Origin: Nitrosarchaeum sp.
GTDB lineage: Archaea > Thermoproteota > Nitrososphaeria > Nitrososphaerales > Nitrosopumilaceae
Assembly: GCA_023265135.1 (NCBI GenBank)
Contig: JAHFUM010000008.1
Location: 1 to 64,000 of the forward strand
DNA length: 64,000 nucleotides
Reading direction: 5' to 3'
Part shown: positions 1 through 64,000 of the stretch, piece after piece
Position numbering within the stretch: position 1 is the stretch's first letter
Layout of the letters: every line of letters starts with the position of its first letter
The notes under the pieces: model-generated
Told to the model about the DNA's origin: nothing
Database searches by the model: none
Seen by the model: the letters and a program-made list of their open reading frames with translations, nothing else
Translations under genes and position numbers: made by a program

Positions 1-2053
1 GTCCAGCTGTTTGACCTCTCATTGCTTCAGAAAGTGTAAATGTTTCAGCTGCTGGAATTTCGCCAACAATAATGCTAGCAGCTCCTTTTTGAGACATATC
101 TAGTACCTTTCCACGTTTTCCAGATAATACAGTGGCAACGTTACCAACTAGATCTGTTGGAACTCTGACTTCAATTGCAAGCATTGGTTCCAGTATTGTA
201 GTTCCTGCTGTCAAAAGTGCACCCATGCAAGCACGTCTGGAAGCAGGTCCTAATTGAGACAAACCTCTATGAGCTGTATCTTCATGAGGAACAAAATGAG
301 TAAAAGTAAACTTGCAATCCCTCATTTGTTCTTTGCATAAAGGACCTTCTTTCATAACTTCTTCAAATCCAGAATTAATAGAGTCTGTTGATTCTTGAAT
401 GAATTGAACACCTTTTGTTCCATTAATCATAACATTTCCACGTGGATCTAATATCATAATTCTTTTAATAGTATCAGTGTCCCAACCGGCACCCTTGAGA
501 AGATCTGATACAACTTTTTTGTCTTTCATATCACTGACTTCACCAGTTCTAAGCATATGTGCAATAGCAGGTTCTAGCGGTTCTACTTTCATGAAAATCT
601 TGTTATGTCTATTGGGGGATTTTGACATGATTGGCTCACATTTGCCTTTTACAGTTTCTCGATAATTGATAAGAGGTTCAGAGGTAATAATTTCCAATTT
701 AGTATCTTGAATACGATGTGTAGCAACATCAAGATGAAGTACACCCATTCCGGCAACAAGGGTTTCACCTGTTTCTTCATCGATTTTTACTACAAGGTTA
801 GGATCTTCAATTGTCAGTTGTTTGAGAACCTCAACTAGTTTAGGTAAATCTTTTGGATGTTTTGGCTCAATTGCAATTTGAACTACAGGTTCTGAAACAT
901 ATTTTACACCTTCAAACATCGGGATGCCTTTAACAGATGAAATTGTATTACCAGCTCGGGCTTCTGTTAATCCCAATAATGCAGGAATATTTCCAGCACC
1001 TAATTCACCGACTTGTTCTCTTTGGTTACCCATGAAAAAATTTACAGATTGAACTCTGCCTTCTCGTTTTGAATCAATAATGTTAACTGTTTGTCCATCC
1101 TTTATTGTACCCGAAAATAATCTGCCAATTGCAACAGGTCCAGCAGCAGGATCCAACACCATATTAACAACCATCATAATTGTTGGCCCATCATCACTAC
1201 ATGCCAAAAGTGCTTTTCCTATATCTGATTCTAGATCTCCTTTCCAAATTTGAGGAATTCTATATTTTTGAGCAACGTTAGGCGGTGGAACATGTTTAAC
1301 TACCATTCCCAATACAGCGTCAGCGAGAGGTGCTCTAGCTACTAGATCATCAACTTTTTCATTTTTATATGCATCAATAACATCTTTGAAGGTGATTCCT
1401 TTTTCTTTCATAATATCTACATTAAATGCCCACTTGTCTTTAGCAGAACCAAATGTTACACTAGCGTCTTGGATTGATACCTTCCATTTTTCTTTGTACT
1501 CGGGTTCTGCATAAGTATCAATTAACTGGTTAAAGCTAGACACCACGCCTGCAAGCGTCTCTTGCATTTTTTCTGGAGTTAAGCGGAGTTCTTTGATTAG
1601 TCTATCCACTTTGTTGATAAATAGAACTGGTCGTACTCTCTCTTCTAGTGCCATTCTGGTTACAGTTTCAGTTTGTGTCATGATTCCTTCAACTGCATCA
1701 CATACAACGGTTGCTCCATCAATTGCTCTGAGGCTTCGAATTACTCTTCCACTAAAATCAACGTGTCCAGGAGTGTCAATCATGTTAATGACATATTCTT
1801 TGTCTTTTTGTGTAAAGTGTAAAGTTACATTTGCTTGATAAATTGTAATTCCTCGTGCCTGTTCTTCTTTATCAAAGTCCATTGCCAATGCCTTCCCAGC
1901 AGCAGATGGAGCAATAATTCCAGATGCAGCTAAAAGACTATCACTCATTGTGGTTTTTCCGTGATCAACATGTGCAATTACACTAAAGTTTCGAATTTGT
2001 TCTTTATTTTTAATAATCTTTAGTACTTCAGTTGTTGACTTGAATTTTACCAT
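1..2053 (-). CDS. fusA: Translation elongation factor 2 (aEF-2), C-terminus cut by window edge
   Basis: GTPase that moves tRNA and mRNA through the ribosome during elongation. Reading the minus strand from the ATG at 2053, the P-loop AHVDHGKTT, DTPGH and NKVD motifs appear in order near the N-terminus, as expected for a translation GTPase. Toward the end of the visible part the domain IV loop reads HEDTAHRG; the His before RG is the position that becomes diphthamide in archaeal and eukaryotic EF-2. About 684 codons are visible without a stop, so only the last few dozen residues should be missing beyond base 1. The archaeal rather than bacterial form supports the archaeal assignment of the whole window. 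Confidence 0.97.
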   Translation of the reverse strand, partial: MVKFKSTTEVLKIIKNKEQIRNFSVIAHVDHGKTTMSDSLLAASGIIAPSAAGKALAMDFDKEEQARGITIYQANVTLHFTQKDKEYVINMIDTPGHVDFSGRVIRSLRAIDGATVVCDAVEGIMTQTETVTRMALEERVRPVLFINKVDRLIKELRLTPEKMQETLAGVVSSFNQLIDTYAEPEYKEKWKVSIQDASVTFGSAKDKWAFNVDIMKEKGITFKDVIDAYKNEKVDDLVARAPLADAVLGMVVKHVPPPNVAQKYRIPQIWKGDLESDIGKALLACSDDGPTIMMVVNMVLDPAAGPVAIGRLFSGTIKDGQTVNIIDSKREGRVQSVNFFMGNQREQVGELGAGNIPALLGLTEARAGNTISSVKGIPMFEGVKYVSEPVVQIAIEPKHPKDLPKLVEVLKQLTIEDPNLVVKIDEETGETLVAGMGVLHLDVATHRIQDTKLEIITSEPLINYRETVKGKCEPIMSKSPNRHNKIFMKVEPLEPAIAHMLRTGEVSDMKDKKVVSDLLKGAGWDTDTIKRIMILDPRGNVMINGTKGVQFIQESTDSINSGFEEVMKEGPLCKEQMRDCKFTFTHFVPHEDTAHRGLSQLGPASRRACMGALLTAGTTILEPMLAIEVRVPTDLVGNVATVLSGKRGKVLDMSQKGAASIIVGEIPAAETFTLSEAMRGQTAG

Positions 2054-2100
2054 ATTCGCAAATCCAATAATTCAGCTATTAAATCTTATGAGAAAATAGA

Positions 2101-3033
2101 TCAGTAGATCATTTGATTACTAATATTTCGAAGATTTTTTGATAGAATAAAATGACAATCCGTTTGTCCCCTTTTTTTAGCCTCAAAAAGTGGCAGTAGT
2201 TGGGAAAAATATACATAATAAAGTAATTGTGAAATCTTGTTTTTTGATTCAAACACAGGATGAATTACATTTAATCCAATATTCTTCAAATTCTTTACAA
2301 GCAGTTTGTTATGAGAATTTTTTCCTTCAAAAATTATTATAGTATCTCCTTTTTCTACAGAAAACAACTCCATATGGGAAAACTGCTCTATCCTCTCAAA
2401 ATGAACATCATATCCAAGAAGTTCATAAAATTTTGCGGCACAGTACATTGCGATTGGAAATGTTTGTGCAGACCCTAAAATAAAAAGCCTCTTTCCAAAT
2501 TTGGATTTTTTTGCATCAGCCAGAGCTTTTTTAAAGATTCCATGATTTTTTGGAATAGAAATTGGTGTTACTAGTGAAATACAAGTTAGTGCACTTTCTA
2601 AAAATCCAATGCTACCAGCTGTAAATACACCAGAATTTGGAAAATTCAAGAGGATGGATTTGTCGCATACATTTACCAATCTGCTTTGAGGTTTTGAAGT
2701 AATAGCAATTGAGGTTTTAGTCATTTTTGCAACTTTGATATTAGATATGGTATTTCCAGATACTGAAACAAGATAGATAGTTTTATTTTTTGTAATTGCC
2801 CTTGTTTTTAGTAGGTCAAGTGGATCAATTGATTTTACTGCATAATTAGAAAATACTTCGGCCAACATTGCAGATACAAACGAGTCGCCAGTGCCTGTAA
2901 AGATCACATTTTTTTGCACTGCTTTAGAGAGAGGTTTTTGTGTATGAAATGTATCAAAAAATTTTGGTTGAGCAAAAACGTCTTTTTCATATGCCTCCAA
3001 TGTTTGCATAAAAATCATAGAATTATCACACAT
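2101..3033 (-). CDS. SIS-domain protein (sugar isomerase/aminotransferase-like)
   Basis: Soluble protein of 310 residues with two tandem SIS-like folds, the module that binds phosphosugars in GlmS, phosphoglucose isomerase and related enzymes. The first fold shows the typical GTGDSFVSAMLAE loop and a later SVSGNT stretch; the second begins near FILGSAQTFPIAMYCA and carries a conserved E in the ERIEQFSHMELF segment. No glutaminase domain is attached, so this is not full GlmS. It lies divergent to mqnD with about 50 bases between the starts. The exact substrate cannot be read from the sequence; a bifunctional PGI/PMI-like or regulatory role is possible. Confidence 0.75.
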   Translation of the reverse strand: MCDNSMIFMQTLEAYEKDVFAQPKFFDTFHTQKPLSKAVQKNVIFTGTGDSFVSAMLAEVFSNYAVKSIDPLDLLKTRAITKNKTIYLVSVSGNTISNIKVAKMTKTSIAITSKPQSRLVNVCDKSILLNFPNSGVFTAGSIGFLESALTCISLVTPISIPKNHGIFKKALADAKKSKFGKRLFILGSAQTFPIAMYCAAKFYELLGYDVHFERIEQFSHMELFSVEKGDTIIIFEGKNSHNKLLVKNLKNIGLNVIHPVFESKNKISQLLYYVYFSQLLPLFEAKKRGQTDCHFILSKNLRNISNQMIY

Positions 3034-3086
3034 ATTAGAAAAACGGTCTAGTTTTGATTTTTATAACGAATATTGTGGAATAATTT

Positions 3087-3914
3087 GTGGAAATTTCTGT
3101 AGGACATACGCCTGATTCAGATGATGCATTCATGTTTTACGGAATGTTTACAGGAAAAGTAACATCTTCAGATTTTACTGTCAATCATGTGATTGAAGAC
3201 ATTGAAAAGTTGAACAGAAAAGCAACAAATCCAAAATTGGATGTTACAGCCGTATCAGTTCATGCTTGTGCGTACATTCCAGGATACACCATTTTGAGAA
3301 GTGGTGGAAGTTTTGGAATAGGTTATGGTCCAATTGTTACGGCAAAAAAACAAATGACTGTTGACGAAATTAGAAAATGCAAAATTGCAATACCAGGCAA
3401 AATGACATCTGCGTTTTTATTGCTTCAGTTAATGATTGGAAAATTTGATTATGTTGAAATGAATTTCAGTGAGATTCCGGAGGCAGTAAGAAATGGAAAA
3501 GTAGATGCAGGATTGGTCATTCATGAAACTCAATTATCATATGAACAAGAAGGAAATGTCAAAATTTTAGATGTTGGAAAATGGTGGGATAAAGAAACAA
3601 ACGGATTGCCAGTTCCATTAGGAATCAATGTTATGAAGACAAGTTTAGGAATGGATACAATTCACAAATTTGATCAATACCTGCAAGCATCTATCAAATA
3701 CGGATTAGATAATCTAAATGATGCAATGGATTATGCAATGAAATACAGCAGAGGAAAACCAAGAGATTTGATTGAAAAATTTGTAAAAATGTATGTTAAT
3801 GAAATTACTGTAAATATGGATGATAAAGGTGAAGAGTCCATAAGAAGAGTTTTTGAGATGGCAAAACAAAAAAACCTAGTACCAGAATTCACACTTAGCA
3901 TAGCCATCAAGTAA
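3087..3914 (+). CDS. mqnD: MqnD-like 1,4-dihydroxy-6-naphthoate synthase
   Basis: Member of the MqnA/MqnD periplasmic-binding-protein fold. MqnD converts cyclic dehypoxanthine futalosine to 1,4-dihydroxy-6-naphthoate in futalosine-route menaquinone synthesis. The N-terminus VGHTPDSDDAFMFYGMF matches the family signature in which a Ser/Thr-Pro-Asp/Asn segment precedes DDAFMFY, and an HETQLSYEQEG segment follows in the middle. Length (275 residues) is normal. The start is GTG, and no signal peptide is present, so the protein is cytoplasmic. The MqnE-type radical SAM enzyme sits 4.6 kb away on the other strand, which supports the pathway assignment. MqnA is the main alternative but its N-terminal motif differs. 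Confidence 0.82.
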   Translation: MEISVGHTPDSDDAFMFYGMFTGKVTSSDFTVNHVIEDIEKLNRKATNPKLDVTAVSVHACAYIPGYTILRSGGSFGIGYGPIVTAKKQMTVDEIRKCKIAIPGKMTSAFLLLQLMIGKFDYVEMNFSEIPEAVRNGKVDAGLVIHETQLSYEQEGNVKILDVGKWWDKETNGLPVPLGINVMKTSLGMDTIHKFDQYLQASIKYGLDNLNDAMDYAMKYSRGKPRDLIEKFVKMYVNEITVNMDDKGEESIRRVFEMAKQKNLVPEFTLSIAIK

Positions 3915-3941
3915 TTATATTGCAAAAAAATTTAGAACGTC

Positions 3942-4235
3942 ATGGGAGATGGGATAGGAGGACCTGTGATAGGTTGTTTGTCAAATAACACATTTGAGAT
4001 TCTAGTAACTCACTTTCGTAAAGACAACAAAGATGAATATGCTAAAACAGAAAGAATAATCATTGCAAAAATTGACAATCCTGATGAACCTCAGTATCAA
4101 GAGACAGCACAGACAGATCTAGAAGTGGCACTGAAAGGAAAATTTGTATCATGTAATGTACAATACAGAGATTCTAAAACGGATGCTCTTGTTTGTAATG
4201 TCTTTGTTCAAAAGCCTCCAGAGGGATTTGGGTAA
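3942..4235 (+). CDS. Conserved-looking small protein of unknown function
   Basis: A 97-residue protein that I do not recognise. It is predicted soluble, with a beta-rich pattern (alternating FEILVTHF, RIIIAKI, VSCNVQYRD) and two Cys that do not form a CxxC pair. It follows mqnD by 27 bases on the same strand, so the two may be co-transcribed. ATG start; codon use resembles the neighbours. Confidence 0.6.
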   Translation: MGDGIGGPVIGCLSNNTFEILVTHFRKDNKDEYAKTERIIIAKIDNPDEPQYQETAQTDLEVALKGKFVSCNVQYRDSKTDALVCNVFVQKPPEGFG

Positions 4236-4483
4236 AATCCTCAAATATCACCATCTGATTGAATAATTTATACCTATAAAATCCCATTAAATCAAAGTTA
4301 AGCAATTTAAAAAAAATCTATAATCACATGATTGCACAAAAAAATAATCATATCAAAAATTTTGAATTATTTTAAAAATCCTAGGTAGAATAAAAACATG
4401 CCAGAATGCAACATACAAAAAATTTACATCGATAGATAAATAATTTTTACTAACAGATTATGTAAGGTAAGATGTTATGAAGA

Positions 4484-4882
4484 TTGTTCATGCCAGTTTC
4501 AAAGAGAAAGAAAGTATTACTTGTAGATGACGATATTAGAATCCACAATCTCCTGCAAAAATTTTCAAATTTACATAATATTACTCTCATATCAATAAAT
4601 GATGGAAAAAGCGGATTAGAGTTTATTCTAAAAAACAATTACGATGTGATTTTACTTGATTATATGATGCCAGGTTATTCAGGCATAGATTTACTATATG
4701 ATTTAGCAAAAAAAACAGATGTATCAAAATTAAATATTTTTATGTTTACAGCCATTGACATGAACCCATATGCAATAAATTCTCTCAAAAAGTTGGGCGT
4801 TAAAGAGATCATAAAAAAGCCTATCAAACTACAACTACTTCTCGAGTTGATAGATGTTGAAGATAGTAATCTGATTGAATGA
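4484..4882 (+). CDS. Single-domain response regulator receiver
   Basis: CheY-like receiver of about 130 residues with no output domain. The acidic pocket VDDD, the phosphoacceptor Asp in LLDYMMPG (residue 59), a conserved Thr in MFTA and the Lys of IIKKP are all present, so phosphorylation should work. The open frame begins with TTG, but an in-frame ATG two codons later (4490) is the more likely start. The next gene is a decayed kinase fragment; no intact cognate kinase lies beside it. It probably relays signals by protein-protein contact. Confidence 0.88.
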   Translation: MFMPVSKRKKVLLVDDDIRIHNLLQKFSNLHNITLISINDGKSGLEFILKNNYDVILLDYMMPGYSGIDLLYDLAKKTDVSKLNIFMFTAIDMNPYAINSLKKLGVKEIIKKPIKLQLLLELIDVEDSNLIE

Positions 4883-5089
4883 TTCAAATAAATAGATTTG
4901 AATCTCTTTTTCCTTGAATAAATTAAGAAACAAAAACAATATACAAAGATCAAATATAGAAATTGATAGTTCTTGTATCTATGAAGGGTTTTGAAGAAAA
5001 TACATGTTGAGAATAAATTTCAAAGTATATTATTTGACCATATCATGTTGAAATTAATCAAAGCAAATGATGTTGTTTTTTAAAATAAA

Positions 5090-5452
5090 ATGATCTTTTT
5101 AAGTATCAATCATGTGAATTTAGTGTTGAGAGTATCGCATACATCTAAGAATCATCAAATAAAAGAACTAAAGCAAGAGAAACTACTGCTTGAAGGATGC
5201 CTAGAAGTTTTATCTAATAAAGATACAATAGATCAAGAAATTTTTGATTCTATGAATCAGGATTTGAGAACTCTGATAGCCTCAGTCAAAGTATATTCAG
5301 GCATACTTCTGAAAGGACATTTTGGAAAACTTGATGAAATACACCACAAAAAATTAAACTATGTCAAGACAAACACAAATTTGTTGCTAGATATAATTTT
5401 TAAAATGTTAGAAAAACCCAAACTAAGAAAAAAATTACATTCTAACAGTTAG
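5090..5452 (+). CDS. Degenerate histidine-kinase dimerisation fragment
   Basis: A 120-residue protein. Residues about 20-50 look like a coiled coil (IKELKQEKLLLEGCLEVL). Residues about 58-105 follow the pattern of a HisKA dimerisation helix pair: MNQDLRTLIASVKVYSGILL is laid out like the usual SHELRTPL...YSELL block. The phosphoacceptor His is replaced (NQDLRT instead of SHELRT), the Pro after RT is lost, and no ATPase domain follows before the stop. It is therefore either a kinase remnant or a small dimerising protein that no longer phosphorylates. It sits downstream of an intact receiver gene. Confidence 0.55.
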   Translation: MIFLSINHVNLVLRVSHTSKNHQIKELKQEKLLLEGCLEVLSNKDTIDQEIFDSMNQDLRTLIASVKVYSGILLKGHFGKLDEIHHKKLNYVKTNTNLLLDIIFKMLEKPKLRKKLHSNS

Positions 5453-5683
5453 ATAATTTTAAGTGGTTGATACTCATGTAAACATCTTTGAAGAGAGTAT
5501 AATTGAAAATAACATATGGATGATAAATCAAACCTGGAAAGAAAATGTTTCTAAAAGCAGAACTAGAGAAAACACGTTTTATCTTTTCTCAATACTTGAA
5601 CCCGATTTTAGCATGAGTCAAAAATCATCATGTTCAACAAATTTTTAAAACGATTCTAATTTTCACAGAATTCATCAAAATCC

Positions 5684-5980
5684 TTAGAATGTTTTGACTT
5701 TCTTTTTTCTTATTTTCTGGGAGCCGTTTTCATCTTCGTATTCTATTTTTTCACCACAGAAAGGACAAAAATCTATAGATTGTGTGGAATGTCCTTCATA
5801 GGTTATTTGGTCCACTATTGAAAATTTGCCTTGATCATAACTCCAGGCAGTAAATTTTTTACAAAAATTTTTGAATTTTTCACAACAAAATTCACTATCT
5901 CGCTTTAATGTAAAATTGAAATATGTGTTATTTTCAGATTCTGGATCCTTAACTGTTTCTTTTTTATATATTGCTTTCAT
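5684..5980 (-). CDS. Small zinc-finger protein, function unknown
   Basis: A 98-residue soluble protein with a CPFCGEKI knuckle near residue 73 and an earlier FCCEKFKNFCKKF cluster, which together could bind one zinc. The C-terminus is very basic (RKKKVK). I do not recognise the family. It is one of many small zinc-binding genes in the 5-11 kb stretch. Confidence 0.6.
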   Translation of the reverse strand: MKAIYKKETVKDPESENNTYFNFTLKRDSEFCCEKFKNFCKKFTAWSYDQGKFSIVDQITYEGHSTQSIDFCPFCGEKIEYEDENGSQKIRKKKVKTF

Positions 5981-6215
5981 AATTAAGTCAATTAAAATAA
6001 TGATTTTTACTTGCCTGATAATACTCTTCCTGAATATTTGATATCATTAATGAGTGCAACCTTCTTTTATAAATCATAACAAAAGTAGAATTATTATCTA
6101 TAGATTAAACTATATTTTGTTTCTTGAATCAGTACTTGCCATAATTAGAACATATGGAAAATTAATTTGTTGGATCAAATAAAAAATAAATTTCTAAAGT
6201 GATTGTAAATTCTTT

Positions 6216-6380
6216 TCACTCTAAACAGTTTTCGTGAAACCAATAGTTATTTTTTCTAATAGATTTTTCATGTAGTTGGATTTCATTATAACAGTTAGGG
6301 CATTTAATCAAATCATAATTTACTCTAGACTGATTATTTTGATTTCTTGTCTTGTTTACCATAAAGACTGTTGTTGCCAT
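6216..6380 (-). CDS. 54-residue zinc-binding microprotein
   Basis: Read on the minus strand from the ATG at 6380. The sequence has a CPNC pair at residues 27-30, then HEKS, then WFHENC near the end. This gives a CxxC...HxxC layout that resembles half of a LIM or treble-clef finger. The basic N-terminus (VNKTRNQNNQSR) could touch nucleic acid. A perfect 6-3-6 palindrome lies 36 bases upstream of the start. Confidence 0.6.
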   Translation of the reverse strand: MATTVFMVNKTRNQNNQSRVNYDLIKCPNCYNEIQLHEKSIRKNNYWFHENCLE

Positions 6381-6416
6381 GATTTAGATTATCATTTAAA
6401 AATATCAACTATAGTG

Positions 6417-6431
6417 TGTTCATATTGAACA
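6417..6431. promoter_or_regulatory. Perfect palindrome TGTTCA-tat-TGAACA
   Basis: Fifteen bases with two perfect 6-base arms around a 3-base centre, 36 bases upstream of the microprotein start at 6380. The symmetry fits a dimeric helix-turn-helix regulator. A partial copy, TTCATATTGAACA, occurs near 52354, after mscL. Confidence 0.4.
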
Positions 6432-6767
6432 AACATGCGTGCTAATTGATTTTGCATCATTAAAAATACGATTCTTTCTAAATTTTAAATGAACAATAAA
6501 GATTTTAAAAAATAAATAATATTCATCATGTGTACAAGAATGAATTTCTCTAGATTCGTGTTTCTAGTGAAACATAAAACATGTATAGATTTGGTCATAA
6601 ACAGCGTGTGTTTTGGAAAATTATGTAAGCCAAAAAAGCAGGGCAGAACACCTAAGATCAGACATTAATAAATTTAGACAGCAATTCATGCCAAAATATT
6701 AGAAATTACGCATTCCGAAGCAAATTAACAAATACATAATTTAAAAAATCAGAGTTTTTGATTTAGA
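6432..6767. other. Gene-poor stretch
   Basis: No convincing gene. The only open frame worth noting is plus-strand 6528-6668 (46 codons from ATG), whose protein has no recognisable motif beyond a basic tail (KPKKQGRTPK). The composition is that of ordinary A+T-rich spacer. Confidence 0.4.
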
Positions 6768-7046
6768 ATGATGAGTGTAGAAAGGATAGTTTTTGAATTT
6801 GTAAAATATATACACAAAGAACCAGGTAAGTGTCCTGCTTGTGGATTTAACATCATCATTGAATGTTGTAGTTTTATAAAAGGACGGGGTTGGTTTTGTC
6901 CAAAGTGTAAAACTCTATCCGTGTATGATGAAGAAATTCAAAAAATGGTAGGGGATAATGTTTCCATATTGCCTATTATTCCAAAACCACCGTATTCTTT
7001 TGGTGAAACTTTGAAAGCATCATCGAAAGTGCGTCGTATAGATTAG
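6768..7046 (+). CDS. Small two-knuckle zinc ribbon protein
   Basis: A 92-residue protein with CPACGF (around residue 22) and CPKCKT (around residue 42), the spacing of a zinc ribbon. A Pro-rich tail (IPKPPYSFGE) follows. Predicted cytoplasmic. The start is the first of an ATG-ATG pair. Partner and function are unknown. Confidence 0.65.
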   Translation: MMSVERIVFEFVKYIHKEPGKCPACGFNIIIECCSFIKGRGWFCPKCKTLSVYDEEIQKMVGDNVSILPIIPKPPYSFGETLKASSKVRRID

Positions 7047-7374
7047 CAATTCAATTAAATTATTAAAGTACAAAAATATCATAGTTCCAAAATTATCTTT
7101 AAAAAGAGTAAATCGTAGGAAGACAAAACATGTGCATGTATGATAATTAAGGTCCAACAGAACTAAGATTTAATTCACATAAAATCAAAGAAAATAAAAT
7201 TGAAACCATATCAGTAAAAAAGGGCGGAGTAAAAATAGCAAACTTGCAATATGCCTCATTGAAAGCATAATTCTAATCATCGTAACATTGATGTTTTGAT
7301 TAGGTTTAGTCTAGATTTATTTTTGTAATATACAAGAATAAACAAGCATAAATTCATCAACACTAAAAAAGAGC
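7047..7374. other. Gene-poor stretch
   Basis: I see no supported gene here. Short frames in all directions are broken by stops, and no recognisable peptide motif or repeat is present. Confidence 0.4.
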
Positions 7375-7530
7375 ATGCACTGTGATGACAAAAGAACTTT
7401 GGCAGTTTTAAAAGAATACATTTTAATTTGTTTTAATGAATTGCAGGCAGAAGATTTTGATAATAAAATTACTTTAAAAAAACTCAATGATTCAATAGCA
7501 GATTATAATGCGTGTAAACGTGGAATATAA
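7375..7530 (+). CDS. Possible 51-residue microprotein
   Basis: ATG-initiated frame encoding an alpha-helical, mixed-charge peptide (TLAVLKEYILICF, then ITLKKLNDSIADYNACK). No family is recognised. It is listed because its codon use looks coding and it lies in line with the next small zinc gene; it could still be chance. Confidence 0.35.
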   Translation: MHCDDKRTLAVLKEYILICFNELQAEDFDNKITLKKLNDSIADYNACKRGI

Positions 7531-7581
7531 AATGACCAGATCTCACAAAACTCTTGGCCACAATTATAAATTTAGAAAAAT

Positions 7582-7776
7582 ATGATTAATTGTTTTGTTT
7601 GTGGAAAAAAGAAAGAAGATTATGAAGTATGGTGGAATAAATTAGTCATAGGTATGATATATGATTCAGAATTTCAAAATAATGACATCTTGCGTAATAT
7701 GTCAGATAAATCAATGATATGTCACATATGTATTAAAACAATAGAAAAAAAAGATTCAGAAAAAACTAAATTATAA
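7582..7776 (+). CDS. 64-residue four-Cys zinc-binding protein
   Basis: Contains CFVCGKKK at the N-terminus and CHICIKTIEKK near the C-terminus, two CxxC knuckles that can form one zinc site. The same start-loop-CHICI layout recurs in small archaeal zinc proteins. ATG start, highly charged tail, no membrane segment. Function unknown. Confidence 0.62.
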   Translation: MINCFVCGKKKEDYEVWWNKLVIGMIYDSEFQNNDILRNMSDKSMICHICIKTIEKKDSEKTKL

Positions 7777-7916
7777 TTTCTGTTTATTAAAATTCAAATT
7801 CAAAGCAATTGTCTAGTATGTAAACTAAAAACATTAAAAAATATTTGTATTTACTAGAGATAGATTTGTAGATAATATCTAATATAAGACATAGTTCAGA
7901 TTTCAATGAGAAAGTA

Positions 7917-8195
7917 ATGTTAGTAGATAAAAAAATGTTTGTCTGTGGAATTGTCATGTTGACAATAGGCATAATCATTATGATCAATCTTAATGCCACG
8001 ATGCCTGTTGGTCAATCTGGAATGACAGACGAAGAAATCATTGATTTGATGACAAAGCAGCAAGAACACAAAGACATGAACACACTTTCAGGAATACTAA
8101 TTGGAATTGGATTTATGTTAATTTTGATTAGTTTTGGTGCTAGAAGGAGAAGAAAAGATAGTCCAAAAAAAGAAGAAAAAAAACCGATCTCATAG
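7917..8195 (+). CDS. Small two-helix membrane protein
   Basis: A 92-residue protein with membrane helices at about residues 7-25 (MFVCGIVMLTIGIIIMI) and 59-75 (GILIGIGFMLILISFG), joined by an acidic, Gln-rich loop. The tail is strongly basic (ARRRRKDSPKKEEKK), which places it in the cytoplasm. An in-frame ATG at 7935 is an alternative start. Function unknown. Confidence 0.65.
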   Translation: MLVDKKMFVCGIVMLTIGIIIMINLNATMPVGQSGMTDEEIIDLMTKQQEHKDMNTLSGILIGIGFMLILISFGARRRRKDSPKKEEKKPIS

Positions 8196-8235
8196 ACTTC
8201 AAACGTTTTAATTCTAAAATTATGATTGAACAGTA

Positions 8236-8553
8236 TTGATTCATGCAGAAATCAGCATATATCCAATTGGAACTGGAGACACAAGTGTGAGCTTCTATAT
8301 TGCTAAAGGAATAGAGGCAATTCAAAACATCAAAGATATAAGATATGATATTAATTCGATGGGAACAATTTTAGAATCAGACAATATTGACAAAATTTAC
8401 GAGGCCTCCAAAACAATGATGAATGTAATTCACAATTTGGGAGTAAACAGAGTAGAAGTAATATTAAAAATAGACTCAAGAAACGACAAACAGGTTAAGA
8501 TGGAAGGCAAATTAGAATCCATAAAAAAACATCTAAACAAAAATAAAATTTAG
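8236..8553 (+). CDS. MTH1187/YkoF-type thiamine-binding-fold protein
   Basis: A 105-residue ferredoxin-like protein of the MTH1187 family. The N-terminus HAEISIYPIGTGDTSVSFYI and later MGTILESDNIDKIYEAS match the family pattern (beta strand, PIGT/S loop, then GT-E-x-D). Family members bind thiamine or similar small ligands as tetramers. The start is TTG; no ATG is available in this frame. Its end overlaps the convergent mqnE end by 4 bases. Confidence 0.78.
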   Translation: MIHAEISIYPIGTGDTSVSFYIAKGIEAIQNIKDIRYDINSMGTILESDNIDKIYEASKTMMNVIHNLGVNRVEVILKIDSRNDKQVKMEGKLESIKKHLNKNKI

Positions 8554-9659
8554 AATCGCTTTATAATATTAAAAAACGTATCACGTTGCGCTGGTTGACG
8601 TCCAATTTCTTTTACCATGATTGATAACTCTTCTATAGATGAAGCAGTAGGTTTTCCCGCAGCACGATAAATCTCTTCAGAAAACGCAGTTCCTACCAAA
8701 TCATTTCCACCATTTGATAAAGCAACTTGTGCAAGTTTTTTACCATATGCTACCCAATAAACAGAAATATTATTCAAAACATTTGCAAGCATTAACCTAG
8801 ATAATGCGATAATTCTTAAATCATATACAGATGAACATTCATTGTGGACTAAATGTTCTTGTTCAAGTTCAGTATTATCAAGACTAAATTTAAGAGGAAT
8901 TAATGTAATAAAGCCTCCAGTCTTTTTTTGTAATTCACGAATTTTTATTAAATGATCAATAATATGAGATGGTTTTTCAATATGACCATACAACATTGTA
9001 ACGTTACTTTTGATTCCAAGGTTATGGGCTTGTTCAATTGTGTCTAACCATTCCTGTCCGGAACATTTCCCTCTAACTATTTTTGTTCTTATTTCGGGAT
9101 GAAATAATTCAGCCCCACCACCAGGCATAGAATCAAGACCTGCAGCCTTAAGTCTAGAAAGAATCTCTTTGACAGAATTTTTTGTCAATTTAGACAGATA
9201 AAAAATTTCAGCTGCAGTAAGTGCCTTAATTTTTAATTGAGGGTGATTTTTCTTTATGATTCTCATCATGTCTTCATAATATTCCAGAGGAAGTTTTGGA
9301 TGAAATCCTCCTACAATGTGAACTTCGGTGGCACCCATGTTTTTTGCAATGCCAACACGTTGTTCAATTTGTTCTGGAGTGAGGGTATATGCATCTTCAG
9401 CACCGTCTTTTCTGTAAAATGCACACATCTGACAACTTGCTGCACAGACATTTGTATAATTCATGTAATAAGATGCAGCAAAAGTGACAGTATCGCCAAC
9501 TAGTTTTTTTCTAGAAATATCAGCAACAGCACTTAACATATGTAAATTGTCATAATTCATCAATTCCAGTCCATCATCATAAGATAATTCTTCTCCAGCA
9601 ATGGCTCGGTCTAATGCCTTAGATTCGCCTATTAACTGTTCTAACATAAAGCATGTCAA
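8550..9659 (-). CDS. mqnE: MqnE-type aminofutalosine synthase (radical SAM)
   Basis: Radical SAM enzyme that joins 3-[(1-carboxyvinyl)oxy]benzoate to adenosine to form 6-amino-6-deoxyfutalosine. The cluster motif CAASCQMC (C72, C76, C79) is present. The SNVTMLYGHIE stretch and the KTGGFITLIPLKF block are characteristic of MqnE rather than MqnC or CofH. It has 369 residues, full length for the family. An internal ATG four codons in (MLEQL) is a possible alternative start. Together with mqnD in this window it indicates menaquinone synthesis by the futalosine route; mqnA and mqnC are not in view. Confidence 0.88.
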   Translation of the reverse strand: MTCFMLEQLIGESKALDRAIAGEELSYDDGLELMNYDNLHMLSAVADISRKKLVGDTVTFAASYYMNYTNVCAASCQMCAFYRKDGAEDAYTLTPEQIEQRVGIAKNMGATEVHIVGGFHPKLPLEYYEDMMRIIKKNHPQLKIKALTAAEIFYLSKLTKNSVKEILSRLKAAGLDSMPGGGAELFHPEIRTKIVRGKCSGQEWLDTIEQAHNLGIKSNVTMLYGHIEKPSHIIDHLIKIRELQKKTGGFITLIPLKFSLDNTELEQEHLVHNECSSVYDLRIIALSRLMLANVLNNISVYWVAYGKKLAQVALSNGGNDLVGTAFSEEIYRAAGKPTASSIEELSIMVKEIGRQPAQRDTFFNIIKRF

Positions 9660-9726
9660 TCTTTAAAGGATATATTCCTTAACTGTTAGTCTCAAGAAAT
9701 AAGTAGGCAAACAAATCACAAACTGT

Positions 9727-9900
9727 ATGGTATTACCACTTGTTGATGAGCATAAACCAAAATGTTACTTGTGTCACATAGGATTTGAGAGCATTGAAAA
9801 GCTAAGAGTGCATCAAAATAATGAACATAAAGAATTTTTTGAATCCCATGAAAAAAACACTAAACGAGAACCAGTGCCAGGCGACGTTAGTGTATTTTAG
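9727..9900 (+). CDS. 57-residue C2H2 zinc-finger protein
   Basis: Encodes a single classical-looking finger: CYLCHIGFESIEKLRVHQ followed by NNEH, i.e. C-x2-C-x12-H-x4-H with the hydrophobic positions expected between. A charged tail follows. Single C2H2 fingers are common in archaea as small DNA-binding or protein-binding modules. The 3' end overlaps the convergent TPR gene by 14 bases. Confidence 0.7.
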   Translation: MVLPLVDEHKPKCYLCHIGFESIEKLRVHQNNEHKEFFESHEKNTKREPVPGDVSVF

Positions 9901-10381
9901 ATTTCTGTTTTTGGATAGATTTTAGTAATTCTTTGACCATTTCTTTACTAATACTTGCAAGATCATAATCATGATCAATTGCCAATGCTTTTTTAAAATG
10001 TTTTAATGCATCACTAAGATTTCCTAATTCGCCTAACGATAGTCCTTTGTAAGCTAATGCCATGGTACATTTTTTATCTACTTTAAGGGCTAGATCATAA
10101 CACTTGATTGCATCTTTGTATTTTTTTCCGGTATGCAATGATGCACCCTTGTTCACTAATGCATAAAGATTTTTTGGATCAATACAAAGAGCCTTATCAT
10201 AATATTTTATAGCCTGTTTTATCTTACCTAGATTTTGTAGTGTTACACCTTTGTCAATTAGCGCATTAATATTTTCAGGTTCTTGGTTCAATACTAAATC
10301 ATATAGCACCAATGCATCTAAAAAATTACCATCCTCACAGAGATCATAAGCCTCTGACAATATTTTGCCTACTTTACTCAA
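9887..10381 (-). CDS. TPR-repeat protein
   Basis: A 164-residue protein made almost entirely of about four 34-residue TPR units. Each shows the G/A/Y/P-type consensus, e.g. ALIDKGVTLQNLGK..AIKYYDKALCIDP. TPR arrays are scaffolds for protein-protein contact. A lysine-rich tail ends it. A shorter TPR protein lies 1.7 kb away on the same strand. Confidence 0.8.
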   Translation of the reverse strand: MSKVGKILSEAYDLCEDGNFLDALVLYDLVLNQEPENINALIDKGVTLQNLGKIKQAIKYYDKALCIDPKNLYALVNKGASLHTGKKYKDAIKCYDLALKVDKKCTMALAYKGLSLGELGNLSDALKHFKKALAIDHDYDLASISKEMVKELLKSIQKQKSKIH

Positions 10382-10485
10382 CTTGTTTTTGATAATATAT
10401 TATCAATAATATAGATTCTAATCTAATTTGACGACTAAATTGATTTATTTAAAAATCAATTTTTACTAGTCTGTAAAACCATCAT

Positions 10486-10569
10486 TTAATTTGAATCGTA
10501 TTTTGAATCATCTTCATGTTCATAATGAATTAGATAATTACACAAGCCGCAAGTACATATTTTTACCAT
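10486..10569 (-). CDS. 27-residue CxCxxC microprotein
   Basis: ATG at 10569; the N-terminus reads MVKICTCGLCNYL, giving three Cys in CxCxxC, followed by His and acidic residues (HYEHEDD). It fits the set of tiny Cys-rich peptides seen in this window. Because it is so short, the evidence is motif only. Confidence 0.4.
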   Translation of the reverse strand: MVKICTCGLCNYLIHYEHEDDSKYDSN

Positions 10570-10670
10570 ATTGATACAAAATAATCGTCATATATGGAAA
10601 CTTGTTTTTTCATAGTGAACAACATACGAGTATTGAATTTGTTTCAAATGTGCATGAGTGTACATTAGAT

Positions 10671-10703
10671 TTTAAACTCTTTTTCACTCCTAAATCCTTA
10701 AGT
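10671..10703 (+). promoter_or_regulatory. Composite promoter: TAAACTC box plus AAATCCTTAAGT
   Basis: AAATCCTTAAGT (10692-10703) ends 22 bases before the ATG at 10726. If transcripts start at or near the ATG, as is common in archaea, this sits where BRE/TATA should be. TTTAAACTCTTTTTC lies directly upstream. The same 12-mer stands 22-24 bases before three other starts in this window. Confidence 0.6.
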
Positions 10704-10725
10704 CAATATAAAATCTAGGAAAAAC

Positions 10726-10926
10726 ATGTTAAAAAAATCCAATTACATATCATTGCACAATAAAATTTCAAAATTAGACATTTCAATGAGTGATCTCACG
10801 GAGTATTTTAGAGTAAAGTGCAGTAACTGTGGTCATCAAAGAATTACACATGATGAATTGGGAAAATGTGATGGAGTGATGAATAAACCATGCAATTCTG
10901 GTTGTGATAAATTCAATCCAGAGTAG
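10726..10926 (+). CDS. 66-residue zinc-binding protein
   Basis: Carries CSNCGHQRITHDE, then C (KCDG) and a terminal CNSGCDKF, enough ligands for one or two zinc sites. I recognise the type (small archaeal zinc protein) but not a function. The start is supported by the promoter element placed exactly 22 bases upstream. Confidence 0.65.
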   Translation: MLKKSNYISLHNKISKLDISMSDLTEYFRVKCSNCGHQRITHDELGKCDGVMNKPCNSGCDKFNPE

Positions 10927-11039
10927 AACGTGCTCTTTTTTATTTCTTAAATCAATATATCATCCAAATTAAAACATGATAATCTAAAAACAAATTTTAC
11001 TTTAATATGGATTCATGATTGAATCTTAGAAAGATTATT

Positions 11040-11957
11040 TTACAGTTCCATGTTTTGATCTAATTTTAGACCTTTGTATCTATTTCTTATTGTAACTTCT
11101 GTAACACTTGCAGCTTCGGCAATGTCACGCTGAGTGATATCTTCTCCATTTTTAACACATGCCAGATATAGTGCAGCAGCAGCAAGACCCATTGGATCCT
11201 TGCCAGCTGATTCTTCATGCTCCTGAGATATTTTTAGAACCTTTGCGGCATATCGTTTTGTTTTTTCTGTAATTCCAATTCTACTTGCAATGCGTGCTAC
11301 ACATTGAATTGGATCGACCACAGGCATCTTAAGATCAAGTTCTCGATGTAATAATCGATAACATCTTGCAATGTCTTTTTTCTTCAGATTTGCAGCTTCT
11401 CCTACATCATTTAGGGTTCGCGGTGTTTCTGTATCTCTACATGCAGCATAAAGGGCAGATGCAATCATTGCAGAAATAGATCTGCCACGAACTAATTTTT
11501 TTTCAATTGCTTTTCGATAAATATAAGCTGCCTTTTCAATTACTGCGTCAGAAAGTGCAAGTTTGTCTTTTAGTCTGTTTAATTCACTTAATGCCTGTCT
11601 AAGATTTCTATCAACAGATTCATGAACTTGACTTCGACTGTCCCAAGTCCTTAATCTTTCAATTGTACTTTTCATTGATGCAGTAAGTGGTTTTCCAGAT
11701 GCATCTTTATTCATAGGATTGATGATTGTGGACAGTCCCATGTCATGCATAGTCAATGATGTCGGAGCACCAGCTCTTGCTTTGTTACCATGTTCATCTT
11801 GAGTAAAAGATCTCCATTCTGGACCAGATTCTTGGGATTTTTCAGAAATAACATAACCACATTTTCCACAAAATCTCTCTCCAGTAACATCATCAGTTAA
11901 TAACGAATTTTTTGCACAGCGAGGGCAATTATCGGCATTCAGGGATTGTAAAACCAT
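11040..11957 (-). CDS. tfb: Transcription initiation factor B (TFB), canonical copy
   Basis: Archaeal TFIIB homologue that bridges TBP-bound promoter DNA and RNA polymerase. The N-terminal zinc ribbon has all four ligands (C11, C14, C30, C33). The B-reader/linker reads RSFTQDEHGNKARAGAPTSL. Two cyclin-like repeats follow (about residues 105-195 and 205-295), with the second helix-turn-helix near AEAASVTEVTIRNRYK. Length (305) is normal. This is the copy expected to serve general transcription; a divergent second copy lies at 31.2 kb. Confidence 0.95.
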   Translation of the reverse strand: MVLQSLNADNCPRCAKNSLLTDDVTGERFCGKCGYVISEKSQESGPEWRSFTQDEHGNKARAGAPTSLTMHDMGLSTIINPMNKDASGKPLTASMKSTIERLRTWDSRSQVHESVDRNLRQALSELNRLKDKLALSDAVIEKAAYIYRKAIEKKLVRGRSISAMIASALYAACRDTETPRTLNDVGEAANLKKKDIARCYRLLHRELDLKMPVVDPIQCVARIASRIGITEKTKRYAAKVLKISQEHEESAGKDPMGLAAAALYLACVKNGEDITQRDIAEAASVTEVTIRNRYKGLKLDQNMEL

Positions 11958-12090
11958 AATAACATCATTTATTGGTCACTTTATAATAACTAGTAGGAAA
12001 TATTTGAATTATTTAACGAGGTTTATTTGTAAACATAATGCCCAAAAACCAAGTTTTTGTGGAAAACAACCAAATCAGGAAAAGGCTAAA

Positions 12091-12318
12091 CTATGATGCA
12101 TGTCTATCCCTCGGATCTATCTCCAATGATTTGTTAAAGCATTCCAAAGCTTCCTCGTACCTGCCTAAACTACGTAAAGATACAGCCTTAAAATTCCACA
12201 GGTCAGGATCGTTTTGATTCAAAAGTAACGCTTGTTCAAAACACCCTAATGCGTCTTCAAAATTACCAGATTTTAAAAATGATTGGCCTTTTAAGACTAA
12301 TTCTTTAATTTGATCCAC
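12091..12318 (-). CDS. Short TPR protein (two repeats)
   Basis: A 75-residue protein with two TPR units: AGQSF-like first helix, GNFEDALGCFEQALLLNQ, then GRYEEALECFNKSLEIDP. It ends abruptly after RDRHAS, short for an independent TPR protein, so it may be a truncated copy or a minimal adaptor. Confidence 0.65.
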   Translation of the reverse strand: MDQIKELVLKGQSFLKSGNFEDALGCFEQALLLNQNDPDLWNFKAVSLRSLGRYEEALECFNKSLEIDPRDRHAS

Positions 12319-12454
12319 ATAGAATTTTGATGATTGTTTGTTTTAAGTTTGAACAATGACAAAAGGCACAAAATTCATCAGAATCAAATAAAATTAAACA
12401 CATATTTAGTAAAACATATAAAATTTGAATGTATTTTCAGTATGTGCAAAATAC

Positions 12455-12898
12455 ATGGATTTAGATAAAACAGACGAAAGAATTCTTAAAAATTTGATGG
12501 TCGATGCAAGGCTATCTGCAAGACAACTTGCATTACGACTTGGAATGTCAACAGTTACAATATTATCAAGAATAAAAAAATTAGAAAAAGAAAAAATAAT
12601 CAAGGGATATACAACAATAGTAGATCATGAAAAATTAGGTTATAATTTGACCGCAATAATTGAGATAATAGCAAAAAAAGATAAAATTGTAGATATCGAA
12701 GCCGAATTATCAAAAATGGAGAATGTGTGTGGGGTTTATGACATTACAGGAAATACAGATACACTAGTCATTGCAAAATTCAAATCTCGTGGCGAATTAA
12801 GCGAATTTGTAAAAGGACTGGCATCAATTCAAAATATAGAAAATACAATTACGCATTTAGTTCTAAATACAGCCAAAGAAGATTTTAGATTAACATAA
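12455..12898 (+). CDS. Lrp/AsnC family transcriptional regulator
   Basis: Helix-turn-helix at the N-terminus (MDLDKTDERILKNLM.. then ARQLALRLGMSTVTILSRIK) followed by a RAM ligand-binding domain (VCGVYDITGNTDTLVIAKF). Full-length Lrp family organisation. The frame is open from a TTG at 12425, but the ATG at 12455 gives the family-typical MDLDxTDxxIL start, so I use that. The A+T-rich stretch ACATATAAAA is centred about 40 bases upstream. Confidence 0.88.
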   Translation: MDLDKTDERILKNLMVDARLSARQLALRLGMSTVTILSRIKKLEKEKIIKGYTTIVDHEKLGYNLTAIIEIIAKKDKIVDIEAELSKMENVCGVYDITGNTDTLVIAKFKSRGELSEFVKGLASIQNIENTITHLVLNTAKEDFRLT

Positions 12899-12903
12899 AC
12901 AAG

Positions 12904-13473
12904 ATGAAAAATTTTAGCATCATCATAATAGGTATAATTTTCATAAGTATGATTCAAGGTGTTTTTGGACAATCAGATGTTCCTGGAAAAAAATTACAAA
13001 TGGATTTAGTTGTAACAGATGAGCAAAAAATTATTTTATTTTCTGGTTTTATAATAGCTGTCATGGGTCTTTTTGCATACCTTGCAAGAGACATAATTTT
13101 AAGGAGAAAAACATCATATGATTCTACAGAATTTGATTCCAAAACTGATAAAACATATGAAAAATATCATTCAGACTGGTCAGACGATTATGAAGAGTTA
13201 GGAACTAGGAAAAATTTGAAAGAGGAAAACGAATTTAAAATCAAATCTCAAAATTCCTCATTGCCAGATTATTATAAAATTTTAGAAATTCCACAAAATG
13301 CAACACATGATGAAATAAAAAAACAGTACAGACATTTAGCGAAAAAAAAACACCCAGATAAAAACAAAGGTAAAAAATCAGAAGAGATAATGGTTCAGAT
13401 CAACAAAGCATACGAAATATTGTCAAATGAGGAATTGCGTAAAAAATACGACATATATCTTAACAAAGATTAA
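12904..13473 (+). CDS. Membrane-anchored DnaJ-domain protein
   Basis: A 189-residue protein with a signal-like first helix (residues 4-22), a second membrane helix (about 44-62), a charged linker and a C-terminal J domain (about 121-188). The J domain holds the HPD tripeptide (150-152) needed to stimulate Hsp70/DnaK ATPase. The topology puts the J domain in the cytoplasm if the first segment is outside. It is not the canonical DnaJ: the Gly/Phe and zinc regions are missing. It begins 5 bases after the Lrp gene, so the two are probably co-transcribed. Confidence 0.82.
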   Translation: MKNFSIIIIGIIFISMIQGVFGQSDVPGKKLQMDLVVTDEQKIILFSGFIIAVMGLFAYLARDIILRRKTSYDSTEFDSKTDKTYEKYHSDWSDDYEELGTRKNLKEENEFKIKSQNSSLPDYYKILEIPQNATHDEIKKQYRHLAKKKHPDKNKGKKSEEIMVQINKAYEILSNEELRKKYDIYLNKD

Positions 13474-13912
13474 TCAGTTCCAGTCTCACTAAAATCATAT
13501 TTAATTCAATTTTGGATGAACTTTGTACACTGTTTGTTAAGTTTGTGAATATAGATAGTGTTATTTTTTTATCGTCAGAAGTAATATCTGTTGTGATTTT
13601 AATTTCACCAAATTCAGTATTTGGACCCAACATAGTTTTTGATAATAAAGGAACAACAGATAGATCGTTAATTATTCCTTTTATTTTGTATGCAAATGTA
13701 TCAGAAAAATACACACCTCCTCTGGTAGTAGGTGAATTAACAGGAGTTGGGGAATTGACAACTGAGACATCAGATAAAGGATATTCCTGGCCATCCAGAT
13801 GTATGACATACACCAGAGGATTTTTTTTATTAATGTTCATTAGTAATTCAAGCAAACCCAAGTCAATAGGCAATAAAATTAGAAAAATGACAATTCTATT
13901 GAGTCTTTCCAA
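13460..13912 (-). CDS. Exported/anchored protein of unknown function
   Basis: A 150-residue protein with an N-terminal hydrophobic helix (IVIFLILLPIDLGLLELLM) acting as signal or anchor, then a beta-rich outer part containing several Thr/Ser/Asn segments. No family recognised. A plus-strand frame over the same bases is less likely because the minus frame has the membrane anchor at the right place. Its end overlaps the dnaJ-like gene end by 14 bases. Confidence 0.6.
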   Translation of the reverse strand: MERLNRIVIFLILLPIDLGLLELLMNINKKNPLVYVIHLDGQEYPLSDVSVVNSPTPVNSPTTRGGVYFSDTFAYKIKGIINDLSVVPLLSKTMLGPNTEFGEIKITTDITSDDKKITLSIFTNLTNSVQSSSKIELNMILVRLELINLC

Positions 13913-14009
13913 TCAACATATAATAATTTTACAAATATTACTCATTATTAGAAAATATTTTTCACAAATAGAGAACATCTTTAAAAATAACAATTAGAAA
14001 CCATAAGTA

Positions 14010-15332
14010 TTGCAAAAATTTGCGAATAGACAAAATATACGAAATGAGATCATGAGTCTAATTGTCGAAAGTGGCATGGATGATGATTGTTATACAGAAA
14101 TGTTAGACTATACTATTGAATTATTTGAAACTCAGGGGCTGGGAAATGATTATTATGGATATCACAATATCAATCATGAATTAGAAGTAACATATGTAAC
14201 GCTGTTATCTGCAAATTTGAACAATACCTTAAACAGATTTTCAGAGAGTGATTTGAAATATTTGTATGTATCAGCATTATTTCATGATTTTGATCCACAA
14301 AAAAGTGTAGATAAACCACATGAAGAAAATGTTTTAAAATTTATTTCGATGGATAAGAGATTAAGACAACTTTTGGATATTGCAAAATTAGACATTGAAA
14401 TAATTAAAGCATTGATACTCAGAACAACATATCCATGGAGTGGTCAGCTTAAGGAAAATGCTGAACAACAAATTAATGAATGTTTTAAAAAATCAGAAGT
14501 GACAAAAAATGATGAGGTAAAACAAGAACATTATTTAAATTTGGGATGGTATCTTTCAGTAATAGATAGAATTAGTGGTTATGCTTTAGGTGATTTTTCA
14601 AAAGCTATGGAAATGGCAAAAATGAACGCACATGCTTTAGCATGGAGACCATCACTGATTGTGAGAAGTTCTGTGGCATATTTTGAAGAATTGTTAAACA
14701 AAGAAACTGAAATGTGCCAATTTATTTTAAAATCATTACCAAAACATATGAGAAAGAATTTTTTTGATACGGTGTTATCATTTATGAGTATCAGACAACA
14801 AGAGATTGCCATACAGGCAAATTACACATTTGATAACTTGAAGTTGGTTCCAACAATTGAAAAAATAGAAACACGTAAAGATCCAGAATTTATCAAATCA
14901 TTATACTCAATATTTTTAGAGTTGCCAAAACCACTTCAATTTGCAAACGATAGTTTTGAAGAGTCAGTCAAGGATCAAAATATAATTATCAACACAATTA
15001 GACTAAACGACTGTAAGGGAGAGATAGTAGGATTTGCTAAAGGGGGACCTTTGGAAAATTACAGACTAAGACCAGAGATCAGAGATGAGAATTACGGTCT
15101 TAACAATACAATATTTTTAGAACCCTTAGCATTGAAAATGGGGTATTGGGGACTCAAAGGAGGTAGTGAAATGCGTCATATGTTTATCATGCAGGCACAT
15201 GCTAAAAAATACAAATATTTGACTAGTTTTGCATTAAGAGATGTAATAAAATCCAGAGTCGATAGAGAAGATGCCGAATTTGTGACAAAATTTGATCCAG
15301 AACGATGGGACTATTACAGAGTTAAGATTTAA
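14010..15332 (+). CDS. HD-domain protein with a C-terminal acetyltransferase-like region
   Basis: A 440-residue soluble protein. The N-terminal 190 residues carry HD-phosphohydrolase features: GYHNINHELEV, then LFHDFDP (metal-binding His-Asp), and DRISGYAL further on. The last 120 residues (KGEIVGFAKGGPL, EPLALKMGYWGLKGG, EMRHMFIMQAHAKKY) resemble a GNAT fold by layout, which is an inference. HD enzymes hydrolyse phosphate esters of nucleotides or second messengers. The start is TTG at 14010 or ATG at 14052 (MSLIVES). Confidence 0.65.
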   Translation: MQKFANRQNIRNEIMSLIVESGMDDDCYTEMLDYTIELFETQGLGNDYYGYHNINHELEVTYVTLLSANLNNTLNRFSESDLKYLYVSALFHDFDPQKSVDKPHEENVLKFISMDKRLRQLLDIAKLDIEIIKALILRTTYPWSGQLKENAEQQINECFKKSEVTKNDEVKQEHYLNLGWYLSVIDRISGYALGDFSKAMEMAKMNAHALAWRPSLIVRSSVAYFEELLNKETEMCQFILKSLPKHMRKNFFDTVLSFMSIRQQEIAIQANYTFDNLKLVPTIEKIETRKDPEFIKSLYSIFLELPKPLQFANDSFEESVKDQNIIINTIRLNDCKGEIVGFAKGGPLENYRLRPEIRDENYGLNNTIFLEPLALKMGYWGLKGGSEMRHMFIMQAHAKKYKYLTSFALRDVIKSRVDREDAEFVTKFDPERWDYYRVKI

Positions 15333-15471
15333 TCAGTAATTAAAAACAGATTAAAAGTAAAGTATAATGTTAGCAGACACGATAAAATATTAAACATATA
15401 ACAAGAATTAACTCAAAGTAATCAAAAGAAAGTATAGAAACGCTTTATTAACAAAAAAATGCCAGAAAATT

Positions 15472-15921
15472 ATGAACAAATTAGTTGGCAGTATTTTTGG
15501 CATGTTATTAGTTTTTACAGTTTTAATTAATCCAGTATTTGCAATCGCACCATTAGATAGAGTGGAGATAACAAATCCACGACTTGTGAATGCATTTGGA
15601 ACAAAAATATCAGATCAGGTCAATGTAAATCAACAAGTTCAGATTTCTGCAGACATAAAAAATAATCAAGAAAAATCGCAAAAGTTTGTGTATATTGTTC
15701 AAGTAAAAAATCAAGATGGGATCATCATATCATTAGGGTGGATAGGAGGTGTACTTAATCCTGGGCAAACTTTTAGTCCTGCTCTGTCATGGACACCAAA
15801 AGTATCAGATGTGTATACCGCTGAAATTTTTGTGTGGGATGTATCAGAACAAGGAAGTACCAGTTCATGGCAAAGATTAGATGCATTGACAGAACACATT
15901 ACTTTGAAAATAACTAGCTAA
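15472..15921 (+). CDS. Secreted beta-sandwich protein
   Basis: A 149-residue protein with a clear signal peptide (KLVGSIFGMLLVFTVLINPV then FA-IA). The mature part alternates strands typical of an immunoglobulin-like fold (VQISADIKN, KFVYIVQVKNQDG, YTAEIFVWDV). No membrane anchor is seen at the C-terminus. Function unknown; similar short exported domains are common in Thaumarchaeota. Confidence 0.7.
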   Translation: MNKLVGSIFGMLLVFTVLINPVFAIAPLDRVEITNPRLVNAFGTKISDQVNVNQQVQISADIKNNQEKSQKFVYIVQVKNQDGIIISLGWIGGVLNPGQTFSPALSWTPKVSDVYTAEIFVWDVSEQGSTSSWQRLDALTEHITLKITS

Positions 15922-16093
15922 TAGAAATTATTTTCATCTTCATATTACTTTAGATTTAGAACACATCGTGACTTTAAGAAATATTAGATAGAAAAAAATG
16001 CATTCCAAGCGTAAAATTAAGATCAGTGATTTGCCTCATAGTAAAAAAAATTTAACAAGATCTCGCTAATAGAACCTCGTGGCTAAGATAATT

Positions 16094-16237
16094 ATGACAA
16101 TAGGATATTGTGTAAAGTGTCGAGATAAAAGAGACATCGAAGGCGCTAAACCATACACCATGAAAAATGGCAAACCAGCTCTAAAAGGCAGTTGTCCAAA
16201 ATGCAAGACAGCCATTTTTAGAATTGGTAGAGGCTAG
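16094..16237 (+). CDS. 47-residue zinc-ribbon protein (DUF5679-like)
   Basis: Encodes GYCVKCRDKRDIEG, TMKNGKPALKG and CPKCKTAIFRIG in that order. This layout (YCVKC...TMKNG.PA..G.CP.C....FRIG) is that of the small DUF5679 family. It probably binds one zinc. The role is unknown; small size and high conservation suggest a nucleic-acid or ribosome-associated part. Confidence 0.78.
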   Translation: MTIGYCVKCRDKRDIEGAKPYTMKNGKPALKGSCPKCKTAIFRIGRG

Positions 16238-16254
16238 AAATTCTCAGTGAGAAA

Positions 16255-16506
16255 CTAGTAGTGCCATTCAGGAGTTAGTCCATTCCATAGCGAACGCAAT
16301 GAGGATGGATCTTTTTCTATTTCTTGAATAATTCTATTTTTTAATGCAAAAAAGAAATTTTCAAGAGCATCAATACCACCATCCAAAAAAAGTTCTTGAC
16401 CTATTTCCGTAATTCTTTTTTTCTTTTCTTTTACTTCTAAAGATTCAGGATTTTGTAAACAAAATGTCATCAAATCCATTAATTCTTCTTCAAGCATGAA
16501 GTCCAT
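16255..16506 (-). CDS. 83-residue helical protein, unknown
   Basis: Acidic, helix-rich protein (LEEELMDLMTFCLQ; DALENFFFALKNRIIQEIE). No motif that I can name. It ends 18 bases from the stop of the convergent zinc-ribbon gene and starts 37 bases from the divergent recombinase, so the spacer between them probably holds both promoters. Confidence 0.55.
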   Translation of the reverse strand: MDFMLEEELMDLMTFCLQNPESLEVKEKKKRITEIGQELFLDGGIDALENFFFALKNRIIQEIEKDPSSLRSLWNGLTPEWHY

Positions 16507-16542
16507 TGATAAGTTCTACTTTATAGGCGATAATAAGTATTA

Positions 16543-17703
16543 GTGTGCATGACATCATTCTTAGTGGAAAAGAAAAATGCAAAATCCTTCGAGGATAAGA
16601 TTAGCAAACTATCCATTAGAACACGACAAAATATTGAAGCCTCTAAAAATTCCTTTGACAGGTTCTGCCGAGAATACTATGATGGCAGAACAATAGATGA
16701 CATATTCAGAGAACTGAGAACCCTCAGAGAAGAACAGACAGAAGCAATAAGAGACACACTTCAGTCTTGGATAGATTGGCAGTACCAAAAAGGATCATTG
16801 ACAAATTCAATCAAGCAATACATATCGAAAATAGGTAGGGTGTTTTCTCATAATGGAATCAAGATTCACTTTGATGATTTTGATGAGCCGTTGGAATACA
16901 AGCCCACAATAAAAGAGGAATTACACGAATTAACATTAGAAGAAATACAGAAAATTTTTGCAGTGTCATTACCAAGAAAAACGGGTTTCTACCTTGCATT
17001 GATATCCACAGGTGCAAGACCAGGCGAACTATTGCAGATAAGAAAGAAAGACATTGACACAACACAAAAGAGAGTCAAGATTAGAATAGAAGCTGAGAAT
17101 GTAAAGACAAGGTCAGGTCGATCCGTGTGGCTTACTAAAGAGGCATCACGTCTTCTAATGGTTCGTTTAAAGGATTTGAAGGATAATGACTTGGTTTGGG
17201 CCACAAATGAAAACCCTGCTCATGCAGAAAAGGCAGAGGCATCAATGTTTAACAAATATACATCCGAGGCGGGCTTTACCCAAAAATACAAGTCAAATAA
17301 TTTCAGAACGATTACACTTTACTCTTTCAGGTCTTTCTTTTTTGGCAGGGCTTCGGACGTGCATAGAGAAGGATATGCACACAGAATGACAGGACATGGA
17401 GGGTATCTTCCACAATATGACAGAATGAATGATGAAAAAAGATTAGAGTGGTTCTTGAAGCTCGAACCCGAATTAACCATTAATGATGAGGAAAGACAGA
17501 AATTCACAATCAAAGAACAGAATGGGAAAATTGCAGAATTAGAACAAAAGAACACGCAGATTAACCAACTTGAAAAGAGGTTAAAACAACTAGAAACAGT
17601 AGAAAGCGATTCTGAGAATGCGATTTTGGAATTACTTCAAAATCCAAAACTTGCCCAATTTATCAATCAAAAAATCAGGGAAACAATAGAACAGGACAAA
17701 TAA
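16543..17703 (+). CDS. Tyrosine recombinase/integrase
   Basis: A 386-residue site-specific recombinase. The catalytic set is visible: R159 in STGARPGELL, K/R at TRSGRS, Y260-S-F-R263 (where many relatives have HxxR), H285 in MTGHGGY and the nucleophile Y292 in YDRM. The N-terminal SAM-like core-binding domain covers about residues 20-115. A coiled coil follows the catalytic domain (about 325-350). Start is GTG, ATG or a little later. It is followed by 900 bases of repeat-rich non-coding DNA, as expected for an attachment/recombination region. It could be a mobile-element integrase or a chromosomal resolvase. Confidence 0.85.
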   Translation: MCMTSFLVEKKNAKSFEDKISKLSIRTRQNIEASKNSFDRFCREYYDGRTIDDIFRELRTLREEQTEAIRDTLQSWIDWQYQKGSLTNSIKQYISKIGRVFSHNGIKIHFDDFDEPLEYKPTIKEELHELTLEEIQKIFAVSLPRKTGFYLALISTGARPGELLQIRKKDIDTTQKRVKIRIEAENVKTRSGRSVWLTKEASRLLMVRLKDLKDNDLVWATNENPAHAEKAEASMFNKYTSEAGFTQKYKSNNFRTITLYSFRSFFFGRASDVHREGYAHRMTGHGGYLPQYDRMNDEKRLEWFLKLEPELTINDEERQKFTIKEQNGKIAELEQKNTQINQLEKRLKQLETVESDSENAILELLQNPKLAQFINQKIRETIEQDK

Positions 17704-18018
17704 CAAATCATAATTTTCTTAAAATTAAATTGAAAGAAACTAATTGAAAACTAATATCAATTAGTATTAGTTAGTATAATTAAGTGTGAATTACTACACA
17801 TAAAAAAACTTGAGAAAGAAGCAAAACAAAAAAAAGAAATTCGGTTTTAAAAATAAAAATTCTAGATGGATATGTTCTTAAATAATTTTGAAAATAATTC
17901 TTAGATCTTTGATATTTTGCTAAATCTTTTAGGCTTGAATCTGTAATGGTGAATTTAGATATTATTGTAATTGAGAATAATTTACGTACAAATGATATAA
18001 TAGTAGCTCAAATAACAT

Positions 18019-18172
18019 GCCTAAAAATGAGTAAAACCACACATGTCTATTCTCTTACATGTCTTTTTTCATGTATAATCTACTAATAGTAATACTAATT
18101 ACTATTAGTAAATCATTTCTAAAAAATATCAAACATATCAAGTATAGATGTTCATAATACTCATTTTTAGGC
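18019..18172. repeat. Long-range perfect 15-base inverted repeat
   Basis: GCCTAAAAATGAGTA at 18019-18033 and its exact reverse complement at 18158-18172 frame 124 bases. Such paired arms could be recombinase sites in opposite orientation, in which case the enclosed segment could be inverted, or a cruciform-forming element. Confidence 0.7.
18082..18109. repeat. Perfect 12-base inverted repeat with 4-base loop
   Basis: ACTAATAGTAAT, loop ACTA, then ATTACTATTAGT. It sits inside the larger inverted repeat. Its arms echo the ACTAAT/ATTAGT half-sites near 17750, so it may be a recombinase core or accessory binding site. Confidence 0.65.
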
Positions 18173-18430
18173 ACGAGTTACTACCTTATATTATATACTT
18201 TTATCGTGTTTTGTTTCTAAATCTACTAGTGCAAAAATGCGACATGTGAAGATTTCAGGTCAAACAATTTAGGAATTTAACAAATCCAGAGAATTAATTT
18301 TAATTTTTGTTTTAAAATGCATTAGGCATACTCTATGTCACGCTAACTCATGTTAGTGGAACAATCTTTTCATTTGCAGATGATTCTGATTTTAATTTAG
18401 GTATGCAAATGTAGTGTTGCAAAGATGTGC

Positions 18431-18516
18431 GGTATTACCGATTGATATCAACATGAATATGGATTACGCAGTATTACCGAATGTGCTGTATTACGCAATA
18501 ATACATCGGTATTACC
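18431..18516. repeat. GTATTAC(C/G) repeat cluster (iteron-like)
   Basis: GTATTACC or GTATTACG begins at 18432, 18471, 18488 and 18509; ATTACGCA also occurs twice (18463, 18490). Spacings are irregular (39, 17, 21). They may be binding sites for a dimeric regulator or replication-type iterons. The cluster lies just past the 3' end of the receiver gene. Confidence 0.45.
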
Positions 18517-18603
18517 CTACAGTCTACTGTTGAATATCGTATATTTACAATCGCATCATACTAAATTTAAGCAAATACAAAAATTCATGATATACACGTG
18601 GTA

Positions 18604-18987
18604 TCATTTTTGAATAATGTTGGACAACACATTTTGTGGCATCATTTTTGAAATAAGAGATTGAATAGAAATGGGTTTTTGGTGTATTGCATATACACCT
18701 TGATTCTTGAGAAATTGTATCTGAAATTCTTCTAATTCAGATCCGCTGACAATTACTATTTTTCTAATCTCAGATGGCTTGTTACTTTTTAAATCAGCAA
18801 GAAATTCAAAGCCCGTATAGTAAGGCAGTCCCAGATCAAGTAAAATTACATCGTAATTACTCTTCAATACCAGTTCCAGTCCTTCTCTGCTGTCAACTGT
18901 ACTCTCATAATCATGTCCTGAAATTTTTAAAATATCTGAATATACTGCACTTATTTGAGGGCAATCTTCAATGTGAAGAATCTTCAT
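18604..18987 (-). CDS. Single-domain response regulator (twin A)
   Basis: 127-residue receiver: HIEDCP pocket, phosphoacceptor D51 in LLDLGLPYY, IVSGSE and HQKPIS with the switch Lys. No output domain. It is strikingly close to the receiver ending at 24623, sharing MKILHIEDCPQISA, EFQIQFLKNQGVY and LSNII near the end. The pair is a duplication. Its upstream region also shares a GTGTGTGCATTT motif with the twin. No kinase lies next to this copy. Confidence 0.9.
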   Translation of the reverse strand: MKILHIEDCPQISAVYSDILKISGHDYESTVDSREGLELVLKSNYDVILLDLGLPYYTGFEFLADLKSNKPSEIRKIVIVSGSELEEFQIQFLKNQGVYAIHQKPISIQSLISKMMPQNVLSNIIQK

Positions 18988-19115
18988 AAATCAAGAACTA
19001 TATGAATCAGGCATAAATGAGGGTGTGTGCATTTTGAACAGCCTTCTCCTTTAGTGTAACTTTATAGTACATACATCATGGAAAATTTAGGGATTTGTGG
19101 GGAATGTGAAGCAAA

Positions 19116-20006
19116 ATGATGGTACAGCAAACAACTCCTCTATTTGACTCTGAGCCTAATACTCAAATGTACGAGTACAGATTATCTCTAGAAAAAGTTC
19201 AGGCAGAACTTTTGCAATACGGTCTGACATCCAATCAAAGTAGGGTGTTTATTTTTCTTGGAAAGTATGGTGCAAAGACTGCCACCGAGGTATGCAAGGC
19301 CCTCAAATTACCTAGAACAGAGACATATCACTTGCTTTCAGCACTACAAAATAGAGGAATTGTTTCAGCTACATTTGAGCATCCGATTCAATTTGTCGCA
19401 TTGCCATTAAACAAGGCAATATGGATTCTAGTAAACTCTGAAAAGGAACGAGTAAAGTCCCTTGAGCAGATGGGAAAAGGACTATCTGAACTATGGGATA
19501 ATGTTCCAACTTTTGACTCACAACACGATGAGGTTGAAGAGAAATTCCAAATGCTGCAAGGTGCAAACCAGATACAATCAAAGATTACAGAGTTGGCTGA
19601 TACCTTTACAGATGAATTTTTGATACTTGGTTCTGAGAAGGATTATGTCAAGTTGTATCACGGGGAACTCTTTGAGTCTTTAAAATCCAAAAAGAAATTC
19701 AGATTCCTAAGTGCATGTTCTGAAAAGACTGCCTACATATTTGATGATTTGGAAAGAAAGAACATCAAAAAACTGGATAAAGACATCCCAAATCATTTGT
19801 GCTTTATACTAAAGGACGACACGGAATTGTTGTTCTTTACAAAAAATGCAAATTCACCTAAAGAGCCATTTGCAATGTGGACAAATTCCAAATCAATGAT
19901 ATATTCAATGAAGTTGCTCTTTGAATCCCTTTGGATGAATTCAAAAAATGAAGGAAAGAATAAAGATGCAAATATGAGAAATGCACACAATGTAACACAA
20001 AAATGA
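19116..20006 (+). CDS. TrmB-family transcriptional regulator
   Basis: A 296-residue protein with an N-terminal winged helix (YGLTSNQSRVFIFLGKYG, then AKTATEVCKALKLPRTETYH), followed by a coiled-coil hinge and a C-terminal effector-like domain. This is the TrmB organisation. It is divergent from the receiver twin A with 128 bases between them, so it may regulate that gene. Start is the first of ATG-ATG. Confidence 0.82.
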   Translation: MMVQQTTPLFDSEPNTQMYEYRLSLEKVQAELLQYGLTSNQSRVFIFLGKYGAKTATEVCKALKLPRTETYHLLSALQNRGIVSATFEHPIQFVALPLNKAIWILVNSEKERVKSLEQMGKGLSELWDNVPTFDSQHDEVEEKFQMLQGANQIQSKITELADTFTDEFLILGSEKDYVKLYHGELFESLKSKKKFRFLSACSEKTAYIFDDLERKNIKKLDKDIPNHLCFILKDDTELLFFTKNANSPKEPFAMWTNSKSMIYSMKLLFESLWMNSKNEGKNKDANMRNAHNVTQK

Positions 20007-20097
20007 TCGTGGTATTTAGAAATTTTATAAATTACACTATACAAAATGAGTCTAATTGACGATTCATTTAAGTAACAGTTTTTTCAAATTATGACAC

Positions 20098-20712
20098 TTG
20101 AAAAGTTTCGTCTATCTATTTACACTTGCAGTTTTAATTTTTACATTATCAGTAGCAATAATTCCTAATACCCACGCAGAGATATCAATTGATGTGGACG
20201 GTGATGGTTATACAACTGACGGTACTGGTCTTGGACTTGATTGCGATGATGGTAATGTTGCAATACACCCAGGTGCAACAGAGATTCCATATGATGGAAT
20301 AGACCAAGACTGTAATTCATCTGACCTAACTGATGTGGATGGAGATACTTATGCATCTAATCAAGATGTAGGCGGTACACCAGACTGTAACGATACTAAC
20401 CCTGCAATACATCCAGGTGCAACGGAGATTATAGGAGATGGTATTGATCAGGACTGCAAGGACGGAGACAAAACACCAGTTCAAGCAATAAATGATCTCA
20501 TATTATTTGCACATGACAATAAAGTAAAGACCAGCCCTATTGACAGTGCAGTAAAAATTCTCAATGATAAAAATAAATCAAATGACAAAAGTGTTTGTGG
20601 AAAACTAACTGCATTCGTTAATCATCTAAAAGCAGATAAAAAGATTTCATCATCGCTTAAAGATACACTAATTCAAAAATCAACTGCAATTAAAATTGCA
20701 CTTGGATGTTAA
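20098..20712 (+). CDS. Secreted MopE-like calcium/metal-binding repeat protein
   Basis: Signal peptide (VYLFTLAVLIFTLSVAIIP, cleavage after THA). Then two acidic repeats of the MopE metal-binding motif: DVDGDGYT...DCDDGN.AIHPGATEI..DGIDQDCN and a second copy ending DGIDQDCKDGD. A helical C-terminal domain (about 110-204) with two Cys follows. The protein probably binds calcium or copper outside the cell. The start is TTG; no ATG exists in frame. A 52-base dispersed element begins 18 bases after the stop. Confidence 0.82.
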   Translation: MKSFVYLFTLAVLIFTLSVAIIPNTHAEISIDVDGDGYTTDGTGLGLDCDDGNVAIHPGATEIPYDGIDQDCNSSDLTDVDGDTYASNQDVGGTPDCNDTNPAIHPGATEIIGDGIDQDCKDGDKTPVQAINDLILFAHDNKVKTSPIDSAVKILNDKNKSNDKSVCGKLTAFVNHLKADKKISSSLKDTLIQKSTAIKIALGC

Positions 20713-20730
20713 TTTTAAAATTATACTCTG

Positions 20731-20782
20731 AACTCTTTTTGTGCGTAAATGATTTTTTCATATAAAGTGCGTAATAACGAAA
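20731..20782 (+). repeat. 52-base dispersed element, copy 1
   Basis: Begins AACTCTTTTTGTGC and ends TAATAACGAAA. The same element occurs at 63871-63922 on the minus strand; I count 45 of 52 identical bases without a gap. Both copies start a few bases behind a stop codon, in the same direction as that gene. The TTTTTTCATATAAAG part could be a TATA-type promoter; a 3' processing or termination signal is also possible. Confidence 0.65.
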
Positions 20783-20834
20783 AGATCACAGTGTATTGAA
20801 AAACAAGTACAATCATGGCCACAAGTCAATTATC

Positions 20835-20859
20835 AAAAATAATGCATAGCATTATTTTT
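20835..20859. terminator. Perfect 11-base hairpin with T-run
   Basis: AAAAATAATGC, loop ATA, then GCATTATTTTT. The hairpin ending in T's could terminate a short transcript started at the TATA-like part of the 52-base element 70 bases upstream, or it may be an operator. The remaining bases to 21136 hold no gene that I can support. Confidence 0.45.
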
Positions 20860-21136
20860 AATTCAACATCTAGTTTTCATTTTTTGCTCTCAATCTCAAC
20901 TATGATTAAAATTATGCTTTAACTAATTTCTGACAAATCCTCAATTCAAAACGAATACAATCCAAAATATGAAAGCCAACGTTAGATTATCAGTTTACAT
21001 TATTTAGTTTTGGAAGGAAAATGCAAAAAAATAGTCTAAAACACTCGTTACTTGTACTGTAGATCATTATTTTTACGATTAATTCAAGTGTGTTTTTACT
21101 ACATTATAATAATTGTAACTTAAATAATATCATAGC

Positions 21137-22765
21137 ATGAAATTATTATCTCGTAGAAAATTATCGCGGATTATTGCATGTGTGTCAATTTGCGTATCTC
21201 TGATTGTTTGCATAGGATGGATACTAGATATTCCAACTTTGGAATCATTTATTCCAAATGCAGTTACAATGAAATTCAGTACCGCGATATCTTTTATTTT
21301 CAGTGGAATCACAGTCTATTTTATTTCAAAATATAATGAAGGAAAAACAGGCATTGCACAAATTGCAGTACCGGTATCGGGCTTTGTCATATTCCTATTT
21401 ATGGCGACGCTTTTGGCTGCAAATATTCTTGGCATTTCAAGTGGGATCGAGCAATTATTTATAAGAGAAAATCAGGATGCAATAAAGACATCCATTCCAG
21501 GAATGCCGTCTTTACTTACAATGGTGAATTTTATTTTAATTATTATTACAGGTGTGCTTACTTTCTCTGAATCTAAATTAAGAAAAATAATCACACCTAT
21601 AGGATACATCGTTTCAACAATTGGAATTATATCTATTGTTGGGTATGTAATAAATCAACCAAGTTTGTATTATTACATCGTTGGCATAAGCTCAGGAATG
21701 GCAATTCATACTTCAATTTTATTTACAATACTTGGTATTGCAATAATTCTTGCAGGCAACAACGAAATTCCACAACGTATTGAATCTGTAAAAATTTATC
21801 CAAAAATAACCTCTCTATTTCTAGCATCTTCACTAATTCCAATAATATTTGTAGTAGGATTAAATTTTAACATTCTTGAGGATTTCCCAAACAATGAATC
21901 AATAAAGATTAGCATGATCATTATAAGCATAGTAACAGCAATTACAGCTATCATATTTTCATTATCAATATCAAAACCCATCTCAAAACCAATTACTTCT
22001 CTAAAAAATATAGCCATGCAAATCTCAAAAGGAAATTATTCCATTAAAGCAAATGAATCAGGCAATGATGAGATTAGTGAATTATCAAAAACATTCAATC
22101 AAATGGTAGACAATGTCATAAAATCAGAGCGATTATCCACCATCGGATTACTATCATCAACACTTGGACATAATATAAAAAATGATTTGGGTACAATAAA
22201 AATGACACTTGAAATTTTAAAATACAAATATTCTCCCAATCTTGACGAAGAAGCTTCATCTAAAATTGCCCTCATGGAAAGATCTATTCTACACATACAA
22301 AATCAAATAGAGAACACTTTAGATTTTTCAAGGTTATCTCCGTTCAAATTAGAAAGTGTTTCATTGTTAAAACTAATAGAAAATACACTAAATACAATCA
22401 AAATTCCAGAAAACATCACAATTGATGTACCTAGAAAAGATATTTCGCTGTACTGTAATCCAAGTAAATTAACAGTGGTTTTAACAAATCTGATTAATAA
22501 TTCAATTCAAGCAATAGACACTAAGGGGAAAATATCAATAAAAGCAAATGAAGATAAGAATCAATCCACCATACAAATAGAGGATTCCGGTTCTGGCATA
22601 CCCTCTGAAATTCTTTTAAAAATATTTGAGCCGTTATTTACTACAAAAAGAATGGGCACAGGACTAGGATTAGCAAGTTGTAAATACATAGTGGAAGAAC
22701 ATAAGGGAAATATAACTGTACAAAACAACCCAACAACATTCACCATATCAATTCCAAAAAAATAA
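21137..22765 (+). CDS. Membrane histidine kinase with HAMP domain
   Basis: A 542-residue sensor kinase. About eight hydrophobic helices cover residues 10-280, followed by a HAMP-like segment (SKPISKPITSLKNIAMQISKG). The H box GHNIKNDLG has His345. The N box LTNLINNSIQAI, G1 DSGSGIP, F FEPLFTTK and G2 GTGLGL are all intact, so it should autophosphorylate. Its likely partner is the convergent receiver ending 17 bases downstream, although that gene is on the other strand. The stimulus is unknown; the multi-helix input suggests a membrane or ion signal. Confidence 0.92.
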   Translation: MKLLSRRKLSRIIACVSICVSLIVCIGWILDIPTLESFIPNAVTMKFSTAISFIFSGITVYFISKYNEGKTGIAQIAVPVSGFVIFLFMATLLAANILGISSGIEQLFIRENQDAIKTSIPGMPSLLTMVNFILIIITGVLTFSESKLRKIITPIGYIVSTIGIISIVGYVINQPSLYYYIVGISSGMAIHTSILFTILGIAIILAGNNEIPQRIESVKIYPKITSLFLASSLIPIIFVVGLNFNILEDFPNNESIKISMIIISIVTAITAIIFSLSISKPISKPITSLKNIAMQISKGNYSIKANESGNDEISELSKTFNQMVDNVIKSERLSTIGLLSSTLGHNIKNDLGTIKMTLEILKYKYSPNLDEEASSKIALMERSILHIQNQIENTLDFSRLSPFKLESVSLLKLIENTLNTIKIPENITIDVPRKDISLYCNPSKLTVVLTNLINNSIQAIDTKGKISIKANEDKNQSTIQIEDSGSGIPSEILLKIFEPLFTTKRMGTGLGLASCKYIVEEHKGNITVQNNPTTFTISIPKK

Positions 22766-22782
22766 ATTAAAAAATATTTTTT

Positions 22783-23145
22783 TCAGATAAATTTTTCTAC
22801 TAATCTCTTTAGTTCTTCTGCAGAATATGGCTTTTCTATTAATTCTATGGCATAGTTGTTTTTTATTTTTTCCCATTCTGAATAATCTGCATGTGCAGTC
22901 ATAAAGATCACTTTTGCCTTTGGAAAATATTTTTCAATCTCAAAAAATGTTTCGTATCCATCCATTTTTGGCATTTTTATATCAAGAAATACCAATTCTG
23001 GGAGGTATTTTTTATATTTTGAGATGGCATCAAAGCCATCTTTGGCTTGAATTACAATATACCCAAAAAATTCTAGAAGAGTAGATGTAGTATCTAAAAG
23101 TGCTTCATCGTCATCAGCTACAAGGATTATTCCTTTTTTACTCAT
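22783..23145 (-). CDS. Single-domain response regulator
   Basis: 120-residue receiver: VADDDE pocket, phosphoacceptor D55 in FLDIKMPKMDG, FMTAHAD and ELIEKPYS with the switch Lys. No output domain. It is tail-to-tail with the membrane kinase and just downstream of the winged-helix gene at 23180, which is transcribed in the same direction. Confidence 0.9.
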   Translation of the reverse strand: MSKKGIILVADDDEALLDTTSTLLEFFGYIVIQAKDGFDAISKYKKYLPELVFLDIKMPKMDGYETFFEIEKYFPKAKVIFMTAHADYSEWEKIKNNYAIELIEKPYSAEELKRLVEKFI

Positions 23146-23179
23146 GTCAGAATCATTTTAATAACATATGCAATAAATA

Positions 23180-24025
23180 TCATATAAACGAAATACTTTC
23201 TAAAATTTTGTACCGCTCTTCGTAGAATGTACGTGCTTCTGTAATGAAATTTGAAAACCAATTTTTGAGTTCAGTGTCTTTTCTAAGGATTTTTCTTAGA
23301 TGGGCATCTTCATTTTTCTTTGTTTTTACTCTTAAATTTGGAAAAAACAACAATGTAACATAAAACCATATGGAAATAAGTTCTCCTATTTTCTGTTCAT
23401 TTAATGATTGAGAAACACTATTGGATTTTATATTAAAAAAAGAAATTAATTCATAAAATTTAATATTTTCAATTCGTATAATGTTTGGATTATCAAATAA
23501 TAGTCCTTTCCCAAGAAATGAAATATTATAGACTTCTTCTCCAATTAATGATTTTAAAAAACCCCATTTTCCAAAAATTAATGGAAGTAGATTTTTATAG
23601 TTTTTTGCAAGTGTATCTATCTCTTTGTTACTAAAATTCAATACATCTAAACAATATAAAATTCCAAAAAGGGATAGTCGGTATCGGTTTCCAGGATTTC
23701 TCTTAGTAGACTTGCTATCGATTAAAATAAGACCAAGATCAATTATTCCCTCTGAATAACGACCTCTGTCATTTCTTCCATTTATCAATCGTCGGTATTC
23801 TTTTTCTTTAGTACGTAATTTATCAGAATCTGGTGCAAATCTAATTTTTGCCATGTCCCAAGTCGTCATAATTCCTTCTAAGGCAAGTATTCTGAGAATT
23901 CTTTGGACATTTTGATGGTGCTTGGATGTGGAATTTGGGGCGCCATATAGTCTATGAGCTGTGGGTCGGATATGATATTTGTACGATAAAAAACCTAGAG
24001 TTTTTTTGTCATTAAGAATAACCAT
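23180..24025 (-). CDS. Winged-helix-like protein of unknown function
   Basis: A 281-residue protein. The first 100 residues contain a probable winged helix (NVQRILRILALEGIMTTWDM, then a GRYSEGIIDLGLI wing and NRYRLSLFGIL). The rest is helical with no clear motif. It is basic overall. It probably binds DNA, and it shares strand and a 34-base gap with the receiver downstream. I do not know the family name. Confidence 0.55.
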   Translation of the reverse strand: MVILNDKKTLGFLSYKYHIRPTAHRLYGAPNSTSKHHQNVQRILRILALEGIMTTWDMAKIRFAPDSDKLRTKEKEYRRLINGRNDRGRYSEGIIDLGLILIDSKSTKRNPGNRYRLSLFGILYCLDVLNFSNKEIDTLAKNYKNLLPLIFGKWGFLKSLIGEEVYNISFLGKGLLFDNPNIIRIENIKFYELISFFNIKSNSVSQSLNEQKIGELISIWFYVTLLFFPNLRVKTKKNEDAHLRKILRKDTELKNWFSNFITEARTFYEERYKILESISFI

Positions 24026-24083
24026 ACCGCAAGTGGGATGATATTCTTATATAAGTATTATTTTTTACTTAAGTTAAGGTAGT

Positions 24084-24236
24084 ATGAGTATGGCAAAAAG
24101 AGTCACGATAATGATTGATGAAGATTTGGACAAAAAACTGAGAATTTTACAAGCAAAAATGATTCAGCAAAACCAGACTTCGTACAGCTATTCAAAAGTG
24201 ATTAACGAGGTAGTTAAAAAAAGTATAAACAAATAA
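24084..24236 (+). CDS. 50-residue ribbon-helix-helix DNA-binding protein
   Basis: The sequence KRVTIMIDEDLDKKLRI opens with the beta strand and helix A of CopG/Arc-type repressors, and SYSYSKVINEVVKKSI forms helix B. Such proteins bind operators as dimers. It is divergent from the winged-helix gene with 58 bases between the starts and may control both directions. A decayed gene follows immediately. Confidence 0.75.
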   Translation: MSMAKRVTIMIDEDLDKKLRILQAKMIQQNQTSYSYSKVINEVVKKSINK

Positions 24237-24253
24237 GATCAAATAAAGTTACA

Positions 24254-24616
24254 GCTTTAAGCCAATACAATATTTAGAAAATTTTGGACATTTTGATTTA
24301 TTCAAGAAAAAAACAGATAGAACTCAGAAATATTTAATTGAATTTAGATTTTCAGGATATACAAAACAAGCAATCAAGGAGTTAAAACAAAATATCTCAA
24401 AAAATTTCCATACTACAAAAAAGAAAATAGTTCTACATGGGACACTAGTCAAACCCGATACATGGAGGATGAAAATCCATTGATTAAGGAAGTTGCAAGT
24501 GTTTGCAAAAGATACTAGATCAAATTTCAGTTAGAAACTTTGAAAATAGCATAATTTTTGTAAAAATTAAACATTCTAAGGAGCTCAAAAAACTACGAAA
24601 AGTAGGATGTGAATAG
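24254..24616 (+). pseudogene. Decayed LigT-like 2'-5' RNA ligase/phosphoesterase
   Basis: Three pieces in different frames line up like one protein of the 2H (LigT) family. Piece one contains KYLIEFRFSGYTKQAIKELK and the HGTL motif (family HxT/S) before a stop near 24483. Piece two reads PLIKEVASVCKRY then stops. Piece three reads ISVRNFENSIIFVKIKHSKE, as in the family's second half. The second HxT motif is lost, and no start codon is found. I call it dead on the basis of the frame breaks. Confidence 0.6.
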
Positions 24617-24622
24617 GAAATA

Positions 24623-25006
24623 TTACTTGTGAATTATGTTGGACAATAAGTTTTGTGGCAACATTTTTGAAATAATATATTGGACAGAAATAGGTTTTTT
24701 GTGTATTGAATAGACACCTTGATTTTTGAGAAATTGTATTTGAAATTCTTCTAGATCAAGTGAGGTTACAATTAGCACTTTTCTAATCTCAGATGGTCTG
24801 TTAATCTTTAGATCCGCAAGAAATTCAAAACCGCTATAGTAAGGCAATCCCAAGTCAAGTAAAACTATATCATAGTTATTTTTTAATACAAGTTCCAGTC
24901 CATTTTTGCCATCAACTGTGCTCTCAAATTCATGATCTGACATTTTTAAAACATCTGAAAATATTGCACTGATTTGAGGACAATCTTCAATGTGAAGGAT
25001 TTTCAT
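24623..25006 (-). CDS. Single-domain response regulator (twin B)
   Basis: 127-residue receiver nearly the same as twin A at 18.6 kb: same MKILHIEDCPQISA start, D51 in LLDLGLPYY, and EFQIQFLKNQGVY. The frame is open 26 codons further upstream, but the ATG at 25006 matches the twin and the family. It is downstream of, and on the same strand as, the PAS histidine kinase, so this copy has a plausible partner. Confidence 0.9.
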   Translation of the reverse strand: MKILHIEDCPQISAIFSDVLKMSDHEFESTVDGKNGLELVLKNNYDIVLLDLGLPYYSGFEFLADLKINRPSEIRKVLIVTSLDLEEFQIQFLKNQGVYSIHKKPISVQYIISKMLPQNLLSNIIHK

Positions 25007-25040
25007 AATATATGAACTACACAAAGTAGTATAAATTAAT

Positions 25041-25060
25041 GTGTGTGCATTTGAACACAC
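25041..25060. promoter_or_regulatory. Palindrome GTGTGT-n8-ACACAC upstream of twin B
   Basis: Perfect 6-base arms around an 8-base centre (gcatttga), 34 bases upstream of the ATG at 25006. Twin A keeps the left arm and centre (GTGTGTGCATTTTGAACA at 19023-19040) but loses the right arm. A shared operator or activator site is likely. Confidence 0.45.
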
Positions 25061-25216
25061 AAACTTACATTGTAACCTAACCAAACACTGCTTTTTGTAT
25101 CAGTATGCAGGAGATCCTTTTTACAAATTAGTAAAAATAGAATCCTTACTTTAGGCACAAAAATATGTAAACTATCGTAAAATGCTATAAGATCAAACCG
25201 GGGGGTATAGAATTCC

Positions 25217-26284
25217 TCATCGATCAAAATGCTGTTTTTTTGGTAAGCGAATAGAAAATGTCGTACTCATCCCCAAGACTGTGCTAACATCTAACATTCC
25301 ACCATGATTTTCAACAATGTTCCTGCAACTCGGCAATCCAAGACCTGTTCCAATTTGTCGTGTAGTAAATAGTGGATCAAAGATTTTATCCAAGAGATCA
25401 GATGGAATTCCGGGCCCGCTATCTTGTATTTCGATTAGCACAAAATAGTTTTCATCTTTTATTTGAATGTCTATTGTACCAACATTGTTCATGGCCTGCA
25501 TTGCATTTAGAAATAAATTTGCGAAAACAGCTTCAATCTGATACTGATCACAATCTATACGTATGTCGTTTTCCGGAATAGCAAGTGTAATTGTCTCTGG
25601 AATGATTACATTTGAGATCATTTTTTTCAATATTGCTAAGATGGAATGATTTTGAATTTCTAATGTGGGGGGATTGACAAAGTCAAGCACATCGTTTATC
25701 TGATGAGACAATCGGAAAGTTGCCTTTTTGATCATCTCGTGAATTTTGATGGTATCCTCATCTAGATTTTCTTTGTGTTCCATTAAGGAGATAGCGCTTT
25801 GAATTGTCTGAATCGGATTTTTAAAATCATGTGCAATTTTTATACAAAGTTCTCCTAAAATGTCCATTCGCTGTTTTTTCAAAGTAACAATTTCATTTTT
25901 GAACTTATAAATCTCTGAAATATCTTGAATTGAAGTATTACTTCCAATGAGTTTACCATCTGAAGCATATAGATTTGAAACGCTAAATAACGTAGGAAAT
26001 ACGGTTCCATCTTTTTTTTGTAACCATATTTCTTGAGGACTAATGAATCCTGTTTTTTTCCAATTTTTATGTAATACAAGAAAATCAGATTGGCTTTTTA
26101 GAGCCACACTCTCAAAAATTGACTTTCCAATTATCTCTTCAATGGGGTAACCAAGTTTGTTTGCATATTGTGGGTTACAAAACAAAATGATTCCATTCAA
26201 ATCCACGGTTCGTAACATGAGGGGTGATGTTTCATATAAATTTCTTAAAATATGAACATCCAAAGTAAAATTTTTATCAGGCAT
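25217..26284 (-). CDS. PAS-domain histidine kinase
   Basis: A 355-residue cytoplasmic kinase. A PAS domain (about residues 10-125) contains the FCNPQYANKLGY and PFPTLFSVSNLY-like core. The H box reads IAHDFKNPIQ with H152, and the ATPase carries NLFLNAMQAM, DSGPGIP, FDPLFTT and GTGLGLPS. No membrane helix, so the PAS domain senses an internal cue (redox or small ligand). Receiver twin B is the next gene on the same strand and is the obvious partner. Confidence 0.92.
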   Translation of the reverse strand: MPDKNFTLDVHILRNLYETSPLMLRTVDLNGIILFCNPQYANKLGYPIEEIIGKSIFESVALKSQSDFLVLHKNWKKTGFISPQEIWLQKKDGTVFPTLFSVSNLYASDGKLIGSNTSIQDISEIYKFKNEIVTLKKQRMDILGELCIKIAHDFKNPIQTIQSAISLMEHKENLDEDTIKIHEMIKKATFRLSHQINDVLDFVNPPTLEIQNHSILAILKKMISNVIIPETITLAIPENDIRIDCDQYQIEAVFANLFLNAMQAMNNVGTIDIQIKDENYFVLIEIQDSGPGIPSDLLDKIFDPLFTTRQIGTGLGLPSCRNIVENHGGMLDVSTVLGMSTTFSIRLPKKQHFDR

Positions 26285-26558
26285 GTTAAATCGTCATACA
26301 ATATTATTCCATCAATATATTACATTCGAGTCATGGATTTGCATATTTTTGCTCATTTTTTCTGACTCATAAATAATTAAAAATAGTACAATTTACAATT
26401 TCTTCATCAGTTTTCTAAACTCACTTGTTCTAAAATATTCTCAAGGTCATACTCTCAGATCAGAATCCAGGACTACAAACTCTGAACCTTTGTTAGGTAT
26501 TATAACCGTGATTCTTGTTTCATAACATATTCAAATATCATGTTTATCTAAATACCTC

Positions 26559-26912
26559 ATGAATGATCTCACTGATTTTTGCAAAGATATCTTGAGATTA
26601 GATCCAAAAATTCGTTTTGCAGGTGTTTATTTTCAAGGTGATTTAATCAGCAAGATAAGAGATGGACTAGAACCTTTACTAAACAGAGAAGAAACAAAGA
26701 TGAGTCTTAATGGTGCAGTGATACGCTGGACTTCAAGAAAAGTGCTTGGCAGAAAATTAGGAGAACCAAAATTTGCTTTAGCTCAATATGACAAAGTGTT
26801 TAGAGTTACATTACCTCTAGATGACAACAATCTGATTTTAGTAAGTACCGATATAGAATGCGATATACTTGACATAATTAACAAGATTCAAGAATTAAAA
26901 AAGAAAATTTGA
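26559..26912 (+). CDS. DUF6659-like small protein
   Basis: A 117-residue soluble protein (RFAGVYFQGDLISKIRDGL, then ALAQYDKVFRVTLPLDDNNLILVSTD). Its profilin/roadblock-like alternation and length match a family found in Thaumarchaeota (DUF6659, from memory, not checked). It could bind small GTPases or act in signalling. The upstream spacer has a TTCTAAACTC box at 26413. Confidence 0.5.
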   Translation: MNDLTDFCKDILRLDPKIRFAGVYFQGDLISKIRDGLEPLLNREETKMSLNGAVIRWTSRKVLGRKLGEPKFALAQYDKVFRVTLPLDDNNLILVSTDIECDILDIINKIQELKKKI

Positions 26913-26940
26913 AAAACAAGATGTCTTTAAATTGTCGGTT

Positions 26941-27162
26941 TCATTCTGGATCCTCTTCGTCTGCTCTACAACAGATACAGGCACAAACTCCATAAATATG
27001 ACTGCAATTAGAACAAAGAAATTTCATTTTTGTTTTATTTTCCCATGATTTTCGTGCAATTGTTCTAATTTTATTGCCACATTGAGAACATTTTGTAATT
27101 AATTTTGGATATTTGATTTCACATTTAACACAGAAATTATACAAGTTGTATGGACTCGTCAA
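26941..27162 (-). CDS. Cys-rich zinc-binding protein
   Basis: A 73-residue protein with ten Cys: CVKC, CSQCG, CSNCS and the terminal CACICC. The first three knuckles can form one or more zinc ribbons; the CACICC end resembles the CxCxC core of the microproteins described elsewhere in this window. ATG start; function unknown. Confidence 0.62.
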   Translation of the reverse strand: MTSPYNLYNFCVKCEIKYPKLITKCSQCGNKIRTIARKSWENKTKMKFLCSNCSHIYGVCACICCRADEEDPE

Positions 27163-27258
27163 TGTTAGTTATCAATAATAATTATGATTTAAGATCTTTC
27201 CAACAAACAAACTACAATCATTAGTCATTACACAGATTTTTAGTCATGATAAAGAACT

Positions 27259-27636
27259 CTAACTCAAGCGTCTATAGATTTCTTTGAATTCATCTGCAAG
27301 TGTATATGATAGATTCAAAAGATGTGCTAATTGATTCATTGTAGTTTTATCTCTGGATAGCTGTCGCATGATAGTTAATGCCTTTAGAGGGGAATTTACG
27401 GATAGTTCCATTTGTCCTGACCAAGTCTTGAATGATTCGTCGACCTCCAAACAGAAATTTAAAATGAAATGTTCAAAGTTAGGAACAATCTCCATAGAAT
27501 TAGGGATTTTCAAAAGTACTTCAGATAATTCACGAAACTCATTTTTTCTATCTATTAACAACATCTCCAATGCTTGGGTTGTTTTCTCATAATCTAATCC
27601 TGGTTTTTTTAAATAATACAGACCAGTAATACTCAT
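27259..27636 (-). CDS. Helical protein, unknown
   Basis: 125 residues, predicted almost all helical (MLLIDRKNEFRELSEVLLK; LKALTIMRQLSRDKTTMNQL). There is no Cys cluster and no membrane segment. No family recognised. ATG start at 27636. Confidence 0.5.
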   Translation of the reverse strand: MSITGLYYLKKPGLDYEKTTQALEMLLIDRKNEFRELSEVLLKIPNSMEIVPNFEHFILNFCLEVDESFKTWSGQMELSVNSPLKALTIMRQLSRDKTTMNQLAHLLNLSYTLADEFKEIYRRLS

Positions 27637-27730
27637 AAAATATTATAATAATCAAGAAAGATAAATCAACCTGCATAGATATTGAATATTTATCAACTTT
27701 CTTAAAAAAAAGTAAACAAATGTTTGATTA

Positions 27731-27761
27731 GTTTCTAAACTCTATTGATAAATCCTTAAGT
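27731..27761 (+). promoter_or_regulatory. Composite promoter: GTTTCTAAACTC plus AAATCCTTAAGT
   Basis: AAATCCTTAAGT (27750-27761) ends 22 bases before the ATG at 27784, with TTTCTAAACTC in front. The same spacing as at 10.7 and 58.7 kb indicates a shared promoter class. It should drive the short leader frame and uspA. Confidence 0.6.
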
Positions 27762-27783
27762 AAAAATAAACACTTTGGTAATT

Positions 27784-27855
27784 ATGACTATTCCAAACAC
27801 ATCTACACTTTACGTAAGAAATAAGGAATTAGTATTAGACTTTAGCAATAGTTGA
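27784..27855 (+). CDS. 23-residue leader frame before uspA
   Basis: ATG to TGA, ending 7 bases before uspA. The peptide (TIPNTSTLYVRNKELVLDF) has no motif. It is listed because the promoter element stands exactly 22 bases before its ATG, the spacing seen for real starts here. It may be a translated leader or the remains of a gene. Confidence 0.35.
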   Translation: MTIPNTSTLYVRNKELVLDFSNS

Positions 27856-27862
27856 GAAACGG

Positions 27863-28282
27863 ATGTTTTCAAAGATACTAGTTGCGATTGATGGTTCAGA
27901 ATCTGCAAAAAAAGCATTCACATATGCAATTTATCTTGCATCAATATCCAAATGCAGATTGGATGTAATTCATGTGGTTGCATGTGAATTTGGTGGAGAT
28001 AGTGATGCAAGTTTTGAATTAGTTGAAGATCTTAAAATCAAAGCAGATTCGATGTTAGAACAATACAAAAATGAGGCTTTAGAAAAAGGCATTCAACCAA
28101 TATTCATGATGGAGATAGGGAATCCTGCAAACATGATTACAGAAATTGCTAATTCCAAAGATTATGATCTTGTGGTACTTGGAACTCGCGGTATGAGTAC
28201 CTTTAAAGAGTTATTTCTGGGCAGTGTATCGACGAAAGTTATACATCATGCAAAATGTCCTGTCATGGTAGTTAGAGGATAA
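27863..28282 (+). CDS. Universal stress protein, UspA family
   Basis: 139-residue single-domain protein: ILVAIDGSESAKKAF at the start and the ATP-binding loop VLGTRGMSTFKELFLGSVS near the end (G-x2-G-x9-G-S). The ATP-binding type is therefore likely. It acts in the cytoplasm as a stress-linked regulator. It is probably transcribed from the composite promoter about 100 bases upstream. Confidence 0.92.
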   Translation: MFSKILVAIDGSESAKKAFTYAIYLASISKCRLDVIHVVACEFGGDSDASFELVEDLKIKADSMLEQYKNEALEKGIQPIFMMEIGNPANMITEIANSKDYDLVVLGTRGMSTFKELFLGSVSTKVIHHAKCPVMVVRG

Positions 28283-28350
28283 TGTTCAAACTAACCTAAC
28301 ATCATAAAATTGGATAACTGAACAATTCAAACCTAATATTGTGATAATGA

Positions 28351-28485
28351 AAGACTCGACCTAACTATGATGGAGTTTATGGATTGGAACACATCAAAAA
28401 ATTTAATCCATATGCAAAGGTAATCATGACTAAAAAAGATGAAACGGTCAATAAGGAAAAAGATAATCGAATTAGAATCTACTAG
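28351..28485 (+). pseudogene. Remnant of a response-regulator receiver
   Basis: The frame reads RPNYDGVYGLEHIKKFNPYA then KVIMTKKDE before a stop. This is the beta3-to-beta4 part of a receiver (compare MPQYDGIYALKEI in the receiver at 33.2 kb). The N-terminal half, with the phosphoacceptor, is gone and the C-terminal part ends early. Confidence 0.45.
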
Positions 28486-28930
28486 CATTGTCAAATTCTT
28501 GATATCGTTAAGAGATTAATGGATATTATGAAATTTTTAATGCCGTTAAAATAATGTCCTAGTTTCTAAACTCTTTTTGCTTTAAAATTTTTGCAGTTAC
28601 ATTTTTACAATTAGAAAGTATGGTTTTGAGTAGGATATTCTTGATTGATCTTTTTTTGTAATTTTTGTATATAATATCTAGGCAAGTTCTCTTTTTATGT
28701 GTAAATTCTTAAGGTAATACAAAATTTAGAAATTCTACATTCTTGATGCTATAAAGTATCAGTGCTACCATAACGTACTCTCAGAACAAAGATTAAGCAT
28801 ATGAAATACATTATTTTGGTTGAGTTCTCTCATGAATGAAACATAAAAATTCATTTGAATTAATGTTGAAAACTAAACAAATTTTAAGAAAATTTTTTAT
28901 AAATTTATTTTCCATGATGTTGAATGTACA
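28486..28930. other. Spacer with repeated boxes, no gene
   Basis: Contains a GTTTCTAAACTCTTTTTG box (28562-28579), a copy of a 51-base sequence that recurs at 34093-34144, and short broken frames. I see no complete gene. It looks like decayed accessory DNA. Confidence 0.4.
28773..28823 (+). repeat. Dispersed repeat, copy 1 (MKYII-type start region)
   Basis: Shares about 42 of 52 aligned positions with 34093-34144: ACGTACTC at the left, GATTAAGC in the middle and TACATTATTTT at the right. Both copies then read a start codon followed by MKYIIL and a stop after 12-14 codons. They may be two remains of the same gene start, or a regulatory unit. Confidence 0.45.
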
Positions 28931-29086
28931 TTGAGAAACTTGAAGGAAGATTTTGCAGAATATACTAGATGTGTTGGATGTAGCACTTCATTGTTATTGT
29001 GCTCTTGTAACTGTCCTAAATGTGGAAAAAGAGACAATTGTAGATGTACACTTATGCCGATCATACGTAATGAGTTAGGTTACTAA
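28931..29086 (+). CDS. 51-residue Cys-rich microprotein (CxCxCxxC type)
   Basis: TTG start. Eight Cys in RCVGCSTSLLLCSCNCPKCG then KRDNCRC. It is paralogous to the microprotein at 30355-30516, which has CNKC, CHCRCPYCGERDNCEC: the spacing and the CG-RDNC-C block are shared. Eight ligands could hold two zincs or an iron-sulfur cluster. The function is not known. Confidence 0.65.
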   Translation: MRNLKEDFAEYTRCVGCSTSLLLCSCNCPKCGKRDNCRCTLMPIIRNELGY

Positions 29087-29108
29087 TTAAAATAAAATTT
29101 TACATAAA

Positions 29109-29258
29109 CTACTTTTCTATCTTGGGTACGTGTTCCTTACAATAGCATTTCAAGTCAGTACATTCTTTCATTTCATGGGTATACTCATCGAGTGGAACCT
29201 TCTTTAGCTCACAGAAGCACACTTCTGCTGGTGCGAAGCACTTTATGCAATAGCTCAT
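29109..29258 (-). CDS. 49-residue Cys-rich microprotein
   Basis: From the ATG at 29258: YCIKCFAPAEVCFCELKK, then CTDLKCYCKEH, eight Cys in all. The frame is open 14 codons further upstream, but the N-terminal extension lacks conserved features and the ATG start is preferred. It belongs to the same size and motif class as its neighbours. Confidence 0.6.
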   Translation of the reverse strand: MSYCIKCFAPAEVCFCELKKVPLDEYTHEMKECTDLKCYCKEHVPKIEK

Positions 29259-29397
29259 GTATAGATAACGCGTTACACAATAATAAAGTATTTTATTCAA
29301 TATATGTAAATATATTTATATATATTTAGTATAATCAAACAAATATTTAAAAATTGACAAATCATCTTAAATAATTATCTCATGTAAATTGAACGTT

Positions 29398-29637
29398 ATG
29401 GTTACAGCCTACGTCCTAATTAATTGCGAGTTAGGAAAAGAAGAAACAATAATTGAAAATCTGAAACACATAGATTCTGTCAAGGAAGTGCATGGTACGT
29501 TTGGTGCATATGATATTATTGCAAAGATTGAGCACGTAGAAAAAGAGAAGCTGCGTGAAATTATTATTTGGAGCATTCGAAAAATTGAACACATTAGATC
29601 TACTCTTACTCTCATGGGGATAGAAGGACAAAACTAG
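29398..29637 (+). CDS. Stand-alone RAM (Lrp/AsnC ligand-binding) domain 1
   Basis: 79 residues: TAYVLINCELGKEETIIENL, then VKEVHGTFGAYDIIAKIE and IRKIEHIRSTLTLMG. This is the alpha-beta RAM fold of Lrp regulators without the helix-turn-helix. Such proteins bind amino acids or similar ligands and can form rings with full-length Lrp. The ATG at 29398 is used; a TTG three codons earlier also exists. The second copy follows 4 bases later. Confidence 0.85.
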   Translation: MVTAYVLINCELGKEETIIENLKHIDSVKEVHGTFGAYDIIAKIEHVEKEKLREIIIWSIRKIEHIRSTLTLMGIEGQN

Positions 29638-29641
29638 TGAG

Positions 29642-29887
29642 ATGTCAAAGGCATATGTTCTAATAGCAAATGAATCCGGAACTGAGGATTCAGTCATATC
29701 AAATCTTAGTAAAATTGAAAGTGTAAATGAGGTACATGGAATATTTAGCCTATATGATATTCTAACAATGTTTGAATCAAGTGACGAACAAAAAATTCAA
29801 AATGACATATCCAATGGAATTAGAAAAATCAAGAAGAATAATTCAACATTGACATTATTGTTAAATGAAGAAGTTTTAGAAAAATAA
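29642..29887 (+). CDS. Stand-alone RAM domain 2
   Basis: 81 residues: KAYVLIANESGTEDSVISNL, VNEVHGIFSLYDILTMFE and IRKIKKNNSTLTLLLN. Clearly related to the gene before it, with 4 bases between them, so one transcript. The ligand pocket residues differ, which suggests another ligand or a heteromeric ring. A decayed third copy follows. Confidence 0.83.
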   Translation: MSKAYVLIANESGTEDSVISNLSKIESVNEVHGIFSLYDILTMFESSDEQKIQNDISNGIRKIKKNNSTLTLLLNEEVLEK

Positions 29888-29907
29888 CAAAAAAGGAGAA
29901 GTTTTAG

Positions 29908-30162
29908 AAAAAAATACAGCACAAGCTTTTGTCATAATTCATTGCAATAGATCACAAGAATCTCAATCTTGCAAAAACTAGAAAAAATAACGGAGGTATT
30001 GGAAGATGATAATCTGATTGTATCTTTTGAGATTGTTTGCAAACTTGTGCTCCAACATATAATGATATTTCAGACATCATCAGCAAAAAAATTTGAAGGA
30101 TCCCACACATCAAATCTACAATCACACTAAATGTGATTGGAAATCAGGGGTTCAGCAAATGA
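29908..30162 (+). pseudogene. Decayed third RAM domain
   Basis: Three frames must be joined to read it. QAFVIIHCNRSQE matches the RAM first strand; ILQKLEKITEVLEDDNLIVS follows in a second frame; and DISDIISKKI (stop) then RIPHIKSTITLNVIGNQG in a third matches the RAM end (IRSTLTL). It is preceded by a repeat of the GAAGTTTTAGAAAAA end of copy 2, consistent with tandem duplication followed by decay. Confidence 0.6.
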
Positions 30163-30188
30163 TTTTATGAGTTTATTATGTAAGAAAT

Positions 30189-30347
30189 TTATTGATAAAT
30201 CAAATAAGGTATTTTGTCATTGATGTCTGGAATTGGATTTGAGCACTGTGCACATTTTGGACGAATTATCTCCGCATCAAAATCCACTTCACCAATTGCT
30301 TTTTGACAAATTGAACACCTAATGGTTTTAGTATCATAAATATTCAA
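30189..30347 (-). CDS. 52-residue zinc ribbon, third gene of micro-operon
   Basis: CSICQKAIG and CAQCSNPIP form a zinc ribbon. The TTG start at 30347 is preceded 10 bases upstream by GGAGG, which lies in the last codons of the preceding gene, so translation is probably coupled. A longer frame over this region reads the neighbouring Cys-rich gene out of frame and is not used. Confidence 0.55.
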   Translation of the reverse strand: MNIYDTKTIRCSICQKAIGEVDFDAEIIRPKCAQCSNPIPDINDKIPYLIYQ

Positions 30348-30354
30348 ATACCAT

Positions 30355-30516
30355 CTAACCTCCTGTGACTGTATCAAATAATACACATTCACAATTATCA
30401 CGTTCTCCACAGTAAGGACATCTGCAATGACAATGTGCCAGGGAGTTGTGACATTTATTGCAATCAGTATAAAGATCAATCTTTTTTGGTGGAATAAACT
30501 GTATACTGTCACTCAT
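30355..30516 (-). CDS. 53-residue Cys-rich microprotein, second gene of micro-operon
   Basis: From the ATG at 30516: CNKCHNSLAHCHCRCPYCG then ERDNCEC. Eight Cys plus His; matches the microprotein at 28931 in layout. Its ATG overlaps the end of the upstream gene (ATGAGTGA). It encodes its own downstream ribosome site (GGAGG) at its end. Confidence 0.65.
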   Translation of the reverse strand: MSDSIQFIPPKKIDLYTDCNKCHNSLAHCHCRCPYCGERDNCECVLFDTVTGG

Positions 30517-30634
30517 ATTCTTCTATCCATTCTTCTTCAATCCAACCCCCACATGAAAGACAAATCTGCATTCCTTTGTCATTTTCATAACTTTCTGAAC
30601 CTGGGGAACATTGGCATTGTAAAACATCATCCAT
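30509..30634 (-). CDS. 41-residue zinc-binding microprotein, first gene of micro-operon
   Basis: ATG at 30634; CQCSPGS near the start and CLSCGGWIEEEWIEEYE at the end, so a CxC plus CxxC site with an acidic, Trp-rich tail. Its stop overlaps the next start by 8 bases. The order of three tiny overlapping zinc genes suggests one functional unit. Confidence 0.58.
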   Translation of the reverse strand: MDDVLQCQCSPGSESYENDKGMQICLSCGGWIEEEWIEEYE

Positions 30635-30770
30635 GTTAGTCACATGCAATAATGATATTATAATTTTAAACTAAAAATCTTTAAAATTGTTTACTATTTC
30701 CAATTATTATCATGTATTTGTTCATATTTTATACAACATACAATAAATTCCATGCTGACAATTATAACCC

Positions 30771-30848
30771 ATGAAAGATAAGAAAGAACCAGATAGAGAA
30801 AAATTCAGAGCACAAATAGCCAAAGACGAAGTTATGGTATTTACCTGA
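30771..30848 (+). CDS. Possible 25-residue peptide before the 110-residue gene
   Basis: ATG to TGA, ending 6 bases before the next start, charged and helical (KDKKEPDREKFRAQIAKDE). Spacing suggests translational coupling, but nothing else supports it. Confidence 0.3.
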   Translation: MKDKKEPDREKFRAQIAKDEVMVFT

Positions 30849-30854
30849 AAAAAT

Positions 30855-31187
30855 ATGACAGTAGGTATTTACCAACAAATCTATGATGCAAACCTAGATC
30901 GAGAATTTGAGACAATACTGATCAAACTTTTACGGTATAATTTGTCCCCTTGTGTCGAAGTACCCGTACGTCACTTTTTGCAAGAGTATATCATAATACG
31001 TGATGACTTTTGGAGCCAATTTAAAAAATGTAATTCATTTGATATGGCGTTTGATAGGTATTACCAATTTGCAAAAAACAAATGCGCGTTGACAGACTCC
31101 CTTTTAGACGATCTGAATTTTTTGCTTAGCTATGATCCACTACGAAATGATTTGTCTATGATGATGAAAGACGGGTTGACATTCTAA
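30855..31187 (+). CDS. 110-residue protein of unknown function
   Basis: Soluble, helical and rich in aromatic residues (EYIIIRDDFWSQFKK, MAFDRYYQFAKNKC). No family recognised. It lies 37 bases before the second TFB on the same strand, so the two may share a transcript, and a link to TFB function is possible. Confidence 0.5.
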   Translation: MTVGIYQQIYDANLDREFETILIKLLRYNLSPCVEVPVRHFLQEYIIIRDDFWSQFKKCNSFDMAFDRYYQFAKNKCALTDSLLDDLNFLLSYDPLRNDLSMMMKDGLTF

Positions 31188-31224
31188 GTTTTGTAAAATA
31201 ATTTGAATTTAAAGATAATCATCT

Positions 31225-32121
31225 ATGGTCCAAAAACTTGTCATACACAAAGGAGACGTTCTCTCATGCCATGAAAGTATTGTAATTACTGATTTTGAAA
31301 CAGGTGAAATTTTATGTCAGAGTTGTGGAAGGATTTTACAACAAAATACCACAGATGAAAGAAAAGACGGAAGATCATTTAGACAAGACGAGCACATGCC
31401 AACATCATTAACATTGCATGACATGGGGCTTTCAACAATTATCGGAAAATCCAATCATGATTTTGTGGGAAAACAATTGAGTTATGAAATGAAGCAATCC
31501 ATGAAAAGAATGAGAATATGGGATTCTAGGAGCCAAGCAAAAACATCTTCAGATAGAAATCTAAGAATTGCATTGTATGAGATAGTCAAACTAAAAGAAA
31601 AACTAGGTCTTTCTGATGCCGTAATTGACAGGGCAGCGTATCTTTACAGAAAAGCTGCAAAGGCACAGCTAGTGCGTGGCAGAACTATCAAATCCATAGT
31701 TGGAGCATGTATGTATGCAGCATGCAGAGATATGGAGACTACCAGAACAATTATCGATATTTCAAATCATCTTCAAGAAAAGCGCAAATTAATTGCAAAA
31801 TCCTATAGAATATTGTTTCAAAATCTTCAACTAACTGTTTCTATAACGGATCCAATCAATTGCATCATAAAATTTGCAAATAATTTACAATTGCCTGAAA
31901 TCACTAAACGAGAAGCCATAAAAATTTTTGATACTCTAAAAGAAAAAGAACTGATTGCTGGAAAAAATCCAAATGCTGTTGCTGCATCTGTAATCTACAT
32001 GGCAGGTATCAAAACTAACATGAGTATAACACAGCAAGAGATTACAAAAATTTCTGGAATAACCAGTGTGACTATTCGTAATCGATTGCAAGAATATAAA
32101 AAATACATTGAATTGGATTAA
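31225..32121 (+). CDS. tfb: Divergent TFB (second copy)
   Basis: TFIIB homologue of 298 residues with two cyclin repeats (about 100-190 and 200-290) and the DNA-recognition helix ISGITSVTIRNRLQ. Aligned with the copy at 11 kb, the zinc ribbon has C15, C31 and C34 but Val12 where the first Cys should be. The B-reader is seven residues shorter (QDEHMPTSL against QDEHGNKARAGAPTSL). These changes lie in the parts that contact polymerase and help open the promoter, so it may be specialised or regulatory. ATG start. Confidence 0.9.
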   Translation: MVQKLVIHKGDVLSCHESIVITDFETGEILCQSCGRILQQNTTDERKDGRSFRQDEHMPTSLTLHDMGLSTIIGKSNHDFVGKQLSYEMKQSMKRMRIWDSRSQAKTSSDRNLRIALYEIVKLKEKLGLSDAVIDRAAYLYRKAAKAQLVRGRTIKSIVGACMYAACRDMETTRTIIDISNHLQEKRKLIAKSYRILFQNLQLTVSITDPINCIIKFANNLQLPEITKREAIKIFDTLKEKELIAGKNPNAVAASVIYMAGIKTNMSITQQEITKISGITSVTIRNRLQEYKKYIELD

Positions 32122-32184
32122 TCTGACTTCTAACGGTATTCCTCACGTCATATGCAAGGGCATAGACAGAGATAATAAAGAATT

Positions 32185-32362
32185 CAAATTCAAGAACAAT
32201 TACAATCAATTTTGAAAAAGGGGATTCAAATATTGAAATCATAAGACTGCAATTATTCCAGAATTTAATACTATTGCCATAATGATTCTAGTTGTCGGAA
32301 TAATTAGCACGTTAGTCCTGGTATCAAAAATCAAGAACTTGACAATACTGCCAAGAATCTAA
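32185..32362 (+). pseudogene. Remnant of a PEFG-CTERM surface protein
   Basis: The last 37 codons read IIPEFNTIAIMILVVGIIS then TLVLVSKIKN...LPRI, a C-terminal sorting signal: PEF, membrane helix, Lys. Upstream the protein continues only in another frame (INFEKGDSNIEIIRL), the usual sequence before the PEF motif. No start codon is joined to it, so it is a decayed end of a larger exported protein. Confidence 0.55.
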
Positions 32363-32405
32363 TTCACAATCATTTTTCCTTTTTATTTTTTGCAGAAGAA
32401 TAAAC

Positions 32406-33212
32406 TCAACGAAATCCTTCTTGATCATTGAATCTGTTTTCTTGATTTTGCTTCCTAAATATTTTGATGTGATCATTAACTCCAAACAACAAAAAAAGAT
32501 AAGCCCAAAGATAGAGAATATCAATAGGATGTCCAGTGTAATATGTTTCGTCTAGTGAGAGAAAGAGAAAACCATAATCAGATACAACAAAGCAAAGCAT
32601 TCCAATTAACAAACAGGACCAAAGAAAATTTACTTGACCTCTAAAAAACAAGACCAGACCAATAATGATAGGTGCAAGAGCAATTGTATCTCCCATGGGA
32701 TATGCAAGACCTAGCATTGTCTCAAATTCAGAAAGGTCTGATTTTTGCAAGATTGTATAATATATCAAAAATGCAGTAATTGTTATGAGGATTCCAATAA
32801 CTAGGGTCACCATCTTGGCAGAGATCACATTTCTGAAAGGCTTTAGATAATAAATTGTAAATATAAAATAAAGTGGATATCCGGCTAACCATAAAATGTC
32901 TGCCTCAGATGGCCAAGGATTTACTTTGTATATTAATTCATAAACTGACCATATTCTTTCTGCAATGAACCATAAAATAACAAATGTGGTAAAAAAAACC
33001 CAGGCTCTTCCAAAGTTGCCATGAGCTCTTTCATTGATTATCAACAATATTGAAACTACAACTAGTGGTGCTGTGATTGCCAAATTCAAAAGATGGGATG
33101 TCAAAGTTGCATAATTTTCTCCAAAATAATTAGCACTCATTATTGCCAATGCAGTTAAGGCAAGTATCAATACAAAGAAAGTTCTACTTGTAGACAAAAA
33201 ACTAGTTTGCAA
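32406..33212 (-). CDS. Polytopic membrane protein (about eight or nine helices)
   Basis: 268 residues, almost entirely membrane helices, with charged loops PWPSEADILWLAGYP and LSEFETMLGLAYP. The motif ADILWLAGYPLYF recalls the multi-helix input parts of some signalling proteins, but there is no kinase or cyclase domain. It is separated by one base from the receiver gene upstream on the same strand, so the two are one transcript and probably one pathway. Confidence 0.68.
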   Translation of the reverse strand: MQTSFLSTSRTFFVLILALTALAIMSANYFGENYATLTSHLLNLAITAPLVVVSILLIINERAHGNFGRAWVFFTTFVILWFIAERIWSVYELIYKVNPWPSEADILWLAGYPLYFIFTIYYLKPFRNVISAKMVTLVIGILITITAFLIYYTILQKSDLSEFETMLGLAYPMGDTIALAPIIIGLVLFFRGQVNFLWSCLLIGMLCFVVSDYGFLFLSLDETYYTGHPIDILYLWAYLFLLFGVNDHIKIFRKQNQENRFNDQEGFR

Positions 33213-33213
33213 A

Positions 33214-33864
33214 TTACTTGCTTATCACAAATAGAAAGTCACTTATGTATTGTTGACCCTCAAATTCTGCTAAATGTTCCCTGATTGTTTTTAGTATTGC
33301 AGTAGAACCATTACCAAATATCTCTTGAAGAATGTCTTTGAGATACTCTGGGTGCTCAAGGCAATCAGAAAAATAACAATTGTATTTTGCATATAGTCGG
33401 TTTCCTACTTCATTGATAGTAGATGGGCTGATTTTTAAAAGCGCCTCTGTTATTACGAAGATCACAAGGGCTTTTTTTTCATTATCAATTTTGCCCATGT
33501 CTTTTGTTTGGGTTATTTTCTCAAGCAGTGTTGTTATTTTTTTCATATCCAACGGCTTAAAGAAGACCTCAGTTGGTTTGAAACGATAGAGTTTTTCCAA
33601 TATTTCTAAATCCTGGTTTGCAGTTATGATTACTATCTTTGCATTTGAATCCAAATCTCGAATTTCTTTTAGTGCATAGATGCCGTCATATTGAGGCATA
33701 TTTAGATCTGAAAACAAAATATCAGGTCTGTATTTTTTGTATAACTTCACAGCTTCTTTTCCATTATGTCCAACTGAAACAACTTTAACACCAATCATCT
33801 CCAGATATTTAACAAAAGCATCGACGGTATTTTTATCATCATCAATAACAATTGCTGTGATCAA
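33214..33864 (-). CDS. Response regulator with extra C-terminal helical domain
   Basis: Receiver (IDDDKN, phosphoacceptor Asp in LFSDLNMPQYDG, IITANQD, FFKPLD) followed by an about 95-residue helical domain (ALVIFVITEALLKIS...LADFEG-like...SDFLFVISK) that I cannot name. The frame is open from 33972, but the first 36 codons lack the receiver start; TTG at 33864 (ITAIVIDDD) is the likely start. It is co-transcribed with the polytopic membrane protein downstream. Confidence 0.78.
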   Translation of the reverse strand: MITAIVIDDDKNTVDAFVKYLEMIGVKVVSVGHNGKEAVKLYKKYRPDILFSDLNMPQYDGIYALKEIRDLDSNAKIVIITANQDLEILEKLYRFKPTEVFFKPLDMKKITTLLEKITQTKDMGKIDNEKKALVIFVITEALLKISPSTINEVGNRLYAKYNCYFSDCLEHPEYLKDILQEIFGNGSTAILKTIREHLAEFEGQQYISDFLFVISK

Positions 33865-33972
33865 TAAGTTAAGAACATAACACTTTCTATAAAAAGAATT
33901 TGTTAGATGTGGAAAGAATTTGGAATTACCTTGCCTATAGTTACAGAAGGAAATAGTGCAAAATCTATCCAC

Positions 33973-34404
33973 CTAACTATACCTCCACGTCATAAGCAGT
34001 GAAAGCAATTTGAACCCAAATTTGAAATTCATGAAATTAATAGCTTAATTTTAAACTCTTTTTGTTCTAAACTATCAGAGGACTAAACCAGTACGTACTC
34101 GCGGATTAAAGGATTAAGCGTGTGAAGTACATTATTTTAATTGACTTCAAGCATAAAGTCCATTAATTTAATGAGGTACGTTACTGATTTAAACCAATAT
34201 TACATATTGAATTTTATACATTTAGAAAAACAACCTAGAAGAATACAATTAATACATTTAGATTTATTAATTGTACATAGTCTTAATGATGAAGAAATAA
34301 AAATGAAAGACAGCATAAACTTGTTCATTGTAAATCTCACAAGTCGCCAAGTTATCTTTCATTAAACGTAAATAATTGTTCTACAAACTTAAGATTAACG
34401 GATA
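33973..34404. other. Spacer with dispersed repeat, no gene
   Basis: Holds TTTTAAACTCTTTTTG (34048-34063 area), the second copy of the 51-base repeat and a TTG-started frame to 34365 whose product has no motif. I do not support a gene here. Confidence 0.4.
34093..34144 (+). repeat. Dispersed repeat, copy 2
   Basis: Partner of 28773-28823. From the GTG at 34122 the peptide is MKYIILIDFKHKVH followed by a stop; the other copy reads MKYIILVEFSHE. The conservation extends upstream of the start (ACGTACTC...GATTAAGC). Confidence 0.45.
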
Positions 34405-34758
34405 TTAATTTTTTAGGACGTCCAATAAGTTTTGTAATTGAACTGGTTTTTTCAAGCATGCATTGATCCCTCGTACTTTAAGTTTTTCAATTTCATCATT
34501 TGTGATTGATGAAGCTGTAAACAGTATGATTTTATTTGATTTTAATTTACCGGCTTTTTCTAATTCATTAATTACATCATGACCGCTTACTTCAGGCATG
34601 GATATGTCTAACAATATGGCATCATACTTTCCGTGTTTAATTAACTCAAGACCATTTCTACCATCGTTGGATATGTCACAATCAATTTCTTTCAATTTCA
34701 GATATTTTGACAACATACTTGTTATGTTAACATTGTCATCAATCAAAAGTATCTTCAT
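34405..34758 (-). CDS. Single-domain response regulator
   Basis: 117 residues: IDDNVNI, D51 in LLDISMPEVSG, LFTASSIT and CLKKPVQ. No output domain. Its FTASSIT...KLKVRGI-NACL segment is closely similar to the receiver at 36.2 kb, so these two are paralogues. Confidence 0.9.
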   Translation of the reverse strand: MKILLIDDNVNITSMLSKYLKLKEIDCDISNDGRNGLELIKHGKYDAILLDISMPEVSGHDVINELEKAGKLKSNKIILFTASSITNDEIEKLKVRGINACLKKPVQLQNLLDVLKN

Positions 34759-35100
34759 GATTCTTTTAATAATTTAATGATATTTGTACTTTTACAATAA
34801 GTTATTTTATCAAAATAAGATATGTGTTTTTCCTTTATTTCAATCAAAGTTTCATCTAGCACATTTAAGTGACTTTTTTGTTAGTGGCCAAATGTTCAAT
34901 GAATCACTTGGTCATGTTATTCCGAATGTGATAGGATAATTAAACCAGAAAATAAAGATTAGCCAAAAAAGTTTGTTTGAACATCGTCACATATGTAAAC
35001 AAAAACTCAAAACAAATCATTTTAGACGGGGAATAATCATTTATTCAAAAACCAATTAATTTAAAAAATGTAGATAAAACTTTTATGACATAAACTTATT
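34759..35100. other. Gene-poor spacer
   Basis: A+T-rich, no supported gene. Short frames (for example MFNESLGHVIPNVIG near 34890) end quickly and have no motif. Confidence 0.4.
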
Positions 35101-36240
35101 TTATTTCTCACATGTCACTTCGCTTTTCTTTCCTCCATCATAAAGAGATTTTATAGCTGCAACATCACATTCAGAAACATAAGGATAGTTTGTTTCAATT
35201 GTTGGATGCATGAGATCTTCAGTAGCTGTAGTGTGTGCTAGTCCAAATGCATGACCAAGCTCATGTCGTAAAACAGTCTTGAACTGCGTATCACTTAGTT
35301 TATCTACACCATAGATGGTAATGGATGATTTTAGTATTTGATTTTGTGATTCATCTGCAATATTTCTTGTGTACCCAGAATAGCCATCACCACTTTGCTG
35401 ATCACTTAAGATAATTGTGATCTCTCCTTCTCCTTTTGCAGATTCTGCCACTTCAAGATGGGTTGGAATATAAAATTCTGAAGATTCTTTGGAAGCTGAA
35501 TTTAATGCACCTGCCCACCCAGTATAATATGTAGAAGAGGTTCCCTTTGGACCTTTTTGTAATAGGGAATCATCAATCTGAATAGTTTCATTAGATAGAA
35601 CAATCTCTTTTATCAAAGGTACTTTATCTGGATACTTTTCAGCATTAACTATTCCCACATGCAATACGGACCCAGAAACTAGTCGCCACGATAGCCAAGT
35701 GTTAATTGTGTCTCCTTTTAGATTCTGAATCTCATACCCGGTATTGAGTGGGGCATTTGGAGATATTTTGTAGTCTGGGCCCATGAAAGATGATAGATTC
35801 ATGGAATACGGTACAAAAATTCCTGTAATTATAATTCCTGCCATAGCTAATGAGAGATAATATTTTTTATTAACAGATATTGCCTTAATTTCCTCTGATT
35901 TCATAATACCATCAAAAGCTAATCTTTCTTGTTCAAGTTCTATTCTTTGTCCATGTTCTTCTTGAATTTTGTTTTTTAAAACTTGTTCAGAGTTTTCCAG
36001 TTTAGATACCTGTTTATCAAGATATTTTGCTTCATCTTCTAAAAATATTTTTTCTTGTTTTTCGTTTTTGTACTGATGTGAAACTTGGTCTAATTTTTCT
36101 TTAAGACTTCTTTCAGATTTTTCGAGATTAAAGATCTTTTGATCAAGATGCTTTGCGTGATCGTCAAGAAATATATTTTCTTGCTCAATCTCTTTCATTT
36201 CATGTTTTGAATCTCTTTCTCCACGATATTTATTATTCAT
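35101..36240 (-). CDS. Membrane-anchored metzincin protease with coiled-coil cytoplasmic tail
   Basis: 379 residues in three parts. Residues 15-125 are a charged coiled coil containing two related units of about 45 residues (each with IFL-D/E-D-A-K-L-D...LE-SE). Residues 128-147 are a membrane helix. The outer part ends in a zinc-protease site RHELGHAFGLAH (H326, H330, H336, catalytic E327) and a Met-turn DLMHP (M344). The layout is matrixin-like. The protease should face outside, while the coiled coil faces the cytoplasm. Its start overlaps the receiver gene upstream by 8 bases. Confidence 0.85.
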   Translation of the reverse strand: MNNKYRGERDSKHEMKEIEQENIFLDDHAKHLDQKIFNLEKSERSLKEKLDQVSHQYKNEKQEKIFLEDEAKYLDKQVSKLENSEQVLKNKIQEEHGQRIELEQERLAFDGIMKSEEIKAISVNKKYYLSLAMAGIIITGIFVPYSMNLSSFMGPDYKISPNAPLNTGYEIQNLKGDTINTWLSWRLVSGSVLHVGIVNAEKYPDKVPLIKEIVLSNETIQIDDSLLQKGPKGTSSTYYTGWAGALNSASKESSEFYIPTHLEVAESAKGEGEITIILSDQQSGDGYSGYTRNIADESQNQILKSSITIYGVDKLSDTQFKTVLRHELGHAFGLAHTTATEDLMHPTIETNYPYVSECDVAAIKSLYDGGKKSEVTCEK

Positions 36241-36628
36241 GATTCATTATCTCCTTGTTTTGGATTGACTGCGTAATAACTCGTAAAAGCTCTTCAGTGT
36301 TTGCGGGTTTCCTAAGGCATGCATAGACTCCTTTTTTTGTAAATTCATCTATTTCTTCTTCAGTAATAGATGAGGCAGTAAACAGTATGATTTTTTCTGA
36401 TTTTAGCTTATCTTCTTTTGCTAGTTTTTCTAATACATCAATTCCACTAAAGTCAGGCATGGAGACATCTAAAAGTACTACATCGTGATTTCCAGTCTTG
36501 ATTAAATTAAAACCATTTCTACCGTCATGGGTCGCTATACACGCAAATCCTTTAGATTCTAAGAATTTCGATATGAGTTTTAGTATACTTTTATTGTCAT
36601 CGATGATCAGTACATTACCAATAGGCAT
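36233..36628 (-). CDS. Response regulator overlapping the protease gene
   Basis: 131-residue receiver: IIDDNKS, D54 in LLDVSMPDFSG, LFTASSIT and CLRKPANTE. It has a short tail instead of an output domain. Its stop lies 8 bases inside the protease gene, so the proteins are made from one message and are likely to interact, possibly through the protease coiled coil. Paralogous to the receiver at 34.4 kb. Confidence 0.9.
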   Translation of the reverse strand: MPIGNVLIIDDNKSILKLISKFLESKGFACIATHDGRNGFNLIKTGNHDVVLLDVSMPDFSGIDVLEKLAKEDKLKSEKIILFTASSITEEEIDEFTKKGVYACLRKPANTEELLRVITQSIQNKEIMNHE

Positions 36629-36826
36629 ACATTCTGTTAGATGGATTTATAATAAAAGATGGTGTTTTTTAAAAAAAACAACAATTTCAGGCTCAAATTT
36701 GGAATGCTTTTCAATAAATCACTCTAGGAAATTTTTTAATTTTTTAGAATAACCGTAGAGAATATTTACGTTAATATTAAAAAAGCTAATAACCTGTACC
36801 TTGTAATTAAAACATAGGTAACCTGA

Positions 36827-37864
36827 GTGGATAATCACAGTATAGATGTTGAAAAGGATGTAAAATCACTAATTAAAGAAAGTGTCTTTGATAAAAAATA
36901 CACTGATTTTGAAGATCAATTTCATAATTTGGCAAAAGATATTTCTACAATTCTAGAATTGGATGAATTAGATGCTAAAGTTTATCTTCGTCTTTTAAAA
37001 ACAGGACCTAATACAGCTAGCGCAGTAGCAAAGGAATTAGATATAGATCGTGCTAAAATGTATCGAACTGTAGACAAAATGGCAAAGATAGGAATTGTTT
37101 CAATGACTTTATCTTCACCAAAACTTTGCATTCCATTACCACCAGAAGAGGTCTCAAAGATAATCATACAAAAAAAAGAAGACTCGATTAATACGATTAA
37201 AAAGAGTTGGAAAGGAACAATACAAAAAATTGAAAAATATACCACGTCGAATTTTCGCAGTAATATTCCAACGTTTCGCGTTATAAATGGAAGAGAAAAC
37301 ATTTTTCTCAACATTGAACATATGATTGAGAATTCTTCAGACGTAGTTTACATAATTACAACTTTGGAAGATATTTCAAAAATGTATCATAGTAACATAC
37401 CAGACAAAATATCGATTTGTGAAAAAAGTGGCGGTCAAGTTAGACTTTTAGTAGATCTGAATGATCCCAAGTTATCTTCATTTGTAATTAGATTTGGAGC
37501 AACTGAAACAAGAATTAGCAAGTCTTCTTTGAAAGGCAGAATTGTTTTAGAAAAAGGAAAACAGATGATAATGTCAGATACCAAGTCAAATGAAGGTGAG
37601 CAAATTAATGCCAAATCAGACTTTTCTCTTTATACAGATTCTCCTGCCATGGTAAATAATGTTCAAAATTTATGTGAACATCTATGGGCAGAATCAAAAC
37701 CAATAAAAATGATGGACGCCAATGATTTTAAAAAAGAGCCGCAATCTACAACCTTTATGATGGAACCCGAATACAAACAAATATTCAACCTTAAAGAAGC
37801 AAAACAAGAAAATATAATATTAAACAGTCTTTTAAAAGAACTTGAAGATATTGTAAGTGATTAA
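36827..37864 (+). CDS. TrmB-family transcriptional regulator
   Basis: 345 residues. Winged helix at about 43-105 (LDELDAKVYLRLLKTGPNTA, VAKELDIDRAKMYRTVDKM), then an effector domain with ENIFLNIEHMIENSSDVVYI and IRFGATETRI. A helical tail of about 50 residues (EYKQIFNLKEAKQENII) is longer than in the other TrmB protein here. GTG start. It is divergent from the receiver/protease pair and is a candidate regulator of it. Confidence 0.82.
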   Translation: MDNHSIDVEKDVKSLIKESVFDKKYTDFEDQFHNLAKDISTILELDELDAKVYLRLLKTGPNTASAVAKELDIDRAKMYRTVDKMAKIGIVSMTLSSPKLCIPLPPEEVSKIIIQKKEDSINTIKKSWKGTIQKIEKYTTSNFRSNIPTFRVINGRENIFLNIEHMIENSSDVVYIITTLEDISKMYHSNIPDKISICEKSGGQVRLLVDLNDPKLSSFVIRFGATETRISKSSLKGRIVLEKGKQMIMSDTKSNEGEQINAKSDFSLYTDSPAMVNNVQNLCEHLWAESKPIKMMDANDFKKEPQSTTFMMEPEYKQIFNLKEAKQENIILNSLLKELEDIVSD

Positions 37865-38022
37865 TTTTAGATTGTGATCGTAAGAAAAAAGTAACTATAA
37901 CTATTATTTTACCTTAATGTTAATGAGCATAAAAGAAGATCAATGGAACATGATTATGGCAGATAAGGTTTCATTAGTTTCTTGTTATTTTTTGTTTATT
38001 AAATTTCAGTAAATTTGAAATA

Positions 38023-38646
38023 TTAGTCAATTAATTCGGAGAAACGATTTTCAACATAATCCCAATTTAACACATTCCACCATGCTGCAATATAATCAAG
38101 TCTTCTATTTTGATATTTTAGATAGTAAGCATGCTCCCATAAATCTAATCCCAAGAGAGGGATTTTTCTTATGGACCAAGGACTGTCTTGATTAGTCGTA
38201 GTAACTATTTCTATTTTGTTAAAAGTTTGATTGAATACAAGCCAACACCATCCACTTCCCTCAATAGACATGGCTTTGTTTGAAAACTCTTTTTTAAAAT
38301 TTTCAAAATTATCAAAATACACATCAATCGAATCAGACAACTTACCATCAGGACGTCCATTATTTTTTGGAGTCATGATTTCCCAAAATAATTTATGATT
38401 TTCAAAGCCTCCGCCAAAAAAATTAATCTCACTTCTTGCAGATTCAGGAATAGCATTTAGATCAGATAAGATTGAAGTAATGTATTTAGGATGAAATTCG
38501 CTTGAGATTTTAGCTAGTGCCCTGTTTAAACCATCTACATATGCCTGATGATGTTTTTTGTGATGAATCTCCATGGTTTGCTTATCAATATACGGTTCAA
38601 GTTCATCGTATGCATAAGGCAATCTAGGCAATTCATATTTGACCAT
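38023..38646 (-). CDS. sodA: Superoxide dismutase, Fe/Mn type
   Basis: About 207 residues from the ATG at 38646 (VKYELPRLPYAYDELEPYI). Metal ligands are visible: His in the EIHHKKHHQAYVDGLN block, His in ENHKLFW, Asp and His in LDLWEHAYYLKY. It removes superoxide in the cytoplasm. The frame is open 8 codons further upstream, but the ATG used gives the family N-terminus. Confidence 0.95.
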   Translation of the reverse strand: MVKYELPRLPYAYDELEPYIDKQTMEIHHKKHHQAYVDGLNRALAKISSEFHPKYITSILSDLNAIPESARSEINFFGGGFENHKLFWEIMTPKNNGRPDGKLSDSIDVYFDNFENFKKEFSNKAMSIEGSGWCWLVFNQTFNKIEIVTTTNQDSPWSIRKIPLLGLDLWEHAYYLKYQNRRLDYIAAWWNVLNWDYVENRFSELID

Positions 38647-38719
38647 AATCTGATTAAATAAAGTCCACATATATTTTTCAAGTGGAAAAGATGATAACCA
38701 TTAGCAGCGGATAACAACA

Positions 38720-39328
38720 ATGACAAAATTAGGAATAATTGATTTAGAAATAATACATCTGGGAATAAAAGGAAGTGGAAGATTTAATGAGGCAGACATT
38801 GAAAATTCGGATTTAAAGAAATTAGGAGTTGGTAAAATACTTGACTCGCTAGCATCATTAAAAGACAGAAAATTAATCAATTTGAATAAAGATGGTTCAT
38901 TTTCTATCACAGATTTAGCAAAAGATTCGTTATGGAGTGATCAAATTCCAACATGGGTCAAAATTTTACGTGTTTTAGAAATCAAACCATATAGTATTGA
39001 AGATGTGTCATATTTTTTAAAAATCCCAGAAATCACACTAAATGATGAAATTGAGAGATTAAGAAAAAACCAGTTAATTTTAATGTCACCATTAAGACTG
39101 GAATCAAAAATTATCAAAATGTATGAAATTCTTCCTGACGGAATTGAAAAAATTAAAAAAATAGAAGATAGTGGATTTCAGAATAATATTTTAGAAGAAA
39201 AGAAATTATCAACAGAAACCATCGAATTAATAGATGCGGTCATTAAAGAAATTAGAAAAGAGACAGAATTTAACAAAATAAACATTATAGAAAAACTAGA
39301 AGAAATTAAAGAAAAATTAAAAAATTAG
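38720..39328 (+). CDS. Tandem winged-helix-like protein
   Basis: 202 residues with two winged-helix-like units (KILDSLASLKDRKLINLNKD and EITLNDEIERLRKNQLIL) and an alpha-helical tail. It probably binds DNA. It is divergent from sod with about 70 bases between the starts, and its end meets the end of the SNF2 gene. No family name known to me. Confidence 0.6.
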   Translation: MTKLGIIDLEIIHLGIKGSGRFNEADIENSDLKKLGVGKILDSLASLKDRKLINLNKDGSFSITDLAKDSLWSDQIPTWVKILRVLEIKPYSIEDVSYFLKIPEITLNDEIERLRKNQLILMSPLRLESKIIKMYEILPDGIEKIKKIEDSGFQNNILEEKKLSTETIELIDAVIKEIRKETEFNKINIIEKLEEIKEKLKN

Positions 39329-41053
39329 TTATTTCGAACGTATTTTATCATGAATTTGTGCAAGAATTAATTCTGCCTTGTCTTTGTTTTCATATGTATC
39401 AGCAGTTTCATCCATAATAGAATCAATTTCATAGCTTTTATCCACCAAAATATTTGCAACGTGATCATCTAGAGTTCCATTTCCAATGAGATAGTATGCA
39501 AAAACAGTGTTCTTTTGACCTATTCTATGCAATCTATCTTCTGCTTGTCTATGAATTGCAGGACTCCAGTCCAGTTCTGCAAAAATTACATATTTAGCTC
39601 GAGTCAGATTAATTCCTACATTTCCAGCTCTTAGACCAGCAATCATTAATTTTGATTCCCCTCTTTGGAATTTGTCAATTTGTTCTTGACGATGTTTATC
39701 AGTTTGACCACCAATAATAGAAACAGGAGAGAATTCTTCAAGACTCTCATGTAGTAATTTGTGAATAACTTTATGGTGACAAAATACTACAACACTTTCT
39801 TCAATTTCCATAATGTTTTTAACAAAATTAATTACGTGTGGCAATTTTGCAACACCTGCAATCTGTCTTTCACTTTGAATTGCTCTTTGATATGAAGCAG
39901 ATTTATCAAAAGCGGTTTCGGCATCCTTTTGTTCTGCCTCTAATTTAGTCCATATTTTTCCCAACTCATCAAAGTAATAATCAGTATCAGCATCAATTAC
40001 CTCTTTGTAACGAACTTTATCTTTTAATTCCTTGAGAACATCAGATTTTTTTCTTCTTAGCATTACATGCTTTTGTAATTCATTTCGGAGAGAAGCTCTC
40101 TTATTTTCAAGTACAATTGCCTTTCCTTTTTCATTAACATAGCAAAAGTACTCACAAAATTCCTTAAAACTACCAAGCAAGCCAGGTCTTAGAATATCCA
40201 CTATTGGCCAAATTTCAGAGCCTCGGTTATAAATCGGAGTACCTGAAAGACCGATTCTGTATGAAATGGAGGGTAGTGCCGCAAGTTTTTTTACAGCCTT
40301 GTATTTTTGAGTTGTCTTTGATCTAAGGTTATGAACTTCATCACATACAATTGTTCTAATGTTAAGCTTTGACAAATCAGAAAGACGTTTGTAAAGCAAT
40401 TCATAATTTATTATGTAAAAATCAGTTACAGGAAGTTCTTGAGACTTTCCAGTTCTAATAATAGTCGAAGATGGAGATTCAGATTCAATTATTCTTCCAT
40501 TTCTACTTTTTTTCTTCATGAATTTAGAAATTTCTCTTTCCCAGTTATTGAGCGTCACTAACGGAGCCACAACTAATACAGGAAAAGTTTGTTTTTCAGT
40601 TGCAACATAAGATAAAGTTTGCACAGTTTTACCAAGACCCATTTCGTCTGCAAGTAATGCATTGCCAGAAGATTTTAACAAGAAATCCAATCCTTCTTTT
40701 TGAAAATTCATCAATTTTCCTCTAAATTGTTCTCCGGATTTTGCACGATTTAGATGATATTTGATTGGTGGAAGTGCAGGTTTTGGAGTATAAGTTTTTA
40801 CAATTTTTCTTTGCCATGCAGATTTTGATAGAATTTCAAGAGGATATCTATCCATAATTAATTTAATCTGTTTTACACTTTCAGTGCTATCTGGAATTAT
40901 TACCTCATCGATATTTTCACCATACCATGCTTCGGGGACAAGCCTTGAGATCATACTTACTGCACGTTGACCCGTAATCTTCCAACTCCAAACTTTGGAG
41001 TACTTGTCCAAAACATACTCTAATGTTCCAAAGTTTTCCATGGAGGTCGCCAT
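39329..41053 (-). CDS. SNF2-family helicase-like ATPase
   Basis: 574 residues. Walker A ADEMGLGKT (ending at residue 143), DEVH box in TIVCDEVHNL, LSGTPI (motif III), and the C-terminal RecA lobe with GLRAGNVGINL and QAEDRLHRIGQ (motifs V and VI). It is an ATP-driven DNA translocase that remodels protein-DNA complexes. The N-terminal 110 residues are family specific. No SWIM domain is fused, but a separate SWIM protein gene lies about 2.5 kb away. Confidence 0.93.
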   Translation of the reverse strand: MATSMENFGTLEYVLDKYSKVWSWKITGQRAVSMISRLVPEAWYGENIDEVIIPDSTESVKQIKLIMDRYPLEILSKSAWQRKIVKTYTPKPALPPIKYHLNRAKSGEQFRGKLMNFQKEGLDFLLKSSGNALLADEMGLGKTVQTLSYVATEKQTFPVLVVAPLVTLNNWEREISKFMKKKSRNGRIIESESPSSTIIRTGKSQELPVTDFYIINYELLYKRLSDLSKLNIRTIVCDEVHNLRSKTTQKYKAVKKLAALPSISYRIGLSGTPIYNRGSEIWPIVDILRPGLLGSFKEFCEYFCYVNEKGKAIVLENKRASLRNELQKHVMLRRKKSDVLKELKDKVRYKEVIDADTDYYFDELGKIWTKLEAEQKDAETAFDKSASYQRAIQSERQIAGVAKLPHVINFVKNIMEIEESVVVFCHHKVIHKLLHESLEEFSPVSIIGGQTDKHRQEQIDKFQRGESKLMIAGLRAGNVGINLTRAKYVIFAELDWSPAIHRQAEDRLHRIGQKNTVFAYYLIGNGTLDDHVANILVDKSYEIDSIMDETADTYENKDKAELILAQIHDKIRSK

Positions 41054-41203
41054 AATTTGTCGGTAAAATGTTTTTTTGCCTTATGAATCTTGATGTTTTT
41101 TACGATCAGGCAGTGATCTTTGAAAATCTGCAATAGTTAAAATAGGAATGAATACTATGATATTAACACTAAAATTTCAAGTAGACGTAGGCGTGTTTTT
41201 AGA

Positions 41204-41338
41204 TTAATGAGGCTTATCGATGGGATGAGGCATTGTGTTTTCATCATGACAGTCACAGTGGCAAAGATGAGTTTCATGGTTGTTTGCACAATCAATGCAT
41301 TCATAGTGTTTTCTACTTTCACAGGCAGCACAAATCAT
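41204..41338 (-). CDS. 44-residue Cys/His-rich microprotein
   Basis: From the ATG at 41338: MICAACESRKHYECIDCANN then HETHLCHCDCHDE. It has seven Cys and eight His. The HLCHCDCH core repeats the CxCxC theme of the other microproteins and is close to the CNCDCH of the one at 58140. Likely metal binding; function unknown. Confidence 0.6.
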   Translation of the reverse strand: MICAACESRKHYECIDCANNHETHLCHCDCHDENTMPHPIDKPH

Positions 41339-41381
41339 ACTTGATTATCAATAAAATGAAGATGAATTTGTATTTTTTCTA

Positions 41382-42041
41382 TTAGTACTCGACTTCGCTT
41401 CTTTGAAGTAGTTTCTCAGTAAGATCTACATATCCTTGAGGATCGAGCTCTTTTGCAAATCCCTTATCTATGTTTATCAGATAAATTGAGTGCAAATGAG
41501 AATGTAAGATATCGGCATAAGATATTGGAGGATTTTTGTAATATCGATCACAGAGATCTTTTATTTTTTTTACATCAGATTCATTTCGTGCATTTGGAGG
41601 AATGAGAAAAGTTTTTGGAATAGGAATAAGTCCGATCACTGGAGTTGCCAAGGAAAACTTTGAGCAGTGATTACTATATCTGGCAATTTTACTCATGATT
41701 CTCGCAGTGAAGTAATCAATAGTGTCCATTGCATGATCAGGTGGAGTAAAACCAGTTTCGATTTCAACAATTGTATTTCCATCTCCTTTTTTTGCATAAA
41801 TGTCGCACACCAAAATATCAGAAATTTGTTTTTCTACTTCCACTGAATGACCGCGAGCAATTAAATTAGATGCGCAGATTAGCTCTAAAACAGAGTGATT
41901 GATTTTTACCAGATTTTTTTGATACATTTCTATTAATTGTTGACGCACATAGTTGAGTTTAGGTAAATCACTTTCTTTCAAATTTTTAGATAATTTATCA
42001 GTTATTTCATAAACATCGTTACGGAATTTTTCTAAATCCAT
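41382..42041 (-). CDS. PD-(D/E)XK-like nuclease-fold protein
   Basis: 219 residues. Helices at the N-terminus, then a core with ISDILVCDIYAKKGDGNTIV and EIETG, the D-x(n)-E-x-E/K layout of restriction-endonuclease-like folds (D80, E93, E95). The rest, IARYSNHCSKFSLATPVIGL, fits the later strand. It may be a repair nuclease or an inactive binding relative; neighbours with the SNF2 ATPase fit a DNA role. Confidence 0.55.
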   Translation of the reverse strand: MDLEKFRNDVYEITDKLSKNLKESDLPKLNYVRQQLIEMYQKNLVKINHSVLELICASNLIARGHSVEVEKQISDILVCDIYAKKGDGNTIVEIETGFTPPDHAMDTIDYFTARIMSKIARYSNHCSKFSLATPVIGLIPIPKTFLIPPNARNESDVKKIKDLCDRYYKNPPISYADILHSHLHSIYLINIDKGFAKELDPQGYVDLTEKLLQRSEVEY

Positions 42042-42088
42042 GTATTCATAATCACTTTGATATTGGGGTTTAAGAACGTGTCAGAGCA

Positions 42089-43000
42089 TTAGAACTTGAC
42101 AAATCCATTGGAAAAGGACTTACCAATAAGCAAAATAGACATGAGGGTTACAACTAGAATCAAAATTGAGATAGAACCAAATTCAGGTATTGCGTGCGTT
42201 CCAATAATTTCAAATGTAGCCTTTGTAGTATTGGGATAATCTAGTTTAATTTGTCTAGAATCAGAATCGTGTTCTACCTCTTGGTATTCTATCATTTTAT
42301 CATTAGACATTACAGTAAAAACAGAATCAGTGTTAGTAGAAGACTTTGAATCTAAAACATATCTTGGAATATCAAATATTACAGATTTAACATCATGCCC
42401 ATTCATGCTGAGAATAATTTCATTTGTATCAGAATTCAATTTGCCTTCAGTATTAGTTATCACACCATTTGTGATTTTAAATGGAATACAGTAAATACGT
42501 TCATTGTTTGCCAAAACAGAGATTTCCTCAAAAGTGCATTTATCAACACTTCCAATAAGAGATGGAACTAGAGTAAACATAGTTTTGAATTGTCTTGTTA
42601 CAGAACCACTTTGAACTTTTAGAATATAATTACCGTTTTGTGTCCAGAGAGAGCTATGGGTATTTAGTTCAAAAGAAAAATTCCCATTGGCATCAGGTGA
42701 AAGTTGTTGAATAGTTACTATGTTTCCAACAGGATTAGTCACCACACCCAGTATAGGAGCAATGCTATTTTCGGGTTTCAAATGTCCATTTACCTTGATA
42801 GTTGAATAGTGATCATAAATTTGTGAATCAGTCCAGACAGTCAATGGAAACATTTCTTTGTAAAGATCAATTTCATAAGAGGGGATTTGGACGCAGTTTA
42901 CACAAGGGAATTGAGATTCTGCGTAGGATGCACTAGATAAAGAGACTGCAAAAAACAGCAATAAGACAATTAAAAAAGATAGATACACCACATAACCCAA
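42089..43000 (-). CDS. Exported surface protein with PEFG-CTERM sorting end
   Basis: 303 residues: N-terminal signal (VYLSFLIVLLLFFAVSLSSA), beta-rich middle, then TIAIPEFGSISILILVVTLM-like end (precisely HAIPEFGS, a membrane helix, then KSF). PEFG-CTERM is a protein-sorting signal common in Thaumarchaeota. It is probably an S-layer-associated or cell-surface protein. A decayed relative end lies at 32.2 kb. Confidence 0.8.
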   Translation of the reverse strand: MGYVVYLSFLIVLLLFFAVSLSSASYAESQFPCVNCVQIPSYEIDLYKEMFPLTVWTDSQIYDHYSTIKVNGHLKPENSIAPILGVVTNPVGNIVTIQQLSPDANGNFSFELNTHSSLWTQNGNYILKVQSGSVTRQFKTMFTLVPSLIGSVDKCTFEEISVLANNERIYCIPFKITNGVITNTEGKLNSDTNEIILSMNGHDVKSVIFDIPRYVLDSKSSTNTDSVFTVMSNDKMIEYQEVEHDSDSRQIKLDYPNTTKATFEIIGTHAIPEFGSISILILVVTLMSILLIGKSFSNGFVKF

Positions 43001-43506
43001 AGATCATAATATTTATAGATTTTTAAGAAATGATTCTTTTTTCAAATAACCGATAAATAATAAAATTTTTAGAATGTATTAAAAAATCCATCAATTAAAT
43101 TATGAAAGATGAATTTCATCCCTAATTAGTCCTCTATTATCAAATTAGAACGAGATGTATTCAAAAAACACATACTGGGAAATATATCTTAATACACAGA
43201 AAAACTATTACTATCAGTTATTCCTCATGAATTTGGTAGTTGAAAAATGAGAGAGACCATCGGATTTTTCTAATGCCCGATGTTACTTCTCATGTAATTT
43301 ATTAAAAATATATATCTACAAAAACAGAATTTAGAATCAGACTGGTATTAACAAAGATACATAAACAAAAAAGATCATAAATGAATCATCTGAGGGAATT
43401 AGAAAAATGCTTCAGAGAAATATCTCGAATTTATTTTAGAAGGTGCATAATTTTAAAATTTTGACAGTGTATTGAGTCGACAAAACAACAATTAAACAAG
43501 TGAAAT
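43001..43506. other. Spacer with a bipartite hairpin
   Basis: No gene. A two-part stem is present: ATGAGA (43247-43252) pairs with TCTCAT (43288-43293) and CATCGG (43258-43263) with CCGATG (43277-43282), with 5-base internal loops on each side. It might be part of a small RNA or a 3' structure. Confidence 0.4.
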
Positions 43507-43746
43507 CTATGACTTTACTTTGAAAATTCTTATTGCTTCTAAATGAGAACAATTTGCTTTTAGTCCTTTACCGTGATGAAATTTGTAGAAATTTTTGAAT
43601 CCAGTACATTCACAACTATCAGATGTCACAAAATATGATTTGTCAGGATTGGAAGAAGATTTTATTTGATATAGATCATCATCAATTTTAACAATACTGC
43701 CATTCTCAACTAGTTTTTTGGCCTTCCGTATAGTACTTGCACTCAT
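43507..43746 (-). CDS. SWIM zinc-finger protein
   Basis: 79 residues with the SWIM layout CxC-x(n)-CxH: SCECTGFKNFYKFH and NCSHLEAI. SWIM domains bind DNA or proteins and are often fused or adjacent to SNF2 ATPases. It follows a 100-residue protein on the same strand after 18 bases. It may be the detached partner of the helicase at 39.3 kb. Confidence 0.8.
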   Translation of the reverse strand: MSASTIRKAKKLVENGSIVKIDDDLYQIKSSSNPDKSYFVTSDSCECTGFKNFYKFHHGKGLKANCSHLEAIRIFKVKS

Positions 43747-43764
43747 AATATCAACATAATACAG

Positions 43765-44067
43765 TTATTTTTTATTTTTTAATTTTTTCATAACGTTAGA
43801 CCAATCAACATCGTCATTTTTGCCTTGAGATAAAGCATTTTCATAAAGTAATTCAAAAACCCAACTAATAATTTCACTCCAGATTGCTTTAAGTGCATCC
43901 TCATCAGTCCAAACTATACTTGCCTTGACTGCAGTCATTGCCAAAATATTGTTAGCGTTTTTGCTAGGATGCTTATTCCATTTTTCTAGGACTTTGTCAC
44001 AAAAATCAAGAAGTTCATTTTTTGTCAATACAAGATTATCGGGGTCAAATGGGATACTTTTTGCCAT
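43765..44067 (-). CDS. 100-residue helical protein, partner of SWIM gene
   Basis: Helical, acidic to neutral protein (NELLDFCDKVLEKWNKH; EDALKAIWSEIISWVFELL). No known family. It is the first gene of a two-gene transcript with the SWIM protein, which suggests a common role in DNA handling. Confidence 0.55.
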   Translation of the reverse strand: MAKSIPFDPDNLVLTKNELLDFCDKVLEKWNKHPSKNANNILAMTAVKASIVWTDEDALKAIWSEIISWVFELLYENALSQGKNDDVDWSNVMKKLKNKK

Positions 44068-44279
44068 ATACGGTATAGAAAGTCATACTAAATTAGAATT
44101 TTTCAGAGTCAGAGTGTATGTCAAATCCACATGAAATCTCAAATGAAAAGTAATTCCCACTTCAGAGCCTAAAGTAGGCACAAATACATGTAAGTCCAAA
44201 TTTCACAGATATGTCCAGAATTGACTAAATGCAGGGTCATACTGTAATTATTATAAACTGAGTTCACTAATTTCCTCTA

Positions 44280-45332
44280 TTGAGTTTGAAGAGATTTATT
44301 GCCACACGATTAATCACAATGTTTGCAGTTTTGATGATCACATTACTCATCACAATTGCGTTAGTTGGATCAAATATGGACAGTATCTTAAAGCAAGGTG
44401 TTGCGTTTCAAGTAAGATCTGAAATTACAGATAATCCCAAAATCGCAGAAAGTTTTTCGTCGACAGATGAATTCGAATCATTTATTCAAACTCAAATTGA
44501 TCAGAGAATCAAAACTTTGGGGTTGGATGAACCGTGGTATTCTCCACAAAGAATAGGTTTAACAATGTATAAAATATTATTTTTGGATTTCGGTCACGCT
44601 ACATTTTTGACCAGTGATTCAGGTTCGTCAGATGTAAAAGAAATTATTTTAGAAAAATTACCAAAAACAATCCTTCTATTTACAACTGCAACAATAATAA
44701 TATCAGTAATAGGTATTTTTCTCGGAGCATTATCAGGAAGTAAAGTTGGCTCAATAGTAGACAGAGTAACATCTAGTTTTGCAATAATCAGTTCTAGTTT
44801 TCCTGTTTGGTGGATTGGGATGTTAATGATATTTCTATTTTCATTTGTGTACCAAATTTTTCCTGCAAGAGCAACGCCGTTAATTCCATCATCAGACCCA
44901 GGTTACATCGGATCATTGTTATACCATATGACATTACCTTTGATCACAATTGTAATCATAGGTTTTGGATCATGGGCATATTTAGTTAGAAATTTCATTG
45001 TAGGGATAATGCAAGAAGATTTCATAATTGCAAAAAAAACTATGGGGATCAATCAGAAAAAAATTGTCTATATTCATGCTCTAAAAAATGCAGCCCCGCC
45101 AATAATCACCATTCTAGCATTGAGTCTTTCAGGCTCATTAGGAGGAGCAATAATCACAGAAGCTGTATTTGATTGGCCGGGAATGGGAAGATTGTATTTT
45201 GAGGCAATTTCAGTGATGGATCTTCCCGTAATTATTGGGGCCACATATGTTTTGACGGTGTTTTTTTTGGTTAGCATATTTGTTGCCGATTTGCTATACG
45301 GATATTTTGATCCGAGAGTGAGAACAGGGTAA
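44280..45332 (+). CDS. ABC transporter permease, DppB/OppB type
   Basis: 350 residues with about six membrane helices and the permease EAA-loop region (GIMQEDFIIAKKTMGINQKK, then LSLSGSLGGAIITEAVFDWPGMG), typical of the peptide/nickel family. It forms one half of the membrane channel. Start TTG. No binding protein or ATPase genes follow in view, so those are expected elsewhere. Confidence 0.88.
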   Translation: MSLKRFIATRLITMFAVLMITLLITIALVGSNMDSILKQGVAFQVRSEITDNPKIAESFSSTDEFESFIQTQIDQRIKTLGLDEPWYSPQRIGLTMYKILFLDFGHATFLTSDSGSSDVKEIILEKLPKTILLFTTATIIISVIGIFLGALSGSKVGSIVDRVTSSFAIISSSFPVWWIGMLMIFLFSFVYQIFPARATPLIPSSDPGYIGSLLYHMTLPLITIVIIGFGSWAYLVRNFIVGIMQEDFIIAKKTMGINQKKIVYIHALKNAAPPIITILALSLSGSLGGAIITEAVFDWPGMGRLYFEAISVMDLPVIIGATYVLTVFFLVSIFVADLLYGYFDPRVRTG

Positions 45333-46699
45333 TGAGTAGCGTCACACCCCAAGAAATCAAAGCTGAATTTCTTAAAAGCAAGATAGGCATTGCAGGTATT
45401 GGCATTTTATTGATTTTGATTTTGACGTCAATTACAGTGGTTGTTCTAGTTCCAGTTAATACTTTTAAACAATGGAACAATCCAGGAAACTGGATTTCAT
45501 ATCCTAAAGTTGCCATACCTGTATGGGTTAATTTATTTTTGAGTGAAAAAATTCCTGAACATAAAATTTTGACTACCCCTACTGTCAATTATGATGTATC
45601 AGGGGATACATCAATAACAACACATCAGTTTGGAGTAAATTTTGGCTATGATGATTATCCAAATGATTTCATTTACCAGTTTTCTGCAAAATATTCAGGA
45701 ACACCATTATTTCAAATGGATGTAATACGTCCAGACGGATTACAATTAAAATTAATATCAACATCATTGCCCCATTCAGATTCAAATTCAATACATAGTG
45801 AAAAAATATTTTCCACCGATGACACAATTAGAAAAAACCTGTATCTGCAATCAGACAAATTTTTATTTCCTTTAAATAATTTATCTGCAGAGGATATTAT
45901 TTTTTCTAAAACAGAAAAACATGAACCACTGAAAGGAAATTATGTTTTTCTAATTAAGGTATACAATGACAATCAGGAAAATCAAATTCCAGAATCCAAA
46001 CTAATCATAGGAGGTAAAGCATTTGGAATGATGGGAACAGATGAATTACGAAGAGATTTAGCTGTAGGGCTGCTATGGGGAACACCTTTGGCACTTTTCA
46101 TAGGATTGGTAGTAGCAATTGCATCCGTACTAATGGGATTGTTGTATGGGGTGTATGCAGGTTACAAGGGTAAAAAAACAGACGAATTGCTAATGAGATT
46201 CAATGATGTAATCTATGCACTTCCAGTACTCCCATTTTTGATTATTTTATCAGTAACAATTAGCAATAGTATTTTTGTGATGATTGGTTTTTTAATGGTA
46301 TTTGGTTGGGTTGGAGTTGCAAAAGTTGCAAGAAGCATGTCTTTACAAATCAAAACTAGAGGGTATGTTGATGCAGCAAATATGATGGGGCAAAAAGATT
46401 CAAAGATCGTGCTTAGACATATTTTGCCACAGTTACTACCATATGCGTTTGCCAGCATAGCCATATCAGTGCCAGCTGCAATTACAACAGAGGCAGGACT
46501 TAGTTTCTTAGGACTAGGCGATCCATCATTTCCTACATGGGGTCAAATTCTACATGATTCCAATGTATATGGTGCAGCTTCAAGAGGATTATGGTGGTGG
46601 ATTATGCCGCCAGGAATAATGATAGCCATAACAGGACTAGCTTTTGTCTTTATAGGAAATGCATTAGATGCAATTGTAAATCCTAAACTTAAAAGATAA
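45332..46699 (+). CDS. ABC transporter permease, DppC/OppC type
   Basis: 455 residues, longer than the usual 280-300 because of an external N-terminal domain of about 190 residues between the first helix and the permease core. The core has GYVDAANMMGQKDSKIVLRH and ITTEAGLSFLGLGDPSFPTWG, the DppC signature. Start codon overlaps the DppB stop (TAATG). Substrate could be peptides or metals. Confidence 0.88.
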   Translation: MSSVTPQEIKAEFLKSKIGIAGIGILLILILTSITVVVLVPVNTFKQWNNPGNWISYPKVAIPVWVNLFLSEKIPEHKILTTPTVNYDVSGDTSITTHQFGVNFGYDDYPNDFIYQFSAKYSGTPLFQMDVIRPDGLQLKLISTSLPHSDSNSIHSEKIFSTDDTIRKNLYLQSDKFLFPLNNLSAEDIIFSKTEKHEPLKGNYVFLIKVYNDNQENQIPESKLIIGGKAFGMMGTDELRRDLAVGLLWGTPLALFIGLVVAIASVLMGLLYGVYAGYKGKKTDELLMRFNDVIYALPVLPFLIILSVTISNSIFVMIGFLMVFGWVGVAKVARSMSLQIKTRGYVDAANMMGQKDSKIVLRHILPQLLPYAFASIAISVPAAITTEAGLSFLGLGDPSFPTWGQILHDSNVYGAASRGLWWWIMPPGIMIAITGLAFVFIGNALDAIVNPKLKR

Positions 46700-47014
46700 T
46701 TAATTTTGGAAATTAAATTTTCGAATTATATCCAGTGTGGCATCATTTAGTTTTATTGTATATGTTGAAGCATTTGGATCCTTTGACTCAGATAAGGCAT
46801 CGGCAAATTTTGTTTTCTCTTCTTCGGTTGCACCTGCTTCATGAGCACATAAGGAAAATACTTTCAGATTCAGATTATTTTTTAGCAAATATGAAATGAA
46901 TTTTTTATAATTTTCTGTATCTGACCAGCCAATATTTTTTTCAGTGCATGTAGCAATCCAGACATCAATGGAATTATGAAAGATTACTTTTTTACGGATT
47001 TCATCTAACGACAT
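46700..47014 (-). CDS. 104-residue protein, unknown
   Basis: Soluble alpha/beta protein (DVWIATCTEKNIGWSDTENY; LDIIRKFNFQN). No motif recognised. It begins 6 bases from the end of the zinc-ribbon membrane gene on the same strand, so they are co-transcribed. It ends one base after the permease gene ends. Confidence 0.5.
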   Translation of the reverse strand: MSLDEIRKKVIFHNSIDVWIATCTEKNIGWSDTENYKKFISYLLKNNLNLKVFSLCAHEAGATEEEKTKFADALSESKDPNASTYTIKLNDATLDIIRKFNFQN

Positions 47015-47019
47015 TTCAT

Positions 47020-47376
47020 CTAAAAATCTGCACGTTGCATTTTAGAACCACATCGAGGGCAAGTGCCACCTTTGTGTTTGTTACTACAAACCAGACACAC
47101 ATAACGCACTCCAGTGCCTCCAGAGTTCATTCCAAAGAACCCACCACCAGAACCAGAATCACCGTATCCTCTCATACGGCTCATGTATCGCTTTCTTAAC
47201 AACATTGGAAATGCTATAAAAATAGCCAAAGCGGCAGCAAGACCATATGGAAATGGAAGAATAATCTGCAACCCAATACTAATTGCCAATGAAGCAAACA
47301 AAAATATCAAATAACTTCTATAATTAAACAATTCAATGAAATTATACTCAAAATACTTATAAAGTTTTGTCAGCAT
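47020..47376 (-). CDS. Membrane protein with C-terminal zinc ribbon
   Basis: 118 residues: two membrane helices (about 22-40 and 44-60), a Gly/Ser-rich linker and a zinc ribbon CLVCSNKHKGGTCPRCGS. The ribbon should lie in the cytoplasm. Role unknown, possibly binding nucleic acid or a protein at the membrane. Start ATG at 47376. Confidence 0.62.
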   Translation of the reverse strand: MLTKLYKYFEYNFIELFNYRSYLIFLFASLAISIGLQIILPFPYGLAAALAIFIAFPMLLRKRYMSRMRGYGDSGSGGGFFGMNSGGTGVRYVCLVCSNKHKGGTCPRCGSKMQRADF

Positions 47377-47415
47377 TTCACATTTTCCCTCTATAGGATT
47401 TAATGGAATTTTAAT

Positions 47416-47814
47416 CTAAACAATTGATAATGTGATGGAATCGCCGTTACTATCCCAAGCAAAGATGTCATTATCCCCATATGGAGATTTTACAATCAAA
47501 GACACCAACCCAAAAAAATTATGGAGATCAGTAACAGAGGGATTAGCAGATCCACTTGGGTGAGAATGAACAATTCCAACATAACTCATATCAAAAGGTA
47601 AAAAAGAGTGAGGAAATCCTGCAAACGTTGGCCCAGAATAATTAAAAGGCGGAATCACCAACCCATCAATCATGATATGTCCTTGTTTTGACTTACCTTT
47701 TAAAATAAGAATACCTTCGTTAGGATGCTTCATTTGGCAATAAGACAAAATACTATCAAGCACGTTTTTTTGTAAAGAAACCAGTCTTTCAAGTTTTTTC
47801 TTTTTGAATAACAT
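47416..47814 (-). CDS. Stand-alone JAMM (JAB1/MPN) metalloprotease
   Basis: 132 residues. E33 and the motif HSHPSGSANPSVTD (H83, H85, S93, D96) give the zinc-protease site that cleaves isopeptide bonds of ubiquitin-like modifiers. A basic helix precedes it. In archaea such enzymes remove SAMP/Urm1-type tags; no modifier gene is in this window. It may act in sulfur transfer too. Confidence 0.88.
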   Translation of the reverse strand: MLFKKKKLERLVSLQKNVLDSILSYCQMKHPNEGILILKGKSKQGHIMIDGLVIPPFNYSGPTFAGFPHSFLPFDMSYVGIVHSHPSGSANPSVTDLHNFFGLVSLIVKSPYGDNDIFAWDSNGDSITLSIV

Positions 47815-47920
47815 ATCAAGATATGCAGTTTAGAACTAATTAAATTTAGGATTGTATTATGTGGGATTTTGAGTATTTCCAGCAATCACCGAGTTTATAA
47901 ATCCTAAATTATATCCAGAG

Positions 47921-47947
47921 TTCAAACTCATTCCTAAATCCTTAAGT
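47921..47947 (+). promoter_or_regulatory. Composite promoter: TTCAAACTCA plus AAATCCTTAAGT
   Basis: AAATCCTTAAGT (47936-47947) ends 24 bases before the TTG at 47972, and AAACTC precedes it. It supports the TTG start. Confidence 0.55.
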
Positions 47948-47971
47948 TTGATACAAAATTCAGCATAGTTA

Positions 47972-48169
47972 TTGAATAAACAAGAATCTGAATTATTTGA
48001 TGAATTAATGGCAGTCGAACAAGAGCTTTTAGATTGTGTTGATAATTTGATTAGCGTAAAATGGGATTCAAACACAATAAAACTAGAGATTCAGGAATTG
48101 ATGAAACATCGTAATCAACTTCAAAAAGAACTTTTCGGAATTGATGATAATAGGGAATTTAGAGTCTAA
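47972..48169 (+). CDS. 65-residue helical protein
   Basis: TTG start backed by the promoter element. Charged and helical with a heptad pattern (DELMAVEQELLDCVDNLI; LEIQELMKHRNQLQKELF), so probably a coiled-coil dimer. Function unknown. Confidence 0.5.
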   Translation: MNKQESELFDELMAVEQELLDCVDNLISVKWDSNTIKLEIQELMKHRNQLQKELFGIDDNREFRV

Positions 48170-48237
48170 AATTCATTTGAATGTTGAAAATTTTATCACA
48201 TGAAGGATTTAATGTTGAAAAATAGATTAGGTTGGGA

Positions 48238-49509
48238 TCAATATGAAATAACATAAACAGTGTTAGAAAAAAACTTTAGTTTTGATTCAATGTCAGAGAT
48301 TAATTTTGGAGTATTAGAATGAATTTCAGCAATTTCATCATGAAGTGTTTTGATTTTTAATTCATAATCTTCTTTGTCAGAAAGACCACGATTGAGTTCT
48401 TTAGTAAGAGAAGACAGTTCAGTAGATTCAAGTGCTAGCATTTGATTTTCAATGGTTTGTCTTTTATCTACAAAATCATGAACTTGTTTGATAAATCCAT
48501 CTAGGGATTCCTCAATTTCAGTTATTTGAAAGAGGGATTTTTCAGCGTCTTTGACGGAAATTGAGCCTGATGAAATTCCTTTTCGTATATTTTCCAAAAT
48601 AAGTATTATCGAATCTTTATTTCTAGAAAGCAATACATCGATAGGATCTACAATCAATTTGGATAGTAGATTTTTTTGTTCCTTATCCAACGATGAAACG
48701 TATTCATATCTGCTAAGGGGTCTAGAAATTTTTGCAAATTGAGAATCAATTTCATTTTTAATTTGATTTTTTTTGATACTGAAATCATCCAGAACTTTTT
48801 TCAGATCTAAAAATTTTTCATGTTGGTCTGAAGTTTTTATTTTTTTAATAGAGTCATCTAAGGAAATAATTTTTTTATCAAGCTGATTCATAGCCTCGTG
48901 AATTTCTACAATTCTTTGTTCTTTCTTACTAAGATCATGTTCTAAATCAATTATTTCTTGTAAGGATTTTAAAATTTCATCAGAAGTGGATTTTGTTTGT
49001 TCGTGATTTCTTAAAAGGTGTTGGATTTTAACATGATTAGAATTCATTTGAAACAAAATTTCTTTTAGTTTTTCTGCGTATTTTTTGGCAAAAATGTGTA
49101 TAACTCTCGTTTGTCGTCCAAGAACGTCACCAATTTTTTTTAACATCTGATTTAATACAATATTTAGATTTTCAGCATCATTATAAGAGACAATATTAGG
49201 TAAATGCACTGCATCTTTTTTTATCATGTCGATTACTTGTTGTTTGCCTCTAACTACAATTATTCTGAGGTGTTTATCAATTGCATCAACCTGGAGATCA
49301 TCTTTTTCCAGAGTATTGCCAATTATTACGAGTTCTTTAATCAGTGGTTCAGTATTGTTTCTGAGAGATTTTATATCAGCAAGAATCTGCGAGGTTTTCA
49401 ATTCAAGTGTTTGTCGTGTAATATCAGATACGTCAGATAAACGAATCTGTTTTTGGGGAGAGATTTCATCATTTTTTTCTTCTTTCTTTTTACCCCACCC
49501 AAATACCAT
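48238..49509 (-). CDS. Coiled-coil protein, unknown role
   Basis: 423 residues, mostly heptad-rich helices (about 60-420) after a basic start (FGWGKKKEEKNDE). No ATPase, membrane or DNA-binding motif. Such proteins often act as structural or SMC-like scaffolds. Start ATG at 49509. Confidence 0.6.
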   Translation of the reverse strand: MVFGWGKKKEEKNDEISPQKQIRLSDVSDITRQTLELKTSQILADIKSLRNNTEPLIKELVIIGNTLEKDDLQVDAIDKHLRIIVVRGKQQVIDMIKKDAVHLPNIVSYNDAENLNIVLNQMLKKIGDVLGRQTRVIHIFAKKYAEKLKEILFQMNSNHVKIQHLLRNHEQTKSTSDEILKSLQEIIDLEHDLSKKEQRIVEIHEAMNQLDKKIISLDDSIKKIKTSDQHEKFLDLKKVLDDFSIKKNQIKNEIDSQFAKISRPLSRYEYVSSLDKEQKNLLSKLIVDPIDVLLSRNKDSIILILENIRKGISSGSISVKDAEKSLFQITEIEESLDGFIKQVHDFVDKRQTIENQMLALESTELSSLTKELNRGLSDKEDYELKIKTLHDEIAEIHSNTPKLISDIESKLKFFSNTVYVISY

Positions 49510-49568
49510 TTGTTTATCTTTGAACTCTGGGGATTAAATGTGTTAGAGAAATAAAATTTAAAGCATAC

Positions 49569-50048
49569 ATGAAAACACAAACAGTCATGGTAAGAAATGA
49601 AAAAAAATCATTTCATACAGATTCTATAAAGAAAACCATAACAATCAAAGCATCAAAAGAAAAAGTTTGGCGGAAAATAAGTGACATTACAAGTCTTTCA
49701 TCATGGGTAATAGATGTTAAAAAAACCACATATCTTTCTAAAAAAAGAAGAAATGTGGGAGCAATTCGTAAGATTGCCTTTACGGATGGAAATATCATCG
49801 AGGAACACGTGGTAGCTTGGAAGGAGGGGGAATATTTTACATATATTGCAACAGATGGATTGCCACTAAGAGCATACATTGCAACATTGTCAATTAAATC
49901 AAAAAACAAAAAGAGCATTCAATTAACTTGGCAATCTTATTTCAATAGTAAAAAGATGGTAAAAGATCAATTCATGAAATTCGTCATAAATATGGGAATA
50001 TTTTATGCAACATCCTTGAAAAATCTAAAAAAATCATTAGAAAAATAG
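49569..50048 (+). CDS. SRPBCC (START-like) protein
   Basis: 159 residues with the SRPBCC pattern TITIKASKEKVWRKISDIT, EEHVVAWKEGEYFTYIATDG and a C-terminal helix. These fold as a hydrophobic pocket that binds lipids or polyketides. The real start may be the inner ATG (MVRNEKK). Divergent from the coiled-coil gene. Confidence 0.75.
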   Translation: MKTQTVMVRNEKKSFHTDSIKKTITIKASKEKVWRKISDITSLSSWVIDVKKTTYLSKKRRNVGAIRKIAFTDGNIIEEHVVAWKEGEYFTYIATDGLPLRAYIATLSIKSKNKKSIQLTWQSYFNSKKMVKDQFMKFVINMGIFYATSLKNLKKSLEK

Positions 50049-50101
50049 CATCAGAAGACAACTGAATTAAAGTGTAAATACCATATCGAAAAAATAGGAT
50101 T

Positions 50102-50419
50102 ATGAGTGATATGCGCTATATCATTATCGGTATAGTGTTTATTTTTTCAGGGTTTTTGATAGTAGGAGTGTTTGGGCATAACTATCAAGTTGTAAACATA
50201 GAAGCCAGTGAATTTGACAAATGTTTTGAGTACCACGCCGACAAAAAACCAGTTGAAATTAGTTGTTCAGATAAAATATTTGAACGAACTTTGTTTTTTG
50301 TAATTGTTCTAATCTTGATTGCAATTGGGATCATGTTTTTGATTAAAGGAGTTAGAGGAAAATGGGATAATAATGTAAAACCAGAAGACATGGTAGGACC
50401 CGGCGGCAGTAAAAATTAG
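50102..50419 (+). CDS. Small two-helix membrane protein
   Basis: 105 residues: helices about 5-23 and 61-82 (IFERTLFFVIVLILIAIGIM), with a Cys-containing outer loop (FDKCFEYHADKKP..ISCSDK). Function unknown. Confidence 0.6.
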   Translation: MSDMRYIIIGIVFIFSGFLIVGVFGHNYQVVNIEASEFDKCFEYHADKKPVEISCSDKIFERTLFFVIVLILIAIGIMFLIKGVRGKWDNNVKPEDMVGPGGSKN

Positions 50420-50458
50420 AGAAAGATCAGACAGAAAATAAAATCAATTATGATAAAA

Positions 50459-50545
50459 TCAATTACTTTTGAGCGATGATTGTGTTTCTAACTCATCTGT
50501 ATTCTCATCTTTTAATCGCTGAAAATAGATTTCTTCGTATGGCAT
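50459..50545 (-). CDS. 28-residue peptide
   Basis: ATG to TGA (PYEEIYFQRLKDENTDELET). Acidic, helical, no motif. Short length makes this uncertain. Confidence 0.3.
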   Translation of the reverse strand: MPYEEIYFQRLKDENTDELETQSSLKSN

Positions 50546-50721
50546 TATCTCTATAGTTTATTACAAAAATTGTATTTAACCTTGATGTAGATTTCATTCT
50601 TAAATCATGCCTAAAATTAAATCCAAAATATCTAAAATTCTTTCAAATGTCATCAGTGAATAAAAAATGAAATATTCAACACCATTAAAAATTACATAAC
50701 AAATTCCAGGCAGAATTTGTA

Positions 50722-51099
50722 TTATTGAATCTCAATGATTTTTTTCATATTTGCAAAGACTTGCTCTATTTCAAACATTCTTTCATTGAATTGCTCATCA
50801 GTTAGTTCAGATGGTTTTATCAAAGTAATTATTACTTCAGATTCATCGCCATTTGGAATAACACGCATAGGGACATTCCATTTTGATTCAGAATCAACAT
50901 ACGTGTGATCTAAAATTCCAAGCAATTTATTTTCATTGAATTTTAATTTAGCATTACCTCTAGGGGTTGTAAATGACCACCAACCATCACTATTCATTTT
51001 AGCTTCAGGATTCATTTTCATCGGACAGTTCAAAATGGCGTCAAAAGTATCACCTGTTTTTCGATTAACACGAATGGAAATTGTGCGGGAGTGAATCAT
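50722..51099 (-). CDS. SRPBCC-fold protein
   Basis: 125 residues: SISIRVNRKTGDTFDAIL, DGWWSFTTPRGNAKLKF and a C-terminal helix (FEIEQVFANMKKII). This is the layout of polyketide-cyclase/SRPBCC proteins. The family binds hydrophobic small molecules. ATG at 51099. Confidence 0.7.
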   Translation of the reverse strand: MIHSRTISIRVNRKTGDTFDAILNCPMKMNPEAKMNSDGWWSFTTPRGNAKLKFNENKLLGILDHTYVDSESKWNVPMRVIPNGDESEVIITLIKPSELTDEQFNERMFEIEQVFANMKKIIEIQ

Positions 51100-51157
51100 G
51101 ATGGAATAACCAGTTAAGGATTAAAAAGCCTATAGTTCAAATTCTTAGTGAAAATAC

Positions 51158-51334
51158 TCATTTATTTAGAAATTCTTTAATTTTTTTAAGATTTGAAACA
51201 TGAGATTCGTGAAACATCAATACAGATTCAGTCAAGGAATCAGGTAGAACAATCTTGAGTTTTTGAACAAAATCATTCCCAGAATCTATCATACTATCAA
51301 TTAATTTTTCAATTTCATTTTTTTCATTTGACAT
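51158..51334 (-). CDS. 58-residue helical microprotein
   Basis: ATG to TGA; charged helices (SNEKNEIEKLIDSMIDSG; ESVLMFHESHVSNLKKI). It is downstream of the stand-alone RAM gene by 22 bases and on the same strand, so they are probably co-transcribed. Confidence 0.5.
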   Translation of the reverse strand: MSNEKNEIEKLIDSMIDSGNDFVQKLKIVLPDSLTESVLMFHESHVSNLKKIKEFLNK

Positions 51335-51356
51335 TTAATTTATCAGATCCATGATT

Positions 51357-51584
51357 TTAATTGTCTTTTCTTATGAGTGATGAAATCGTTCTTGTTTTTT
51401 CTGTTTTTTGAATGTTTTTAGATACAACCTCTCTGATTTTTTCAAAATTTTCAGTATCTAATTTTAGCATCATATCATGAAACTCAATAGTTCCAAACAC
51501 TTTCACCGGTTCTATTTCTTTTAATTTCTCCGTAACAGTCTCTTCACCAATTTCACAATTTATCAAGACATATGAAACAGTCAT
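51357..51584 (-). CDS. Stand-alone RAM (Lrp ligand-binding) domain 3
   Basis: 75 residues: TVSYVLINCEIGEETVTEKL, VKVFGTIEFHDMMLKLD and KTEKTRTISSLI. Same family as the pair at 29.4 kb (AYVLINCELG). No DNA-binding part. It probably modulates full-length Lrp proteins by ligand-dependent contact. Confidence 0.82.
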   Translation of the reverse strand: MTVSYVLINCEIGEETVTEKLKEIEPVKVFGTIEFHDMMLKLDTENFEKIREVVSKNIQKTEKTRTISSLIRKDN

Positions 51585-51712
51585 GATATACCTAATCTGA
51601 CATCATATTTCAAAGTTTAGAACAAACTTTTTTGGATTTAAGAAATTTAGGCATTTTTAGTCAAATTGGGGAAATAGTTGTGAATTATATTCAAAACAAA
51701 ACGCATGTCAAT

Positions 51713-51799
51713 ATGGGATTAAAACAAAAAATTAAATCAATAATAGAAAATTGTTCTATGTGCAACAAACAAAAAGCAAAGAAAGAAACAAAATCTTAG
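51713..51799 (+). CDS. 28-residue CxxC peptide
   Basis: ATG to TAG: GLKQKIKSIIENCSMCNKQK then basic tail. One CxxC only, so a zinc site would need a dimer. Low confidence. Confidence 0.3.
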   Translation: MGLKQKIKSIIENCSMCNKQKAKKETKS

Positions 51800-51979
51800 A
51801 ATAGATCAAACTATTCAAAGTCGTTTATTTTCTAGAGATTTTCAAAAACTCCACCCAAGAATCCAAATGACTGAACTATTTATTTTAAAAACCACATGGA
51901 CAAATAGCGAAAATATTTACTTCTATGAATCAATATTTTTGATCATGTTTTTTTTACGATAATAAATTTTTGAAGATTT

Positions 51980-52339
51980 ATGAGTGAAACGCCACCTGTA
52001 AAACAAAGTTTTATTCAAGAATTCATGGGTTTTCTAAAGACTTTTGGAATTATTGGTTTAGCAATTGCATTTGTCATAGGTGCTGCAGCATCAAAGTTAG
52101 TTACAGCGCTAGTAAACGATCTTATTACTCCACTGGTGGGTTTGGCAATGCCCTCGGGCGACCTTAAATCCCTAATGACTACAGTGACTAATAGTGTAAC
52201 AGGTGCAATTTCTGAATTCAAGTATGGTGATTTTATTGCAAATATAATAGATTTTGTAATAATAGCATTGATTGTGTTTATCATGTACAAAGTATTATCC
52301 AGATTCAAATTAGTGGACGATAAAACAAAATCAGCTTAA
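51980..52339 (+). CDS. mscL: Large-conductance mechanosensitive channel
   Basis: 119 residues with an N-terminal amphipathic helix, TM1 (GIIGLAIAFVIGAAASKLVT), the loop AMPSGDLKS and TM2 (IIDFVIIALIVFIMYK). This is normal MscL. It opens under membrane tension and releases solutes on hypo-osmotic shock. Confidence 0.92.
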   Translation: MSETPPVKQSFIQEFMGFLKTFGIIGLAIAFVIGAAASKLVTALVNDLITPLVGLAMPSGDLKSLMTTVTNSVTGAISEFKYGDFIANIIDFVIIALIVFIMYKVLSRFKLVDDKTKSA

Positions 52340-52441
52340 AAAAACACCTCTATTCATATTGAACAGTATTTCAAAATTAAACAAGTTAGCATCAAAGAGA
52401 TACAACATCAAACTTAAAAAGTGAAAAAAAGATCAAACTAT

Positions 52442-52603
52442 ATGTCAAATGACCAAGTTAACCAACAAAAGATAATAGAGTTACTAGAAAACATCCTAAT
52501 TGAACTAGTTGAAATTAAGGCAAACACAAAAATCACATCTGATTTTGCTACATTAAGATCAGAGATAATCAACAGAACAAAAGGCCAACAAGTCAACCCA
52601 TGA
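52442..52603 (+). CDS. 53-residue helical protein
   Basis: From the ATG at 52442: QVNQQKIIELLENILIELVE heptad-like helix, then TKITSDFATLRSEIINRT. The frame is open 7 codons earlier. It has no motif; possible small coiled-coil protein. Confidence 0.4.
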   Translation: MSNDQVNQQKIIELLENILIELVEIKANTKITSDFATLRSEIINRTKGQQVNP

Positions 52604-52655
52604 AATATTTAGAATGACAAATGGAATACATCTTTATCCAACATATGATTTAATT

Positions 52656-54302
52656 TTAGGGTTTGACTATTCCTTCTTTGATCAAAAATTGAATTCCTTG
52701 TACAAATGAATTGTCGTCTATCTTGCCGTCTGCCCACCATTTTGCATTGTTTTTGATCCATGCCGGGATTTCATTTGAGCTAGTACCAGAACTTTGAGTG
52801 GATGGAATGTTCATTATTTTTTCTTTGATCAAAAATTGAATTCCTTGTACAAATGAATTGTCGTCTATCTTGCCGTCTGCCCACCACCCGGCATTATTCT
52901 TAATCCATTGTGGAATTGCAGAGGGGGTGAATGTTTGTGATAATTCAGTTTTTGGCATTTCAGATTTGACCATTTCAAGTTCAAATTTTTTAAAGAGTGG
53001 GTTTTCAAGGTCATTAGAACCAATTCCTAGAAGCACTATTTGCATTGAATATTTGCCCATCTTTGTTGCATTTAGGATTCTTGTATCAATACCATTTGGT
53101 AAAGTAATTCCCAAATTATTTGGGCCTGTGTTTACAATTTCTTTTCCAGAGGTGTCCTTCAGACCATATCCGTATCGTACGTCAGATGCCAGATTTCCTT
53201 TAGGATCAAAAAATACGATAGAAAAAAGAAAATCATTACTTTCAGAATACCGAGAATCATACGAGACAAGGGCCTTAAATCCATTATCAAAGAAAAGGTC
53301 TTCCGTAATTACTGATGATTTAGATTCAGGAGTAATTATAACATTTATGGTAGAATCAGAATTTTTTAATTTTTTTAGTTCATCGTTGTTTATCATAAAA
53401 TGTATAATGTCAGCATTTTTGTTTGAATATTTGTCATAATGCAAATCTTTCGGTAAAATCAAAACATCATTAGCTTTTCCATAAAAGCTTGATACGTTTT
53501 GAAAAGGAAGAAAGTGTTTTGGAATTTCAAAATAATTTTTCACAAAAGGTATGTGTTCAATGTGTTCCCAATTAAAAGGCATTTGAAAGAGTACCGACTG
53601 TGAAGATTCATCATAGTGTAATTCTGTAATTGTGTCTTGAAAATTTTTTACAGGAATAGAATATTCAACTCCAGATGCAGTTATCTTGAACTGTTGCTCA
53701 GAAGGTATGATGAGATTAGTTTCAAAATGGATATCCTGCGTAGTTTGTGTTTTGGGGTTTTTTGCTCCGATAATGTCAGTTTTTACAGTATATTGTCCAC
53801 TATGAACAAACACAGGTCCAGAAATCACAGGAATACTAGACGGCGTTGAAGACAAAGCATTTGGTACAATTGGGTCAACATCTCCAAAATATTTTGTGCA
53901 TTTCCATAATTCCTCCTGCTGACACTCGGATTTTGGTTGTATTTTGATATCTAATTCCCCATCTTTATCAAAGAACATCTGATTTGCAACTAATTGTGTG
54001 CCAAAAAATATTTGAACTCTGTAACTTACGCTTTCAATATTCATATTTGTCATAGGATCAAAAAATCGAATTTTCAAATTTGCATCAGAATATTTCTCCA
54101 TAGTAAAATCTTCTGGAATTAAAAACGTGCTAACGGTAACTTCGCCTTCCCCAAAACTAATTGGTGGAGCTTGCTGACCACCATGATGTTGGGCAAAAGA
54201 TAATGGAAAGGTAATGGTAAGTGTCAGAATTATGGAAAATAGGCATAATTTGGATATCATGTTTTGTAACGTAATAATTACAAAAATCTTTGATAATTTC
54301 AA
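52656..54302 (-). CDS. Exported protein with C-terminal WWADGKIDD repeats
   Basis: 548 residues. Signal peptide (ISKLCLFSIILTLTITFPL, cut near SFAQHH), a beta-rich body and two C-terminal units IKNNAGWWADGKIDDNSFVQ / IKNNAKWWADGKIDDNSFVQ followed by GIQFLIKE. Such WWADG repeats occur in secreted thaumarchaeal proteins. No PEFG end or membrane anchor is seen. The two repeats share an exact 66-base DNA repeat (52674-52739 and 52821-52886). Confidence 0.8.
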   Translation of the reverse strand: MKLSKIFVIITLQNMISKLCLFSIILTLTITFPLSFAQHHGGQQAPPISFGEGEVTVSTFLIPEDFTMEKYSDANLKIRFFDPMTNMNIESVSYRVQIFFGTQLVANQMFFDKDGELDIKIQPKSECQQEELWKCTKYFGDVDPIVPNALSSTPSSIPVISGPVFVHSGQYTVKTDIIGAKNPKTQTTQDIHFETNLIIPSEQQFKITASGVEYSIPVKNFQDTITELHYDESSQSVLFQMPFNWEHIEHIPFVKNYFEIPKHFLPFQNVSSFYGKANDVLILPKDLHYDKYSNKNADIIHFMINNDELKKLKNSDSTINVIITPESKSSVITEDLFFDNGFKALVSYDSRYSESNDFLFSIVFFDPKGNLASDVRYGYGLKDTSGKEIVNTGPNNLGITLPNGIDTRILNATKMGKYSMQIVLLGIGSNDLENPLFKKFELEMVKSEMPKTELSQTFTPSAIPQWIKNNAGWWADGKIDDNSFVQGIQFLIKEKIMNIPSTQSSGTSSNEIPAWIKNNAKWWADGKIDDNSFVQGIQFLIKEGIVKP

Positions 54303-54590
54303 CTTTTCAATTACATATGAAAACGAATGGAGTGTGAGCGATTTTAGCCCGAATTTAGTCTCAACATATGCTCAAATGCCATAATTGAAGACAGTATTTA
54401 GAGATAATAGTATTACATGTTTCTTTGAAAACTAAGGGGAAAAAGACATAAACATGTATCAAATTCATTTGGATTAATTTTTTACTCATTTAGGAAAAAG
54501 ATCCTAACAGAACAAATATTTTTATTTATTTTTTATTGTAAAATAACATGTCATAGACATATTATAATAAGTGATAAGTGAATTGACAGC
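54303..54590. other. Spacer, no gene
   Basis: A+T-rich, with no supported frame or clear repeat. Confidence 0.4.
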
Positions 54591-55124
54591 ATGTTACTAA
54601 ATCTTGCAGACATTTTTTTGCAAACAACACCCAAAATTGAAACTCCAACACTGGCGATAGTAATTAGTTCTATAACTGCAACAATTTTCATTATCACTTT
54701 ATTCATAACTTGGAAAAATGTTAGGGAAAATACAAAGGCAACGTATTCTCAGCTATTGCGAGGATTTCATGAAGATCTCACAAATAGATTAGACAAAAAT
54801 TCAATTCTTAGAACTACAGAAGATTGTCAAAGATATGCAAATGACTATTTGAATACAATAGATCAGATTGCTTTTCTAGATATACACAAAAAACTCCCTA
54901 CTGGAATTGCCACCTATCTCAACAGATTCTTTGCATATGGATTAATTATAATTAATTGGTATGATCAAATGGTAGGGGAAGATTTTAATCAGACAGCCAG
55001 GAAAAATTGGCCCAATTATTTTCTGTATTGTCAAAAATATAGAATAACTCCAAATCCAGACGACAGACTTCCAAAAATAATGCGAGACTATAATATTCTA
55101 CAAGAAAAGGAATCAAAATTTTAG
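54591..55124 (+). CDS. Single-helix membrane protein with cytoplasmic domain
   Basis: 177 residues: one membrane helix (TLAIVISSITATIFIITLFI), then a soluble domain (ATYSQLLRGFHEDL; YLNRFFAYGLIIINWYDQ) rich in Tyr and Asn. Similar organisation is seen in DUF4760-type proteins, but I am not sure. Function unknown. Confidence 0.5.
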   Translation: MLLNLADIFLQTTPKIETPTLAIVISSITATIFIITLFITWKNVRENTKATYSQLLRGFHEDLTNRLDKNSILRTTEDCQRYANDYLNTIDQIAFLDIHKKLPTGIATYLNRFFAYGLIIINWYDQMVGEDFNQTARKNWPNYFLYCQKYRITPNPDDRLPKIMRDYNILQEKESKF

Positions 55125-55141
55125 AACATCAACCATAAATT

Positions 55142-55735
55142 ATGCTCTCAGGATTAGAAATTATGGAGTCTATTCAGTTTGAGATTAGACGAATTTTTGG
55201 ATTTTTATTTATTTGTGTGGCAGCTGCAGTTGCAATAGCATCAATTTCAAGTGAAGTTTTGTTCCTAAATCACTTACCTAGTTATTTCTATGCAGTTGTT
55301 TGGTTTGGAACATTTGGAATAATTTTTGGTGCTTATTTTATGCGTTTTAAACAAAAAATTCCTCTAATACGAAATCGTATGAAAAACAGTTTGTCATGGC
55401 CAGTATACATTAAAGTAATTAATGGTAGCTGTTGGGCATTGCCTTTTCTTGTGATTGGGGTTTTTCCACAGTATTTTCAATATTTAATTTTGTTAGGAAT
55501 TGGGTTGGGAAATTTTTCAACTTATTTATTTATGAGAATTTTTAGTCATCAAAATAACAAAGAGCAATTTTTAGTGGGGTTTATTTCGCTACTTGCAATT
55601 CCAGTGGCCATTCAAATTGATACGGCCTTGTTTGTATCACATCAAGATATTGCCGTGGTATTATCTAGAATTTTGATTTCAATTTCCTATGCCATAGGCG
55701 GCACATATGCTTTATTTTCAAAACAAAAAATGTAA
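55142..55735 (+). CDS. Polytopic membrane protein
   Basis: 197 residues, about six membrane helices with short loops (FLFICVAAAVAIASI; VVWFGTFGIIFGAYF). It is 17 bases downstream of the single-helix protein, so the two are co-transcribed. Family unknown. Confidence 0.6.
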   Translation: MLSGLEIMESIQFEIRRIFGFLFICVAAAVAIASISSEVLFLNHLPSYFYAVVWFGTFGIIFGAYFMRFKQKIPLIRNRMKNSLSWPVYIKVINGSCWALPFLVIGVFPQYFQYLILLGIGLGNFSTYLFMRIFSHQNNKEQFLVGFISLLAIPVAIQIDTALFVSHQDIAVVLSRILISISYAIGGTYALFSKQKM

Positions 55736-55781
55736 AAATATATCATAGCACTTAGAAGGATTATTTCATACACAAAAAATA

Positions 55782-56057
55782 CTAGCCTGGAAATTTTTTT
55801 CCATCCAGTATTGATTGAAGTTGTTCTATTATGATATTGTGGATTATTATTTCCATTTGAATTGATGAATTAGTTACTATTTCTTGATTGTCTTTAATTG
55901 TTTTTTCTAGTCTTTCTCTAATTTCTTGATCTTCTAGGATTTGCTTCCTTAGGGAGAATGCTTCTTTTTGATTTTTGACATAAATTTGGAGCCAATAATA
56001 GCCTGTTTGACTGTCGTCTATTTTAATTTCGGTTATTTTCATAACATTACTCCTCAA
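55782..56057 (-). CDS. 91-residue helical protein
   Basis: Charged helices (YVKNQKEAFSLRKQILED; IQMEIIIHNIIIEQLQSI). The inner ATG (MKITEIK) five codons in could be the true start. Unknown function. Confidence 0.45.
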   Translation of the reverse strand: MRSNVMKITEIKIDDSQTGYYWLQIYVKNQKEAFSLRKQILEDQEIRERLEKTIKDNQEIVTNSSIQMEIIIHNIIIEQLQSILDGKKFPG

Positions 56058-56093
56058 ATTACTATTTTAACTATAGTTTGTAAAATCAAAAGA

Positions 56094-57032
56094 TTATTTC
56101 ATAGTACTATCAATTAAAATTCCATTTGCCCAGTAAAAGCCAGTTTGGCCAGAAGGCAATATATCATATGTATGAGTATCATTGTATGATACTAACTCTG
56201 CAATTCTTATCTTTACACCATCAAGAGTATCTCCAACTTTCAAATCTCCCAAATGTCGTCCATCTGTTGTGGGGTGATTTGGAGAACCGTACAAACTTCT
56301 ATTGTCATCTAAAACAATGTGGGCCATCTTATGACTTGGTAGAACCACGGTCTTTCCAGTCTCCAATATGGTTCCAATGGTTCTATTGCCAGATGCATCC
56401 TGTGTGAAAAGCGTCATTCCTTTCTTTAACTCTTTGATATTTACAGGACCGTTTGGAGTCTCAATTACAGTGTTGCCGGAAAGACAAATAGGGCATGGTC
56501 TGTTAGTATATTCTTTTTTTAGAAATGTTGCCGTATTGCCACTTATCTTGAGAAGAGTCAGTTCTATAGTACAACCATTGCTTGCACTTTCTCCAATATG
56601 AATAGTTACTGGAAATCCATCTTCTCTTGCCACGGGATAATCCATAAAGTTCAGCCCAGATACATGATCAGAAAAAATATCTTTAACTAGCAAAGATCCT
56701 GCTCGCTGTCCTACACTCAAAGTTATTGTTAATTCATTATCTGTAACAGCCCATCCCTGTAACAAGAGCCTTGCAATACTTCGAGGTTTTACACATGATG
56801 GAGACCCATCTTTTGTTTTAATTACTAACTGAAGATCATCTTTACACTGAATGGCATCTATTGGAATACCAGATTTGAACTGCTTAAAAGGTGAAGGAAT
56901 TATATTTTCTTCAGAGAATTTTATAGTTTGACTTTGCTCTAAATTTTGATCAGGGGTATTTTCCATATATTGTCCAAATGCAGTTCCTGCAAATCCAATC
57001 AAAATTAAAAGTAAAATAAAATATTTCATCAT
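56094..57032 (-). CDS. Exported protein with a C-terminal Hint domain
   Basis: 312 residues. Signal peptide (MMKYFILLLILIGFAGTAFG), then a beta-rich part with VIKTKDGSPSCVKP and a Cys pair PCPIC. A Hint-type domain follows from C183: CLSGNTVIETPNGPVNIKEL, SPNHPTTDG (H253), and an end of TGFYWANGILID. Hint domains, as in hedgehog and inteins, cleave themselves at the N-terminal Cys and can transfer the product. Here it could release or attach the exported N-terminal part. The final Asn-Gly (303-304) is at the usual place. Confidence 0.82.
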   Translation of the reverse strand: MMKYFILLLILIGFAGTAFGQYMENTPDQNLEQSQTIKFSEENIIPSPFKQFKSGIPIDAIQCKDDLQLVIKTKDGSPSCVKPRSIARLLLQGWAVTDNELTITLSVGQRAGSLLVKDIFSDHVSGLNFMDYPVAREDGFPVTIHIGESASNGCTIELTLLKISGNTATFLKKEYTNRPCPICLSGNTVIETPNGPVNIKELKKGMTLFTQDASGNRTIGTILETGKTVVLPSHKMAHIVLDDNRSLYGSPNHPTTDGRHLGDLKVGDTLDGVKIRIAELVSYNDTHTYDILPSGQTGFYWANGILIDSTMK

Positions 57033-57044
57033 TTAATTAAATAA

Positions 57045-57173
57045 TTAGAAGTTCATAAAGCATTCTACAATTTGTTTGAACTTTTTTTCATCGGATGCTA
57101 TTATGAATGATGAATTTATGACATCGGGCATATTCGTACCTGCCCTTGAATTCTGCAATTTTGACTTTGGCAT
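57045..57173 (-). CDS. Possible 42-residue peptide before the Hint gene
   Basis: ATG to TAA, ending 12 bases before the Hint gene start on the same strand. No motif (SSFIIASDEKKFKQIVECF). Weak support from position only. Confidence 0.25.
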   Translation of the reverse strand: MPKSKLQNSRAGTNMPDVINSSFIIASDEKKFKQIVECFMNF

Positions 57174-57205
57174 TATGAAAACAATTACTTTGATCTATTA
57201 ATATG

Positions 57206-57307
57206 TCAAAATTGTTTTCCAGTCTCTTGTTTTTTTATATTGTTTAAAACATCTGGAAAATTCACCTGTAATGATTGGATAAATGTACGAGGTAAATCCA
57301 TAATCAT
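57206..57307 (-). CDS. 33-residue peptide, third gene of micro-operon
   Basis: ATG at 57307 overlaps the stop of the C2H2 gene (ATGA). Peptide DLPRTFIQSLQVNFPDVLNN has no motif. It is listed because of the ATGA overlap. Confidence 0.4.
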   Translation of the reverse strand: MIMDLPRTFIQSLQVNFPDVLNNIKKQETGKQF

Positions 57308-57411
57308 TTTGTCTCATTTTTTTCATGTATTTTTTCATGAATACGAACCTTGTCAAAAGTGTCTACTGTTCCTTCCCAATGAAAGTCACAAATTTTGCAG
57401 TTATACTTCAT
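57304..57411 (-). CDS. 35-residue C2H2 zinc-finger microprotein
   Basis: CKICDFHWEGTVDTFDKVRI then HEKIHE: C-x2-C and H-x4-H spaced as a single C2H2 finger. It is the middle gene of three and the best supported. It may bind DNA or a partner protein. Confidence 0.6.
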   Translation of the reverse strand: MKYNCKICDFHWEGTVDTFDKVRIHEKIHEKNETK

Positions 57412-57416
57412 TTATT

Positions 57417-57524
57417 TTATTCCTGTTCTGAATTTGTTGTTTCAGATAGTTTTGACGTATTAACATCAGAGGTATTTGTGTTACAAGTCACATTCTTTAA
57501 TTTTGCAATTATTTTTTTTAACAT
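57417..57524 (-). CDS. 35-residue peptide, first gene of micro-operon
   Basis: ATG to TAA, ending 5 bases before the C2H2 start. Basic first half (LKKIIAKLKNVTC) and Ser/Thr-rich, acidic end. No family. Confidence 0.4.
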   Translation of the reverse strand: MLKKIIAKLKNVTCNTNTSDVNTSKLSETTNSEQE

Positions 57525-57653
57525 AATAGTTTAGGCGTATTGTCACTTATAAAGACATGAATTTTCTATATGTTTTTTTTATAATTATATATTTTATTAA
57601 ATTCTATAGAGAATTCGATGTTAGTATATATATCTCTGAGAAGAAAGATAAAC

Positions 57654-57803
57654 ATGAAAAATAAAACTATGATCTCAATAAATGATTTGAAATCGTGTGA
57701 AAATTGCGGCAACGTATTTCTGAGAAAAGTAGGAGATAAGATAATGAGCCGTTGTCCTGCATGCAATGTGTGGAAAAAAGAAGATATACTTTTAGTGGAA
57801 TAA
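57654..57803 (+). CDS. 49-residue zinc ribbon protein
   Basis: From the ATG at 57654: SCENCGNVFLRKVGDKIMSR then CPACNVWKKED. Two CxxC pairs give a zinc ribbon. The frame is open 12 codons upstream (TTG-free), but the internal ATG is preferred. Followed after 3 bases by another zinc protein. Confidence 0.6.
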   Translation: MKNKTMISINDLKSCENCGNVFLRKVGDKIMSRCPACNVWKKEDILLVE

Positions 57804-57806
57804 AAT

Positions 57807-57941
57807 ATGTCAATTCGCTGTAAAGTCTGTAATGCATCAAAGATTCAATGTAATGAGCCAATAAACTCGAGCGTTAATTGGGAATGTCAATCTTGTGGAA
57901 ATCTACTTGACGTTAATGGCTGTGTTGTTACATTAAATTAG
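57807..57941 (+). CDS. 44-residue zinc ribbon protein
   Basis: ATG: RCKVCNASKIQCNE then WECQSCGNLLDVNGC. Two CxxC pairs plus two more Cys. It is 3 bases behind the preceding zinc gene, so they form a two-gene unit. Confidence 0.58.
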   Translation: MSIRCKVCNASKIQCNEPINSSVNWECQSCGNLLDVNGCVVTLN

Positions 57942-58139
57942 TCCATAAAATTTATTTTGAATATCTATAAAATCTAAATGTAAAAAAATCGTCTAAAATC
58001 TTTAATTATTACTGATTTGATTCGGTCTTAATAGATATATAATTTATAAAATTGGTTTGTCATTAATACGGTGTTTCTGAAATTCTAGTATGTGTTAATT
58101 AGGTTGAATGAAGTAACATAATTATGATTAGGGGTACAC

Positions 58140-58220
58140 ATGGGAAGTAAAATTTGTTCTGACTGTAAAAGAATGAAATGCACTAAAGGTTGTAACTGCG
58201 ACTGCCATTGGAATCCATAA
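58140..58220 (+). CDS. 26-residue CNCDC microprotein
   Basis: ATG: KICSDCKRMKCTKGCNCDCH then WNP. Six Cys (6, 9, 14, 18, 20, 22) plus His in 26 residues; a near copy of the CHCDCH core at 41.2 kb. Small size but clear motif. Confidence 0.55.
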   Translation: MGSKICSDCKRMKCTKGCNCDCHWNP

Positions 58221-58269
58221 TTTTACAGAGGATTATCGAAGACAGTATCAATAATTTGACTATTAAAGA

Positions 58270-58380
58270 ATGTACTATAGAATAATTGTAAAACAAACTA
58301 ATCATCTATGTTCAAGATGCCCGGGTTATGAAAATGTATTAGACAGTATATGTGAAGGTGAAAAGATGAATACTTTATGA
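58270..58380 (+). CDS. 36-residue CxxC peptide
   Basis: ATG: HLCSRCPGYENVLDSICEGE. Three Cys; weak zinc motif. Plausible neighbour of the CNCDC gene. Confidence 0.35.
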   Translation: MYYRIIVKQTNHLCSRCPGYENVLDSICEGEKMNTL

Positions 58381-58406
58381 ATGAATAATGTCAAGTATTT
58401 AGGAAT

Positions 58407-58643
58407 CTAATCTTTTGAATCTTTTTCTTCACTGTCAAGTTCATCATATGCCTGTTTGATTGGGTTTACTTTTTTCATATTTCGTAAAAGTGCACCTATC
58501 ACAATTAGAATGGTTCCGATGGCACTAATTGTTATTCCATCAAGAGAATAAATTCCAAAACCGCGCCCAGTGATAAGTATGTAGAATATTCCCGCAAATA
58601 ACAGTATAATTCCAGCGATTATTACATTAATTCCAATTTTCAA
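58407..58643 (-). CDS. Small two-helix membrane protein
   Basis: 78 residues: two helices (VIIAGIILLFAGIFYILI; GITISAIGTILIVIGALL) and an acidic tail. The AAATCCTTAAGT promoter element stands 22 bases before its ATG. Confidence 0.65.
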   Translation of the reverse strand: MKIGINVIIAGIILLFAGIFYILITGRGFGIYSLDGITISAIGTILIVIGALLRNMKKVNPIKQAYDELDSEEKDSKD

Positions 58644-58665
58644 TAACTCTCCAATTTTTCTAATA

Positions 58666-58690
58666 ACTTAAGGATTTAGTAATAGAAACT
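58666..58690 (-). promoter_or_regulatory. Composite promoter: AGTTTCTA plus AAATCCTTAAGT
   Basis: On the minus strand AAATCCTTAAGT ends 22 bases before the ATG at 58643, with AGTTTCTATTACT upstream. Confidence 0.58.
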
Positions 58691-58713
58691 ATAGAAGTAA
58701 TGCTTAAGATTTA

Positions 58714-58974
58714 ATGATTTCATTTCCAAATATGAGTGGCGAGAATTTTCAAAAAGAGTTAGTATGGATACAAATTGCTGCTACCGGTTTAGTAGCATTA
58801 GGAGCAATAATTATTATTTTGGGATTGGCAATGATGTCATTATTTTATGGAATTGCATTGTCAGATACAATTCTAGTGCAATTTGATATCTATGTTAAAG
58901 TGATTCTATCCATAGGATTGGGCAATATTTCACTTGGCGTATTTATATTATATTGGAAATCAAAAAGAGATTAA
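58714..58974 (+). CDS. Small two-helix membrane protein
   Basis: 86 residues with two helices (AATGLVALGAIIIILGLAMM; VILSIGLGNISLGVFILY). The inner ATG (MSGENF) may be the start. Divergent from the 78-residue membrane protein gene, with 70 bases between them. Confidence 0.6.
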   Translation: MISFPNMSGENFQKELVWIQIAATGLVALGAIIIILGLAMMSLFYGIALSDTILVQFDIYVKVILSIGLGNISLGVFILYWKSKRD

Positions 58975-59066
58975 AAAATAAACTTTCCTTAAATTGATAA
59001 TTGTTTCAAAAAAATAAACGTCAAAAGGTTCATTCAATTCATATATGAAATGATAAAAATTTCATT

Positions 59067-59495
59067 GTGAAAAATGATCTATCGGTAAGAAAAACGGTAA
59101 AGATCAATGTCAATGCATCTAAAGTTTGGGATGCAATAACAAACCCTAAAATGATTAAAAAATATCTTTTTGGAACTCAAGTAATAACATCATGGAAAAT
59201 TGACAGTGAAATAATTTTTCAAGGAAGTTGGGAAGGAAAGAAATTCAGAGATAAAGGAATAATAAAAAAATTTGAGATTGAAAAATTATTTCAATATACT
59301 TACTGGAGTGTATTTTCAGGCTTGGAAGATAAGGAGGAAAATTATTCTTTAGTTACCTTTGAATTAAGTGGAGACGGTAAAATAACAAAATTAACAGTTT
59401 CCCAAAAAGGTTTTGGGGACAAATCATCACAAGAACATTCGGATAAGGGATGGAGTATTGTTTTAAAAAAAATTAAGGAACTTTTAGAAGAATAG
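59067..59495 (+). CDS. SRPBCC protein, AHSA1-like
   Basis: 142 residues: VRKTVKINVNASKVWDAITN, FQGSWEGKKFRDKGII, and a C-terminal helix (GWSIVLKKIKELLEE). This is the Aha1-like branch of SRPBCC. In eukaryotes Aha1 activates Hsp90; most prokaryotic members have unknown roles. GTG start. Confidence 0.8.
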   Translation: MKNDLSVRKTVKINVNASKVWDAITNPKMIKKYLFGTQVITSWKIDSEIIFQGSWEGKKFRDKGIIKKFEIEKLFQYTYWSVFSGLEDKEENYSLVTFELSGDGKITKLTVSQKGFGDKSSQEHSDKGWSIVLKKIKELLEE

Positions 59496-59559
59496 TAGGG
59501 AAATAATGTGATTTTAAATTCATCATATTTACAAATAAATCAAAGATTCAAAAATTAAC

Positions 59560-59658
59560 ATGATATTAGGAACATATGAGCACCAGGTAAGAGAATGGTG
59601 TGAAAAGTTTGACACCCTATGCCTAGAGTGTAAAAACATTGAAGATGGGGGAGTTTAG
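59560..59658 (+). CDS. 32-residue CxxC peptide
   Basis: ATG: YEHQVREWCEKFDTLCLECK then acidic end. Three Cys in a CLEC context. Weak evidence. Confidence 0.3.
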   Translation: MILGTYEHQVREWCEKFDTLCLECKNIEDGGV

Positions 59659-59738
59659 CTAAATTAGTTTAATATCCCTCATTTTAGTGCAAATAAGCAA
59701 TTTAAAATCTGTAAAAAAAGAATATGATCGAATTTTAG

Positions 59739-60377
59739 TTATTGTCTTGCAATATATGGTACACTGTAAAGGTGCCAATCAGGCTTTGCGATTTTATCTA
59801 TTGCATCTATAGATTTTTTGGCTTTTGGGTTGCTCATCATAGATTCTACATCTTCTTTGCTTTCCCATTGTGCGTAATTGAAGACCCTTGTTCCGTCTCT
59901 ACTTCTGTGCAAGTTTGCCGAGATAAAACCTGGTAATTTCTTTACATAGTTTTCAACAAATTCTATCCAAGCGTCAATCATTTTTTGTTGGTTATGAGGA
60001 GTTGTAGAAAAATAATTAATTACTGTTGCAATATTTCTGTTTTCTTTGATTTCAGTATCCTTGTTTGAATACACTAGATCATAGTATCTTGCTTCACCTT
60101 GTGCGTATTTGAAGACGTCTTGACTTGCAACATTAACATCAAGACTAGAAAAACCATCGTTGTAGTCTTTTTCTGATCTCCATTGTGCATAGTTGGCTAT
60201 TCTCGTACCATCAAGACTAGTGTGAAAATTCGCAGAAATAAAGCCATTTTGTTTTTTGACTGCTTTTTCAACAAACCCTTTAATCAGTTTCAACTGTTCC
60301 ATTTGATATTGTGGTTCGATTTTAAAATAAACCAAGACTGTAAGTAACTTGTTGTTTGTAGATATTATGGAATTCAA
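59739..60377 (-). CDS. Tandem antibiotic-biosynthesis-monooxygenase (ABM) domain protein
   Basis: 212 residues. Two ABM folds: the first has NGFISANFHTSLDGTRIANY, the second GFISANLHRSRDGTRVFNYA. Each is the heme-degrading/quinol-type monooxygenase fold, usually a dimer; here two are joined in one chain. TTG start. It lies 19 bases downstream of the isochorismatase gene, so the two probably form one transcript. Confidence 0.82.
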   Translation of the reverse strand: MNSIISTNNKLLTVLVYFKIEPQYQMEQLKLIKGFVEKAVKKQNGFISANFHTSLDGTRIANYAQWRSEKDYNDGFSSLDVNVASQDVFKYAQGEARYYDLVYSNKDTEIKENRNIATVINYFSTTPHNQQKMIDAWIEFVENYVKKLPGFISANLHRSRDGTRVFNYAQWESKEDVESMMSNPKAKKSIDAIDKIAKPDWHLYSVPYIARQ

Positions 60378-60396
60378 TTAACTGACCCCCAATAAT

Positions 60397-61008
60397 TCAT
60401 GGTTCTATAAACCTGCGAAGGATCTCTTCGTACATGATGCGTTGAATGGTTTGTCCCTTGGGATTGGCCCAATCTATTGCTAGCTCAGCCATGATTTGAT
60501 TCGTCGATGTAAGAGTGACGCCCTCAGATTCCATACGGCGCAATGCTACATCGTTAGCTATTTTTGTTGGTGATCCGCCAGCGTCGACCACTACTTGGAT
60601 TTGATATCCATCATGAAGCGAGCTTATTGCGGGATAAACAACACATACATCATTTGTTAGTCCTGCCATTATGATCTTCTTGCGTCCTGTTTTTTCTACT
60701 GCTTTTCTGAACGGCTCGTAAAGCCAAGCATCAACAACTCCCGGACGTTTAATTCGTTCTTCATAAGCAGTTGGAGCAATGCCACGAAGATCCTCTATAA
60801 GTAAACCCTGAAAATGATCTTCTTGGCTGGAGCTTAAGACAAGCGGCATGTGAGTCTCGATGGCGGTTCTTGCTAGAGCTCGTGTATTACGAATAATCTC
60901 ATCGTGAGGAGTACTAACTGCAAGCTTGATTGTGCCTACCTGATGATCAATCAAAAGCATTGCGGCGTTTTCTGTTGTAAATCTTTGTGGTTTTGTCATT
61001 ACACACAA
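60397..61008 (-). CDS. Isochorismatase-family cysteine hydrolase
   Basis: 203 residues: AMLLIDHQVG with the catalytic Asp, and AGLTNDVCVVYPA with the nucleophile Cys, both typical of the isochorismatase/nicotinamidase fold; YcaC-like by length and motif. By eye it is richer in G+C than its surroundings: four 60-base lines counted gave 106 of 240, against 19 of 60 in a line of the next gene. Transfer from bacteria is likely. Confidence 0.88.
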   Translation of the reverse strand: MCVMTKPQRFTTENAAMLLIDHQVGTIKLAVSTPHDEIIRNTRALARTAIETHMPLVLSSSQEDHFQGLLIEDLRGIAPTAYEERIKRPGVVDAWLYEPFRKAVEKTGRKKIIMAGLTNDVCVVYPAISSLHDGYQIQVVVDAGGSPTKIANDVALRRMESEGVTLTSTNQIMAELAIDWANPKGQTIQRIMYEEILRRFIEP

Positions 61009-61144
61009 TGACGCTCAATTTGCTTTATACTTTTATCAAGAAAATTCTTTAAAATTAAACAGTTATGTTGAAGTATAAAGTCAGATATTTAGCTGATACT
61101 AGCCAAATGGTAATGTTTTAGGGAGGTATTGATAGTCTAGAATT

Positions 61145-61939
61145 GTGCCAACCTCTGAATTTCCAATAGATACGTTTTTGGAACTTGCAAGCGATACCAG
61201 ATGTCAAATTCTGTCAATGCTTACAGAAAAAAGCTTCAAAATGTCGGATTTTTCAAAAAAGATACACCTCACCATTCAAGAAACTCATCGTAACATTACA
61301 AGACTAGTAAACTCTGGGTTTATAGAAAAAAACCATGATGGATTATTCTCACTAACTGACTATGGTAAGTTAATCTTCAAGCAAATATCATACTTTCAGT
61401 TTATTGATGAGCACAAACAATTTTTTGCAGTTCACTCAGTTAGTCTTCCATCAAAATTCATCCTGAGATTAGGTTCTCTGAAAAATTGTAAGGAAATCCA
61501 TAATGTAACAACTGTGATGGAAACACTGAAAAAACTAGAGACAAATGCAGAAAAACAGATCAAGATTCTTGTTGCACAAGCTTGGGAAAGTGAAGGGAAA
61601 ATCCTTCTTGAAAAGGCAAAAAAAGGAATTCGAATCAAGACTATTTTTGGATACAATTCAATACTTCCAGCAGAAGTTGACTTGTTAAAAAAGAGAATTG
61701 ATTCTCATTCAAAAAATGGAATCGTAGAACAAAGAATGATCAAGAAAATCGATGTTTCTGTTTTTATAATCGACGATAAAGTAGCAGCTATCTCTTTTCC
61801 AAACAAAAAAGGAGCGATTGACTTGACATCACTTTTGGTTGGAGATGATAATAATTTCGTTGAATGGTGTAAAGATCTATTTGAGGAGCTATGGCTAACA
61901 TCAAGGCCGTTCGATATCACTAAAGTAAAGAGAAAATGA
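61145..61939 (+). CDS. Winged-helix regulator with FilR1/DUF1724-like domain
   Basis: 264 residues. N-terminal winged helix (ASDTRCQILSMLTEKSF, LTIQETHRNITRLVNSGF) and a C-terminal sensor domain (IKILVAQAWESEGKILLEKA...FIIDDKVAAISF), as in the archaeal FilR1/DUF1724 regulators. GTG start. Divergent from the isochorismatase/ABM pair with 136 bases between, so it is a candidate regulator of that pair. Confidence 0.82.
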   Translation: MPTSEFPIDTFLELASDTRCQILSMLTEKSFKMSDFSKKIHLTIQETHRNITRLVNSGFIEKNHDGLFSLTDYGKLIFKQISYFQFIDEHKQFFAVHSVSLPSKFILRLGSLKNCKEIHNVTTVMETLKKLETNAEKQIKILVAQAWESEGKILLEKAKKGIRIKTIFGYNSILPAEVDLLKKRIDSHSKNGIVEQRMIKKIDVSVFIIDDKVAAISFPNKKGAIDLTSLLVGDDNNFVEWCKDLFEELWLTSRPFDITKVKRK

Positions 61940-62137
61940 TTTAATATTTTTCAAGGTGCCACATGCGTATTTTTTAATCCATATACCTTTGATGAGTATT
62001 TTGTTCATAGTTCAAAACCCACTAGATTTTGAAAACTAGTTCACCATAAGGTAGTAACGAATTTTTAGTTTAATTCTCCAACTTTCTGATCAAATTTACG
62101 CACAAAATTTTACAAAATTTGATTGAAAAAACAAACG

Positions 62138-62219
62138 CGCCAGGTAAGGGACTTGAACCCCTGCACGCTTGCGCGTAGCCGTTTTCGAGACGGCCGCCGT
62201 ACCACTTGGCTAACCTGGC
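62138..62219 (-). tRNA. tRNA-Ser(CGA)
   Basis: Minus strand. Acceptor arms GCCAGGT and ACCTGGC pair perfectly, with discriminator G. The anticodon loop is CTCGAAA on a GCCGT/ACGGC stem, so anticodon CGA reads the serine codon UCG. The long variable arm (class II) is present, and the T loop GGTTCAAGTCC is normal. No intron; CCA is not encoded. Confidence 0.96.
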
Positions 62220-62287
62220 AAGAAATCTTGTAACTACCACATAATAAAGCAAATCAGACTAAAATTAATTAAATAATTTTAAAAAAA

Positions 62288-62542
62288 TTAGTCAATATCA
62301 AATAATTCATCTTTAAAGCGCTTGAGTATCTGAAATTTGGATTTATTCCATTCTTGCTCAGAGATATTATCAGAAAAAATAGAACAATACACATCAAGGG
62401 ATTGCGAATTATTCAAAGTGGAAATCATTAGTTTTTCATCTTCTGATAATGGAAAATAAGAAACGATTTTAAGATGATTTTGAGAATTTTCCTTTATTTG
62501 ATATATTTTATCTTTTAAATTTTCAGGCAGATTCAAATTCAT
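62288..62542 (-). CDS. 84-residue protein, unknown
   Basis: Charged helical protein (LPENLKDKIYQIKENSQN; WNKSKFQILKRFKDELFD). Its start overlaps the end of the membrane protein gene by 4 bases (ATGA), so they are translated together. Confidence 0.55.
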   Translation of the reverse strand: MNLNLPENLKDKIYQIKENSQNHLKIVSYFPLSEDEKLMISTLNNSQSLDVYCSIFSDNISEQEWNKSKFQILKRFKDELFDID

Positions 62543-62733
62543 TTCTCAGTAGGATTTTTCTTTTTCATAGATCCAATTACAATCAAAATAGCACCTACAA
62601 GCATCCAACCTATGGCGTATCCAGACAAATCTTCAGAAAAACTAGGGGTTTGTGTTGCACCTAGATTTAGTGCAAGACTAACTACTCCACCGACAATAAA
62701 ACTGATACCTGCCCAAAATAACCAACTTTTCAT
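62539..62733 (-). CDS. Small two-helix membrane protein
   Basis: 64 residues: SWLFWAGISFIVGGVVSLAL and AIGWMLVGAILIVIGSMKKK. First gene of the ATGA-coupled pair. Function unknown. Confidence 0.6.
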   Translation of the reverse strand: MKSWLFWAGISFIVGGVVSLALNLGATQTPSFSEDLSGYAIGWMLVGAILIVIGSMKKKNPTEK

Positions 62734-62824
62734 GATTTATAAAAATATTAGTAAAATCAGATATTTGTACTAATCATAATTCAAAAGATAAACACAAAAT
62801 AGCGTAAAAAACATACATCTGACA

Positions 62825-63850
62825 ATGGGACTAAATCTAAAAGAACTGGTAGTCAAAGATAAAACAACACTGGAATCATTTTCATCCAAAGTCATAGCAA
62901 TTGATGCATATAATGCAATTTACCAATTCCTGGCAAGTATAAGAGGCCCTGATGGATTACAATTGTCAGATTCAGAAGGAAGGATAACTAGTCATCTTAG
63001 TGGTTTGCTTTACAGAAACATCAACTTTCTATCTTTGGGCATAAAACCAGTATACGTTTTTGATGGAAAACCACCTTCATTAAAAACCGCAGAAATTGAA
63101 AGACGAAAACAAATCAAAAAAGATGCCACTGTAAAATATGAGAAAGCAATAGCGGAAGGAAACATGGAAGATGCGAGAAAATTTGCACAGCAGACAACTA
63201 GCATGAAAGATGGTATGGTAAAAGAATCAAAGCAAATTTTAACTTATTTTGGAATTCCATATATCGATGCGCCGTCTGAGGGAGAAGCAACTGCAGCTCA
63301 TCTGACAAATACAGGACAAGCTTATGCTTCAGCAAGTCAAGATTTTGATTCAATATTATGTGGAGCAAAAAGATTGATAAGAAATTTCACAAACAGTGGA
63401 AGAAGAAAAATTCCCAACAGAAACACATATGTGGAAATTGAACCAGAAATAATTGAGACCCAAAAAACACTAGATTTTTTGGGAATTACAAGAGAACAAT
63501 TAGTTGATGTTGGAATTTTGATTGGTACAGATTTTAATCCAAATGGTTTTGACAGAATTGGACCAAAAACGGCACTAAAAATGATCAAACAGTATTTGCG
63601 ATTAGAGAACATTCCTCAAATTCAAGAACAGCTAAATGAAATTAATTACGAACAGATACGGAAAATATTTCTTGAGCCAATTGTAGCAGATGTAGATGAG
63701 ATAGTATTTGGAAATGTAGATTATGAAGGGATGACTAATTTTCTAGTAAAGGAAAGAAGTTTTTCAGAAGACAGAATACAGTCGTCATTGAATCGACTTA
63801 AAAAAGCGCTAGAAAAAAAGAGTCATAATTTAGATCAGTGGTTTAGTTAG
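62825..63850 (+). CDS. fen: Flap endonuclease 1 (FEN1)
   Basis: 341 residues, the expected length. Metal ligands in [39 protein letters not shown] and LIGTDFNP are all present in order. It trims 5' flaps in Okazaki-fragment maturation and base-excision repair. The C-terminus SHNLDQWFS is a PIP-box-like PCNA-binding end with Ser where Gln is usual. The next two convergent features meet at its stop. Confidence 0.95.
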
Positions 63851-63870
63851 TTTTTAATTTAATTTGAGAA

Positions 63871-63922
63871 TTTCGTTATTAATCGCTTCATATGAAAAAA
63901 TAATCTAGGCACAAAAAGAGTT
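63871..63922 (-). repeat. 52-base dispersed element, copy 2
   Basis: Minus-strand copy of the element at 20731-20782 (45 of 52 identical). It begins 6 bases behind the stop of the partial gene to its right and lies 20 bases past the FEN1 stop. Confidence 0.65.
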
Positions 63923-63928
63923 TAGAAA

Positions 63929-64000
63929 CTAGATATTTTTCTCGTTATCTTTTTCATTAAACATAAGATCAGAATCACCTTGTTTCTTTTTCCATTTTTC
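63929..64000 (-). CDS. C-terminal end of an unidentified protein (partial)
   Basis: The minus strand reads EKWKKKQGDSDLMFNEKDNE then KNI and a stop. The frame continues past the window edge. Charged, no motif; too short to identify. Confidence 0.4.
   Translation of the reverse strand, partial: EKWKKKQGDSDLMFNEKDNEKNI

Follow-up and report, generated by a model that had tools for sequence, protein, structure and literature searches.

A receiver recurrently paired with an outward-facing membrane matrixin in Nitrosopumilaceae suggests a two-component module with a protease output

We found that a single-domain response-regulator receiver (REC) and a membrane-anchored matrixin metalloprotease, encoded side by side in a Nitrosarchaeum genome, form a gene pair that recurs in the Nitrosopumilaceae; the conclusion that this pairing is not accidental is strongly supported. 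Phosphate-relay switch proteins are normally used by cells to control genes; the recurrent pairing in ammonia-oxidising archaea suggests that a cell could use them to switch, from within, an enzyme on its outside. We observed the architecture of the module, its gene pairing, the co-variation of its two proteins and their fusions. Our preferred reading, which we consider somewhat probable, is that of a Nitrosopumilaceae two-component module with a matrixin protease as its output, anchored in the membrane, facing outward and controlled from the inside out.

The pair lies in the window, that is, the whole 64,000-nucleotide stretch of DNA that we analysed (Table 1). The initial annotation had proposed a receiver gene overlapping the protease gene by 8 bases, and both open reading frames and the overlap (ATGAATAA) were present as described, with both genes on the minus strand. 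Besides its PF00072 match, the receiver has a complete phospho-acceptor site (the acidic pair D,D, the phospho-Asp, Thr and Lys). It is a single-domain REC and has no DNA-binding part, as had been claimed; a PDB sequence search with it returned no match at 1e-15. The protease scored 40.3 bits against the PF00413 cut-off of 24, and its HExxHxxGxxH motif and Met-turn (DLM) fall in invariant alignment columns. A Foldseek search with its predicted model placed it in the MMP fold: the best solved matches were all MMPs (probability 1.0), human MMP-3, MMP-7 and MMP-10 among them, with TM-scores of ~0.5-0.6 over the target.

The remaining parts of the protease also agreed with the initial annotation, which had described a coiled coil of two repeats, a single membrane helix and a matrixin site on the outside. 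The two coil repeats share 19 of 42 residues, compared with a maximum of 13/42 in 500 shuffles. In the AlphaFold model, residues 4-146 form one helix and the C-terminal domain is folded (pLDDT ~75-95 in most blocks). Positive-inside charge indicated an N-in/C-out orientation for all 75 of the 75 non-redundant single-TM members (mean K+R of 4.5 on the N side vs 0.6). The ectodomain cysteines 358 and 377 were kept in 144/144 and 138/138, respectively, of the members that have a residue at the aligned position, and a disulfide may join these two C-terminal cysteines, which would fit an external domain.

Table 1. Coordinates of the receiver-protease pair and of related features in the window
Feature	Position	Strand	Evidence and remarks
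Single-domain receiver (REC), 131 aa	36233..36628	-	PF00072 E=1e-22
Coiled coil-TM-extracellular matrixin metalloprotease, 379 aa	35101..36240	-	PF00413 E=3.9e-10; MMP fold matches
Two 42-residue coiled-coil repeats, residues 16-99	35944..36195	-	Repeat comparison, family alignment
Single transmembrane helix, residues ~129-147, N-in	35800..35856	-	Hydropathy, positive-inside charge
Extracellular catalytic domain, residues 167-378	35107..35742	-	Family model ECTO E=5e-97
Zinc site HELGHAFGLAH	35233..35265	-	H326 and E327 in 145/145 members, H336 in 139/145
Second single-domain REC, downstream of the protease	34405..34758	-	PF00072 5.9e-20; 52% identical to the first REC
Divergent TrmB-type regulator	36827..37864	+	PF01978 4.5e-14
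REC ahead of the stand-alone DHp-like gene	4484..4882	+	PF00072 2.8e-19
Stand-alone DHp-like protein	5090..5452	+	Family model DHP 9e-12; PF00512 9e-4, below cut-off

Relatives of the protease were present in 118 out of 250 Nitrosopumilaceae genomes; within the class, strong full-length matches were confined to this family, with weak matches only elsewhere. We classified 145 members from 86 genomes and fetched the loci of the best members. Because genes were called mechanically and many of the genomes are draft MAGs, an individual locus may be misread; none of the counts depends on any one locus. Several layouts recurred: kinase-REC-[DHp-coil-TM-matrixin], REC-[coil-TM-matrixin]-kinase, [matrixin]-REC, kinase-REC-small DHp gene-[TM-matrixin] (L070 and L073) and kinase-DHp gene-[TM-matrixin] (L078 and L080), and in two members (L045 and L227) the REC and the TM-matrixin were fused in one chain. 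REC and kinase both lay within the protease operon at 15 out of 86 non-redundant loci, and a two-component gene was found on either side or in the chain at 57 out of 86, with about one-third of members having none beside them. Some members were joined to sensor-type N-terminal domains (dCache or 7TM). No protease-bearing chain examined contained HATPase_c (PF02518 or the HATP model).

The pairing was far more frequent than among control genes. A REC lay directly upstream on the same strand at 25 out of 84 protease loci (non-redundant at 80% identity) but at only 2 out of 490 control genes, which were the other genes of at least 150 aa in the same receiver-rich loci (Fisher p=1e-20). Genome-wide, receivers numbered 12-30 per genome of ~1.6-1.8 Mb, giving a chance of ~1% per gene; this gene-density control was based on receiver counts and the other genes in the fetched loci. 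Chance adjacency was thus ruled out, and the co-occurrence and order that the initial annotation had singled out for checking in other genomes proved to be conserved. Mirror-tree comparison of REC and protease distances gave r=0.65. Exchanging receivers within genera brought the mean down to 0.14, and 0 of 2000 permutations reached the observed value; this within-genus permutation ruled out shared species ancestry alone as the source of the co-variation. The phospho-Asp was kept in 45 out of 47 paired RECs, with Glu in the other two. Taken together, conserved adjacency, co-variation, kinase operons and the two one-chain fusions strongly support the suggested link between receiver and membrane protease.

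Members of ~420-470 aa have, ahead of the coil, a HisKA domain (PF00512) above the cut-off and no ATPase domain. Such HisKA-matrixin chains comprised 17 members from 16 genomes and five genera. In G223, G235, G180 and the Nitrosarchaeum locus L177, HisKA (E 9e-12 to 9e-10) and matrixin occurred in one chain; in all four, a REC lies just upstream and the operon also has an adjoining full kinase, which in G180 is downstream. The acceptor His was kept in 16 out of 17 chains, with Asp instead in L074. Small stand-alone DHp genes also occur near proteases; several keep the acceptor His and two have Asp. The kinases neighbouring DHp-proteases combine dCache or PAS sensors with HisKA and HATPase_c. 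In the predicted model of the L177 protein, the second helix of a DHp hairpin (residues 98-231) extends along the coil and enters the membrane; the arrangement of parts in this model is unreliable because its overall pTM is 0.45.

From these features we infer the direction of signalling, the effect on protease activity and the substrate. In the full form of the module, a sensor kinase would phosphorylate the single-domain receiver, which would dock on, or exchange phosphate with, the kinase-less DHp that forms the protease's cytoplasmic end. The resulting change would pass along the continuous helix formed by DHp, coiled coil and membrane segment, and the external zinc protease would thereby be switched and trim a surface protein. 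We favour this inside-out direction for three reasons: 138 out of 145 members keep the zinc site, the kinase comes with a sensor of its own, and the receivers lack any other output. What counts against it is the absence of DHp and operon kinase from the window copy, the broken zinc sites of some members and the third of members that have no two-component neighbour.

The reverse direction, which we judge unlikely, deserves the most weight among the alternatives. Here, the matrixin-fold ectodomain would be a sensor that binds a peptide or surface protein, with or without cleavage, and the DHp would tune the REC, for instance by serving alongside the main kinase as a phosphatase or a sink for phosphate. 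Phosphatase activity has been suggested for archaeal HisKA-only proteins (PMC5847659), so it is conceivable for a DHp without an ATPase domain, and the sensor-type dCache and 7TM domains of some members would suit such a role. The zinc site is lost in six or seven members that keep the fold. Indeed, both REC fusions (L045:3385-4842 and L227:3435-4769) have broken sites (HEFGHALGLSN and HEFGRALGLGN, respectively), as do four paralogues with extra TM helices, and the fold therefore appears to be used there without ordinary catalysis; it is these members that keep a sensor reading in consideration. However, zinc ligands and Met-turn are kept in ~95% of members, the operon kinase already has its own dCache or PAS sensor, and the order DHp-TM-ectodomain is the reverse of that in a normal sensor kinase. 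Pseudo-protease paralogues with extra TM helices (for example, L042:5519-7426 and L041:4339-5433) were found beside intact copies.

The protease in the window differs from its closest kin. A Pfam search found no HisKA (PF00512) in the 379-aa protein, and the possibility of a DHp hidden upstream was ruled out, that space being filled by the REC open reading frame. Its closest kin (L052, L049, L050 and L177) all scored above the PF00512 cut-off. We conclude that the window copy has probably lost its DHp, because its ectodomain nests among kinase-REC-[DHp-matrixin] proteins (SH-aLRT 92) and its coil aligns with the part that follows the DHp in relatives. The initial annotation had named the coiled coil as a possible partner of the receiver. 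The coil itself stands, but it is probably only a remnant; since the closest kin carry HisKA before the same coil, the ancestral partner of the REC was probably the DHp.

No kinase adjoins the pair at the window locus, the nearest kinases lying at 21-26 kb of the window; a two-component operon with a kinase is a feature of relatives. The genome (1.8 Mb, 99.96% complete) encodes 12 receivers and six HATPase kinases, and seven of the 12 receivers are on the single 71-kb contig that contains the window. In the window copy, the REC may act directly on the coil or via a DHp protein encoded elsewhere, and a kinase encoded elsewhere would be the source of phosphate. The stand-alone DHp-like protein (Table 1), with a REC gene ahead of it, is a possible partner in trans; it is 49% identical to L080:3547-3888, a DHp gene in genome G129 whose reading frame overlaps that of a protease. 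The acceptor His of the window protein is replaced by Gln.

These losses would also fit a decaying relic, in which the REC of the window genome no longer controls the protease; this reading would be compatible with the preferred one for the relatives. The absence of a DHp that the nearest kin carry, the His-to-Gln change in the stand-alone DHp and the lack of a kinase beside the pair all point that way. We nevertheless consider decay improbable: both open reading frames are intact with all site residues present, and the same DHp-less, overlapping REC-protease pair occurs in another Nitrosarchaeum species (L060). More doubtful still is co-expression alone, in which one signal would drive the joint transcription of REC and protease and the two proteins would make no contact, as the 8-bp overlap, the short gaps and the divergent TrmB regulator might suggest, but against which stand the in-chain DHp and in-chain REC of relatives, REC-protease co-variation beyond genus and the lack of DNA-binding output in paired RECs.

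The TrmB-type regulator that the initial annotation placed divergent from the pair was confirmed, and several relatives, though not most, have a TrmB-like gene upstream of the protease in divergent orientation. Two receivers of the window are divergent from TrmB-like regulators (18604-20006 and 36233-37864); a similar arrangement, divergence of receiver and HTH_20 genes, has been mentioned for thaumarchaea (PMC5847659). Elsewhere in the window, 32406-33212 (minus strand) encodes a multi-TM protein without a Pfam match, the domain of which also stands N-terminally in some matrixin fusions (L041-L044) and in a 784-aa kinase (L118); its neighbour here is a REC gene (33214-33972) weakly similar to NitrOD5. 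Three other matrixins of the window genome whose surroundings were read appear to be secreted, and none adjoins a receiver on the same strand; one has a divergent receiver. A secreted-looking 457-aa matrixin (L176:3687-5616, contig C14 of G000) lies near a receiver gene in divergent orientation.

In clades without an adjoining kinase, the protease gene was often accompanied by a gene for a secreted-looking protein of 773-844 aa (31 loci, some cut by contig ends; for example, L120:6090-8432, L143:746-3073 and L138:6183-8684). It has an Ig-like (Big_1) match, an apparent signal peptide and a C-terminal hydrophobic segment, and in some loci a CBS-domain gene lies between the two genes. This protein is a candidate substrate or partner of the protease. 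The window genome had only a weak match (E=5e-5), and we therefore do not claim this substrate for it. The fuller version of the preferred reading, a phosphorelay that would end outside the cell, with the REC acting on a kinase-less DHp or remnant coil to switch a type II matrixin and the Ig-like protein as candidate substrate in sister clades, seems to us evenly poised.

The individual domains are known; we could not find their combination and orientation described. Consistent with the initial annotation, which knew of no such system, no description of a receiver-coupled surface protease module was found in the open literature. The text of the 2018 archaeal two-component census names neither 'protease' nor 'peptidase' (PMC5847659), and a sponge-symbiont paper lists matrixins as annotations only. 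With matrixins and MMPs (PF00413, MEROPS M10), the proteins described here share HExGHxxGxxH, the Met-turn and an MMP-like predicted fold. They differ in their N-in anchor with cytoplasmic signalling parts, in that no cysteine-switch propeptide was seen, and in a conserved, family-specific N-terminal part of the ectodomain (NL-GDT and GW-GAL motifs) beyond the Pfam match.

Archaeal HisKA-only proteins resemble the DHp-proteases in having a DHp with a conserved His and no ATPase domain (HATPase), and a role in phosphotransfer or dephosphorylation has been suggested for them (Galperin et al. 2018, PMC5847659). They carry N-terminal PAS/GAF sensors, and reports of them come mainly from Archaeoglobi and Methanomicrobia (PMC5847659); none has been described with a protease. 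Similarly, the paired RECs resemble the CheY-like stand-alone receivers of thaumarchaea in being single RECs with an intact phosphorylation site. REC-only proteins account for ~77% of the response regulators in thaumarchaea, and few of them have a conserved neighbourhood that would point to a target (PMC5847659). By contrast, the protease-paired RECs have a conserved neighbourhood, and one large set of stand-alone receivers thus gains a concrete partner.

The closest parallel in logic is LapD-LapG of Pseudomonas, in which a cytoplasmic c-di-GMP signal controls an outside protease from the inside out, the substrate being a surface adhesin (PMC3032545, PMC3032553). The likeness, inside-out control of a protease beyond the membrane, is one of analogy only, and the same holds for the resemblance of the protease/Ig-like protein pair to the protease and adhesin of the Lap system. 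LapD signals through c-di-GMP and works with a periplasmic protease that is a separate protein, whereas the module described here relies on a receiver and a DHp, and its zinc protease shares one chain with the membrane helix. If the preferred reading is true, the output of a two-component system in ammonia-oxidising archaea would be a transmembrane, extracellular enzyme that acts directly, without transcription, and the module would be a defined case of inside-out protease control in Archaea.
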